Notes under the pieces: generated by a model
Told to the model about the DNA's origin: nothing
Seen by the model: only the letters and a program-made list of their open reading frames with translations
The model's database searches: none
Origin: a virus
Strand: one strand, 5' to 3'
Virus record (IMG/VR): IMGVR_UViG_3300020152_000048
Coordinates: 1-31,927 of that record
Length of the DNA stretch: 31,927 nt
Translations under genes and position numbers: made by a program
Part shown: piece after piece, positions 1 to 31,927 of the stretch
Position numbering within the stretch: the stretch's first letter is position 1
How the letters are laid out: each line of letters opens with the position of its first letter

Positions 1-9
1 CGAGTCGGC

Positions 10-432
10 TCATTCCCGTCCCATCCTTTCGACGTCGGTTTCACCGCCGAGCTTCGCTATTTCTGCGAGGGCATCTGCAACGAATATAGAAATATCAGTG
101 CCTTGTTTTTTATAAATATTATTCCCGCAGTTTTTACATTCGGTGAAACAGTTCTTATCGTTCCATTCAACGTCCTTCAAACCCTCCATCGCCACACTCA
201 GAGCTTCGAGGCAGAGGGCGAGATCGGTCGGGGCGTTGGCCATAAGTTCAGCATCAGTAGAAGAGTCCGACTGACCGATCAACAAAGGTGTAGGTATATG
301 AGTCTGCTTGCAAATCTTCCCATGGTCTTTTCTGAACCAAGGCCCTGGGGTCGCCTTCTTAAGCCTCTCTCGGATCGCTTCAAACCTGCGAGGCAGGACT
401 CCTGCGTCGTATCGTGGAGGCAGTTTACTCAT
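10..432 (-). CDS. Conserved phage protein with ATPGPW and NAPTDL motifs
   Basis: A 140-residue protein of unknown function. Near the N-terminus it carries ATPGPW (about residues 27-32), then a NAPTDLALCLEAL segment in mid-protein. This pair marks a widespread family of small soluble phage proteins with no assigned activity. A CKNCG pair in the C-terminal third could bind metal, although no second cysteine pair is visible. I chose the ATG at 432 because GGAG lies 5-6 bases upstream; an in-frame ATG at 444 exists but has a poorer site. The start overlaps the stop of the upstream gene by 8 bases, so the two are probably translationally coupled. It is the last gene of the leftward operon seen in this window. 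Confidence 0.75.
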   Translation of the reverse strand: MSKLPPRYDAGVLPRRFEAIRERLKKATPGPWFRKDHGKICKQTHIPTPLLIGQSDSSTDAELMANAPTDLALCLEALSVAMEGLKDVEWNDKNCFTECKNCGNNIYKKQGTDISIFVADALAEIAKLGGETDVERMGRE

Positions 433-658
433 ACACATCTCCATTTGTACTTAACTTCTCATTCTCATATGGCACAGCAATGCGACGATAGAACTCCTGT
501 TTAGCTCCTTCCAGAGCGCCGAGAACGTCATTGATAGTTTGATAGCTCAAACCTTTTTCATTCATATAACCGCTGACTAATCCCGTAATCTGATAATTCA
601 ACATCCCTGGATTGGTAGCTGATTGTGGTTTTCTATCTTCCTGTTTGATATAGGGCAT
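425..658 (-). CDS. Small conserved phage protein (NDVLGALEGAKQEFYRR family)
   Basis: A 77-residue protein starting MPYIKQEDR. Its central and C-terminal part (LNYQITGLVSGY, then NDVLGALEGAKQEFYRR and ending NGDVYE) matches a recurrent family of small phage proteins of unknown role; the recognition is from memory of the family. The open frame extends upstream to 772, but AAGGAG lies 7 bases before the ATG at 658, and the upstream extension contains a perfect hairpin and does not resemble the family. I therefore take 658 as the start. It is followed directly by the ATPGPW protein, with an 8-base overlap. Confidence 0.8.
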   Translation of the reverse strand: MPYIKQEDRKPQSATNPGMLNYQITGLVSGYMNEKGLSYQTINDVLGALEGAKQEFYRRIAVPYENEKLSTNGDVYE

Positions 659-675
659 CGAATCTCCTTTTGCAA

Positions 676-702
676 ATACCGCAAACCCCAGCCCTGCGGT
701 AT
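676..702. promoter_or_regulatory. Hairpin upstream of a ribosome binding site
   Basis: Perfect 8-bp inverted repeat ATACCGCA / TGCGGTAT with an 11-base loop, immediately upstream (on the minus strand) of the AAGGAG site of the gene starting at 658. It lies between the LAGLIDADG gene and that gene. It could attenuate transcription or affect translation. There is no convincing T-tract, so a terminator is unlikely. Confidence 0.35.
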
Positions 703-817
703 AAAGCATTGTTTTTGTGCCTGAAATTTTAATGTTTACGTTAATCCCCAAAATAGACCCCTTAATTTTCATACCAACAACGTATCAGGGTCGGGCTTTA
801 GGGGCGGCGCACCATAA

Positions 818-1294
818 CTACACGCTTGTCGAATTTTCAGCGTTCTCAGAAAACTTGAAACGTCTCTTCTTTAAGTTGCAAAGCCTGATTCTAAGCGCCT
901 TTCTCTGCTGATACTCATCTTGAGAAATCTTGTACTGGTTACCACCAGCTTTCAGACGAATAAGACGACAAAATTCTAAAGCTGTTTTCAACTCATCCGT
1001 TCGAACACGGATAAAAGGTTTTATATCGAGTAAAAACTGATAGGCCGAGTATGAAGCTAAGGTCCAAACAAATCCCTGATGAATTGTAGACTTCCTTATC
1101 GTTCCACCAAAGCTGTTAACAATCTGTTCTAGAAAATCTTTTGATCGACTACAAATCTGAACTCGCAAGATGAATGCCGACGGGTTTTTACCACAACGGG
1201 ATTTACGTTCATTAATAAAAATCCCACCTCGTGCATCGATCACGCCAGCCGCATATATTTTATTAACATTCTGAATATCGATATTAGACTGCAT
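818..1294 (-). CDS. LAGLIDADG homing-endonuclease-like protein, catalytic position altered
   Basis: A 158-residue protein with a single LAGLIDADG-type motif, YAAGVIDARGGIFI, at about residues 14-27. It is followed by the usual alternating strand/helix pattern: a VQICSRS strand, an FGG turn, a W-containing strand, and PFIRVRTDEL. One motif and about 160 residues fit the homodimeric class. At the eighth motif position, where active enzymes carry the metal-binding Asp or Glu, the residue read here is Arg, so cleavage activity is doubtful. It may be a degenerate endonuclease or a DNA-binding descendant. AAGGAG lies 9 bases before the ATG and contains the stop codon of the upstream lipoprotein gene. 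The gene stands free between two operon members, not inside an intron. Confidence 0.7.
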   Translation of the reverse strand: MQSNIDIQNVNKIYAAGVIDARGGIFINERKSRCGKNPSAFILRVQICSRSKDFLEQIVNSFGGTIRKSTIHQGFVWTLASYSAYQFLLDIKPFIRVRTDELKTALEFCRLIRLKAGGNQYKISQDEYQQRKALRIRLCNLKKRRFKFSENAENSTSV

Positions 1295-1305
1295 AGTCCT
1301 ACTCC

Positions 1306-2382
1306 TTATTTACAAACGATATTTCCAGAACCCCCTTCAGAAGCTGCATTGATAGTTGCAAACGAAGCAGCACGATTAGTGCTGTCATAGCAAAGCTCAG
1401 CTGTTTGGTTGGTTAAATCAGAGACAAGTCTTCGAATGATAAAGTTGTAACGCTTGGAACCAGCAGTAGTTTGTCTCACTACTACGTCAGACATATCACC
1501 ACTCTTCCAAAGAGTAGCCATCCCTCGAGCATTCAGTTTCTGAGCAACACCAACATTGCCTCCAAGGCTTCCATTTGAAGTAGCGTTTCGTCTCAACTGA
1601 ACCGTGAAAGAATTAGCGGTAGGAACGCTAAGAACTTCAAACTCACCAAGCAGATCACCGCTCGTAAAACCACGACCTTCAGTAAGGTCCGTGATCTTAA
1701 CAACGTTACCAACTGTTAAGCCGTGTGCAGTCATTGATACTGTTACAGTTGAACTTCCATTCACCGCCGTTATCGGGTCATTCGGAAGTGATAAAGCACT
1801 TCCATAAGATTCGACATATCCGTTGAAACGTTTTTTATCTACACGCCGCAGAACGCTTTCATAGACCGGACCCGCTCCCAAATTCTCCTCACCGATAGAG
1901 AGTGAAATCATAACTCCGTTAAGGGTGCCGGTGATAGAGCTCGTTAAGTTCTGTAGTGCAATGATTGCCGCCTCAGCCGAGGTGAGCCGCGTATCTAAAT
2001 CATCAATGTCATCTTGCAAGTTTGTTAACGAAGCATTGATCACCGCTAGCGATGTTTGATGACTAGCGAGATCATTGTTAGCTGCATCGATCTGATCTTG
2101 AAGAGAGGTGACAAACGTACCCATCTCAGCCTGAAGCTGAATCTGCAGTTCAATTGTTGCAGCGTGGGCTACTTCACAGATTTTTCGAATCAACGGATCT
2201 GCCGTATCACCGCTAGCAGGACATGTTGCAAAGTCAGAACCGACTACTGCATCTAGATTCCCAGCGAGAGCAGACAGCGCCGTTATCTTCTCTTGAATCT
2301 CTTCGAGCTCAGTCCGGCTAACGCTGTTAGAGCTCCCACATGCCGTTAATATGAACGCAATGATTGCTAACAGTAGTCTCAT
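1306..2382 (-). CDS. Outer-membrane lipoprotein with coiled coil and FCCH-like beta domain
   Basis: Start at 2382, where ATGA overlaps the stop of the upstream gene and GAGGG lies about 8 bases before. The 358-residue product begins with a lipoprotein signal (hydrophobic residues 3-12, lipobox LTAC with Cys15). Gly at +2 predicts sorting to the outer membrane. Residues about 22-45 and 78-150 are heptad-rich coiled coil. Residues about 203-280 (ITAVNGSSTVTVS, TAHGLTVG, GEFEVLSV, NSFTVQL) resemble the small FCCH-like beta domain common in phage structural proteins. A short C-terminal domain has a Cys pair (331 and 357). Oligomeric and surface-anchored is the inference. Superinfection exclusion or a change of cell surface is possible, but no function is demonstrated. 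Confidence 0.75.
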   Translation of the reverse strand: MRLLLAIIAFILTACGSSNSVSRTELEEIQEKITALSALAGNLDAVVGSDFATCPASGDTADPLIRKICEVAHAATIELQIQLQAEMGTFVTSLQDQIDAANNDLASHQTSLAVINASLTNLQDDIDDLDTRLTSAEAAIIALQNLTSSITGTLNGVMISLSIGEENLGAGPVYESVLRRVDKKRFNGYVESYGSALSLPNDPITAVNGSSTVTVSMTAHGLTVGNVVKITDLTEGRGFTSGDLLGEFEVLSVPTANSFTVQLRRNATSNGSLGGNVGVAQKLNARGMATLWKSGDMSDVVVRQTTAGSKRYNFIIRRLVSDLTNQTAELCYDSTNRAASFATINAASEGGSGNIVCK

Positions 2383-2567
2383 TTTTTTGCCCTCAGCGTG
2401 CAAACGGGTGTTGGCACGTCTATGTAGGTTTTGGTTCGCTTCTCAAAAGTTCGCCGTAACGTTAGTTCCCATCGCAAACAGTCAGCATCAGGATCAGGTT
2501 TTTCGTGTACATAGAAGAAACCAATGATCATCAACGTAAGACTCATACTGAAAAGAAAACCTCTCAT
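2379..2567 (-). CDS. Small single-span membrane protein
   Basis: A 62-residue product with an N-terminal hydrophobic segment (about residues 4-20) followed by a charged tail with two cysteines. GAGGAG lies about 10 bases before the ATG. The start overlaps the upstream gene as ATGA, and the end overlaps the lipoprotein start as ATGA, so the three genes form a tightly coupled set. No family recognised. Its link to the lipoprotein gene suggests a membrane-related role. Confidence 0.65.
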   Translation of the reverse strand: MRGFLFSMSLTLMIIGFFYVHEKPDPDADCLRWELTLRRTFEKRTKTYIDVPTPVCTLRAKK

Positions 2568-2749
2568 TGAAGTTTTCTCCTCTCAGCCATCATCGCGTCT
2601 GCTATCGCATAAGCTTTCTGAGCAACATAAGCAAAGTCGTCACCACTTATCTCAAGGATGGAACCGAGTGCTGACATCGCAAACTGATCACGAAGCGTTG
2701 GGTAGTTATTGATCATCTCTAACCGCCGTCTCTCTAACTCATCACTCAT
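2564..2749 (-). CDS. Small conserved phage protein (TLRDQFAMSALG / AYAIADAMMAER)
   Basis: A 61-residue soluble protein. The TLRDQFAMSALGSIL segment followed by AQKAYAIADAMMAERRK is typical of a very common family of small phage proteins of unknown function. It is the first gene of the leftward operon. No Shine-Dalgarno precedes the ATG. Instead a -10-like GACAAT ends 6 bases upstream, so the message may start at the ATG itself. Confidence 0.75.
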   Translation of the reverse strand: MSDELERRRLEMINNYPTLRDQFAMSALGSILEISGDDFAYVAQKAYAIADAMMAERRKLQ

Positions 2750-2755
2750 AGTGTT

Positions 2756-2788
2756 ATTGTCCGACGATTAGGTAAATTAAGCAAATTA
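2756..2788 (-). promoter_or_regulatory. Leftward promoter with overlapping operator (site A)
   Basis: Read on the minus strand: TTGCTT (2784-2779), a 17-base spacer, GACAAT (2761-2756), then 6 bases to the ATG at 2749. The -35 lies inside AAATTAAGCAAATTA (2774-2788), an element repeated at other control regions. Expected to drive the 2749-to-10 operon and to be repressed by whatever protein binds the element. Confidence 0.5.
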
Positions 2789-2803
2789 CACAAACGAATT
2801 AGC

Positions 2804-2829
2804 CTCCTCACCCTATGGTGTGTTATTCT
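2804..2829 (+). promoter_or_regulatory. Putative late-class promoter P1
   Basis: CTCCTC (2804-2809), 11 bases, TGT, TATTCT (2824-2829). The layout is identical to five other sites in this window. Closest to P2: TCCTCA, seven bases, then the identical 12-mer GTGTGTTATTCT. Start of transcription is expected near 2836. Downstream lies the inverted-repeat region ending in a rho-independent terminator. Confidence 0.55.
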
Positions 2830-2913
2830 TAAAATGAGGCGTCAGCCGGGAAGGGGTAAGGGGATAGGCCACAGGGAAGTCCTCAAGACTTCCCGACACG
2901 GTTTGAAACGATC

Positions 2914-3108
2914 GTTAGCTAGCTAGACTGGCTGATCCCCAACAAGGGATCAGCCGTTAGACAGTAATCAATAAACGTAAACAGCTAACTAAACGTGCTA
3001 GCTAGCTATCAGTTAGCTAACAGGAGCGGCCCTGATGGCCGCTCCGTTAAACGTTAGTAACTAACGTTAGTGCCGGGTTTATTTAACGTTTCAGTTAGCT
3101 AACGTTAG
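2914..3108. repeat. GTTAG/CTAAC repeat cluster, possible origin
   Basis: About seven GTTAG and four CTAAC copies in under 200 bases, several combined into perfect 10-base palindromes: GTTAGCTAAC (3012-3021, 3094-3103), CTAACGTTAG (3061-3070, 3099-3108) and GCTAGCTAGC (2997-3006). The position between divergent operons, just left of the primase-helicase genes, is where phage origins are often found. This reading competes with the structured-RNA reading and the two may both be true. Confidence 0.4.
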
Positions 3109-3141
3109 TAAAGCTAGCGCGTAAGCAATAAGCAACCTACC

Positions 3142-3169
3142 GAGCCGCGACCAGCGGCTCTTTTTGTTT
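3142..3169 (+). terminator. Rho-independent terminator
   Basis: Perfect 7-bp stem GAGCCGC/GCGGCTC around loop GACCA, followed directly by TTTTTGTTT. It faces rightward, upstream of the replication genes and downstream of no coding gene. It therefore most likely ends the transcript from P1 before promoter B. Confidence 0.8.
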
Positions 3170-3220
3170 CTACCCACCCCTGTAAACGTTTGTTTACATA
3201 CCTAAACAATTCTTATTGTT

Positions 3221-3264
3221 GTTAATTTACCTAATTTGCTTAATTAACGTAATTTTGGGATACT
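3221..3264 (+). promoter_or_regulatory. Rightward promoter with overlapping operator (site B)
   Basis: TTGCTT (3236-3241), a 17-base spacer, and GATACT (3259-3264) preceded by TGG (extended -10). The -35 lies inside TAATTTGCTTAATT (3232-3245), the reverse of the element in site A, and the 28-base block 3221-3248 has GTTAATT/AATTAAC ends. Site B mirrors site A, so one regulator could control the leftward and replication operons together. Confidence 0.5.
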
Positions 3265-3287
3265 AGTCTAGAGGGAGGAGCGTGAGC

Positions 3288-3518
3288 ATGAACAAGTTTA
3301 TTGCCCCTAAGAGTCTAGGCTGGTCTGAAACCAAAACCGATCCCAATCTTCATTTTTACCAAAAACAAAGCCCCAGAGTTTCTCGTTACGACGTGAAGGA
3401 TGTCGCTACTAAGGAAGACCTCACTCGAAGAGTGGAGTGTGGCTGCCTCATTCACGGACGTCCCAACGCAGGTCGCCCTAAGAAGAAGCTAACGCTGGTC
3501 AAAAACACCAACAGCTAA
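3288..3518 (+). CDS. Small basic protein, first gene of replication operon
   Basis: A 76-residue protein, unrecognised. ATG at 3288 follows AGGAG by 7 bases; a GTG 6 bases earlier is in frame but too close to that site. It contains a CGC pair and a basic C-terminal stretch with GRPNAGRPKKK, which resembles an AT-hook-like or nucleic-acid-binding tail. Lies just upstream of the primase-helicase, so a replication accessory role is possible but unproven. Confidence 0.65.
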   Translation: MNKFIAPKSLGWSETKTDPNLHFYQKQSPRVSRYDVKDVATKEDLTRRVECGCLIHGRPNAGRPKKKLTLVKNTNS

Positions 3519-3542
3519 CGTGGGTTTTGAAGGGGTTGACGA

Positions 3543-3728
3543 GTGAAGGTAACGACTTGGTTAGGTGATGGTAAAGTTTCAGTTCAAACGAATGACCCCA
3601 AGTTGAAGCGCGAGCTTCACTGGCTTGTCTATGGCAAGGCCTACAAACCCACCTGCCCTGACGAATACCTAGTCATCCGATCAGACAAAAACATAGACAA
3701 AATTATGAGGCTTATAAATGGCTTATAA
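3543..3728 (+). CDS. Hypothetical 61-residue protein (GTG start)
   Basis: GTG start with AAGGGG about 9 bases upstream. The product reads as a small mixed alpha/beta protein (VTTWLGDGKVSVQTN, then ELHWLVYGKAY, ending DKIMRLINGL). No family recognised. It sits 24 bases after the previous gene and before the primase-helicase, so is probably co-transcribed from promoter B. The gap 3729-3812 holds a weak TTTACA/TATAGG promoter-like pair (3753-3780). Confidence 0.6.
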   Translation: MKVTTWLGDGKVSVQTNDPKLKRELHWLVYGKAYKPTCPDEYLVIRSDKNIDKIMRLINGL

Positions 3729-3812
3729 CCCATTTAAAACTATCAACTTTTGTTTACAGCTTTGTAATTTCGCTTATAGGACGTTTTCAAAACGAGTTGA
3801 GGGGTAACCCGC

Positions 3813-5402
3813 TTGAACGCAGAAGTAAGAGCTATATGCCCATCCTGTGGGTCGGTCACTTTGAAAGGCCGGGTTGATCCTAAGTTTTACTACAACCCTG
3901 AAAAGGGCGTCGGTTACTGCCACCACTGTGGCTTCAAAGGAAAGTTTAACGAGGAACTAGTGGATAACTTAAATGTCATCAGCATCAAAGAAAGAGTTCC
4001 ATTCGATCCAACAAGTTTTGACAGACTTGAGCCTCTCTCTGAAGAGGCTTTGAGATATCTGTCTAAAAGGTTCCCTGGAGTAAACCCCAATCAGCTAGAT
4101 GCATTCCGACTTCGCTACTCGAAGTCACATCATGCTATCGCAATACCCTCCTTTCATAGCGACACGGGGTTACTCCATGGGATTAAGTTTCGTTTCATTG
4201 CACCTACTAATGAGCAACGTTACTCCGCTGAATCCAACAGCGAGTTCGGTGGTTACTGGATTGAGGGACGTAACGACAAACTTCTTATTGTTGAAGGTGA
4301 GTTTGATGCGATCAGTGCGAAGCTTTGTGGTTTTGAGGGTACGGTTCTAGCTCTTCAAACTAACAAGCTATCCCAAGATTCCATTGATCGTGTTCGTCAG
4401 TTCAAAAATGTGTTTCTAGCTTTGGATAACGATAAGGCTGGTACTGAAGGTGCACAGCTCATCTCAAACATCTTGATGCGTGAAGCACAGCGTATCCAAT
4501 TACCAGCAAAAGACATTAATGAATTACTTCAGAAAGAAGGTCTTGATGAAAGTGCTCGACTTATCCGAGAAGCTACAAGAACAGAAATTGAAAAAGCAAC
4601 TGTTCGACTCTCTGACAGCACACGAGAAATGCTGGAGTTCTTATCAGACCAACGGAACACGCGAGGAGATTCTACAGGCTACAGATCACTTGATAGCTTA
4701 CTTGGAGGCGGCTTTAGAGCTGCAGAAATGACAGTCATCAATGCATTCGCCAAGACAGGTAAGACCAGCTTTGTGAATAACATCGTTCACAATCTCGCCT
4801 GTTTAGGTAAGCACGTTGCTATTGCTTCATTCGAGATGGACCCCGCTCGTACTTTATATCCTTCACTGTTATCGATAGCGGGACAGACCAACATCCGATC
4901 TATTCGAGATAAAGAAACTCTAAGTGAAGTGGTGAGTGTAATTCAGTCTGACTGCAGTTACCTCAATAACATTGTTACTCTTAAAAAGTTTGGAACTACA
5001 CCATGGGCTGAAGTGGAGGAGTGGGCCGCTCTTATGAAAGAGCGCTTTGCTATCGATTATCTTGTGCTCGATCATGCTGGATTCATGGTGGAGAAGATGA
5101 CTGATGCTGAAGAGAATCAGATCTTAGCTAAGTCGATAAAAAAGTTATCACTCACATTGGGTGTTCATATACTCGTTGTCGTTCAGGCACCGAAGACCAA
5201 GGATGGCCTATCAATTCAAACATCGTATGGTGGATTAGCTTGGGGTATGAACGCAGACAACTTCATCATTCTTGAGAGATCTAAAGATGATGACACTGAA
5301 TTAAGAGTAAAGCTTGAAGCAGCCCGTTATCCTGGGGCTAATCCTTCACACACACCAGCATTGCTTTACTATGACCGCGATACTTGTGCTTTGATTGAGT
5401 GA
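3813..5402 (+). CDS. Bifunctional DNA primase-helicase (T7 gp4-like)
   Basis: A 529-residue replication protein that should make primers and unwind DNA at the fork. Zinc ribbon: Cys9, Cys12, Cys36, Cys39 (CPSCG, CHHCG). TOPRIM primase core: LLIVEGEFDAISA (about 157-169) and LALDNDKAG (203-210) with the DxD acidic pair. RecA-like DnaB/gp4 helicase: Walker A AFAKTGKTSF (311-320, Lys317; the first Gly of the usual motif is Ala), Walker B YLVLDHAG (416-423), VVVQAPK (455-461) and a RYPG arginine segment (505-508). Length fits T7 gp4 (566 residues). Start is TTG at 3813 with GAGGGG 9 bases upstream. The end overlaps the convergent HTH gene by 34 bases. Confidence 0.9.
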   Translation: MNAEVRAICPSCGSVTLKGRVDPKFYYNPEKGVGYCHHCGFKGKFNEELVDNLNVISIKERVPFDPTSFDRLEPLSEEALRYLSKRFPGVNPNQLDAFRLRYSKSHHAIAIPSFHSDTGLLHGIKFRFIAPTNEQRYSAESNSEFGGYWIEGRNDKLLIVEGEFDAISAKLCGFEGTVLALQTNKLSQDSIDRVRQFKNVFLALDNDKAGTEGAQLISNILMREAQRIQLPAKDINELLQKEGLDESARLIREATRTEIEKATVRLSDSTREMLEFLSDQRNTRGDSTGYRSLDSLLGGGFRAAEMTVINAFAKTGKTSFVNNIVHNLACLGKHVAIASFEMDPARTLYPSLLSIAGQTNIRSIRDKETLSEVVSVIQSDCSYLNNIVTLKKFGTTPWAEVEEWAALMKERFAIDYLVLDHAGFMVEKMTDAEENQILAKSIKKLSLTLGVHILVVVQAPKTKDGLSIQTSYGGLAWGMNADNFIILERSKDDDTELRVKLEAARYPGANPSHTPALLYYDRDTCALIE

Positions 5403-5791
5403 GTCTTAAGAGGGACTTTTGTTTTCTTCTTATTCTGTACAGAGTAGAGAACAGAATCAATCTCGCTAGTAATCGCTGCTATCTGGTTCTTCAAATTCAT
5501 GAAACATTTGACCAGAGCTTCTTCAGGTAATGTCGGGTGACTGATTTTACTTAATAGATTCAAGCTAGATCCGTTAGGGCTCAAACCTCTAATTAAGGAT
5601 GAAGGATCACGTCCTTGCTCAATGAATTTAATAATTAAATCTTTTCGCCATTCTTTTACTTCATATTTAGAAGCGCCGTAAGTTTGAAGAACATCGTCGT
5701 AGGTTGTGAGGCCGTGATCTAGCTCGTGAAGTACTTGAAGTTTAACGGCATCTGCAAAACGATTACGTGGCTTTTTATTCTTATTAGGCAT
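5369..5791 (-). CDS. Helix-turn-helix DNA-binding protein
   Basis: A 140-residue protein. Residues about 16-52 (AVKLQVLHELDHGLTTYDDVLQTYGASKYEVKEWRKDL) read as a homeodomain/TrpR-like HTH of the kind seen in transposase N-termini and phage regulators. The rest is helical with a basic C-terminus (QNKKKTKVPLKTH). AGG lies 6 bases before the ATG. It has its own upstream AGCAAAT-type site at 5801-5824, so it may be autoregulated or belong to the repressor regulon. It is convergent with, and overlaps the 3' end of, the primase-helicase gene. A regulator is inferred; no transposase catalytic domain follows. Confidence 0.65.
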   Translation of the reverse strand: MPNKNKKPRNRFADAVKLQVLHELDHGLTTYDDVLQTYGASKYEVKEWRKDLIIKFIEQGRDPSSLIRGLSPNGSSLNLLSKISHPTLPEEALVKCFMNLKNQIAAITSEIDSVLYSVQNKKKTKVPLKTHSIKAQVSRS

Positions 5792-5800
5792 TTAACCTAT

Positions 5801-5824
5801 GTTAGCAAATTTGTTAGAGCTAAC
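5801..5824. promoter_or_regulatory. Operator-like element (site E)
   Basis: Contains GTTAGCAAATTTGTTAG and ends in GCTAAC, giving GTTAGC/GCTAAC inverted ends. The AGCAAAT core is shared with sites A-D. It lies just upstream of the HTH gene (start 5791) and past the end of the gene at 5827. A promoter for the HTH gene probably overlaps it, but I cannot define its boxes. Confidence 0.35.
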
Positions 5825-5826
5825 AA

Positions 5827-6141
5827 TCACCAAGTGATTATGATTGTAACTGTTGCCAGTCCTATACCCACTGCGTTAGCGACGTAAGCTTTGGTGTGAT
5901 TGTTCTTAGGTCCGTCGTAGATTTCCTTGGCGACCCCAGCGGCAGTAGAAGTGCCAACTGCGACTAAGGTGCATGTAAGCTTAGATCCTTTAGCTATTTC
6001 CTTACAAACGACATGCGTTAAATGCGTGATTGTGTAGGACGCTCCAGTATGAGCAGCACCGTGCAACAAATCCTCATCACTTAAACAATAAGCAGGGGAA
6101 CTAAAAAGTACGATTGATAGCAATATAGCGAGAGTTTTCAT
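5827..6141 (-). CDS. Secreted or membrane-inserted small protein
   Basis: A 104-residue protein with a clear N-terminal signal (MKTLAILLSIVLFSSPAYCLS). After it come hydrophobic, Gly/Ala-rich segments (HGAAHTGASYTI, LVAVGTSTAAGVAKEIYD, AYVANAVGIGLATVTIII). The HTGAS...AGVAKEIYD...AN..GI pattern is reminiscent of YfiM-like small envelope proteins; this is a weak resemblance. GAGGAG lies 9 bases before the ATG, and the start overlaps the upstream gene as ATGA. It ends a five-gene leftward set of very small proteins. Confidence 0.6.
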   Translation of the reverse strand: MKTLAILLSIVLFSSPAYCLSDEDLLHGAAHTGASYTITHLTHVVCKEIAKGSKLTCTLVAVGTSTAAGVAKEIYDGPKNNHTKAYVANAVGIGLATVTIIITW

Positions 6142-6449
6142 TTGAATAGCTCCTCATTCATTCGCTTAGCGATTTTGTCTCTGTACAACCTCCAGGCGCT
6201 GGAATCGATGTGATCGAAGGCATTGAGGGTATCGAAGTAGCCCTGATTAACGGCGTAACTGATCTCGAAGAAGTTGAGATCTTTGGCTATTAAGTCAGGT
6301 TTATTAAGGTGTTTGGCCGCCTGCTGAACACAGTCTTTAGCCAATGCTGGACTCTTACGAGCGCAGTTAATTAAAGCTAAAAACCAAAACACATTTGTAG
6401 ATTTGAGTTTGATTAAGAACTCGAGTGTTGGAAGACCGATTTGTTTCAT
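6138..6449 (-). CDS. Hypothetical 103-residue protein
   Basis: Start at 6449, where GGGAGGGG lies about 7 bases upstream. A longer in-frame extension to 6608 is Cys/His-rich without family resemblance, and overlaps the better-supported small gene at 6476-6643 in another frame, so I rejected it. The product (MKQIGLPTLEFLIKLKST...) is mostly helical and lysine-rich with no recognised domain. Its end overlaps the next start as ATGA. Confidence 0.65.
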   Translation of the reverse strand: MKQIGLPTLEFLIKLKSTNVFWFLALINCARKSPALAKDCVQQAAKHLNKPDLIAKDLNFFEISYAVNQGYFDTLNAFDHIDSSAWRLYRDKIAKRMNEELFK

Positions 6450-6475
6450 TGTGAACCCCTCCCTTGAGGCCACGT

Positions 6476-6643
6476 TTAGAAAAGTGAAATCAATCCAATG
6501 ATTGGAAGAGCTGGCGATGCAAAGATGAGCAACGCAATTGCAAGTAACCAACTGTAAGAACATGTGGCTGCAATGCCGATGATGGTAAGGGTTACAGTTG
6601 CAATCCAAAATAATGGGTAAAGAAGTAAATAAAGATTACTCAT
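6476..6643 (-). CDS. Small membrane protein, 55 residues
   Basis: A short gene that is easily missed. GGAGGT lies 8 bases before the ATG. The product starts MSNLYLLLYP and is almost entirely hydrophobic, with two likely membrane spans (about 5-27 and 32-54) around a short CSYSW turn. It fits neatly into the 198-base gap between its neighbours in the leftward operon. Possible roles include membrane-based exclusion, but nothing specific can be read. Confidence 0.65.
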   Translation of the reverse strand: MSNLYLLLYPLFWIATVTLTIIGIAATCSYSWLLAIALLIFASPALPIIGLISLF

Positions 6644-6647
6644 GTGA

Positions 6648-6848
6648 TTAAACCTCCACCACTGGGATGCCGTTGATTGCTCCGATTACTCGTGAATAAT
6701 GAAAGTGCTTTGCCAATTCACCTTTAGTAATCCAGGTAGCTTGCTCGTAAATATCTGTAGCTGCGTGATGAAAGATCACACGTGTCTTACCTTTGTACTG
6801 ATCTGTTACCTGCTGTGCTTCAGTAGGTTTGTATCTAGTTGCCGTCAT
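6648..6848 (-). CDS. Hypothetical 66-residue protein
   Basis: GAGGGAG lies 6 bases before the ATG. The product is a small soluble protein (RYKPTEAQQVTDQYKG, RVIFHHAATDIYEQA, KGELAKHFHYSRVIGAINGIPVVEV). The last half could be a short helix-turn-helix-like fold (TKGELAKHFHYSRVIGAI), which is speculative. It overlaps the preceding 45-residue gene by 14 bases. Confidence 0.6.
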   Translation of the reverse strand: MTATRYKPTEAQQVTDQYKGKTRVIFHHAATDIYEQATWITKGELAKHFHYSRVIGAINGIPVVEV

Positions 6849-6972
6849 TAAGTTCTCCCTCTAACTCGGCAATGATTTGATTGATCTCTTCGAAGTAAAT
6901 ATCGAGAGCTTTCTTGTTGAGTTCTTTGTGCTCTCTTAGGACTTGTTCGTATTTACTGATGTGTTCTTTCAT
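6835..6972 (-). CDS. Small acidic helical protein, 45 residues
   Basis: The product (MKEHISKYEQVLREHKELNKK...) is one continuous charged helix, probably coiled coil. It is the first gene of the second leftward operon. No Shine-Dalgarno is visible; the -10-like GACAAT ends 4 bases upstream of the ATG. The 14-base overlap with the next gene supports it as a real translated ORF. Confidence 0.5.
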   Translation of the reverse strand: MKEHISKYEQVLREHKELNKKALDIYFEEINQIIAELEGELNDGN

Positions 6973-6976
6973 AATC

Positions 6977-7019
6977 ATTGTCTCATACGTTTAGATAATT
7001 AAGCTAATTTGCTTAATTT
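6977..7019 (-). promoter_or_regulatory. Leftward promoter with overlapping operator (site C)
   Basis: On the minus strand TGA then GACAAT (6982-6977) forms an extended -10, and TAGCTT (7006-7001) lies 18 bases upstream. TAATTTGCTTAATTT (7005-7019) is the same 15-mer, reversed, as in site A, and overlaps the -35. Drives the operon 6972-5827. Confidence 0.45.
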
Positions 7020-7071
7020 GAATAAATGCACGAAGCGTGCCGAGAAAAAGGCTAGTGATTTCAATGGGTGA

Positions 7072-7090
7072 TTTAGCAAATTAAGCTAAA
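7072..7090. promoter_or_regulatory. Operator-like palindrome (site D)
   Basis: TTTAGCAAATTAAGCTAAA, a near-perfect palindrome with the AGCAAATTA core. Its centre is about 70 bases from that of site C, close to a whole number of helical turns, which would suit looping or cooperative binding. A small hairpin GCACG/CGTGC (7028-7040) lies between C and D. Confidence 0.4.
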
Positions 7091-7171
7091 AGTTGTCGGT
7101 GATTCGACAGTTCGCGACAAATAGCTGAAATTGTTTTGGATTTGAGTGATACAAAAGTGACACTTTGGGCC

Positions 7172-7197
7172 GTCCTCAAAGGAGAGTGTGTTATTCT
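7172..7197 (+). promoter_or_regulatory. Putative late-class promoter P2
   Basis: GTCCTC (7172-7177), 11 bases, TGT, TATTCT (7192-7197). Shares GTGTGTTATTCT and the TCCTCA seven bases before it with P1. It faces the terminase genes, with the first ORF about 340 bases downstream. Confidence 0.55.
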
Positions 7198-7203
7198 GAT
7201 TAC

Positions 7204-7538
7204 AAATAGAGAAGGGCTCTGCTCGCAGAAAAAAGCTCCACGAGGCAAAAAGCCTCATGATAGATAGGTGAAGTGTATTTTATGTTATATAAAACGCACA
7301 AAGACCCCGTATAAACGCATTTAAAGCCCTCCTCACAAAAGGCCCCAACCCCCAGATAGACCTCCACACACCTCTCTCCACACATACAGGTGTGCATATA
7401 ACGTGGTTATAAGGCGTGTAGATCGGTTTAAACCAAGGCGCGGGATAATAAATCAAAAACACGAAGGGGCGGTGACCGCAGCCTGCTCTCTCCCAGGAAT
7501 CCCTATAGGGGTACCTAGACCAGGAAATTTCCCATTTT
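7204..7538. other. Gene-free region, probable packaging (cos/pac) site
   Basis: About 335 bases without a credible gene, between P2 and the terminase genes. It contains GAGGC/GCCTC (7242-7256), TATAAC/GTTATA (7397-7411) and three perfect 10-base palindromes: GGTTTAAACC (7425-7434), CCCTATAGGG (7501-7510) and GGAAATTTCC (7523-7532). Packaging sites commonly lie next to or inside the small terminase gene and contain such symmetric sites. That is context only; no cleavage site can be read. The region could instead be a long structured leader of the late mRNA. Confidence 0.35.
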
Positions 7539-7733
7539 ATGAGTTTGATCAGACAAAAAGCTTCCAAATCAGTTGAACGAAATTCTCTCTCGATAAAATT
7601 AATTTTGGTGAACAAAAAAGGCGACGTTTTGGACGAGTCTGAAGCCTGGCAAGCACTAGTGGATTGCTTCAAAAAACATCCGACGCTTGATGTTCATCAA
7701 GCTGAAATTGGACCTAACAAAGATGGGGAATAA
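7539..7733 (+). CDS. Hypothetical small protein upstream of terminase
   Basis: A 64-residue product with a coherent globular pattern (IKLILVNKKGDVLDESEAWQALVDCFKKHPT). The Shine-Dalgarno (AGGAAA, about 13 bases before ATG) is poorly spaced. Its end overlaps the small terminase start by 11 bases, which suggests coupling. No family recognised. Confidence 0.55.
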   Translation: MSLIRQKASKSVERNSLSIKLILVNKKGDVLDESEAWQALVDCFKKHPTLDVHQAEIGPNKDGE

Positions 7734-8262
7734 ACAAGAGCGTGAGCTGTTAGACGCTATTCACAAAAAGCGTAAGCTCGAGCCTAAAGCACAGAAAGAG
7801 TTTGAACTCTTTCAAGAGTTGCTTCCCGCTATCAGGGCCGCCATCAAAGCTGGCGGCGGTGCTGACCAAATCCTCAAAAGATCTACCACCATCGCGGCAA
7901 TGGAACTTCTCAAAGCTACCCAGTCTGAGAAGGATGAAGTTCGGCTTAAAGCAGCGACTGAGATCTTGAACCGAACAGAGGGTAAGCCCGTTGAACGCTC
8001 CATCAATGTCTATGGCGACATCAGTAAAATGAACGAACGCGATGTCGACAGTCAGATCCTAGCCCTCATTCAAAAGACCGGTGCAAACAAGTTATTAGAA
8101 ACCTCCCTTGGTGTCCCAACCAAGAAACGCTCTCAAAAGCGTAAACCCCGAAAGAGTGACCCGCTTGTCATCGAAGCAGAGTTTACAGAATCAACTCAAG
8201 GGGCTGTCTCTCCAGCAGAAGCAGGAACTTCTGCAGGCACTGAAGACCAAAGAGATTCTTGA
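7723..8262 (+). CDS. terS: Terminase small subunit
   Basis: A 179-residue DNA-recognition subunit of the packaging motor. Helical N-terminal half, then ATEILNRTEGKPVERSINVYGD (about 79-100), typical of small terminases whose helical domain ends in an IL.R..GKP motif. The tail is basic (KKRSQKRKPRKSDP). I start at the ATG at 7723, coupled to the previous gene. A frame extension to 7687 is less likely, because MMFIKLK looks like out-of-frame sequence of that gene. The C-terminal 155 bases overlap the large-subunit frame as annotated. Confidence 0.75.
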   Translation: MGNKQERELLDAIHKKRKLEPKAQKEFELFQELLPAIRAAIKAGGGADQILKRSTTIAAMELLKATQSEKDEVRLKAATEILNRTEGKPVERSINVYGDISKMNERDVDSQILALIQKTGANKLLETSLGVPTKKRSQKRKPRKSDPLVIEAEFTESTQGAVSPAEAGTSAGTEDQRDS

Positions 8263-9571
8263 AAAAGAAAAGGTCTTAGAGGCTTTTGCCCCACACGAAG
8301 GGCAGAAGTTATTCCTTCAGTCACCAGCGAGAATACGAGCCCTTTTTTCAGGTAACGGTTTTGGTAAGACTACAGTTCTTGCCATTGATCTCATCTACAC
8401 GCACACGCGAAGACACCCCTACAGAGACACCACCAAAGTATTTAGAAGTTGGTTGATTGTACCCGGCCTCGATAAGGCCGAAGATTACTGGCAAGAAATT
8501 AAGAAGTGGTGCCCTCCCTCACTCCTTCCAACTCCCAATAAGTTGGGCACCAGTTCCATCCGACGCCTTGATTGGCAGGATGGCTCCTCTACCACCATCT
8601 ACTCTCACGATCAGGACCCAGCTAAGTTCGAAGGTTCAAACATCGACGCTCTTTTCTGTGACGAACCACCACCCCGTGCGCAGTGGGTAGCTGCGTTTCG
8701 AGGTTTGCGTAACAACCCAGACTATTTTGTGGTCTTAGCCGGTACACCTATCAGTGAACCATGGCTCTACAAAGAGATCTACGTTCCCGGTATCTCGAAG
8801 AAAGATCCGAACATTCTTGTTGTTCAAGGCTCCACTTACGACAATCCGCACTTAAGCCAGCAGTTCATCAAAGACTTTGAAGCGCGTCTTACTGATGAAG
8901 AGAAGAGGGTGCGTCTCTACGGTGAGTTTGCTCACCTTCAGGGACGAGTCTTCAAAGAGTTCAACCGACGTGATCACGTGTTCATGGTTCAGCCCTGGCC
9001 AGAAGATTGGCCAGTCTGGTGCGCAATCGATCCTCACCCCCGCAAACCACACACCGTTGTTTATGTAGGCGTTACTTCGGACGACATTCTTGTGGTTTTA
9101 AACGAACTCAAGATTGAAGGGGATATCGAACAACTCGCTATGGCCATGAAAAACCTCGAAAGCGCTAACGGTTATCGCATTGTTAGCCGTCGAATTGATA
9201 ACTCAGGCGCAGGGACCGATTGGAACCGGGATAGTTTCATTGATCAGCTTTCACGTTTTGGAATTCGAACCAACCCAATGCGAAAAGGAGAGAAGGACGT
9301 CGCAGCTTCGATCCAAAAGGTCAAACTCCTCCTCAAAAACAACCAACTTCGCTTTTTAGAAAACTGTACTGAGACCATTTCTGACATGGAACTCTATGCT
9401 TGGCAGGACTACCGCAATCCTGAGACTGCCGGGGTTAAAGAACAACCACGTAAGATCAATGACGATATGATCGATCCTCTTCGATACATCGTTATGTCAG
9501 GCCCAATTCACTCACCAACACTCGACTACATCACAACTATGGGGAAAGCCCCTTACAACAAGGACTTCTAA
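8108..9571 (+). CDS. terL: Terminase large subunit
   Basis: ATPase-nuclease that pumps DNA into the prohead. Counting from the TTG at 8108: Walker A GNGFGKT (82-88), Walker B LFCDE (182-186), and coupling motif LAGTP (210-214). The C-terminal RNase H-like nuclease includes AIDPHPRKPH, a mid-domain DNSGAGTDW and INDDMIDPLRY near the end. The 487-residue length is normal. The start is uncertain: TTG 8108 or GTG 8111 have no Shine-Dalgarno and overlap terS by 155 bases. Family members usually begin shortly before the LLQALKTKEILEKEK helix, so a start near 8190-8205 (beside AAGGGG) is possible. Confidence 0.88.
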   Translation: MVSQPRNALKSVNPERVTRLSSKQSLQNQLKGLSLQQKQELLQALKTKEILEKEKVLEAFAPHEGQKLFLQSPARIRALFSGNGFGKTTVLAIDLIYTHTRRHPYRDTTKVFRSWLIVPGLDKAEDYWQEIKKWCPPSLLPTPNKLGTSSIRRLDWQDGSSTTIYSHDQDPAKFEGSNIDALFCDEPPPRAQWVAAFRGLRNNPDYFVVLAGTPISEPWLYKEIYVPGISKKDPNILVVQGSTYDNPHLSQQFIKDFEARLTDEEKRVRLYGEFAHLQGRVFKEFNRRDHVFMVQPWPEDWPVWCAIDPHPRKPHTVVYVGVTSDDILVVLNELKIEGDIEQLAMAMKNLESANGYRIVSRRIDNSGAGTDWNRDSFIDQLSRFGIRTNPMRKGEKDVAASIQKVKLLLKNNQLRFLENCTETISDMELYAWQDYRNPETAGVKEQPRKINDDMIDPLRYIVMSGPIHSPTLDYITTMGKAPYNKDF

Positions 9572-9577
9572 AGACCG

Positions 9578-9603
9578 CTCCTCGGGGTCGCCCTTGATAA
9601 ACT
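9578..9603 (+). promoter_or_regulatory. Putative late-class promoter P3
   Basis: CTCCTC (9578-9583), 11 bases, TGA, TAAACT (9598-9603). Same spacing as the other five sites, and the same TGATAAACTGA as P4. It lies in the 52-base gap between terL and portal. The ATG at 9624 is 20 bases downstream with an AAAAGG site, so here a normal leader is expected. Confidence 0.5.
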
Positions 9604-9623
9604 GAGAAAAGGCCCACACTCAC

Positions 9624-12239
9624 ATGGCAGACGAACCAAAAAAACCGAAAAATCCAGCGCTCTATCGTAATAAGAATTACAAGAAGAACAAGAGTCGTTC
9701 CGGCTCCGCAGTTCTCGGACGTTCTGAACCACATCTTCCTCCCGATCAAGTCAACGTTGGGCGCGGTGGTGTAGAAGCTAAGGTTCCCCCACGTAGTGGA
9801 AGCGTTATTGTTGGACGACTTGGTGATATTCCTTCAGCTACAGCCGACAAAGTAAGAACTTCTAAGCCAGATAACACGATCAAGAACCCAGCTCCTAAAA
9901 GCACGGACAAATCGTTTGCAACTAAGAGCTTAGAAGAACGTATTGCCGATCTTGGAGATCTTTCGAAGACCACTCCAAGCATGGCTCGTACTCGTCCTTC
10001 TGATAAGGGTGGAGTCATCGGTGGTGGAGCGCTTAGAGAAGACGCTCCCAATACCAAGTTACAAAAACCACATGCTCTTAGCATGCGCTATCGCATTCCT
10101 AAGAAGCTCGAAGCTTTGTTCGAAGAGAATCCTGACAAGCTTAAGAAGCTTAGTAACTATATCGCTGAGCAAATTCGTCTTTCCGAGAACGATCGCGTTG
10201 AATTCATTCGACGTCTTACGAAATATCGTCAGGTTTGGAAGGATTTCGTTTCTGCTGGTTTGAATCCTGCGTTTGACGGTGCACACGATGTGCATGTCCC
10301 TATGGCTTACGCCAACATCAAAGCGATGCATGCACGTATCTACGCTGCAGTGATGGATATCAGTCCACGTTTCTCTCTCAAACCACGAACCAAGATCCCC
10401 GAAGTTCAAAAAGAAGACAAAGAAGAGTTATTGAACTGGGTAATTAATGATTACTCCAACATGCAACAAGGTTGGGACTCAGTTATTGACGAAGACATCA
10501 TGAATTTCACTGCTGATGGTAAGGCAATTACCAAGCAGTATTGGTTACGTGATGTACGCAAGTTTGTTGATGTCGAAGAAACTGTTCGACGTCCAATGGA
10601 ACTAGACGAAGACGGTTATCCAATCATCGATGAGAAGGAAGTTGAAAAAGAAGAAGTGATTTGGGATTGCCCAATCATTGAAACAGTTAAACTGGAAGAC
10701 TTTTGGATTATCGGTAAAAGACTCTGGGATGTAGACAAAGCTGATCTCGTAGATCACATGCAAGACTACACAAAGAGTGACATGATCAAGGCTTCACGCC
10801 TTGGATTCTTTCACAAAGCGACTGTTGACGAGCTTATTAAGCAAGAACCATCAATGCCTACAGGCCAAGTGCCTACAATGTACAGCACTGAGCTTCAGCA
10901 ACTTGAAGATCACATCACTGGAATCAATAAATTTAATTCACGCGCTGGTATTGCAACTTACAAGATTCATGAATGCTATCTCCGATACGATATTGACGAA
11001 GATGGTATCGATGAAGAGCTGGTTGTGTGGCAAGACGAGAACTCTAAGAAGATTCTCCGTATCACCTATCTCGAGCGAGTTGGACCTGGCGGTAAACGCC
11101 CCTTCACGATAAAACTTTTCACTCCAGATGGAAAAGGTCTCGGAGAACTTCTTTACGGTCTGAATAATGAGATCGATTATATCCATAACCAACGTCTCGA
11201 TTACGGAACGCTTCAAAACCTTCCCGCATTTACTTATCGAGCTGCTTCAGGTCTTCAACCCACGAACCTCAAACTAAATCCTGGTATGGGTATACCTCTT
11301 GATGATCCTAATGGAGACATCAATGTGCTTCGATGGAACGGTGGAACTGCGTACGGCTTCCAAGAAGAAGCATCCGTTACTCGTTACGCTGAAAATACGT
11401 CTGGAATCACTGGTTTCGTTATGGGGCAAGTGAATCAACAAGGTGCTACCCGTACCGCTACCGGAACAGCTGCGCTTGTGAATGAACTGAACGCTAATAT
11501 TGATATTCACATCAAACGTTACCAACGTGGCTTTAAGCGCAACCTCTATATCCTTGATCTTCAGTGCCAAGATTTACTTCCGCTCGGAACAGTTATTCGA
11601 GTTGCTGGCATGGACGGTAAAGATATCTACAAAAGATTTACAGATCGAGAGGCGCTTCGGTTTTCAGCTGACTTCGAGTTAACAGCTAATTCAATTAATT
11701 CGAACAAAGCAATTGAACGTGAAACTGCTCAGATGTTATTGCAGAATCTTGCGAACCCAATCGCGCTTCAAACTGGTATCGCTACTCAAGAGAACCTATA
11801 CAACGCTTACAAGAATCTTCTTCAGAAGTTTGAAATCAAAGATGTGGATGCGTATATCACTCGCGCCCCTGAAGCTCCCGATTCTCCCTATAGCGCACGT
11901 GACGAACTGAGCATGATAGTCGCAGGAGTAAAACCCCCGCTTGTCATGAAAGACCGACACGCCGAGAAACTCGCATTTTTCGATCAGTTTGAACAAAGTG
12001 ATGACTTCAGTTGGCTCACTCAAGAGCACCTCCCGCTCTATCGAGAAGTAAAACAATGGCACGAGCAAATGGCAGCTGCGATCGAAGCACAAGCAGCGAA
12101 TCCAGCACTCCAACAAGGAATGATGAACTTAGGTTTATCTGCCCAATTAGCAGCAGGAGCAGGCGCTCCAGCTGGTGTTGCTCAACAACAGTCTGATCTA
12201 GGTCAAGCTGGTGGGCAACTGAACCCCGAGCTCGGCTAA
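9624..12239 (+). CDS. Portal protein
   Basis: An 871-residue ring protein at the DNA-entry vertex. After a Lys/Pro-rich, disordered N-terminus (about 1-150) the core starts with LSNYIAEQIRLSENDRVEF and FDGAHDVHVPMAYANIKAMHARIYAAV, typical of podovirus portals. Later come DFWIIGKRLWDVDKADLV, an acidic CYLRYDIDEDGIDEELVVW strand pair and an FVMGQVNQQGATRTATGTAALVNE segment, the region that forms wing and stem. The C-terminus is Ala/Gly/Gln-rich. Its length fits large podovirus portals. It sits between terL and the scaffold, the standard order. Confidence 0.88.
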   Translation: MADEPKKPKNPALYRNKNYKKNKSRSGSAVLGRSEPHLPPDQVNVGRGGVEAKVPPRSGSVIVGRLGDIPSATADKVRTSKPDNTIKNPAPKSTDKSFATKSLEERIADLGDLSKTTPSMARTRPSDKGGVIGGGALREDAPNTKLQKPHALSMRYRIPKKLEALFEENPDKLKKLSNYIAEQIRLSENDRVEFIRRLTKYRQVWKDFVSAGLNPAFDGAHDVHVPMAYANIKAMHARIYAAVMDISPRFSLKPRTKIPEVQKEDKEELLNWVINDYSNMQQGWDSVIDEDIMNFTADGKAITKQYWLRDVRKFVDVEETVRRPMELDEDGYPIIDEKEVEKEEVIWDCPIIETVKLEDFWIIGKRLWDVDKADLVDHMQDYTKSDMIKASRLGFFHKATVDELIKQEPSMPTGQVPTMYSTELQQLEDHITGINKFNSRAGIATYKIHECYLRYDIDEDGIDEELVVWQDENSKKILRITYLERVGPGGKRPFTIKLFTPDGKGLGELLYGLNNEIDYIHNQRLDYGTLQNLPAFTYRAASGLQPTNLKLNPGMGIPLDDPNGDINVLRWNGGTAYGFQEEASVTRYAENTSGITGFVMGQVNQQGATRTATGTAALVNELNANIDIHIKRYQRGFKRNLYILDLQCQDLLPLGTVIRVAGMDGKDIYKRFTDREALRFSADFELTANSINSNKAIERETAQMLLQNLANPIALQTGIATQENLYNAYKNLLQKFEIKDVDAYITRAPEAPDSPYSARDELSMIVAGVKPPLVMKDRHAEKLAFFDQFEQSDDFSWLTQEHLPLYREVKQWHEQMAAAIEAQAANPALQQGMMNLGLSAQLAAGAGAPAGVAQQQSDLGQAGGQLNPELG

Positions 12240-12242
12240 GCC

Positions 12243-12268
12243 CTCCTCGGTATCCCGCCTGATAAACT
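12243..12268 (+). promoter_or_regulatory. Putative late-class promoter P4
   Basis: CTCCTC (12243-12248), 11 bases, TGA, TAAACT (12263-12268). Only GAATT separates the hexamer from the ATG at 12274, and no Shine-Dalgarno is present, so a leaderless message is predicted for the head genes that follow. Confidence 0.5.
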
Positions 12269-12273
12269 GAATT

Positions 12274-12522
12274 ATGAACGACGCGTTGAAAGCAAAGTTT
12301 TTTAGAGAACTAAATGGGCTTGAATTATTTCAAGCACAAACTTCTTTAGAAAATGAAACCTTACAAGCGTTGGTCAGCCGACTGCTCACGATCGATCTCG
12401 CAAGAGCTGATCTGCAGTTGGAGTATGCCCGTCTCCGAGGCCAAGTTGACGCTCTCAAGCAGTTAAAAGCTACGAGAGAGCGACTCATCGAGGAAGCTCG
12501 TTCGAGAAACCCTAACTCGTAA
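12274..12522 (+). CDS. Small helical head-region protein
   Basis: An 82-residue, almost fully helical protein (LARADLQLEYARLRGQVDALKQLKATRERLIEEA is coiled coil). Not recognised by name. The position between portal and scaffold suggests a minor head or assembly factor. Lacks a Shine-Dalgarno; see P4. Confidence 0.65.
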   Translation: MNDALKAKFFRELNGLELFQAQTSLENETLQALVSRLLTIDLARADLQLEYARLRGQVDALKQLKATRERLIEEARSRNPNS

Positions 12523-12535
12523 AAAGGAACCAAAG

Positions 12536-13213
12536 ATGAATAGCGAAGATATCGGTGGTGAACCCATCGATGGCGTAAGTGTGGACTCGTCTGCACAAGA
12601 TTCCTCGCCAGAATCAACTCAGCAACCAGATCTCACAAAGAATTTGAAAGCTGAGATGAATCGCAAATTTTCGAAAATTAATGAACAGCTCACACGACTA
12701 GTACAAATCGTTGAGCAATCTGCGACTCAGAAACAACCATCAGTCGAAGAGGCGGTGGATGAAGACGCGCCCGAGTATAAAAGATACGTCGACGCACGTT
12801 TTCAACAAGCTGAGCAGGCCCGTGTAAAAAGCTCGCAAGAGCAAGCTTGGACTAAAGCTTTGGAACTATTTCCAGAGTTGAATCAGGAGTCTGAGAATTT
12901 CGATCAGGAATTCTATAAGGCTGCTGACAAGTTTTACGGGTCTTTCGATTTGCAGAGAGATCCTGAAGCTCCGCTTAAGGCTGTTAAATTAGCAGCGCTT
13001 GAGCTTGGCAAGATTGAGCAACTGACTAAAGAAAAGCTTCTGAAAGATGAAGCACGTAGAAGTCGACTCATTGCTGAAGGTGGTTCCACTCCTCGCGAAA
13101 GCAAGAAGGAAAAAGAACCGGCTTTAAATGAGAAAAGTTTAGCACGCTTGGGAATCGATCCAAAGAAACTCAAAGAGCGAATTAAATCTAACAAAGATCG
13201 ATACGGAGAATAA
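12536..13213 (+). CDS. Capsid scaffolding protein
   Basis: A 225-residue, acidic, helix-rich protein with a low-complexity N-terminus (Ser/Asp/Glu/Gln), a coiled coil (MNRKFSKINEQLTRLVQIVEQ), and a basic C-terminal end (ARLGIDPKKLKERIKSNKDRYGE) like the coat-binding tail of scaffolds. Size, composition and place before the coat gene fit a scaffold that assembles the prohead and leaves it. No protease domain is seen. AAGGAA lies 8 bases before the ATG. Confidence 0.75.
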   Translation: MNSEDIGGEPIDGVSVDSSAQDSSPESTQQPDLTKNLKAEMNRKFSKINEQLTRLVQIVEQSATQKQPSVEEAVDEDAPEYKRYVDARFQQAEQARVKSSQEQAWTKALELFPELNQESENFDQEFYKAADKFYGSFDLQRDPEAPLKAVKLAALELGKIEQLTKEKLLKDEARRSRLIAEGGSTPRESKKEKEPALNEKSLARLGIDPKKLKERIKSNKDRYGE

Positions 13214-13216
13214 TTT

Positions 13217-13582
13217 ATGTCAGAGAAAAAGCGCACTACTTACAAAAAAGGAAGCCTCGTAGATCTCCCAGCACATATCGATAAGTCCAAATTTGGCTAT
13301 CGATGGTTAAACGCAACCAAACTGAGTGAAAACACAGACGGTTACGAACCTCGAGGATACGAACTCGATAAGAACGATGAAGGCAAAGTCACACGACGCG
13401 GTGACTTAGTTTTAGGTCGTATGCCTATCGATCAGTATGAAGCCATGAAGGAAGAAAAAGATGAGGCTCGCAAGAGCCAAATGGAATTGTTCTTTACTCA
13501 ACAAGCCGCCGAGGAAGAACGACTCACTCACGAATTTAAGAAAAAAGGCGGCAAAGTGAAGTTTGAATTCACTAAAGAATAA
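13217..13582 (+). CDS. Conserved small head-region protein
   Basis: A 121-residue charged protein with a central YRWLNATKLSENTDGYEPRGYELDK and GDLVLGRMPIDQYEAMK segment, followed by a long charged helix. Similar ORFs are common between scaffold and coat genes in podovirus-like genomes; their role is unknown to me. GGAG at the end of the scaffold gene lies about 8 bases before the ATG. Confidence 0.65.
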   Translation: MSEKKRTTYKKGSLVDLPAHIDKSKFGYRWLNATKLSENTDGYEPRGYELDKNDEGKVTRRGDLVLGRMPIDQYEAMKEEKDEARKSQMELFFTQQAAEEERLTHEFKKKGGKVKFEFTKE

Positions 13583-13604
13583 ACAATAAGGAGTTTTGAT
13601 TTTT

Positions 13605-14126
13605 ATGGCTAATCCTAATGCTCCATTCGGTTTCCGACCGATCAAAGCCCTCTCTGGTTCGACTATCCAAGTTAACTACTACAAAGTAGCTAGCTCGGCT
13701 GCACGAATTGGCCGAGGTGACTTGGTTGAGTTGAATTCGTCTGGATATATCGTACGTTCTACCAGCGCTACTTCAGTTGGTCCCTGGGCTGGAGTTTCTC
13801 TCGCTGACACTGGAACTATTTCTGCTGAAATCGCTAAGCACCCTGTTTGTGATGATCCTTCGGTTATCTTCGAAGTTCAATCCAACTCGACTGCTGCTAT
13901 TGCAACGACCTCACTTAACCAAATTTACAAGGTTAACTGTGGAACTGCTCCAAATAGCACTACTGGTATTTCCGCAAACGTACTCACAACCACCGCTGCT
14001 ACTGCTTCAAACGGCGTTCGTCTACTTCGTATCATTGATAACCCCAGCAATGAATCTGGCGTTTATCAACGAGTGGAAGTTCGATTGAACTCTACCACGA
14101 ACGCACCTGGAACGGCTGGCGTCTAA
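13605..14126 (+). CDS. Probable head decoration or minor capsid protein
   Basis: 173 residues beginning MANPNAPFGFRPIKALSG, a hallmark start of a widespread family of phage structural proteins encoded next to the coat gene. The rest is beta-rich and Thr/Ser/Ala-rich (RIGRGDLVELNSSGYIVRS, VGPWAGVSLADTGT). Decoration of the capsid surface is the likely role. I chose ATG 13605, with AAGGAG 11 bases upstream, over an in-frame upstream TTG because the family starts at MANPN. Confidence 0.75.
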   Translation: MANPNAPFGFRPIKALSGSTIQVNYYKVASSAARIGRGDLVELNSSGYIVRSTSATSVGPWAGVSLADTGTISAEIAKHPVCDDPSVIFEVQSNSTAAIATTSLNQIYKVNCGTAPNSTTGISANVLTTTAATASNGVRLLRIIDNPSNESGVYQRVEVRLNSTTNAPGTAGV

Positions 14127-14143
14127 AAGGGGAATGAAATAAT

Positions 14144-15055
14144 ATGTCACTTAATTTAGAACAAAATTTTAGAGCCCTGTTTGGCGTTGATGCCCTTCCA
14201 GCTCTTGATGAACTCTTCTTCGATGAGTATCAGCAAGCAGAAGACCCACGTTCCAAACTTTTCCAAATGCTTTCGACTGATCGTGAACTCGTCCAAACCC
14301 AAGAAGTGGATTCTCTTGGCGTGTTCTCGGCTACAAGCGAAGGCGAAATTGCTCCTTCGGATTCCTTCAATCAAGGATACAGCAAGAATTTCTCGCTTAT
14401 CAAATATGCGAAGAAAATCGGCATCTCTGATGAAATGATGGAAGATGATCGATGGGGTCTTATCAGCAAGATGGCACGTTCACTCGGTCGTTCTTCGAAA
14501 GAAACCGAAATCTTGCTGGCAATGAACGTTTTCAATAACGGCTTCGGATCTGAGAAATCAGCTGACGGAAAAGCCATTTTTGCTAGCGATCACCCTTCGC
14601 AAGTTGGTAACCAATCCAACATCTTATCTGTTGCCGCTGACTTGAGCTACAGCTCTGCAGCTGAAATGGAAAAGATTTTCCGCGAAATGAAAGACTCACG
14701 TGGCAAGCGATTGCTCATTAAGCCCAAGGTGGTTTTGGTTTCGGAATCAGAGCGACACAATGCTCTCGAAATCTTCCAATCGCCTTACAAGGCCGGAACT
14801 GCAAACAACAACATCAACGCTCTTGGTGCTGATGGTGGTTTGACAGTTATCAGCTCACCGTATCTCACGGACGCAGATGCATTTTTCATGCTTTCTGATG
14901 CCTCAGATCACGGACTCAAGATCTTCGATCGACGTGGACTTTCCACGAAGACCCACGAAGACGTGGCTGCTGGCGTTCTTTACTATGTTGCTTCCTTCCG
15001 ACAAGTGGTTGGTTGCGATAAGTGGAGAGGTCTCGCTGCTTCTGCTGGAGCTTAA
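14144..15055 (+). CDS. Major capsid protein (Mu gpT-like, HK97 fold)
   Basis: The 303-residue coat protein. It contains KYAKKIGISDEMMEDDRWGLISKMARSLGRSSKETE (about 90-125), then FASDHP and a long FREMKDSRGKRLLIKPKVVLVSE segment, typical of the Mu gpT-like branch of HK97-fold coats. The preceding GEIAPSDSF region corresponds to the N-arm/E-loop part. AAAGGGG precedes the ATG. A strong hairpin directly after the stop probably reduces read-through, as is usual after coat genes. Confidence 0.85.
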   Translation: MSLNLEQNFRALFGVDALPALDELFFDEYQQAEDPRSKLFQMLSTDRELVQTQEVDSLGVFSATSEGEIAPSDSFNQGYSKNFSLIKYAKKIGISDEMMEDDRWGLISKMARSLGRSSKETEILLAMNVFNNGFGSEKSADGKAIFASDHPSQVGNQSNILSVAADLSYSSAAEMEKIFREMKDSRGKRLLIKPKVVLVSESERHNALEIFQSPYKAGTANNNINALGADGGLTVISSPYLTDADAFFMLSDASDHGLKIFDRRGLSTKTHEDVAAGVLYYVASFRQVVGCDKWRGLAASAGA

Positions 15056-15068
15056 TCCTATTAGAACG

Positions 15069-15105
15069 GGGCAGGCTTTTTGCCTGCCCTGCTTCTTACT
15101 TTTTA
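15069..15105 (+). terminator. Hairpin after the capsid gene, terminator-like
   Basis: Perfect 8-bp stem GGGCAGGC/GCCTGCCC with loop TTTTT (15069-15089), then a T-rich run (TGCTTCTTACTTTTT). The run is interrupted, so partial termination or mRNA protection is likely rather than a full stop. It lies 14 bases after the capsid stop codon. Confidence 0.65.
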
Positions 15106-15115
15106 AGGAAAAATC

Positions 15116-15283
15116 ATGAAGGGTTATAAAACACCTAAATCAATTTCCAAAAAGATCATGCCTACCAAAGCTCCCATGAAGAGCAACTCTACTTCTTTCA
15201 AGGCACCAGATCTTACTACTCGAATTCCTGATGTACGGCCTACTGGAATGAGAAATCATGGCCCTCTTAAAGGGAAGAAATAG
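15116..15283 (+). CDS. Very basic 55-residue protein
   Basis: Short gene with AAGGAA 5 bases before the ATG, ending 2 bases before the next ATG. The product (MKGYKTPKSISKKIMPTKAP...) has many Lys/Arg/Pro and almost no acidic residues, ending in LKGKK. No family recognised. Tight packing between capsid and next structural gene supports it; a DNA- or capsid-binding virion peptide is possible. Confidence 0.6.
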   Translation: MKGYKTPKSISKKIMPTKAPMKSNSTSFKAPDLTTRIPDVRPTGMRNHGPLKGKK

Positions 15284-15285
15284 TC

Positions 15286-15546
15286 ATGGCAAATACTCGC
15301 GCAGCAAACGTTATCCGAGTCGACACCACTGCCGCTTTTAGCGGACCTTTGTTTGTTCAATCGATCAAATACATTGGATCATCATCTGCTTCGGCAACTG
15401 TTAGGAGCGGTTCTGCTTCAGGGAATACTCTGTGGCAAGAAAGTGGAGCTTCAAACGTTCACAACGCCGATGTTTGCTTAAAGGCTGGCGACGGCCTTCA
15501 TGTCACTATCACGAACAGTTCGGTCGTTTATCTCTACTTAAAATAA
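15286..15546 (+). CDS. Small beta-rich structural protein
   Basis: An 86-residue beta protein (VQSIKYIGSSSASATVRSGSASGNTLWQESG, ending GLHVTITNSSVVYLYLK). Small proteins of this make-up recur next to phage fibre and head genes; their function is unknown to me. GGGAAG about 10 bases upstream serves as ribosome binding site. Immediately before a fibre gene. Confidence 0.65.
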   Translation: MANTRAANVIRVDTTAAFSGPLFVQSIKYIGSSSASATVRSGSASGNTLWQESGASNVHNADVCLKAGDGLHVTITNSSVVYLYLK

Positions 15547-15555
15547 GAGGACTCA

Positions 15556-16806
15556 ATGTCCACCAATTATACGCATTTCGACAACCTAGCTTTTAATAGG
15601 TTGTTTGCACGTGGTCCGGATGGTCAAGAGACTGTCTTGATCAATTCATCAGGTCTATTGATTGCTAACGTTGGCACGCTACATGCTGCTAACGGCACAG
15701 CTTCGTCACCTAGTTATTCCTTTTCCTCTGCAACCAACTCAGGATTTTATACCGACGGAACAACGATTGGAATATCAACTGGCGGCGGTCTTCGATTTGG
15801 CATCAGCATTGCTAATGGCACACTCCAATGTTACAGCCAAATCTATGGGCTAGAACCAGGATCAGCCGTAGCTCCCTCATATAGTTGGAGTTCTATTACA
15901 AACGGGGGTTTTTACCACGCTTCTAATACCATTTCTGTTTCGAACGCTGGTTCAGCGACTATGTCTTGGTCTACGTCTACTGTGTCTGTTCTTAGAACTC
16001 TTGTTTCTACGGCTGGTAGTGTAGCAGCCCCAGGCGTCACTATCGCATCGTCTGGTTTAGGAGTTTATCGCGCAGGAGCTAAACAACTTGGTTTTGCTGT
16101 AGGTGGTGTTAATGCAATGACATTAAGTACATCTACGCTTTCAGTTACTCGCATTACTGGTCTTAGTACGATTGTAAATTCTGGAACGCTCACGCTTCCA
16201 ACGGCGACAACGACTCTTGTGGGAAGAGACACAACGGATACTTTGACCAGTAAGACAATCGACGCAGCGGCTTTTTCAGGAACACACACCGGAAATTTCA
16301 CTACGTCTGGCGCGATGTCGCTCATCAACACGGGTACTCAGAATCTATTGAACATTCACCGATACGTGAACGCGGGGGATGGAACTTCTCAGGTTGGCCT
16401 TGTGATTGGAAATTCTGGTTCGAACCAGGGGATTATGAGTATTCGCTATACGAATGCGGCAGCGACAGGAGCGGCGGTATCTCGTATTTCACACACCCCT
16501 AGGAACAATGGAAACACGACGAGCACGGACTGTGTTCGGATGAACCTTTATAAGGTGGCAGGAAACGATGGGGGCGAGTTCGAGCTTCAAACCGCCACAT
16601 CGGGAGGGACTCTTACGAATGGAATTTTTGTGGATAGTTCTCAGCAAGTGACTCTTGGAACGGGTACGGCGGGGGTTCATCGCATAAACACTTCTGTCGC
16701 CACAGGAGCTTCCGCTGGAGCTGATACCTTACCAGCGAATCCTGTTGGGTTTGTTGTTATCAACATCAACGGAACTAGTCGTAAAATCCCCTACTACGCT
16801 ACTTAA
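15556..16806 (+). CDS. Tail fibre-like protein with internal repeats
   Basis: A 416-residue trimeric-fibre type protein. Three imperfect repeats lie about 53 residues apart: residues 51-77 (SPSYSFSSATNSGFY...), 106-132 (APSYSWSSITNGGFY...) and 158-185 (APGVTIASSGLGVYR...GFAVGG). These match the PS.SFS.D.DTG.Y..G...GF.TGG repeats of phage fibres. Then come a VGRDTTDTLTSKTIDAAAFSG hinge-like segment, and a C-terminus VGFVVININGTSRKIPYYAT, common at fibre ends. No S74 domain. Its place between coat and adaptor genes, rather than after the tail genes, is unusual but not rare. Confidence 0.75.
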   Translation: MSTNYTHFDNLAFNRLFARGPDGQETVLINSSGLLIANVGTLHAANGTASSPSYSFSSATNSGFYTDGTTIGISTGGGLRFGISIANGTLQCYSQIYGLEPGSAVAPSYSWSSITNGGFYHASNTISVSNAGSATMSWSTSTVSVLRTLVSTAGSVAAPGVTIASSGLGVYRAGAKQLGFAVGGVNAMTLSTSTLSVTRITGLSTIVNSGTLTLPTATTTLVGRDTTDTLTSKTIDAAAFSGTHTGNFTTSGAMSLINTGTQNLLNIHRYVNAGDGTSQVGLVIGNSGSNQGIMSIRYTNAAATGAAVSRISHTPRNNGNTTSTDCVRMNLYKVAGNDGGEFELQTATSGGTLTNGIFVDSSQQVTLGTGTAGVHRINTSVATGASAGADTLPANPVGFVVININGTSRKIPYYAT

Positions 16807-16822
16807 CAACGATAGGTAAATA

Positions 16823-17734
16823 ATGCCTCCTAGCTCCAAATACAAAACACTTGCCAACATTCGATCAGCAATAATTCTGGATACGAAATCTACGACTGCG
16901 TCGAACATCGTCACGTTAGTAGATCGATGGGTTAACGAAGGTTACGAAATCCTTGCACAACGGAAAAAACGAAAATGGTTAGACCAACAATTTGTAGTTC
17001 AACTGAATGCAGCTGTTGAAGCGACTTGTACAGTAACCAACGGATCTACAACTGTAACATTCACTAGTGGTACCACTTTTCCTGCCGGTGTCGAATTGGC
17101 TTTCTATACACCCGGCTTTGAAGAAGTATATAACGTCTCTTCGGCTACTTTGAATGTTGTCACTCTTGAAAAGGGGTTCTTAGGAACTTCGAGTACGTCC
17201 GCAAGCGGCGTTGTATTTCAAAAGAGTGTTCTGATCGATAATGACGTCAGAGAAGTTTATCAGGTTTACCACCAACACCATGCTCAACCTTTAAGCAACA
17301 AAGGTCCTCAAGAGTTCCGTCGTATAGAAGAAATGTATGGCCCTCAATTGGACTATGCGAGTGCTTACACAATATTCGGCAAAAGCAGCAGCTCACTTCG
17401 AATGCTTCTGTTCCCGTATCCACAGGATGCATACACCTTATACATAGATGCGAACGTAATTCCTGAGATGCTCTCATCGGATACAGACGAACCTCTTCTT
17501 CCAATCCAATTTAGACAGCTTCTCTATTGGTACGGAATGTACAAAATGTGGAGCTACATGCGGAATGATGAAAAAGGTGCTGAAGCTTTAGCTTTGTTTG
17601 AAGGCATGTCGAAGTCCATGGATGGTGAACTTTCTCCTACCATTGATTATCCACAAATCACACCCGCAAGACAGCGACGTACGTTCTTAAAGAATCTCAC
17701 TTCCAAGTTTGATCCTCGTTTACGAGACAGTTAA
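16823..17734 (+). CDS. Head-tail adaptor (tail tubular A / gp4-like)
   Basis: A 303-residue protein. The helical N-terminus (VTLVDRWVNEGYEILAQRKKRKWLDQQF) is followed by an Ig/FCCH-like insert (CTVTNGSTTVTFTSGTTFPAG, about 65-130). The final part has the LRMLLFPYPQDAYTLYIDANVIPE strand and the RQLLYWYGMYKMWSYMR helix, typical of podovirus tail-tubular/adaptor proteins that join the portal ring to the nozzle. The stop and the next start share one base (TAATG). Confidence 0.7.
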   Translation: MPPSSKYKTLANIRSAIILDTKSTTASNIVTLVDRWVNEGYEILAQRKKRKWLDQQFVVQLNAAVEATCTVTNGSTTVTFTSGTTFPAGVELAFYTPGFEEVYNVSSATLNVVTLEKGFLGTSSTSASGVVFQKSVLIDNDVREVYQVYHQHHAQPLSNKGPQEFRRIEEMYGPQLDYASAYTIFGKSSSSLRMLLFPYPQDAYTLYIDANVIPEMLSSDTDEPLLPIQFRQLLYWYGMYKMWSYMRNDEKGAEALALFEGMSKSMDGELSPTIDYPQITPARQRRTFLKNLTSKFDPRLRDS

Positions 17735-19368
17735 TGGGCCGAATTACAAAATACAGACCGCTATACCCATGGCTCGGCGGACTTAACACGTCTGTTGATC
17801 CGATGATTCTTGATCCACAGAATCTCACCATAGCGGATAACATTATTTTCACCACTTCAGGGGCACGTAAGAAACGTGGCGGTCAAACTCGCTACAACAG
17901 CTCTGCAATAGGTGGTACCGCTGCTGAGAACGTAGTGTTTCTCTATGATTACTGGGCAACAGTAAGCAATGTTAAGCGAGAGTATTTTGTAGCAGTCACT
18001 GATTCAGGAAAGGCTTATCGATCTTCCGGAAATGGAACTTGGGCCAGCTTTTCAACTTTAAGTCTTACTGTTTCGCAAGGCGGAGTAACTGCCACAGTGA
18101 TGAATGAAGATTTAATTCTTGGCCTTAAAGGCAGCGGTGTTCCAAAAGTATGGAGCAATCAAAGCACATCCAGCAACCTCGTGGCACTATCTGCCAGCTC
18201 AGGTTCACTTCCTTTTTCTAGTGCTTGGATTGTTACTGACTTCCTAGAGAGATTATTTGTAGCAGGAGACCCAGCTAACCCAGACAAAGTATATGTGAGT
18301 AAAGCTGGTGACTATACAAACTGGACCGCAACAGGGACAGCGGGTGGTGGAATCACCTTGGACGTTGGCGTTGGAGATGGTGACTCGGACGGGATCACAG
18401 CTCTGTTTCCAGGAACCGGTGCCGACAGAATTCTATACGTTGCGAAACGTCGCAGACTCTACAGAATCGATTGCTCAGATCTAGATCAAACCGAATGGAA
18501 GATAACTCTGATCTCAAAAGAGATCGGATGTGTAAATCACAACACAGTCGCTACTATTGACGACTCTGATGTAATTTTTGCATCTGACAGAGGCATACAT
18601 ACGATCAGCCAAGTAGTTAGTTCCACAGCTATTCGAGAAGGAAACTTTCTAAGCTTTCCGATTCAGTACGATTACATCAATGTCATCTCGTCAGCTGATC
18701 GAAATAGAATGTCTGCCGTCTATGTACCTTCTTTGAACAGCTATCTATTGGCTTGTAAGAGATCAGGTCAATCAACATACGAAACTGTATACGGATATAA
18801 CATCGAAGTTGGTCAGTGGTTTAGATGGACTTCAGTTCCATGTAACTTCCTGATGCGCCGTTTGAATAAAACATCAGGTGCAGAAGAGTTATACGCAGGC
18901 GCAGGCAGCGGTAGGGTAAACATCCTCCAACAAAGTGAGCTAAATGACTTTGGCGCTCCAATCGTAGCCAGGTTTAAGACAACGTTTATTGCTCCTGATG
19001 GAGTACCGTTTGTTGAGAATCAATTTACGAACTTGGCATGTATATACAGAGCTCACGATAACAGTACATTTCGAGTCTATTATTCAGTCGACGGACTAAC
19101 AACCCAATCCGTCGTTTTTCAGCAAAAGATTGCTGGTGGAAACACACTTGGAACTACCTTGCTTGGATCTGGCTACTTGTTAGGTCAAATCCAAGCCATT
19201 AAACCGGTCTGGAATCACCTTACTATTAGTGAAGGAAACACCCTTCAACTCACGTTCGAACAGGACGGATTAGACGAAGATATCGAACTATTCGGTATCA
19301 TCATTGAATATCAAACCGATGAAGAGTCTCAGAACGCTTTCACGAGCCCACTCTACTCTTCGTCATAA
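17734..19368 (+). CDS. Propeller-like tail nozzle/stabilisation protein
   Basis: A 544-residue beta-rich protein. It begins YRPLYPWLGGLNTSVDP and IIFTTSGARKKRGGQTRYN, then continues in repeated blade-like units (YFVAVTDSGKAYRSSG; GVPKVWSNQS; FLERLFVAGDPANPDKVYVSKAGDYTNW; ILYVAKRRRLYRI; DVIFASDRGIHTIS). This is the pattern of podovirus tail-tubular-B or nozzle proteins. Placed directly after the adaptor, with a one-base overlap, it should close the short tail. Recognition is by pattern and context. Confidence 0.7.
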   Translation: MGRITKYRPLYPWLGGLNTSVDPMILDPQNLTIADNIIFTTSGARKKRGGQTRYNSSAIGGTAAENVVFLYDYWATVSNVKREYFVAVTDSGKAYRSSGNGTWASFSTLSLTVSQGGVTATVMNEDLILGLKGSGVPKVWSNQSTSSNLVALSASSGSLPFSSAWIVTDFLERLFVAGDPANPDKVYVSKAGDYTNWTATGTAGGGITLDVGVGDGDSDGITALFPGTGADRILYVAKRRRLYRIDCSDLDQTEWKITLISKEIGCVNHNTVATIDDSDVIFASDRGIHTISQVVSSTAIREGNFLSFPIQYDYINVISSADRNRMSAVYVPSLNSYLLACKRSGQSTYETVYGYNIEVGQWFRWTSVPCNFLMRRLNKTSGAEELYAGAGSGRVNILQQSELNDFGAPIVARFKTTFIAPDGVPFVENQFTNLACIYRAHDNSTFRVYYSVDGLTTQSVVFQQKIAGGNTLGTTLLGSGYLLGQIQAIKPVWNHLTISEGNTLQLTFEQDGLDEDIELFGIIIEYQTDEESQNAFTSPLYSSS

Positions 19369-19372
19369 ACCG

Positions 19373-19398
19373 GCCCTAGCGGCCTAATTTGGTAAAAT
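19373..19398 (+). promoter_or_regulatory. Putative late-class promoter P5
   Basis: GCCCTA (19373-19378), the most divergent upstream block, then 11 bases, TGG, TAAAAT (19393-19398). Spacing is the same as in the other sites, and the TGGTAAAATTA string is shared with P6. Six bases before the ATG at 19405, with no Shine-Dalgarno between. A small GGCC/GGCC hairpin overlaps its upstream block. Confidence 0.45.
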
Positions 19399-19404
19399 TA
19401 ACTC

Positions 19405-20598
19405 ATGGCAGATAACGGCTATACAAAAGGTTACGCAGACGGGGCAGCTCTCACTGAGAGTCAGCTCGATTCTGCCTACAAGAGTTTAAAACTCGATATT
19501 TCAAACACTACCCAACTAACAAACGGTAGTACTTCTGGAACGTTTCTAAAAAGCAATGGAGACGGTGTTGCAGCCAGCTTCGCTTCGGTCCCAGATCCTC
19601 TTGGTCCATTTGCCATCCGAAATTATGGTCTGTCTACTTCTGCTTCAGCAGGAGCAATGACTGTTGCCCTAAAGACAAATGCAAATGCTGACGCTTCCAC
19701 TTCGGATAAAATCAACATTCCATTCAGTGCTAACGGCACTACATCAGCAACGTATACAGCTCTTGACGTAACTGCTGCACTCAGTTTCACAATCACAGCT
19801 TCGGCAACTTTAGGTTTTACTGGAACTTCAGCAAATCGTGTATTCGTCTACGCAATCAATAATGGTGGAACACCGAAATTGGCTGTCTCAGCGAGATCTG
19901 ATTTAGATGCTGGCGCTGCTGTTTCAACTACAGCCATAGGATCTTCAGCTGACAGTGCGTCTGTATTGTACGCAACTGCCGCCTTAACTGTTGTTCCTCG
20001 ACTTCTCGGTTGGTTTGAAGCTGCGATGAATAGCAGCAAACAATGGCAAACTGCTACTAAAGTAAACGTCACAAATAATGCGAATTTAACTAACACAGCC
20101 ACAGCAAATCAAACATTCGGTGCGATCACTACCACCAACACAACTCTTTCAAACTTGGTTATTGATGGTTACACGAGAACTTCCGGTACTGCAGCTCAAG
20201 GTGTTCGAGGCGTCTGTATCTCCCCATCATCATCAGGATTCAATACGTCTTCAAGTTCCTTTGTTGCAGTCACTAATCTCTCTGCAACTTTGACAACATC
20301 TGGACGCCCGGTGTTTGTCACATTAAGTCCCGCTACTGATGATGGAAGTGCTACAAACGAAGGTTCAATTCTTACTACTGGATCGAATCCTACCTATGAA
20401 GCGCGGTATAAGAGAGGAACTTCTGCATTGTGCTTATTCTCACCACCGTTATTAGCAGGGGTTGGGATACCTGGTGGGGCTTTCTCTTTTATCGATGTAC
20501 CTACTGCAGGTACTCACACTTATACATTCGAAGTGAAATTAGCTGCTGGAACAAAGATACTTGTTGAGGCACTCAAGCTAGTAGTTTTCGAACTGTAA
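19405..20598 (+). CDS. Tail fibre / receptor-binding-type protein
   Basis: 397 residues. The N-terminus (NGYTKGYADGAALTESQLDSAYKSLKLDI) and the STSGTFLKSNGDGVAASFASVPDP linker are typical of phage tail-fibre N-terminal regions. The rest is Ser/Thr/Ala-rich beta structure ending in a jelly-roll-like AGTHTYTFEVKLAAGTKILVEALKLVVFEL. Surface binding is inferred. Predicted to be translated from a leaderless mRNA. Confidence 0.65.
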   Translation: MADNGYTKGYADGAALTESQLDSAYKSLKLDISNTTQLTNGSTSGTFLKSNGDGVAASFASVPDPLGPFAIRNYGLSTSASAGAMTVALKTNANADASTSDKINIPFSANGTTSATYTALDVTAALSFTITASATLGFTGTSANRVFVYAINNGGTPKLAVSARSDLDAGAAVSTTAIGSSADSASVLYATAALTVVPRLLGWFEAAMNSSKQWQTATKVNVTNNANLTNTATANQTFGAITTTNTTLSNLVIDGYTRTSGTAAQGVRGVCISPSSSGFNTSSSSFVAVTNLSATLTTSGRPVFVTLSPATDDGSATNEGSILTTGSNPTYEARYKRGTSALCLFSPPLLAGVGIPGGAFSFIDVPTAGTHTYTFEVKLAAGTKILVEALKLVVFEL

Positions 20599-20600
20599 GT

Positions 20601-20993
20601 ATGTACTTGGATTATCTACAGACGAGATACAATCCTGAAGACTTAGCTCCATACACGATGGAGCAATTGGCAGAAGAATTCGAAAACATACAACGCTCCA
20701 TGGGCGTTCAGGTTTTCAAAACAGATAGAAGTTTTCTTACATATCAGCTCTCTGGGGATGCCGTCATAATTTACGACATCTATGTCAAACCAGAAGCCCG
20801 AAATCAAAATGAAGCTTGGAGACTATTCAAGTCTCTAATTCCAGTAGCACAACAACTCGGCAAACGAGTTGTGATCGGATTTAGTGAAAAGATCGGAAAG
20901 AACAAAGATCTTGGAGTTATCGCGATGCAGGCTGCAGGTTTTGTTCGAGCTCACGAAGATAAATTAAGAACGGTATTCATTAAAGGAATATAA
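20601..20993 (+). CDS. GNAT-like acetyltransferase-fold protein
   Basis: A 130-residue protein. The central DAVIIYDIYVKPEARNQNEAWRLFKSLIPVAQQLGKRVVIG followed by AMQAAGFVRAHEDKLRTVFIKG reproduces the late strands and helices of GNAT folds (I.DIYV.PE.R...A..L). However, the acetyl-CoA pyrophosphate loop (R/QxxGxG/A) is weak, being RNQNEA here, so activity is uncertain. Similar short GNAT-like ORFs occur in podovirus tail regions. Starts 2 bases after the fibre gene. Confidence 0.5.
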   Translation: MYLDYLQTRYNPEDLAPYTMEQLAEEFENIQRSMGVQVFKTDRSFLTYQLSGDAVIIYDIYVKPEARNQNEAWRLFKSLIPVAQQLGKRVVIGFSEKIGKNKDLGVIAMQAAGFVRAHEDKLRTVFIKGI

Positions 20994-20998
20994 AGAAA

Positions 20999-22108
20999 AT
21001 GTCGGGTATCACAAATTTTTTAATCGGCGGTAAACCAAAAGCGCCTCCTTCTGCTCGTAATTTCACGCCTATGACTGACGAAGAGTCGACGCGTTTACGC
21101 TCTATCGAAGATGGAATTCAGAATATTTATGATAGCCAATCAACACTTGATCAACAAGCTGATGGCGCTGTCGATATCACCGCTCTTTTCAAAGACCACC
21201 TTACACAATTTTTAACTTCGAATCAGGAAGCGACACCCACTCCTGAGCAGATTGCACAAGCTACTTCTTTCGTTGATGAGACTTTCTCGAAACCCGCTGA
21301 ATTAGCTCTTGATCAATACACAACTCAATTCAACGATGCTGCTGCTGCTAAAGCAGCTGCTCTTGGTAGAAACCCAAATGCGGATCTCGCTACTCAACAA
21401 GCGATCGCTGGCGAAACAATGCGTAATCGAATGCAGTTTCAAGCTGAACGTGGCTCGCGCATTGCTCAACAAGCTCAGCAATTCAACGATGCTGGATTCA
21501 ACCGAGGACTTGCAGGTCTTCAAGCAGGACAGGCAGGTTCTGGGTTTTTAAACAGCCTCGCACAACAAGCCTACAACAACAGGTTAGGTTTATTGAATGC
21601 GCAGACAGGATTGGCTGAACTTCAACAGCGAGATAGATCTGTCAGTTACCCAACTCCTCAACATTCGTCTGGCTTGTTAAGCAATATAAGCTCCATTCAA
21701 AATGGATTCAGTAACGTCGTTGCAGGTGGAAGCCAAAACTATAATACAGTCGCTGGTCTGATTGGAGGCGGTGGCACTGGTGGTGGAGGCGGTGGCGGCC
21801 TAGCTGGTGGAGCGTTATCATTTTTCTCTGATGTAGCTCTGAAAACTAACATCAAGGATGCTTCTGCAGACGTGATCGAGTTTGTGAAATCGATTAAACC
21901 AATTTCATTCAACTACTCAAACCCAGCCCATGGCGCTGGTGACTGGGTCGGAGTCACTGCACAAGATCTATCCATATCTGCTGCAGGCAAAACATTAGTT
22001 ATCGATTCAGAAGAAGGAAAGAAAGTCGATTTAAGCAAGGCTGTATCTCTCCTGCTTGCGACTCAAGCGGTCCTTCTCAAACGAATTGAAGAACTCGAAA
22101 GCAAATAA
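20999..22108 (+). CDS. Internal virion-type protein with C-terminal S74 chaperone domain
   Basis: 369 residues. The N-terminal two-thirds is helical, Gln/Ala-rich (MRNRMQFQAERGSRIAQQAQQFNDAGFNRGLAGLQAGQAG) and unlike a fibre. A glycine-only linker follows (about 255-268). The last 93 residues are a peptidase S74 (endosialidase-type intramolecular chaperone) domain: SDVALKTNIKD, then VIEFVKSIKPISFNY, VGVTAQDL, VDLSKAV and a terminal coiled coil. The Ser-Lys pair (Ser277, Lys282; spacing of five as in K1F endosialidase) is present, so autocleavage before Ser277 is predicted. The place among ejection-protein genes makes an injected protein likely. Confidence 0.7.
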   Translation: MSGITNFLIGGKPKAPPSARNFTPMTDEESTRLRSIEDGIQNIYDSQSTLDQQADGAVDITALFKDHLTQFLTSNQEATPTPEQIAQATSFVDETFSKPAELALDQYTTQFNDAAAAKAAALGRNPNADLATQQAIAGETMRNRMQFQAERGSRIAQQAQQFNDAGFNRGLAGLQAGQAGSGFLNSLAQQAYNNRLGLLNAQTGLAELQQRDRSVSYPTPQHSSGLLSNISSIQNGFSNVVAGGSQNYNTVAGLIGGGGTGGGGGGGLAGGALSFFSDVALKTNIKDASADVIEFVKSIKPISFNYSNPAHGAGDWVGVTAQDLSISAAGKTLVIDSEEGKKVDLSKAVSLLLATQAVLLKRIEELESK

Positions 22109-22110
22109 AT

Positions 22111-23103
22111 ATGCCAACACTTCAAGGATTACTAGAAGCTGACAAACTTTTCAAATCGAGCATTGATCAACGTGGTGTCGAGCAGGCTAGTCAGATGATC
22201 AGCCAGCAGTTTGCGAACCAACAAGCTGATCGCACTGCTGAACAACAAGCCGCGATTGAAGCAGTTGATCTTTTTAAAGCCGGTGACACTAAAGGTGCTT
22301 ACGCAAGACTCGCGTCAGCAAGCCCTTCGTTCGCTTCCAAGATCGCACCTCAGTTAGCTAAAATCGATCCTGAGCTGGCTAAGTCTCTTTCAGCTGCAAA
22401 ACAAGAAGGGCAACTACAAGCTCAAACTAAGTTCGGCTCAAACCCTAATCAACTCAGCAAGATCCAAGCTGAACAAAACGCGGCAAAGGCAGAAGAATCA
22501 CGTCAGAACAAAATTGCTGATCGTAATGATAACTGGGCAACTCAAGTCTGGGGCAAGGTCACTGTTAGCGTTCCGTTTAAAAACTTCCAAGAATTCAAAG
22601 TAAAACAGGATACTTTAGTTGAGGCTGCTACCAACCCATCTGCGTTTGGTGACATCGCTTCTGTGTTTGCCTTCATGAAAACATTAGATCCTGAATCTGT
22701 TGTTCGAGAGAGCGAATACGCTACTGCTCGAGAAGCAGGAAGCTTACTTGACCGTGCAAAGAACGCCGTTCAACAAGCTCAAAGCGGTAAACTGCTGAAT
22801 GAATCTCAACGTTCTGACTTGGTTCGAATTTCAAAACACTTAGGTTCTGTTTACAAAGCTAATTACGATGATTATCTGAAACCCATCAAGCAACAAGCTG
22901 CTAAACGTGGTGTGGACCTGGACATGATCGATCCTTACAACGTCGATGAAAATAACCAACCCACGGTTAAACAACAACAGCAACAAAACGCCCCTCAAGC
23001 CTCTCCAAAAAGAGAGGCGCCTAAAGCGGGAACCGTCATGAACGGTTATCGGTTTAAGGGCGGTAACCCAGCAGACAAAAATAGCTGGGAAAAAGTGAAA
23101 TAA
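22111..23103 (+). CDS. Internal virion / DNA ejection protein
   Basis: A 330-residue, helix-rich, Gln/Ala-rich protein. FGDIASVFAFMKTLDPESVVRESEYATAREAG (about 185-215), NESQRSDLVRISKHLGSVYKANY and the final GTVMNGYRFKGGNPADKNSWEKVK are features shared by podovirus injection proteins. After a Gln run (VKQQQQQN) the C-terminus is Pro/Lys-rich. Expected inside the capsid, entering the host envelope with the DNA. Starts 2 bases after the previous stop. Confidence 0.7.
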   Translation: MPTLQGLLEADKLFKSSIDQRGVEQASQMISQQFANQQADRTAEQQAAIEAVDLFKAGDTKGAYARLASASPSFASKIAPQLAKIDPELAKSLSAAKQEGQLQAQTKFGSNPNQLSKIQAEQNAAKAEESRQNKIADRNDNWATQVWGKVTVSVPFKNFQEFKVKQDTLVEAATNPSAFGDIASVFAFMKTLDPESVVRESEYATAREAGSLLDRAKNAVQQAQSGKLLNESQRSDLVRISKHLGSVYKANYDDYLKPIKQQAAKRGVDLDMIDPYNVDENNQPTVKQQQQQNAPQASPKREAPKAGTVMNGYRFKGGNPADKNSWEKVK

Positions 23104-23106
23104 CAA

Positions 23107-24807
23107 ATGTCGGGTCCGTGGGAACAGTTTCAAAATACTGATGCACCAGTAGAAGATGGTCCGTGGAATCAGTTCGTGCCTCAGAAGGTTGCGAACGGTC
23201 AAGCCAATCCCGCCGCACAGACACCACCATCTCCCACGCCATCCGAGTCAGCTCTGAGAGGGGCTGCTCAAGGTTCAACTTTCGGTTTTGGTGATGAGAT
23301 TTCTGCCGCTATCGGAGCGTTACGTCCAACAGAAACGGATCAAGCGCTTGGACGTGGTTACACTGATCGATACGCAACTATTCGCGATCAGTTAAGAGCG
23401 GATAACGAGAAAGCTCAACAAGCAAATCCGATTACTTCCGCAGTTTCTGAAATCATTGCGAGTATACCTACAGCAATAGCAACCGGTGGAAGTGGTTCTG
23501 TCGGAGCTGCAGCTGCAAGTGGTGGTGCCTACGGCCTAGGCAAAAGTAACAAAGAGTCTGTTGGCCAGACCGTAAAAGACACAGCTTTATCAGCTGCCGT
23601 CTCTGGCGTAGCGGCAGGAGTTCTCAATAAAACTCTTTCAGCTGCAAAACAAAGCTTCAAAAGCGCTGGTTTGTCTGCACAAAACGTAGATGCGACGGCA
23701 GTAGATGAATGGGGCAATCTTCTTCAAGCAGCAAAGCCTCCTAGGATTTCCCGAGCTGGTGATGAAGTCCTTAAGATCAATTATGGTGTCGGATCAAAGG
23801 AAGCCATTGAAGTTGGTAGAGAGATGCAAGCGCATCTTAAGGACCCAATTGTTAAGGCTCAAATAACGACAGAACTTATTGAACAGCCTAAGAACATTCA
23901 AAATATTATTGGGAAAGTTCAAAGCCAGGCTGGAAAGGTCTATGACGAAACCATTGCTGGTATGGGCGATGTTCGCGGAGATGTAAGTTCCGTATTCGAT
24001 AAAGCGCGAAAATCTGCTCAAGGTATCTACGAGAAAAGTGATGTCTCTGTTGAGAAGGTAAAGGGTGCTTTGATTTCTGAGATCGATAGTTTTGAAAGCG
24101 CTTTGGTTCAAAAGTATGGATCTCTCAATGATGTTCCTCTTCCTGAGCTAGCCGCACTTAAACAAGATCTTGGGAACTTAATCTTTAAAAAGAAGGCTTT
24201 CAAAAAGCCGGGATCTGATGAAGTCAATGGAGTAGCTCAAAAGTTCTGGGGTGATCTCACTGACACGGTAGCGAAAATCGATATCGAAAAAGGTACCGGT
24301 GGAAAACTGGCTGCTATCGATAAAGTATTCAAAGCTACTTATCGAATGGAAGATTCTATCCCATCAGGTGCTGACCTTTTAGGTTTAACTAATCCTAAAG
24401 GCGTTACAGCAGCCGCAAACTTTGACGACTTTCTTTCTAACTGGGCAGCAGTTCCTGCTGAAATCAGAAAAGTATACGGAGATGAACTTTCCACTTACTT
24501 GAAAGGCGATCTCGCCAAAGTCATTCAAAAAGCACAGATCATGCAAGCTGTAGATAAAGCATCTACACAAGGTATTAATGTATTCGGAGTATCTATTCCT
24601 CTGCCAAATCAAGCGGGACGAATAGATTACGCAAACCGATTAGGATCTCTTTTAGGACCTAAAAAACAAACCACTCCTTCGGGTCTTGAGGGCTTAAGCT
24701 CTGGACTACCAAAAGCACGTCGAATGGTAGCACCAGCTGTCGGAGCACTCACAACTCAATCAGAACCCCCGACGGGAAGAGGTTCTCTTGACGACCTCAA
24801 TAATTAA
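23107..24807 (+). CDS. Internal virion protein with membrane-active region
   Basis: 566 residues. The N-terminal GPWEQF and GPWNQF repeats, a Pro/Ser linker, then ALRGAAQGSTFGFGDEISAAIGAL and ITSAVSEIIASIPTAIATGGSGSVGAAAASGGAYG (about 100-145) form Gly/Ala-rich amphipathic or hydrophobic helices. The GPW.QF start and SFGFGDE motif are recurrent in podovirus ejection or tail-lysozyme-type proteins. No lytic domain is visible. The remainder is helical. The likely role is a channel component for DNA translocation. The end overlaps the holin start by 20 bases. Confidence 0.65.
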   Translation: MSGPWEQFQNTDAPVEDGPWNQFVPQKVANGQANPAAQTPPSPTPSESALRGAAQGSTFGFGDEISAAIGALRPTETDQALGRGYTDRYATIRDQLRADNEKAQQANPITSAVSEIIASIPTAIATGGSGSVGAAAASGGAYGLGKSNKESVGQTVKDTALSAAVSGVAAGVLNKTLSAAKQSFKSAGLSAQNVDATAVDEWGNLLQAAKPPRISRAGDEVLKINYGVGSKEAIEVGREMQAHLKDPIVKAQITTELIEQPKNIQNIIGKVQSQAGKVYDETIAGMGDVRGDVSSVFDKARKSAQGIYEKSDVSVEKVKGALISEIDSFESALVQKYGSLNDVPLPELAALKQDLGNLIFKKKAFKKPGSDEVNGVAQKFWGDLTDTVAKIDIEKGTGGKLAAIDKVFKATYRMEDSIPSGADLLGLTNPKGVTAAANFDDFLSNWAAVPAEIRKVYGDELSTYLKGDLAKVIQKAQIMQAVDKASTQGINVFGVSIPLPNQAGRIDYANRLGSLLGPKKQTTPSGLEGLSSGLPKARRMVAPAVGALTTQSEPPTGRGSLDDLNN

Positions 24808-25183
24808 CTCACTAACAAAGGTTTTCTTTCTATTGATGGCAATTCTCGCGCCAATACAAGCTGTCATGGCTACAGTTGGCTTCTTAATCTTCGTCGATCT
24901 CGCTACTGGTATTTGGGCTGCTCTAAAGCGTAGCGAAAAAATCACGTCTGCAGCGATCCGTCGCACTCTCAGCAAAATGGTTATCTATCAAACTGCTGTG
25001 ATCTCAGGTTTCTTAATTGAGCAATACATTCTCTCTAATGAACTACCGATCACCAAGGTTGTTGCTGGTTTTATAGGACTCGTAGAATTCAAGTCCATTT
25101 TAGAGAACGGCAACGTAATCCTTGGAACCAACATCTTTAAACTGCTTATAGCTAAACTAGGCAGTAAGAACGATCAACTCTGA
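24788..25183 (+). CDS. Phage holin (family 4-like)
   Basis: A 131-residue membrane protein that should permeabilise the inner membrane and time lysis. Hydrophobic segments lie at about 10-42 (FFLLMAILAPIQAVMATVGFLIFVDLATGIWAAL), about 63-82 and 88-100. The DLATGIWAALKRSEKITSAAIRRTLSKM stretch matches the D...G...A.K...I.S...R....K pattern of family 4 holins. Start TTG at 24788 has AGAGG about 6 bases upstream; the next in-frame ATG (24836) would cut the first span. Confidence 0.75.
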   Translation: MTTSIINSLTKVFFLLMAILAPIQAVMATVGFLIFVDLATGIWAALKRSEKITSAAIRRTLSKMVIYQTAVISGFLIEQYILSNELPITKVVAGFIGLVEFKSILENGNVILGTNIFKLLIAKLGSKNDQL

Positions 25184-25186
25184 CCA

Positions 25187-25212
25187 GTCCTCCCTATCTC
25201 GGGTGGTAAAAT
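25187..25212 (+). promoter_or_regulatory. Putative late-class promoter P6
   Basis: GTCCTC (25187-25192), 11 bases, TGG, TAAAAT (25207-25212); 7 bases to the ATG at 25220 with no Shine-Dalgarno. Gives the spanin-endolysin part its own start after the holin gene. Confidence 0.5.
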
Positions 25213-25219
25213 TAGATAT

Positions 25220-25522
25220 ATGGTCTCTCTTCTACTCCCACTCTTAACCAACAAGCTGTTCTGGGCAATTGTCGTAAGCGCTTTAGGCGCAATTACGTTT
25301 TTCTGGAAAGGCTACTCTGCGGGGAAGAAGAACGTACTCGAGCAATCACGAGATGCTTTAGACAAACTGAAAGCAGACGTGAAGCAAACGGAAGCTAAAA
25401 ACCAAGCTGACAACACCCAGAGAGAAAAAGATGTACAAGCTGTCAATCGCACTTCTGCTATCAGTGATCTTATCAGCATGTGGAATGCACTCAATAAAAA
25501 GGATCGAGATCCTAAAGCCTGA
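25220..25522 (+). CDS. Inner-membrane spanin (Rz-like)
   Basis: A 100-residue protein with an N-terminal membrane span (about 12-30, NKLFWAIVVSALGAITFFW), then a charged coiled coil (SRDALDKLKADVKQTEAKNQADNTQREKDVQ). This is the usual i-spanin layout: anchored in the inner membrane and reaching across the periplasm. The overlapping lipoprotein gene starting at 25431 in another frame is the typical partner. Together they fuse the membranes in the last lysis step. Confidence 0.7.
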   Translation: MVSLLLPLLTNKLFWAIVVSALGAITFFWKGYSAGKKNVLEQSRDALDKLKADVKQTEAKNQADNTQREKDVQAVNRTSAISDLISMWNALNKKDRDPKA

Positions 25523-25691
25523 TCGAGTTGAAAACGAGATCGTGGATTTCGAACTCTGCGAAAACAACAAAATTTGCACATCAGATGAAGGCTTCAAAAG
25601 TCTGATTCGAAATCGAATTAATACCGAAAGTTATATTAAACAGCTCGAGCGTCTTTTAGACACTCTAGCCGAACCGGTGGAGGCTAATTGA
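25431..25691 (+). CDS. Outer-membrane spanin lipoprotein (Rz1-like)
   Basis: 86 residues, with signal MYKLSIALLLSVILSAC (lipobox LSAC, Cys17) and Gly at +2. The first 92 bases are inside the i-spanin gene in another frame, the classic Rz/Rz1 arrangement. The mature part is longer than lambda Rz1 and not Pro-rich; it has a Cys pair (ELCENNKIC) and a C-terminal helix. GAGAG lies about 9 bases before the ATG. The lipoprotein at 25935 is an alternative o-spanin candidate. Confidence 0.65.
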   Translation: MYKLSIALLLSVILSACGMHSIKRIEILKPDRVENEIVDFELCENNKICTSDEGFKSLIRNRINTESYIKQLERLLDTLAEPVEAN

Positions 25692-25951
25692 AAAATAAAC
25701 TGAAAAAATTAATTAAAGCTGCAAAACCAAAGGTTAAGAAAGCTGCTTCCGTTTTGTGGAAACACCTACCCTTCATCCTTCTCGTTTGGCTCGTTTGCCG
25801 AGTTGAAATGCTTCACGCGAAACTTGATGCGTTGATTGTTTCGATTAATCAACTCGGTTATATGATCTGGCTCAACTTAGTTGCTGCCGCTGATCAGTTT
25901 CATGCTGCGATTGAATCCATCCTGAGTCTTTTCCGTGGAGACGGGGTCTAA
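25688..25951 (+). CDS. Small membrane protein in lysis cassette
   Basis: 87 residues, TTG start overlapping the previous stop as TTGA, with GGAGG 5 bases upstream. A very basic N-terminus (KNKLKKLIKAAKPKVKKAASVLWKH) precedes one strong span (LPFILLVWLVCRV) and an amphipathic C-terminal helix. The cationic head plus span could suit a second holin, an antiholin or a lysis regulator. No family recognised. Confidence 0.6.
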   Translation: MKNKLKKLIKAAKPKVKKAASVLWKHLPFILLVWLVCRVEMLHAKLDALIVSINQLGYMIWLNLVAAADQFHAAIESILSLFRGDGV

Positions 25952-26147
25952 TCAACGCAAGCTTTTCCTGCTTGCGCTTCTTATCTTGTTAATCATCACA
26001 GCCCTTTCCGGCTGTGGTGGTACGCGAATACCACCCAAATCCAAAATCCCATGCACGACCCCGCTCCTATGTGAGGTGCCGAGGGAGCGGAGCCGTTTCT
26101 TATGGGTACCTCCTTTTTTGCGGGATGGGTCCTTTGCGAATGATTAA
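25935..26147 (+). CDS. Small Pro-containing lipoprotein
   Basis: 70 residues from GTG 25935. Signal with a long hydrophobic core (LFLLALLILLIITALSGC, Cys27 lipobox LSGC), then a short tail rich in Pro, Arg and Cys (RIPPKSKIPCTTPLLC). In size and Pro content it resembles Rz1-type o-spanins more than the 25431 product does. Overlaps its neighbours at both ends (17 bases with the previous gene, 8 with the endolysin). The second half could partly reflect non-coding sequence. Confidence 0.5.
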   Translation: METGSNQRKLFLLALLILLIITALSGCGGTRIPPKSKIPCTTPLLCEVPRERSRFLWVPPFLRDGSFAND

Positions 26148-26499
26148 AGAATCAGAAATCATGAAGGGCCAGGCTTGCCCCAAAGATTATGCAGCAAATC
26201 TGCAAAAGTTGCTGAAGTCTTTGAACAAGTTTCGTTCTGCTTACGGGAAACCGATGATTGTGACCTCTGGTTATCGGTCACCTGAGCACAACCGCAAGAT
26301 AGGCGGTGCAAAGAACTCGGCTCATCTTTCTTGTCAAGCTGCTGACTTCTCAGATCCAGATCGAAAACTGGCTGAGTTCTGTCTAAATAACGAAGCACTT
26401 CTTGAATCATGTGGTCTTTGGGTGGAACATCCTTCTTACACTCCGACATGGGTACATCTCCAAATCCGCCCCGTCTCACAACGCTATTTCAAGCCTTAG
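26140..26499 (+). CDS. Endolysin, M15-family peptidoglycan peptidase
   Basis: A zinc peptidase that cuts peptide cross-bridges in the cell wall. From the ATG at 26140 (119 residues): MIVTSGYRSPEHNRKIGG (39-56), zinc motif SAHLSCQAADF with His62 and Asp69 (the usual SxHxxGxAxD, with Gly replaced by Cys), probable catalytic Glu96 in WVEHP, and third zinc ligand His106 in TWVHLQ. Length fits single-domain M15_3 endolysins. The open frame runs up to 26014, but that part overlaps the lipoprotein and resembles nothing. An ATG at 26125 is possible. No signal peptide, so it needs the holin. Confidence 0.8.
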   Translation: MIKESEIMKGQACPKDYAANLQKLLKSLNKFRSAYGKPMIVTSGYRSPEHNRKIGGAKNSAHLSCQAADFSDPDRKLAEFCLNNEALLESCGLWVEHPSYTPTWVHLQIRPVSQRYFKP

Positions 26500-26681
26500 T
26501 CATCGTGTGATGGGTGAAGAATAAGTATTCTGAGCTTTGCCTGTGGCCTTTGTAACTTGATAGTTGAGAGAAGTATTTCAGCTGCGTTAGCATCGTCCAT
26601 AAACTCTCCGTGATTTATGAGATTCCAAGGATCATTCTCAACGATTTGTTCTACTACTATGTAGGTCGTGTCCATATACAT
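26496..26681 (-). CDS. Hypothetical 61-residue protein
   Basis: A plausible small soluble protein (MDTTYIVVEQIVENDPWNLINHGEFMDDANAAEILLSTIKLQ). Its stop interlocks with the endolysin stop on the other strand (4-base overlap). There is no clear Shine-Dalgarno; start at 26681 or at the second Met (26675). The amino-acid pattern is coherent but no family is recognised. Confidence 0.45.
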   Translation of the reverse strand: MYMDTTYIVVEQIVENDPWNLINHGEFMDDANAAEILLSTIKLQRPQAKLRILILHPSHDD

Positions 26682-26693
26682 AATGATAGTTAA

Positions 26694-26735
26694 CCACCGA
26701 CGTCATTGGGGTTGAGCAAAGACGTCGATGGCTAC
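26694..26735 (+). terminator. Terminator-like hairpin after the late operon
   Basis: CCACCGACGTC (26694-26704) pairs with GACGTCGATGG (26721-26731), 11 positions with one mismatch, around a 16-base loop. Followed by CTACCTTTT. It lies about 200 bases past the endolysin and could end rightward late transcription before it meets the leftward block. The T-tract is weak. Confidence 0.35.
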
Positions 26736-26789
26736 CTTTTCCTCTCTTCCAACTTTTCCCCTCCCACTCCTTGCGATGAGGTTGTGCTG

Positions 26790-26978
26790 TTAGCTATTGC
26801 GCTGCTTTACCCTTGAGATCTGTTTTAAACATTTGTTCAATTTCGTCTCCACAAGATCCAACCGATTAGCCAGGGCCTTTATGTCGGTTACTCGAACCAT
26901 CATGTACTCGTGACTGTCTGCGGATCTGAACTTGTAAGCTCTAGCGAGTCTTTCTTTTAGTCTTTGTGGGTCCATCAT
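26790..26978 (-). CDS. Small helical protein
   Basis: 62 residues, mostly charged helix with heptad character (LANRLDLVETKLNKCLKQISRVKQ). GCGAGGCGA lies before the ATG (26978, or the next Met). No recognised family. Lies downstream of integrase, on the same strand, after a short AT-rich gap. Confidence 0.5.
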   Translation of the reverse strand: MMDPQRLKERLARAYKFRSADSHEYMMVRVTDIKALANRLDLVETKLNKCLKQISRVKQRNS

Positions 26979-27020
26979 TCGCCTCGCAAATAAATATATA
27001 TTTAAATAAATGGCAATATA

Positions 27021-27053
27021 ACTTTAGTTTAATAAATAAAGACACTTTAGTTT
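27021..27053. repeat. Direct repeat ACTTTAGTTT
   Basis: Two exact 10-base copies (27021-27030, 27044-27053), 23 bases apart start to start, in the AT-rich gap just past the integrase stop. They could be integrase arm or directionality sites, or chance in AT-rich DNA. Confidence 0.3.
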
Positions 27054-27064
27054 TTTTTTGGATT

Positions 27065-28111
27065 TTATAGCTTGGCCGCTCTGGATAAGGATTCTGGTGT
27101 AGCGATGAAACCAGCGTAGTACTTTTCTACTACGGCAACGGTGTCTCCGAGAAAAGTAGCAACGTCGTAGATTGGAAGGCCCTTTGAAAGCCAGTAGACA
27201 CTGTAGGAGTGTCGTAAGTCATGGAACGTGATCGCACGCCCTAAAGCTTTTTTGGAAGCGTGACGAACTTTCTTTGAGAAAGACATTTTTCGATGTTTTA
27301 AACGTTCCTCAATCGAGATCGCAATCCATTGCTTCATGTAACCTTCGTAACCCTTGATCATGAGAGCTACTCGAGGTTTACGGTTTTTTGTCTGACGAAT
27401 AACTTTGTCGTAATCCGCTTGTTTATAAATAGCGAGCTCCCTGCCTGAAAGGGATTGGGGTTCCAGTGCAAACAATTCTCCAGCTCTGCAACCAGAACCG
27501 AACGCAGCTGCACAAAGCAGCTTCAGAAAGTCACTCTCTAAGTGTGTTAGAATTTTCTGAAATTCTTCTTCAGTAACAGACCGTACTTGATGAAACTCTT
27601 CTCTTGCCCGCTTCAGTTTCACATTTACTCGAAAGTGCCTAAGAATCTGATTCAGAGTAGAAATTATTTCTCGCTGTTTGTTGCCTGCGTAGTTTTTGTT
27701 CACAGCATTCTGAAGTTCACGACGGGAGGCAGAAAGTAGTGAATAGCTACCTACAGCATCAACTGCCCTGACCAGTCGATTCCATGCTGAATCGACATCA
27801 ACTATTTCCCGGTCGGCGTACTCTTCTTCCCAATACTGATTGAGAAGTCTCTTATTCGCTTCGTTAAACAACACAGCTCGTTTTGGGGAAAGTTGATGGA
27901 TGACGTCTTTACAAGCAAGTTGAGCTTCAATGAAAGTCAGCTTTCCTGAACGGAACAACTGATTAATTGAATCGATAGCCTCTGACCTGTAGACTCTGGT
28001 TTTGCCGTCAGGAAGACGTTCGATGAGAGAAAACTTAGCCGACTCGTTTTTTGCGGTTGGGCTCTTCAGGTAAATTGAACAACGTTCTAGGGTTTGTAAG
28101 ATCCGAGGCAT
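27065..28111 (-). CDS. int: Tyrosine-family integrase
   Basis: A 348-residue site-specific recombinase. The catalytic domain shows Arg209 (GSGCRAGELFAL), Lys242 (QTKNRK), HDLRHSYSVYW with His297 and Arg300, and the nucleophile Tyr331/Tyr332 in EKYYAG. The usual His/Trp before the tyrosine (LGH) is Asp323 (LGDT). This variant probably remains active, because the other residues are intact. The N-terminal half should carry the arm/core-binding domains. The start at 28111 has no good Shine-Dalgarno and overlaps a small ORF (28035-28187), so the true N-terminus is uncertain. It sits downstream of tRNA-Phe and the candidate attP. Confidence 0.87.
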   Translation of the reverse strand: MPRILQTLERCSIYLKSPTAKNESAKFSLIERLPDGKTRVYRSEAIDSINQLFRSGKLTFIEAQLACKDVIHQLSPKRAVLFNEANKRLLNQYWEEEYADREIVDVDSAWNRLVRAVDAVGSYSLLSASRRELQNAVNKNYAGNKQREIISTLNQILRHFRVNVKLKRAREEFHQVRSVTEEEFQKILTHLESDFLKLLCAAAFGSGCRAGELFALEPQSLSGRELAIYKQADYDKVIRQTKNRKPRVALMIKGYEGYMKQWIAISIEERLKHRKMSFSKKVRHASKKALGRAITFHDLRHSYSVYWLSKGLPIYDVATFLGDTVAVVEKYYAGFIATPESLSRAAKL

Positions 28112-28187
28112 CTGCTAGTTTCTTGAGCTCAGTATATAGCAGACTTATAGATTTGAGGGGAGCGAAGCCAGAAGCTTCAAGCCTCAT
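28035..28187 (-). CDS. Small ORF overlapping integrase start, possible excisionase-type accessory
   Basis: 50 residues (MRLEASGFAPLKSISLLYTELKKLADA...) with an excellent GGAG 5-6 bases before the ATG at 28187, better than that of integrase itself. Ends in basic PNRKKRVG. It overlaps the integrase frame by 77 bases. It could be a directionality factor, a leader that couples translation, or the displaced N-terminus of integrase if there is a frameshift. No family recognised. Confidence 0.4.
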   Translation of the reverse strand: MRLEASGFAPLKSISLLYTELKKLADASDLTNPRTLFNLPEEPNRKKRVG

Positions 28188-28240
28188 AGCTCTCCGTATT
28201 AGACGAGCATATCTCCAAGTGGTGAGATCTACTAAGGAAT

Positions 28241-28313
28241 TGCCCAGAGGCGGAATCGAACCACCGACACGGAGATTTTCAGTCTCCTGCTCTACCGACT
28301 GAGCTATCTGGGC
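28241..28313 (-). tRNA. tRNA-Phe (GAA)
   Basis: Complete 73-base cloverleaf on the minus strand. Acceptor stem GCCCAGA/TCTGGGC; D-arm GCTCAGTCGGTAGAGC; anticodon stem GGAGA/TCTCC around loop CTGAAAA (anticodon GAA); T-arm GGTGG TTCGATT CCGCC; discriminator A. No encoded CCA. Lies directly upstream of integrase and downstream of a promoter at 28416-28388. Confidence 0.93.
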
Positions 28314-28320
28314 ATCTTTA

Positions 28321-28344
28321 CCGTTAACTTTGCTAACGGTTTTT
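28321..28344 (+). promoter_or_regulatory. CCGTTA/TAACGG hairpin with T-run (site F)
   Basis: CCGTTA (28321-28326), 7-base loop, TAACGG (28334-28339), then TTTTTC. On the plus strand it looks like a weak terminator. On the minus strand it reads CGTTAGCAAAGTTAACG, related to the AGCAAA operator elements. It lies between the tRNA promoter and the tRNA. Confidence 0.3.
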
Positions 28345-28387
28345 CTAAATCGTTTAACGGTACTCGACATTTACTTCACTCTTAGCG

Positions 28388-28416
28388 CCTATAAAGCACT
28401 TTTAAATTACACACAA
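28388..28416 (-). promoter_or_regulatory. Promoter for tRNA-Phe / integrase
   Basis: On the minus strand TTGTGT (28416-28411), a 17-base spacer, TATAGG (28393-28388). Start expected near 28381, about 70 bases before the tRNA. It touches the candidate attP core, so integration could separate or alter it. Confidence 0.45.
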
Positions 28417-28418
28417 AA

Positions 28419-28440
28419 ATTTTCAGTCCTCTGCTCTACC
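28419..28440 (-). other. Candidate attP core: tRNA-Phe fragment
   Basis: Twenty-two bases on the minus strand beginning GGTAGAGCAGAGGACTGAAA match the 3' side of a D-stem, the anticodon stem and the loop of a bacterial tRNA-Phe, ending in the anticodon loop. The stem half is GAGGA, not the GGAGA of the complete tRNA next to it, so it is not a simple local duplication. It looks like the identity block with a host gene. Next to it GCTCTACC / GGTAAGAGC (28433-28457) form an imperfect inverted repeat around 8 bases. Confidence 0.5.
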
Positions 28441-28474
28441 GGTCCATTGGTAAGAGCACCAAAACGGGCAGGCT

Positions 28475-28738
28475 TTATTCCTTATCGACTGTTGAGATAC
28501 TGAAAGCCTCAGCCAGCATTTCCTGGCCCAAGGTTGTGAGCATGGTTTGAGCTATCCCGATGGATTCGAAATCAAGGCCGTAGGCAGCTACGTTTGGGAT
28601 GCCGTTTTTGGGAGTGAAGATGACGGTTAAGGATCTAGTCTCCTCGTATTGAAGACGAGCAACTAAGTCCTTGAGCATATCGAGAGCCTCTTTGGAGAGG
28701 CGTTTAGAAGGGTCAAAATCGACTACTTTACCAGCCAT
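28475..28738 (-). CDS. Conserved small phage protein
   Basis: 87 residues (VVDFDPSKRLSKEALDMLKDLVARLQ, TLTVIF-like strand, then DFESIGIAQTMLTTLGQEMLAEAF). The IAQTMLTTLGQEMLAEAF ending is typical of small phage proteins of unknown function. It overlaps the upstream gene by 16 bases and is the last of a three-gene coupled set. Confidence 0.65.
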   Translation of the reverse strand: MAGKVVDFDPSKRLSKEALDMLKDLVARLQYEETRSLTVIFTPKNGIPNVAAYGLDFESIGIAQTMLTTLGQEMLAEAFSISTVDKE

Positions 28739-29061
28739 ACGACCGCCCCCATCAAAATTGAAACGCCAGAGGCGATATAGGCCGCTACTTTGTAGAACTG
28801 AATTTCAGAGCGAAAGTAGGCGATAGCATTGCTTAGGGATTGACGTGTTTCAAAGTCAGCCTTGCGCCCTTCTTGCTTTGCCTTCTCAATCTCATCGGCA
28901 AGTTGAGTTAATGTTTGATGAACGTAAGTATGCTGATCTCCAATAAAGGTGATCACGCTCCTGACTGAAGCGTCTAACTCACCCACCCTTTGCTGGATGG
29001 TTTGATTGACCTGTGACTTGTGATATTCGATCACTGCTGGATTAAGAAACTTACTATCCAT
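28723..29061 (-). CDS. Coiled-coil protein with C-terminal membrane anchor
   Basis: 112 residues. A long helical, heptad-rich body (about 15-90, TLTQLADEIEKAKQEGRKADFETRQSLSNAI) ends in one hydrophobic span (about 92-110, VAAYIASGVSILMGAVVWLV), a tail-anchored layout. The start overlaps the upstream Maf-like gene by 8 bases, so the two are probably coupled and may act together at the membrane. Confidence 0.65.
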   Translation of the reverse strand: MDSKFLNPAVIEYHKSQVNQTIQQRVGELDASVRSVITFIGDQHTYVHQTLTQLADEIEKAKQEGRKADFETRQSLSNAIAYFRSEIQFYKVAAYIASGVSILMGAVVWLVK

Positions 29062-30844
29062 TCGGGTTCCCCTCCTCTTTAAAGATTTTGATTAGGCGTG
29101 TGAGTGTCTCTTGAAAAAGTTCGAAACGTTCTTTGAGAACCTGACATTTTTCATGCATGTCCGTGTTCGGGGTAAGTCCGTAAGACCACCATTTGTTCTC
29201 AAGTTCGAAGAAGCGTGTCGCACAACATTGGATAACGAAGGCAACAAACATGTCATCGTTGCAACAACGCATGAACATATACATTAGAGCTGCGAAGCGA
29301 TCTTCCGGAACGGTTTCGAAAGCCTGAAGCGCTTCTGCTTCATCAATAGATCGTTCGGCTTGGATCAAAAAACCTTCTAAGTTTTTTACTAGCTCTTTGT
29401 TGTCCCACGATCGGTAGTAAATGACTTTGCTGTCTTCGGGTTTCGTAGGATCAACGGGATCTAACTTTTCAGCTGCTTCTGCTAGGTCGACATAGGGAAC
29501 ACCAAGGATCGGCAAGCCTTTTGCCGAGCAGTTGCTAACTGTTGCTCTTTGACCAATGTAACCAAGCTCTTCTCCGTATTCTTTAGCCCACTGATAGTAA
29601 GTAATGTTGGTGACGACATCAGAGCCGTCATTGGCTTTCATCGTAAGAGTTGGGGCGTGTGTTCGCTTTGTTTGAAAATCCTCTAACGGGATGTAATTAC
29701 CCCAGTCAGGATGACCGGTTCCGGAACAATGGGAACGATAGAGGCCATCTTTTTCTTCGTAGGTGCTATCAATGCCAACTAAGAAAATCTTTCGACAACC
29801 AAAGTAGTCTGCGAGACGGAAACCAAGATGAGAAGTAGACCCGCCGCATCTCAGAATTCCTTTTGGAAAGGATTTTTCAAAGTAAGCGTAGAAGCTATAG
29901 TTGCGGTAAACAATGCGGACCTGGCCGGGGTAAAGGTCAAGGACTTCGGGGTGTACCACTGGAAAAGCGACCAAGTCCGCACTGACTTCCTCGAGCCCTT
30001 CGAAGAAGGGTTTCTGATAGGAATTCAAACGTTCGATTGAGGTAACGAAATCAACCCTGATGCCTGCATTAACAAGAGGCTTCAACGCCGCATCAGCTGC
30101 AATTACGATGAAGCGATCATTGTATTTCTTAATCTTCTCTAGATTCTGATCAAGAGAGGGACCAGCCCCTACTACAAGGGCGGACATACCTTTATAGTGA
30201 TCTTTCAACGTAGAAACTCCAGGAGCTGAAAGAAGCCAATCCTTGTTGCGAACAGTGACTTCAACTCCAAGAAGAGAGTCATCAAGATTGCCATGGTTGT
30301 GAAACACATGACTGCATGTTTCTCGATAAGCAGTTGCAAGTTGTTGATAAAAACCAGCTGCCTCTGGCAAACGCGCATCGATAACGTTCAAAATTTGTAC
30401 GTTGAGCATTAAACTCGTGACGTGCTCAGGCTTCAAAGCACGGAACAAAGCAGGCTTAACTGAATCAACCGAGTGAAGAAGAAACCACTCTGCTTTCTCA
30501 TAATTGATAATCTGGGTCAGATCTGCATTTTGAAAACAGAATGCAATGAACTCTGGATCGTTCTCGAAAATAAATAATCTAAAGTTCTCTCGTTGAACCG
30601 TTGAATCACTAAGAAGTGTTCCTAGGAAAACGGGATTTCCAATCCCCGTTAGCAGAATAACTCTCATCGGTGGTTTAGAAGGTGCTGCCGGAACTTCGAT
30701 TTCATCTAACTGAAATAGAGGTGCTGGCTTACGGAGTGTTTCTTCTAACCGAGCTTTTTCGTAAGGATAGCGATTGAAAAAAGCTTTCAAGTTGGCTTCG
30801 AGAGTCGGATTAACATACGACTGTGGGACGACTAGATTAGACAT
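29054..30844 (-). CDS. Maf/DUF115-like (MptE-related) glycosyltransferase-type protein
   Basis: 596 residues. The core from about residue 200 holds MSALVVGAGPSLDQNLEKIKKYNDRFIVIAADAALKPLVNAGIRVDFVTSIE (GAGPSL at 226-231). Then come a GGSTSHLGFRLADYFGCRKIFLVGID segment and SHCSGTGHP. These are hallmarks of DUF115, the domain shared by flagellin-modifying Maf proteins (transfer of nonulosonic acids in Campylobacter, Aeromonas and others) and MptE pyrophosphokinases. An N-terminal Rossmann-like part (MRVILLTGIGNPVFLG; LFIFENDPEFIAFC) is also Maf-like. GGGAGGG lies 6 bases before the ATG. The substrate is unknown; modification of host surface or flagellin is possible. Confidence 0.75.
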   Translation of the reverse strand: MSNLVVPQSYVNPTLEANLKAFFNRYPYEKARLEETLRKPAPLFQLDEIEVPAAPSKPPMRVILLTGIGNPVFLGTLLSDSTVQRENFRLFIFENDPEFIAFCFQNADLTQIINYEKAEWFLLHSVDSVKPALFRALKPEHVTSLMLNVQILNVIDARLPEAAGFYQQLATAYRETCSHVFHNHGNLDDSLLGVEVTVRNKDWLLSAPGVSTLKDHYKGMSALVVGAGPSLDQNLEKIKKYNDRFIVIAADAALKPLVNAGIRVDFVTSIERLNSYQKPFFEGLEEVSADLVAFPVVHPEVLDLYPGQVRIVYRNYSFYAYFEKSFPKGILRCGGSTSHLGFRLADYFGCRKIFLVGIDSTYEEKDGLYRSHCSGTGHPDWGNYIPLEDFQTKRTHAPTLTMKANDGSDVVTNITYYQWAKEYGEELGYIGQRATVSNCSAKGLPILGVPYVDLAEAAEKLDPVDPTKPEDSKVIYYRSWDNKELVKNLEGFLIQAERSIDEAEALQAFETVPEDRFAALMYMFMRCCNDDMFVAFVIQCCATRFFELENKWWSYGLTPNTDMHEKCQVLKERFELFQETLTRLIKIFKEEGNPNG

Positions 30845-30866
30845 TATTCCCTCCCCAGAGAATTGA

Positions 30867-31664
30867 TTAAACTTTTAGGGATGCTTTCTTCTCTTTGCTG
30901 AGAAGATTTTCGCGAGCTCTGACTTCAGCTCCGCAGACCGCGCATGAGTAACGCTGATATTTGCCGACGCTAGTATAAGCGTGACCATTCTTTTGAAGAC
31001 GTTTGCTACCACAACTGCATTGAGTCGCAATATCGTCAGAATAGACGTTGAAGTTGATTGATCTATCCCAAGGCTGAAGTTTTTCATAGAGCTCTTCGAG
31101 AGATAGAACGTCGTACTTGTTGTACTTTTCCATCTCTTTCCAGGCTTTCATATTGCCGTTGAGACATTCTTTCCAAAGATTGAAGCCAAAGAATTTGGCG
31201 TGTTGTTGCTTTTTAAACTTTTTACAAAGCTTATCTGTCATGTACTCAAGCTTGTTGCTCGTGAAGGCAAATCTTCGGCTTGCGATTTGTTTTGTATCAA
31301 TATGCTTGTAGGAACTTGGAGGCTTCATTCCGTTAAGAATGAAGCGTGCGTTTAATTTCTTCTCGTCAAACGCTTTTCCATTCTGGGTTATAACAATGTC
31401 GGCTTCATCTAGAAGTTTCCAAATACCCTCAAGAATCTTTCGATCATCTTCAATATTTTTTGCGTTACGCTGATCCATATACATGATCTTTGAAGCTGGA
31501 TCGCCTAACCACTTCGCTGCCCAAGCTAGAAGATGCCAATCACTTTTAATCTGATTAAGACCCACAGTTTGATCCCACAAGCCCCAGACGTTGGCCAGAA
31601 TCGGTGCCGTCTCGATATCAAACACAAGAATTTTGGGTTTGTTGTTACTCACTTTTCGCTTCAC
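30867..31664 (-). CDS. DEDD-family 3'-5' exonuclease with zinc ribbon
   Basis: 265 residues from a GTG at 31664 (a second GTG, four codons on, is also possible). RNase H-like exonuclease motifs: VFDIET (Asp16, Glu18), VITQNGKAFDEKKLNAR (Asp100), KYDVLSLEELY (Asp185). C-terminal zinc ribbon with CSC (216, 218) and CAVC (241, 244). No polymerase domain follows. A repair, proofreading or end-processing nuclease in phage DNA metabolism is likely. Its 5' end overlaps the previous gene by 20 bases and a 22-base gap precedes the Maf-like gene. Confidence 0.8.
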   Translation of the reverse strand: MKRKVSNNKPKILVFDIETAPILANVWGLWDQTVGLNQIKSDWHLLAWAAKWLGDPASKIMYMDQRNAKNIEDDRKILEGIWKLLDEADIVITQNGKAFDEKKLNARFILNGMKPPSSYKHIDTKQIASRRFAFTSNKLEYMTDKLCKKFKKQQHAKFFGFNLWKECLNGNMKAWKEMEKYNKYDVLSLEELYEKLQPWDRSINFNVYSDDIATQCSCGSKRLQKNGHAYTSVGKYQRYSCAVCGAEVRARENLLSKEKKASLKV

Positions 31665-31833
31665 CTTCGTCTTGTGATTTAATGAAATCCAAAAGATCAG
31701 AAGCTTTGATTGTTAGAATGTCGTACTCAGCTCCGATAACGATCGTTGCGCCGATAATATCGTTTAATAACACTCGTACCTGCGGGTGAGTGATTGGTTG
31801 CTCCGTTTTGGTTCTATCTAATTTGAGTTTCAT
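31645..31833 (-). CDS. Hypothetical 62-residue protein
   Basis: AGGGAGG lies 5 bases before the ATG, which overlaps the preceding stop as ATGA. The product is a small mixed protein (PQVRVLLNDIIGATIVIGAEYDILTIKASDLLDFIKSQ). No family recognised. Part of the same leftward operon as the exonuclease. Confidence 0.65.
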   Translation of the reverse strand: MKLKLDRTKTEQPITHPQVRVLLNDIIGATIVIGAEYDILTIKASDLLDFIKSQDEGEAKSE

Positions 31834-31927
31834 TGACTCACCTCCCTTAAAAGCTTTTTAACTTCTTTTACTTTCCCCAACTCTCTAGCGATCTCTAACG
31901 CCCGATCCATTTCATCCTCGTAGATAG
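31830..31927 (-). CDS. C-terminal end of a gene cut by the window edge
   Basis: Open frame from the right edge to a TGA at 31832-31830, 32 codons seen, reading a charged helix (DEMDRALEIAREL, VKEVKKLLREVSQ). Coupled to the next gene by an ATGA overlap. The rest lies outside the window. Confidence 0.55.
   Translation of the reverse strand, partial: IYEDEMDRALEIARELGKVKEVKKLLREVSQ

Follow-up and report, generated by a model that had tools for sequence, protein, structure and literature searches.

A candidate structured early RNA in the gap upstream of a phage primase-helicase operon

In phage P4, the structured CI immunity RNA, or leader of the alpha operon, starts at an early promoter shortly before the primase-helicase operon and ends before reaching it. 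The put RNAs of HK022 are about 70 nt long and contain two bulged stem-loops (PMC9378689), lambda OOP is an antisense RNA to cII (reviewed in PMC12197685), and GOLLD, often longer than 800 nt, tends to lie near tRNA islands (PMC12286853). Here we analysed a non-coding segment of a viral contig that we read, with a probability of roughly 0.5, as encoding an early structured non-coding RNA driven by a promoter termed P1, situated in a replication control hub and probably tuning the adjacent operon.

The window, by which we mean the whole stretch of DNA analysed, is a 31,927-bp virus contig with a tailed-phage gene set that includes primase/helicase, large terminase, portal and integrase. The structured region (2836-3169) lies inside a 532-bp gap (2750-3281), which is flanked by a leftward operon on one side and by the rightward primase/helicase operon on the other. 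The primase/helicase gene (3813..5402, plus strand; Toprim and DnaB_C) served as the syntenic anchor for relatives. The first small gene of the rightward operon (3282..3518, plus strand) has similar genes at the same place in two relatives, G003 and G004, a likeness judged by eye from an LGWSE / LGWAE motif. No ORF of at least 40 aa was found within the gap, including 2836-3169, and no micro-ORF is conserved among the window region and its counterparts in four relatives, in agreement with the first-pass annotation, which had seen no conserved gene there. Elsewhere in the window, at 27065-28314, a tyrosine integrase gene adjoins a tRNA-Phe gene (28240-28314, minus strand); the latter may be the attachment site, in which case the phage would be temperate. 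A 596-aa MptE-like protein (29054-30844; PF01973), which has no PHROG match and is unusual phage cargo, is encoded next to a gene for a DNA polymerase exonuclease subunit. The leftward operon contains a homing-endonuclease-like ORF (818-1294; PHROG 5046 'HNH endonuclease'), the start of which looks LAGLIDADG-like by eye.

The region is made up of four looped GC-rich hairpins, AT-rich palindromic repeats and an intrinsic terminator, and all perfect stems previously listed for it were recovered. On the plus strand, a G-rich predicted 5' leader (2836..2873) resembles by eye the leader of G003 (ATGRGGC...GGGTAAGGG), a likeness that is just marginal in pairwise alignment. Downstream lie hairpin 1 (2874..2894), with a perfect 8-bp stem and the loop CTCAA; hairpin 2 (2930..2955), with a perfect 10-bp stem and the 6-nt loop CAACAA; and hairpin 3 (3023..3045), with a perfect 9-bp stem and the 5-nt loop CTGAT. 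They are followed by a hairpin or palindrome, AACGTTAGTAACTAACGTT (3050..3068), whose arms AACGTTAGT and ACTAACGTT form a perfect stem. A canonical terminator (3142..3169), consisting of a 7-bp GC stem (3142-3160) and then TTTTTGTTT, closes the region as had been proposed. The region further contains the perfect palindrome GTTAGCTAAC (3012..3021, unstranded), with a second copy at 3094-3103. Two kinds of element are mixed here. In the GC-rich hairpins, the loops measure 5-6 nt and the sequences are unrelated to one another, as RNA structure would lead one to expect. Within the AT-rich part, short palindromes lacking a loop recur (TAGCTAGCTA and GTTAGCTAAC in two copies each, and CTAACGTTAG), as would be expected for DNA-binding sites. 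The 11-bp long-range helix reported around hairpin 2 (2916-2926 / 2998-3008, plus strand) is also present. It is composed of two copies of the TAGCTAGCTA palindrome and one flanking pair, and because a directly repeated palindrome automatically gives an inverted repeat, it is weak evidence for pairing in an RNA.

The region carries structure well beyond that of dinucleotide shuffles. The plus strand folds at -135 kcal/mol, and the fold z was -8.6 for the plus strand and -8.0 for the minus strand (-6.7 and -8.2, respectively, in a repeat run with other shuffles). The region has five perfect stem-loops with stems of 7 bp or more, where 0.15 would be expected, and 2926-3075 shows the biggest energy excess among all 150-nt windows of the whole contig; region limits and thresholds, like the transcript ends and promoter score used below, were chosen after the sequences had been seen. 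Together, the z values on both strands, the stem-loop count and the top energy excess exclude chance folding. The two strands fold equally well, and folding thus shows no strand preference. Base asymmetry at the loop ends, counted by eye as a possible strand clue, was too weak and was dropped.

Helicase and portal searches identified four relatives, giving five genomes with the window. Three are IMG/VR phages whose helicases are 70% (G003, 45,224 bp), 55% (G001, 43,262 bp) and 44% (G004, 47,160 bp) identical to that of the window; the fourth, GenBank MW202601, has a 33% identical portal and a helicase that is 23% identical over part of its length. In all four, no gene lies in the gap that immediately precedes the primase-helicase operon, and this gap contains hairpins or palindromic repeats; the structured stretch sits between divergent early operons, the same place as in the window. 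This gap is the top structured non-coding segment in each of the five genomes, a ranking made for MW202601 among the fetched loci only. The gap z was -7.3 in G004, -7.2 in MW202601, -6.8 in G003, -4.9 in G001 and -4.6 in the window. The reference set, 96 non-coding segments with a minimum length of 200 nt from the five genomes and the other helicase loci, had a median of -0.8. The energy of local hairpins (span up to 35) is significant in 5/5 genomes; the excess of perfect stem-loops is not significant in G001 (p 0.15) and MW202601 (p 0.12). Some segments close to more distant helicases (L046, L062 and L019) looked structured but proved on reading to differ in layout and were set aside. A further helicase alignment scan returned already known relatives only, a similarity search against phage DNA gave no match, and no host or prophage emerged when GTDB genome contigs were scanned with the helicase and the portal. 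The portal gene of G001 is split across both ends of its 43,262-bp contig, which probably represents a near-complete, circularly permuted genome. In G004, locus L086 contains an ORF (6797-7558) with a long low-complexity ADAAAYASA repeat that is readable in several frames.

The layout is kept in the five genomes and the sequences are essentially unalignable, which makes proper covariation statistics impossible. Of ten pairwise comparisons, only that between the window and G004 beats all shuffles, and it does so through AT repeats. MAFFT alignments of the five regions were meaningless, as shuffled controls confirmed. In hairpin 2, the arms are GGCTGATCC/GGATCAGCC in the window and GGCTGAACC/GGTTCAGCC in G003. 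The two stems are near-identical and differ by one compensatory T-A to A-T change, a single and anecdotal case; the likeness is one sign that the two regions may share descent. A long-range helix around hairpin 2 that the window seemed to share with G001 was dropped as proof, since its arms are palindrome copies in both. In the window and G003, the GC hairpins differ from one another in sequence and their loops are 5-7 nt long, so that a structural role fits them better than binding of a single protein. These comparisons suggest that a folding or repeat pattern, rather than a sequence, is kept across the five viruses. The layout indicates that something at this site is under selection, and does not on its own make the molecule RNA. 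The view of the region as a candidate structured RNA was upheld in so far as the structure is strong and its position and character recur in four relatives; with two strands that fold equally and a long-range helix made of palindrome copies, the functional molecule may be RNA or DNA.

The strongest rival places the function in the DNA. The region would then be a phage replication origin or DNA control array, in which the AT palindromes are sites for an initiator or regulator, the GC hairpins form as single-stranded or cruciform DNA, and P1 supplies just activating or priming transcription. We consider this somewhat unlikely, and its standing comes from strands that fold equally, iteron-like repeats in 4/5 genomes and a divergence too high for covariation. 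The region adjoins the primase-helicase gene, and its long-range helix comes down to a palindrome present twice. Direct 9-mer repeats are far above chance in the window, G004 and G001 and weakly so in MW202601, but repeated 9-mers are absent from G003. The words AGCTAA/TTAGCT (and CTAA) are enriched on both strands in the regions of four related genomes. Against an origin, the window unit is closed by a canonical intrinsic terminator and the GC hairpins of one genome share no motif. DnaA boxes were not found in any of the five regions, although phage origins need not have them. GC skew, which is confounded by divergent transcription, decides nothing here.

The reading of the region as an early RNA draws on the promoters around it. 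Promoter-like sites on the same strand occur at the 5' edge of the region and at PR, the promoter of the helicase operon, in 5/5 genomes. They were scored on both strands with a simple sigma-70 score carrying weights that we set ourselves, an E. coli approximation for phages whose hosts are unknown. In the window, P1 (TAGCCT 2800-2805, 18-nt spacer, TATTCT 2824-2829, plus strand; extended TG) is modest: it ranks 75 in the contig, and a strict sigma-70 scan of the window genome calls no site there. The case for the rightward promoter postulated by the first-pass annotation consequently rests on the equivalent site in the relatives, which ranks 1 in G003, G001 and MW202601 and 16 in G004. PR (3222..3264; TTGCTT 3236-3241, 17-nt spacer, GATACT 3259-3264, plus strand) overlaps an operator-like TTAATTTACCTAATTTGCTTAATTA and ranks 61 in the window, 6 in G003, 8 in G001, 5 in G004 and 3 in MW202601. 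In MW202601, the top three promoters in 46 kb are P1, PR and the promoter PL, all flanking the putative RNA. Such genome-wide ranks are the least arbitrary of the tests applied, yet strong promoters would be expected between divergent operons anyway.

Operator-like sequences accompany these promoters. Between PL and P1 of the window lies an AT-rich site, ATTAGGTAAATTAAGCAAATTA (2767..2788, unstranded), which contains a 14-nt perfect inverted repeat. An inverted copy is found at PR (3222-3246), and exact or near copies occur at control regions only. Its core TAATTTGCTTAATT is present upstream of P1 and in PR, and also at 7005 and 7070; given the presence of this word near a putative late region, the window alone leaves the timing of P1 undecided. 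In G003, P1 is a consensus promoter (TTGTCA-18-TATACT) that overlaps a TTTGTCAAAAGTGTCA-type operator, and copies of this one operator type overlap PL, P1 and PR. Sharing its operator type with PL and PR, P1 looks early, at least in G003. TTTGTCAAAAGTGTCA-like operators occur at about 10 sites in the G003 genome, and their specificity is quite unlike that of the window despite helicases that are 70% identical. On these operator sequences, the two look like heteroimmune phages, and we take the pattern to reflect an early regulon in which closely related phages have swapped operator specificity.

The 3' boundary of the region differs among the genomes. A canonical U-tract terminator is found in the window only. 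In MW202601, a weak A/U hairpin precedes a T10 tract, which the strict terminator scan does not call. In G003, G001 and G004 no U-tract terminator was found; PR is preceded there by a GC hairpin and by a stretch rich in C and poor in G. The stretch belongs to the top 0.1-0.4% of each genome for C minus G and would be compatible with a Rho-dependent ending. In these three genomes the RNA could alternatively serve the replication operon as a long leader. The predicted RNA lengths, whose ends are guesses from promoter scores, are 335 nt in the window, ∼317 nt in G003, ∼215 nt in MW202601 and ∼465-475 nt in G001 and G004.

A cis-acting antiterminator or leader of the HK022 put type, in which nascent hairpins act on RNA polymerase to let P1 transcription pass the terminator into the replication operon, would match the position of the hairpins, directly 3' of a strong early promoter and 5' of a terminator, and the lack of a U-tract between RNA and operon in G003, G001 and G004. 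The regions are nevertheless ∼215-475 nt long, with several hairpins that are perfect in the window and G003, and thus have neither the size nor the shape of a put RNA. Moreover, with a separate PR in every genome, read-through from P1 is not needed. We regard a put-type element as improbable.

The first-pass annotation had suggested that P1 might belong to the late class and that the RNA might act in packaging or host takeover. The idea of lateness probably came from the 12-nt P1 -10 word GTGTGTTATTCT, which recurs at ∼7186 ahead of the terminase operon. This P1-like site is probably a late promoter; it lies in a second divergent control region (6979-7200) that also contains the two TAATTTGCTTAATT copies at 7005 and 7070. 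A similar motif, TGTGTGTTACTATT, is present near 34.4 kb of the reverse complement of G003. A discrete terminated RNA could indeed work in trans, but a late class is not supported: the G003 promoter is a consensus site on an operator type that PL and PR share, and P1 is the best promoter match of the genome in G001 and MW202601 too. The region also lies beside replication genes rather than packaging genes, and a packaging role was not supported. We judge a late trans-acting RNA even less probable than a put-type element. That the region is a chance product or artefact of functionless low-complexity palindromic repeats is very improbable: repeated palindromes account for part of the pairing, but the local hairpins are significant on their own and the same place and character recur in five independently assembled genomes, each time as the top structured non-coding segment.

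The P1-driven early RNA would operate as follows. P1 would start a rightward transcript near 2836, which would fold into an array of GC-rich hairpins with AT-rich palindromic repeats between them. In the window, the intrinsic terminator would end the transcript at ∼3169, just short of PR, the second early promoter, and PR would then start the replication operon. The RNA would act on the early/replication operon either as a discrete RNA or, where the U-tract is absent, as a leader, and the DNA repeats could additionally serve as sites for phage proteins. We infer three steps in this scheme: production of the transcript, its early timing, and its control over expression of the adjacent operon. 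That a transcribed structured RNA exists is in our judgement fairly probable. The regulatory step, in which the RNA sets the expression of the adjacent early/replication operon, is put forward tentatively. More speculative is the proposal that these loci represent a kind of early phage RNA new to science, recognisable by where it lies and by its array of hairpins rather than by sequence, made from a promoter among the strongest in the genome beside the replication operon and diverging faster than the neighbouring proteins; such divergence is as expected of RNA-based immunity or replication control under diversifying selection.

If the region is transcribed, it yields an early phage RNA beyond the reach of any sequence- or covariance-based library, because promoter position and hairpin layout alone persist and the sequence is replaced even between phages whose helicases are 70% identical. 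This would suggest that phage early control regions hide a layer of fast-evolving RNA. The layout also provides a search recipe: the genome-best promoter together with the most structured non-coding segment upstream of a primase-helicase. Should the region be a replication origin instead, it would nevertheless locate the control hub in a group of phages for which no cultured relative was found.

The region has no counterpart among the known RNA families, as had been anticipated. At the gathering threshold, a covariance-model search with Rfam 15 detected only the tRNA-Phe in the window and nothing in the loci of the four relatives; at a permissive threshold the best match had an E of 0.12 and none was significant. 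The best sub-threshold hit of the window is to the Gifsy-1 IsrK sRNA (RF01394; 18.4 bits, E 0.12); it covers the 3' part and the terminator, far under the gathering score of 50 and at chance level. A search for complementarity between the region and the remaining genome turned up operators and no antisense targets, with no target of at least 12 nt standing out beyond the operators. GOLLD and ROOL are likewise large structured phage RNAs of unknown function, and GOLLD has palindromic loop contacts, but Rfam contains models for both families and none matches this region. Lambda OOP and the ColE1-type replication RNAs share with the putative RNA the arrangement of a small terminated RNA beside replication genes; unlike OOP, it is overlapped by no gene on the opposite strand. 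HK022 putL and putR are likewise hairpins that arise in RNA newly transcribed from an early phage promoter, in a ∼70-nt unit with two bulged stem-loops compared with the predicted hairpin arrays of 215-475 nt here. The P4 RNA resembles the present case in its short internally complementary repeats and its fast-diverging control region. It differs in that our loci have a separate PR downstream of the RNA, protein-type operators and no Rfam sequence match, and CI-like processing of the RNA and seqA/seqB pairing belong to the P4 system, in which a processed RNA pairs with leader target sites and transcription stops prematurely. The nearest functional parallel to the putative RNA would be the primase-helicase leader/immunity RNA of P4.
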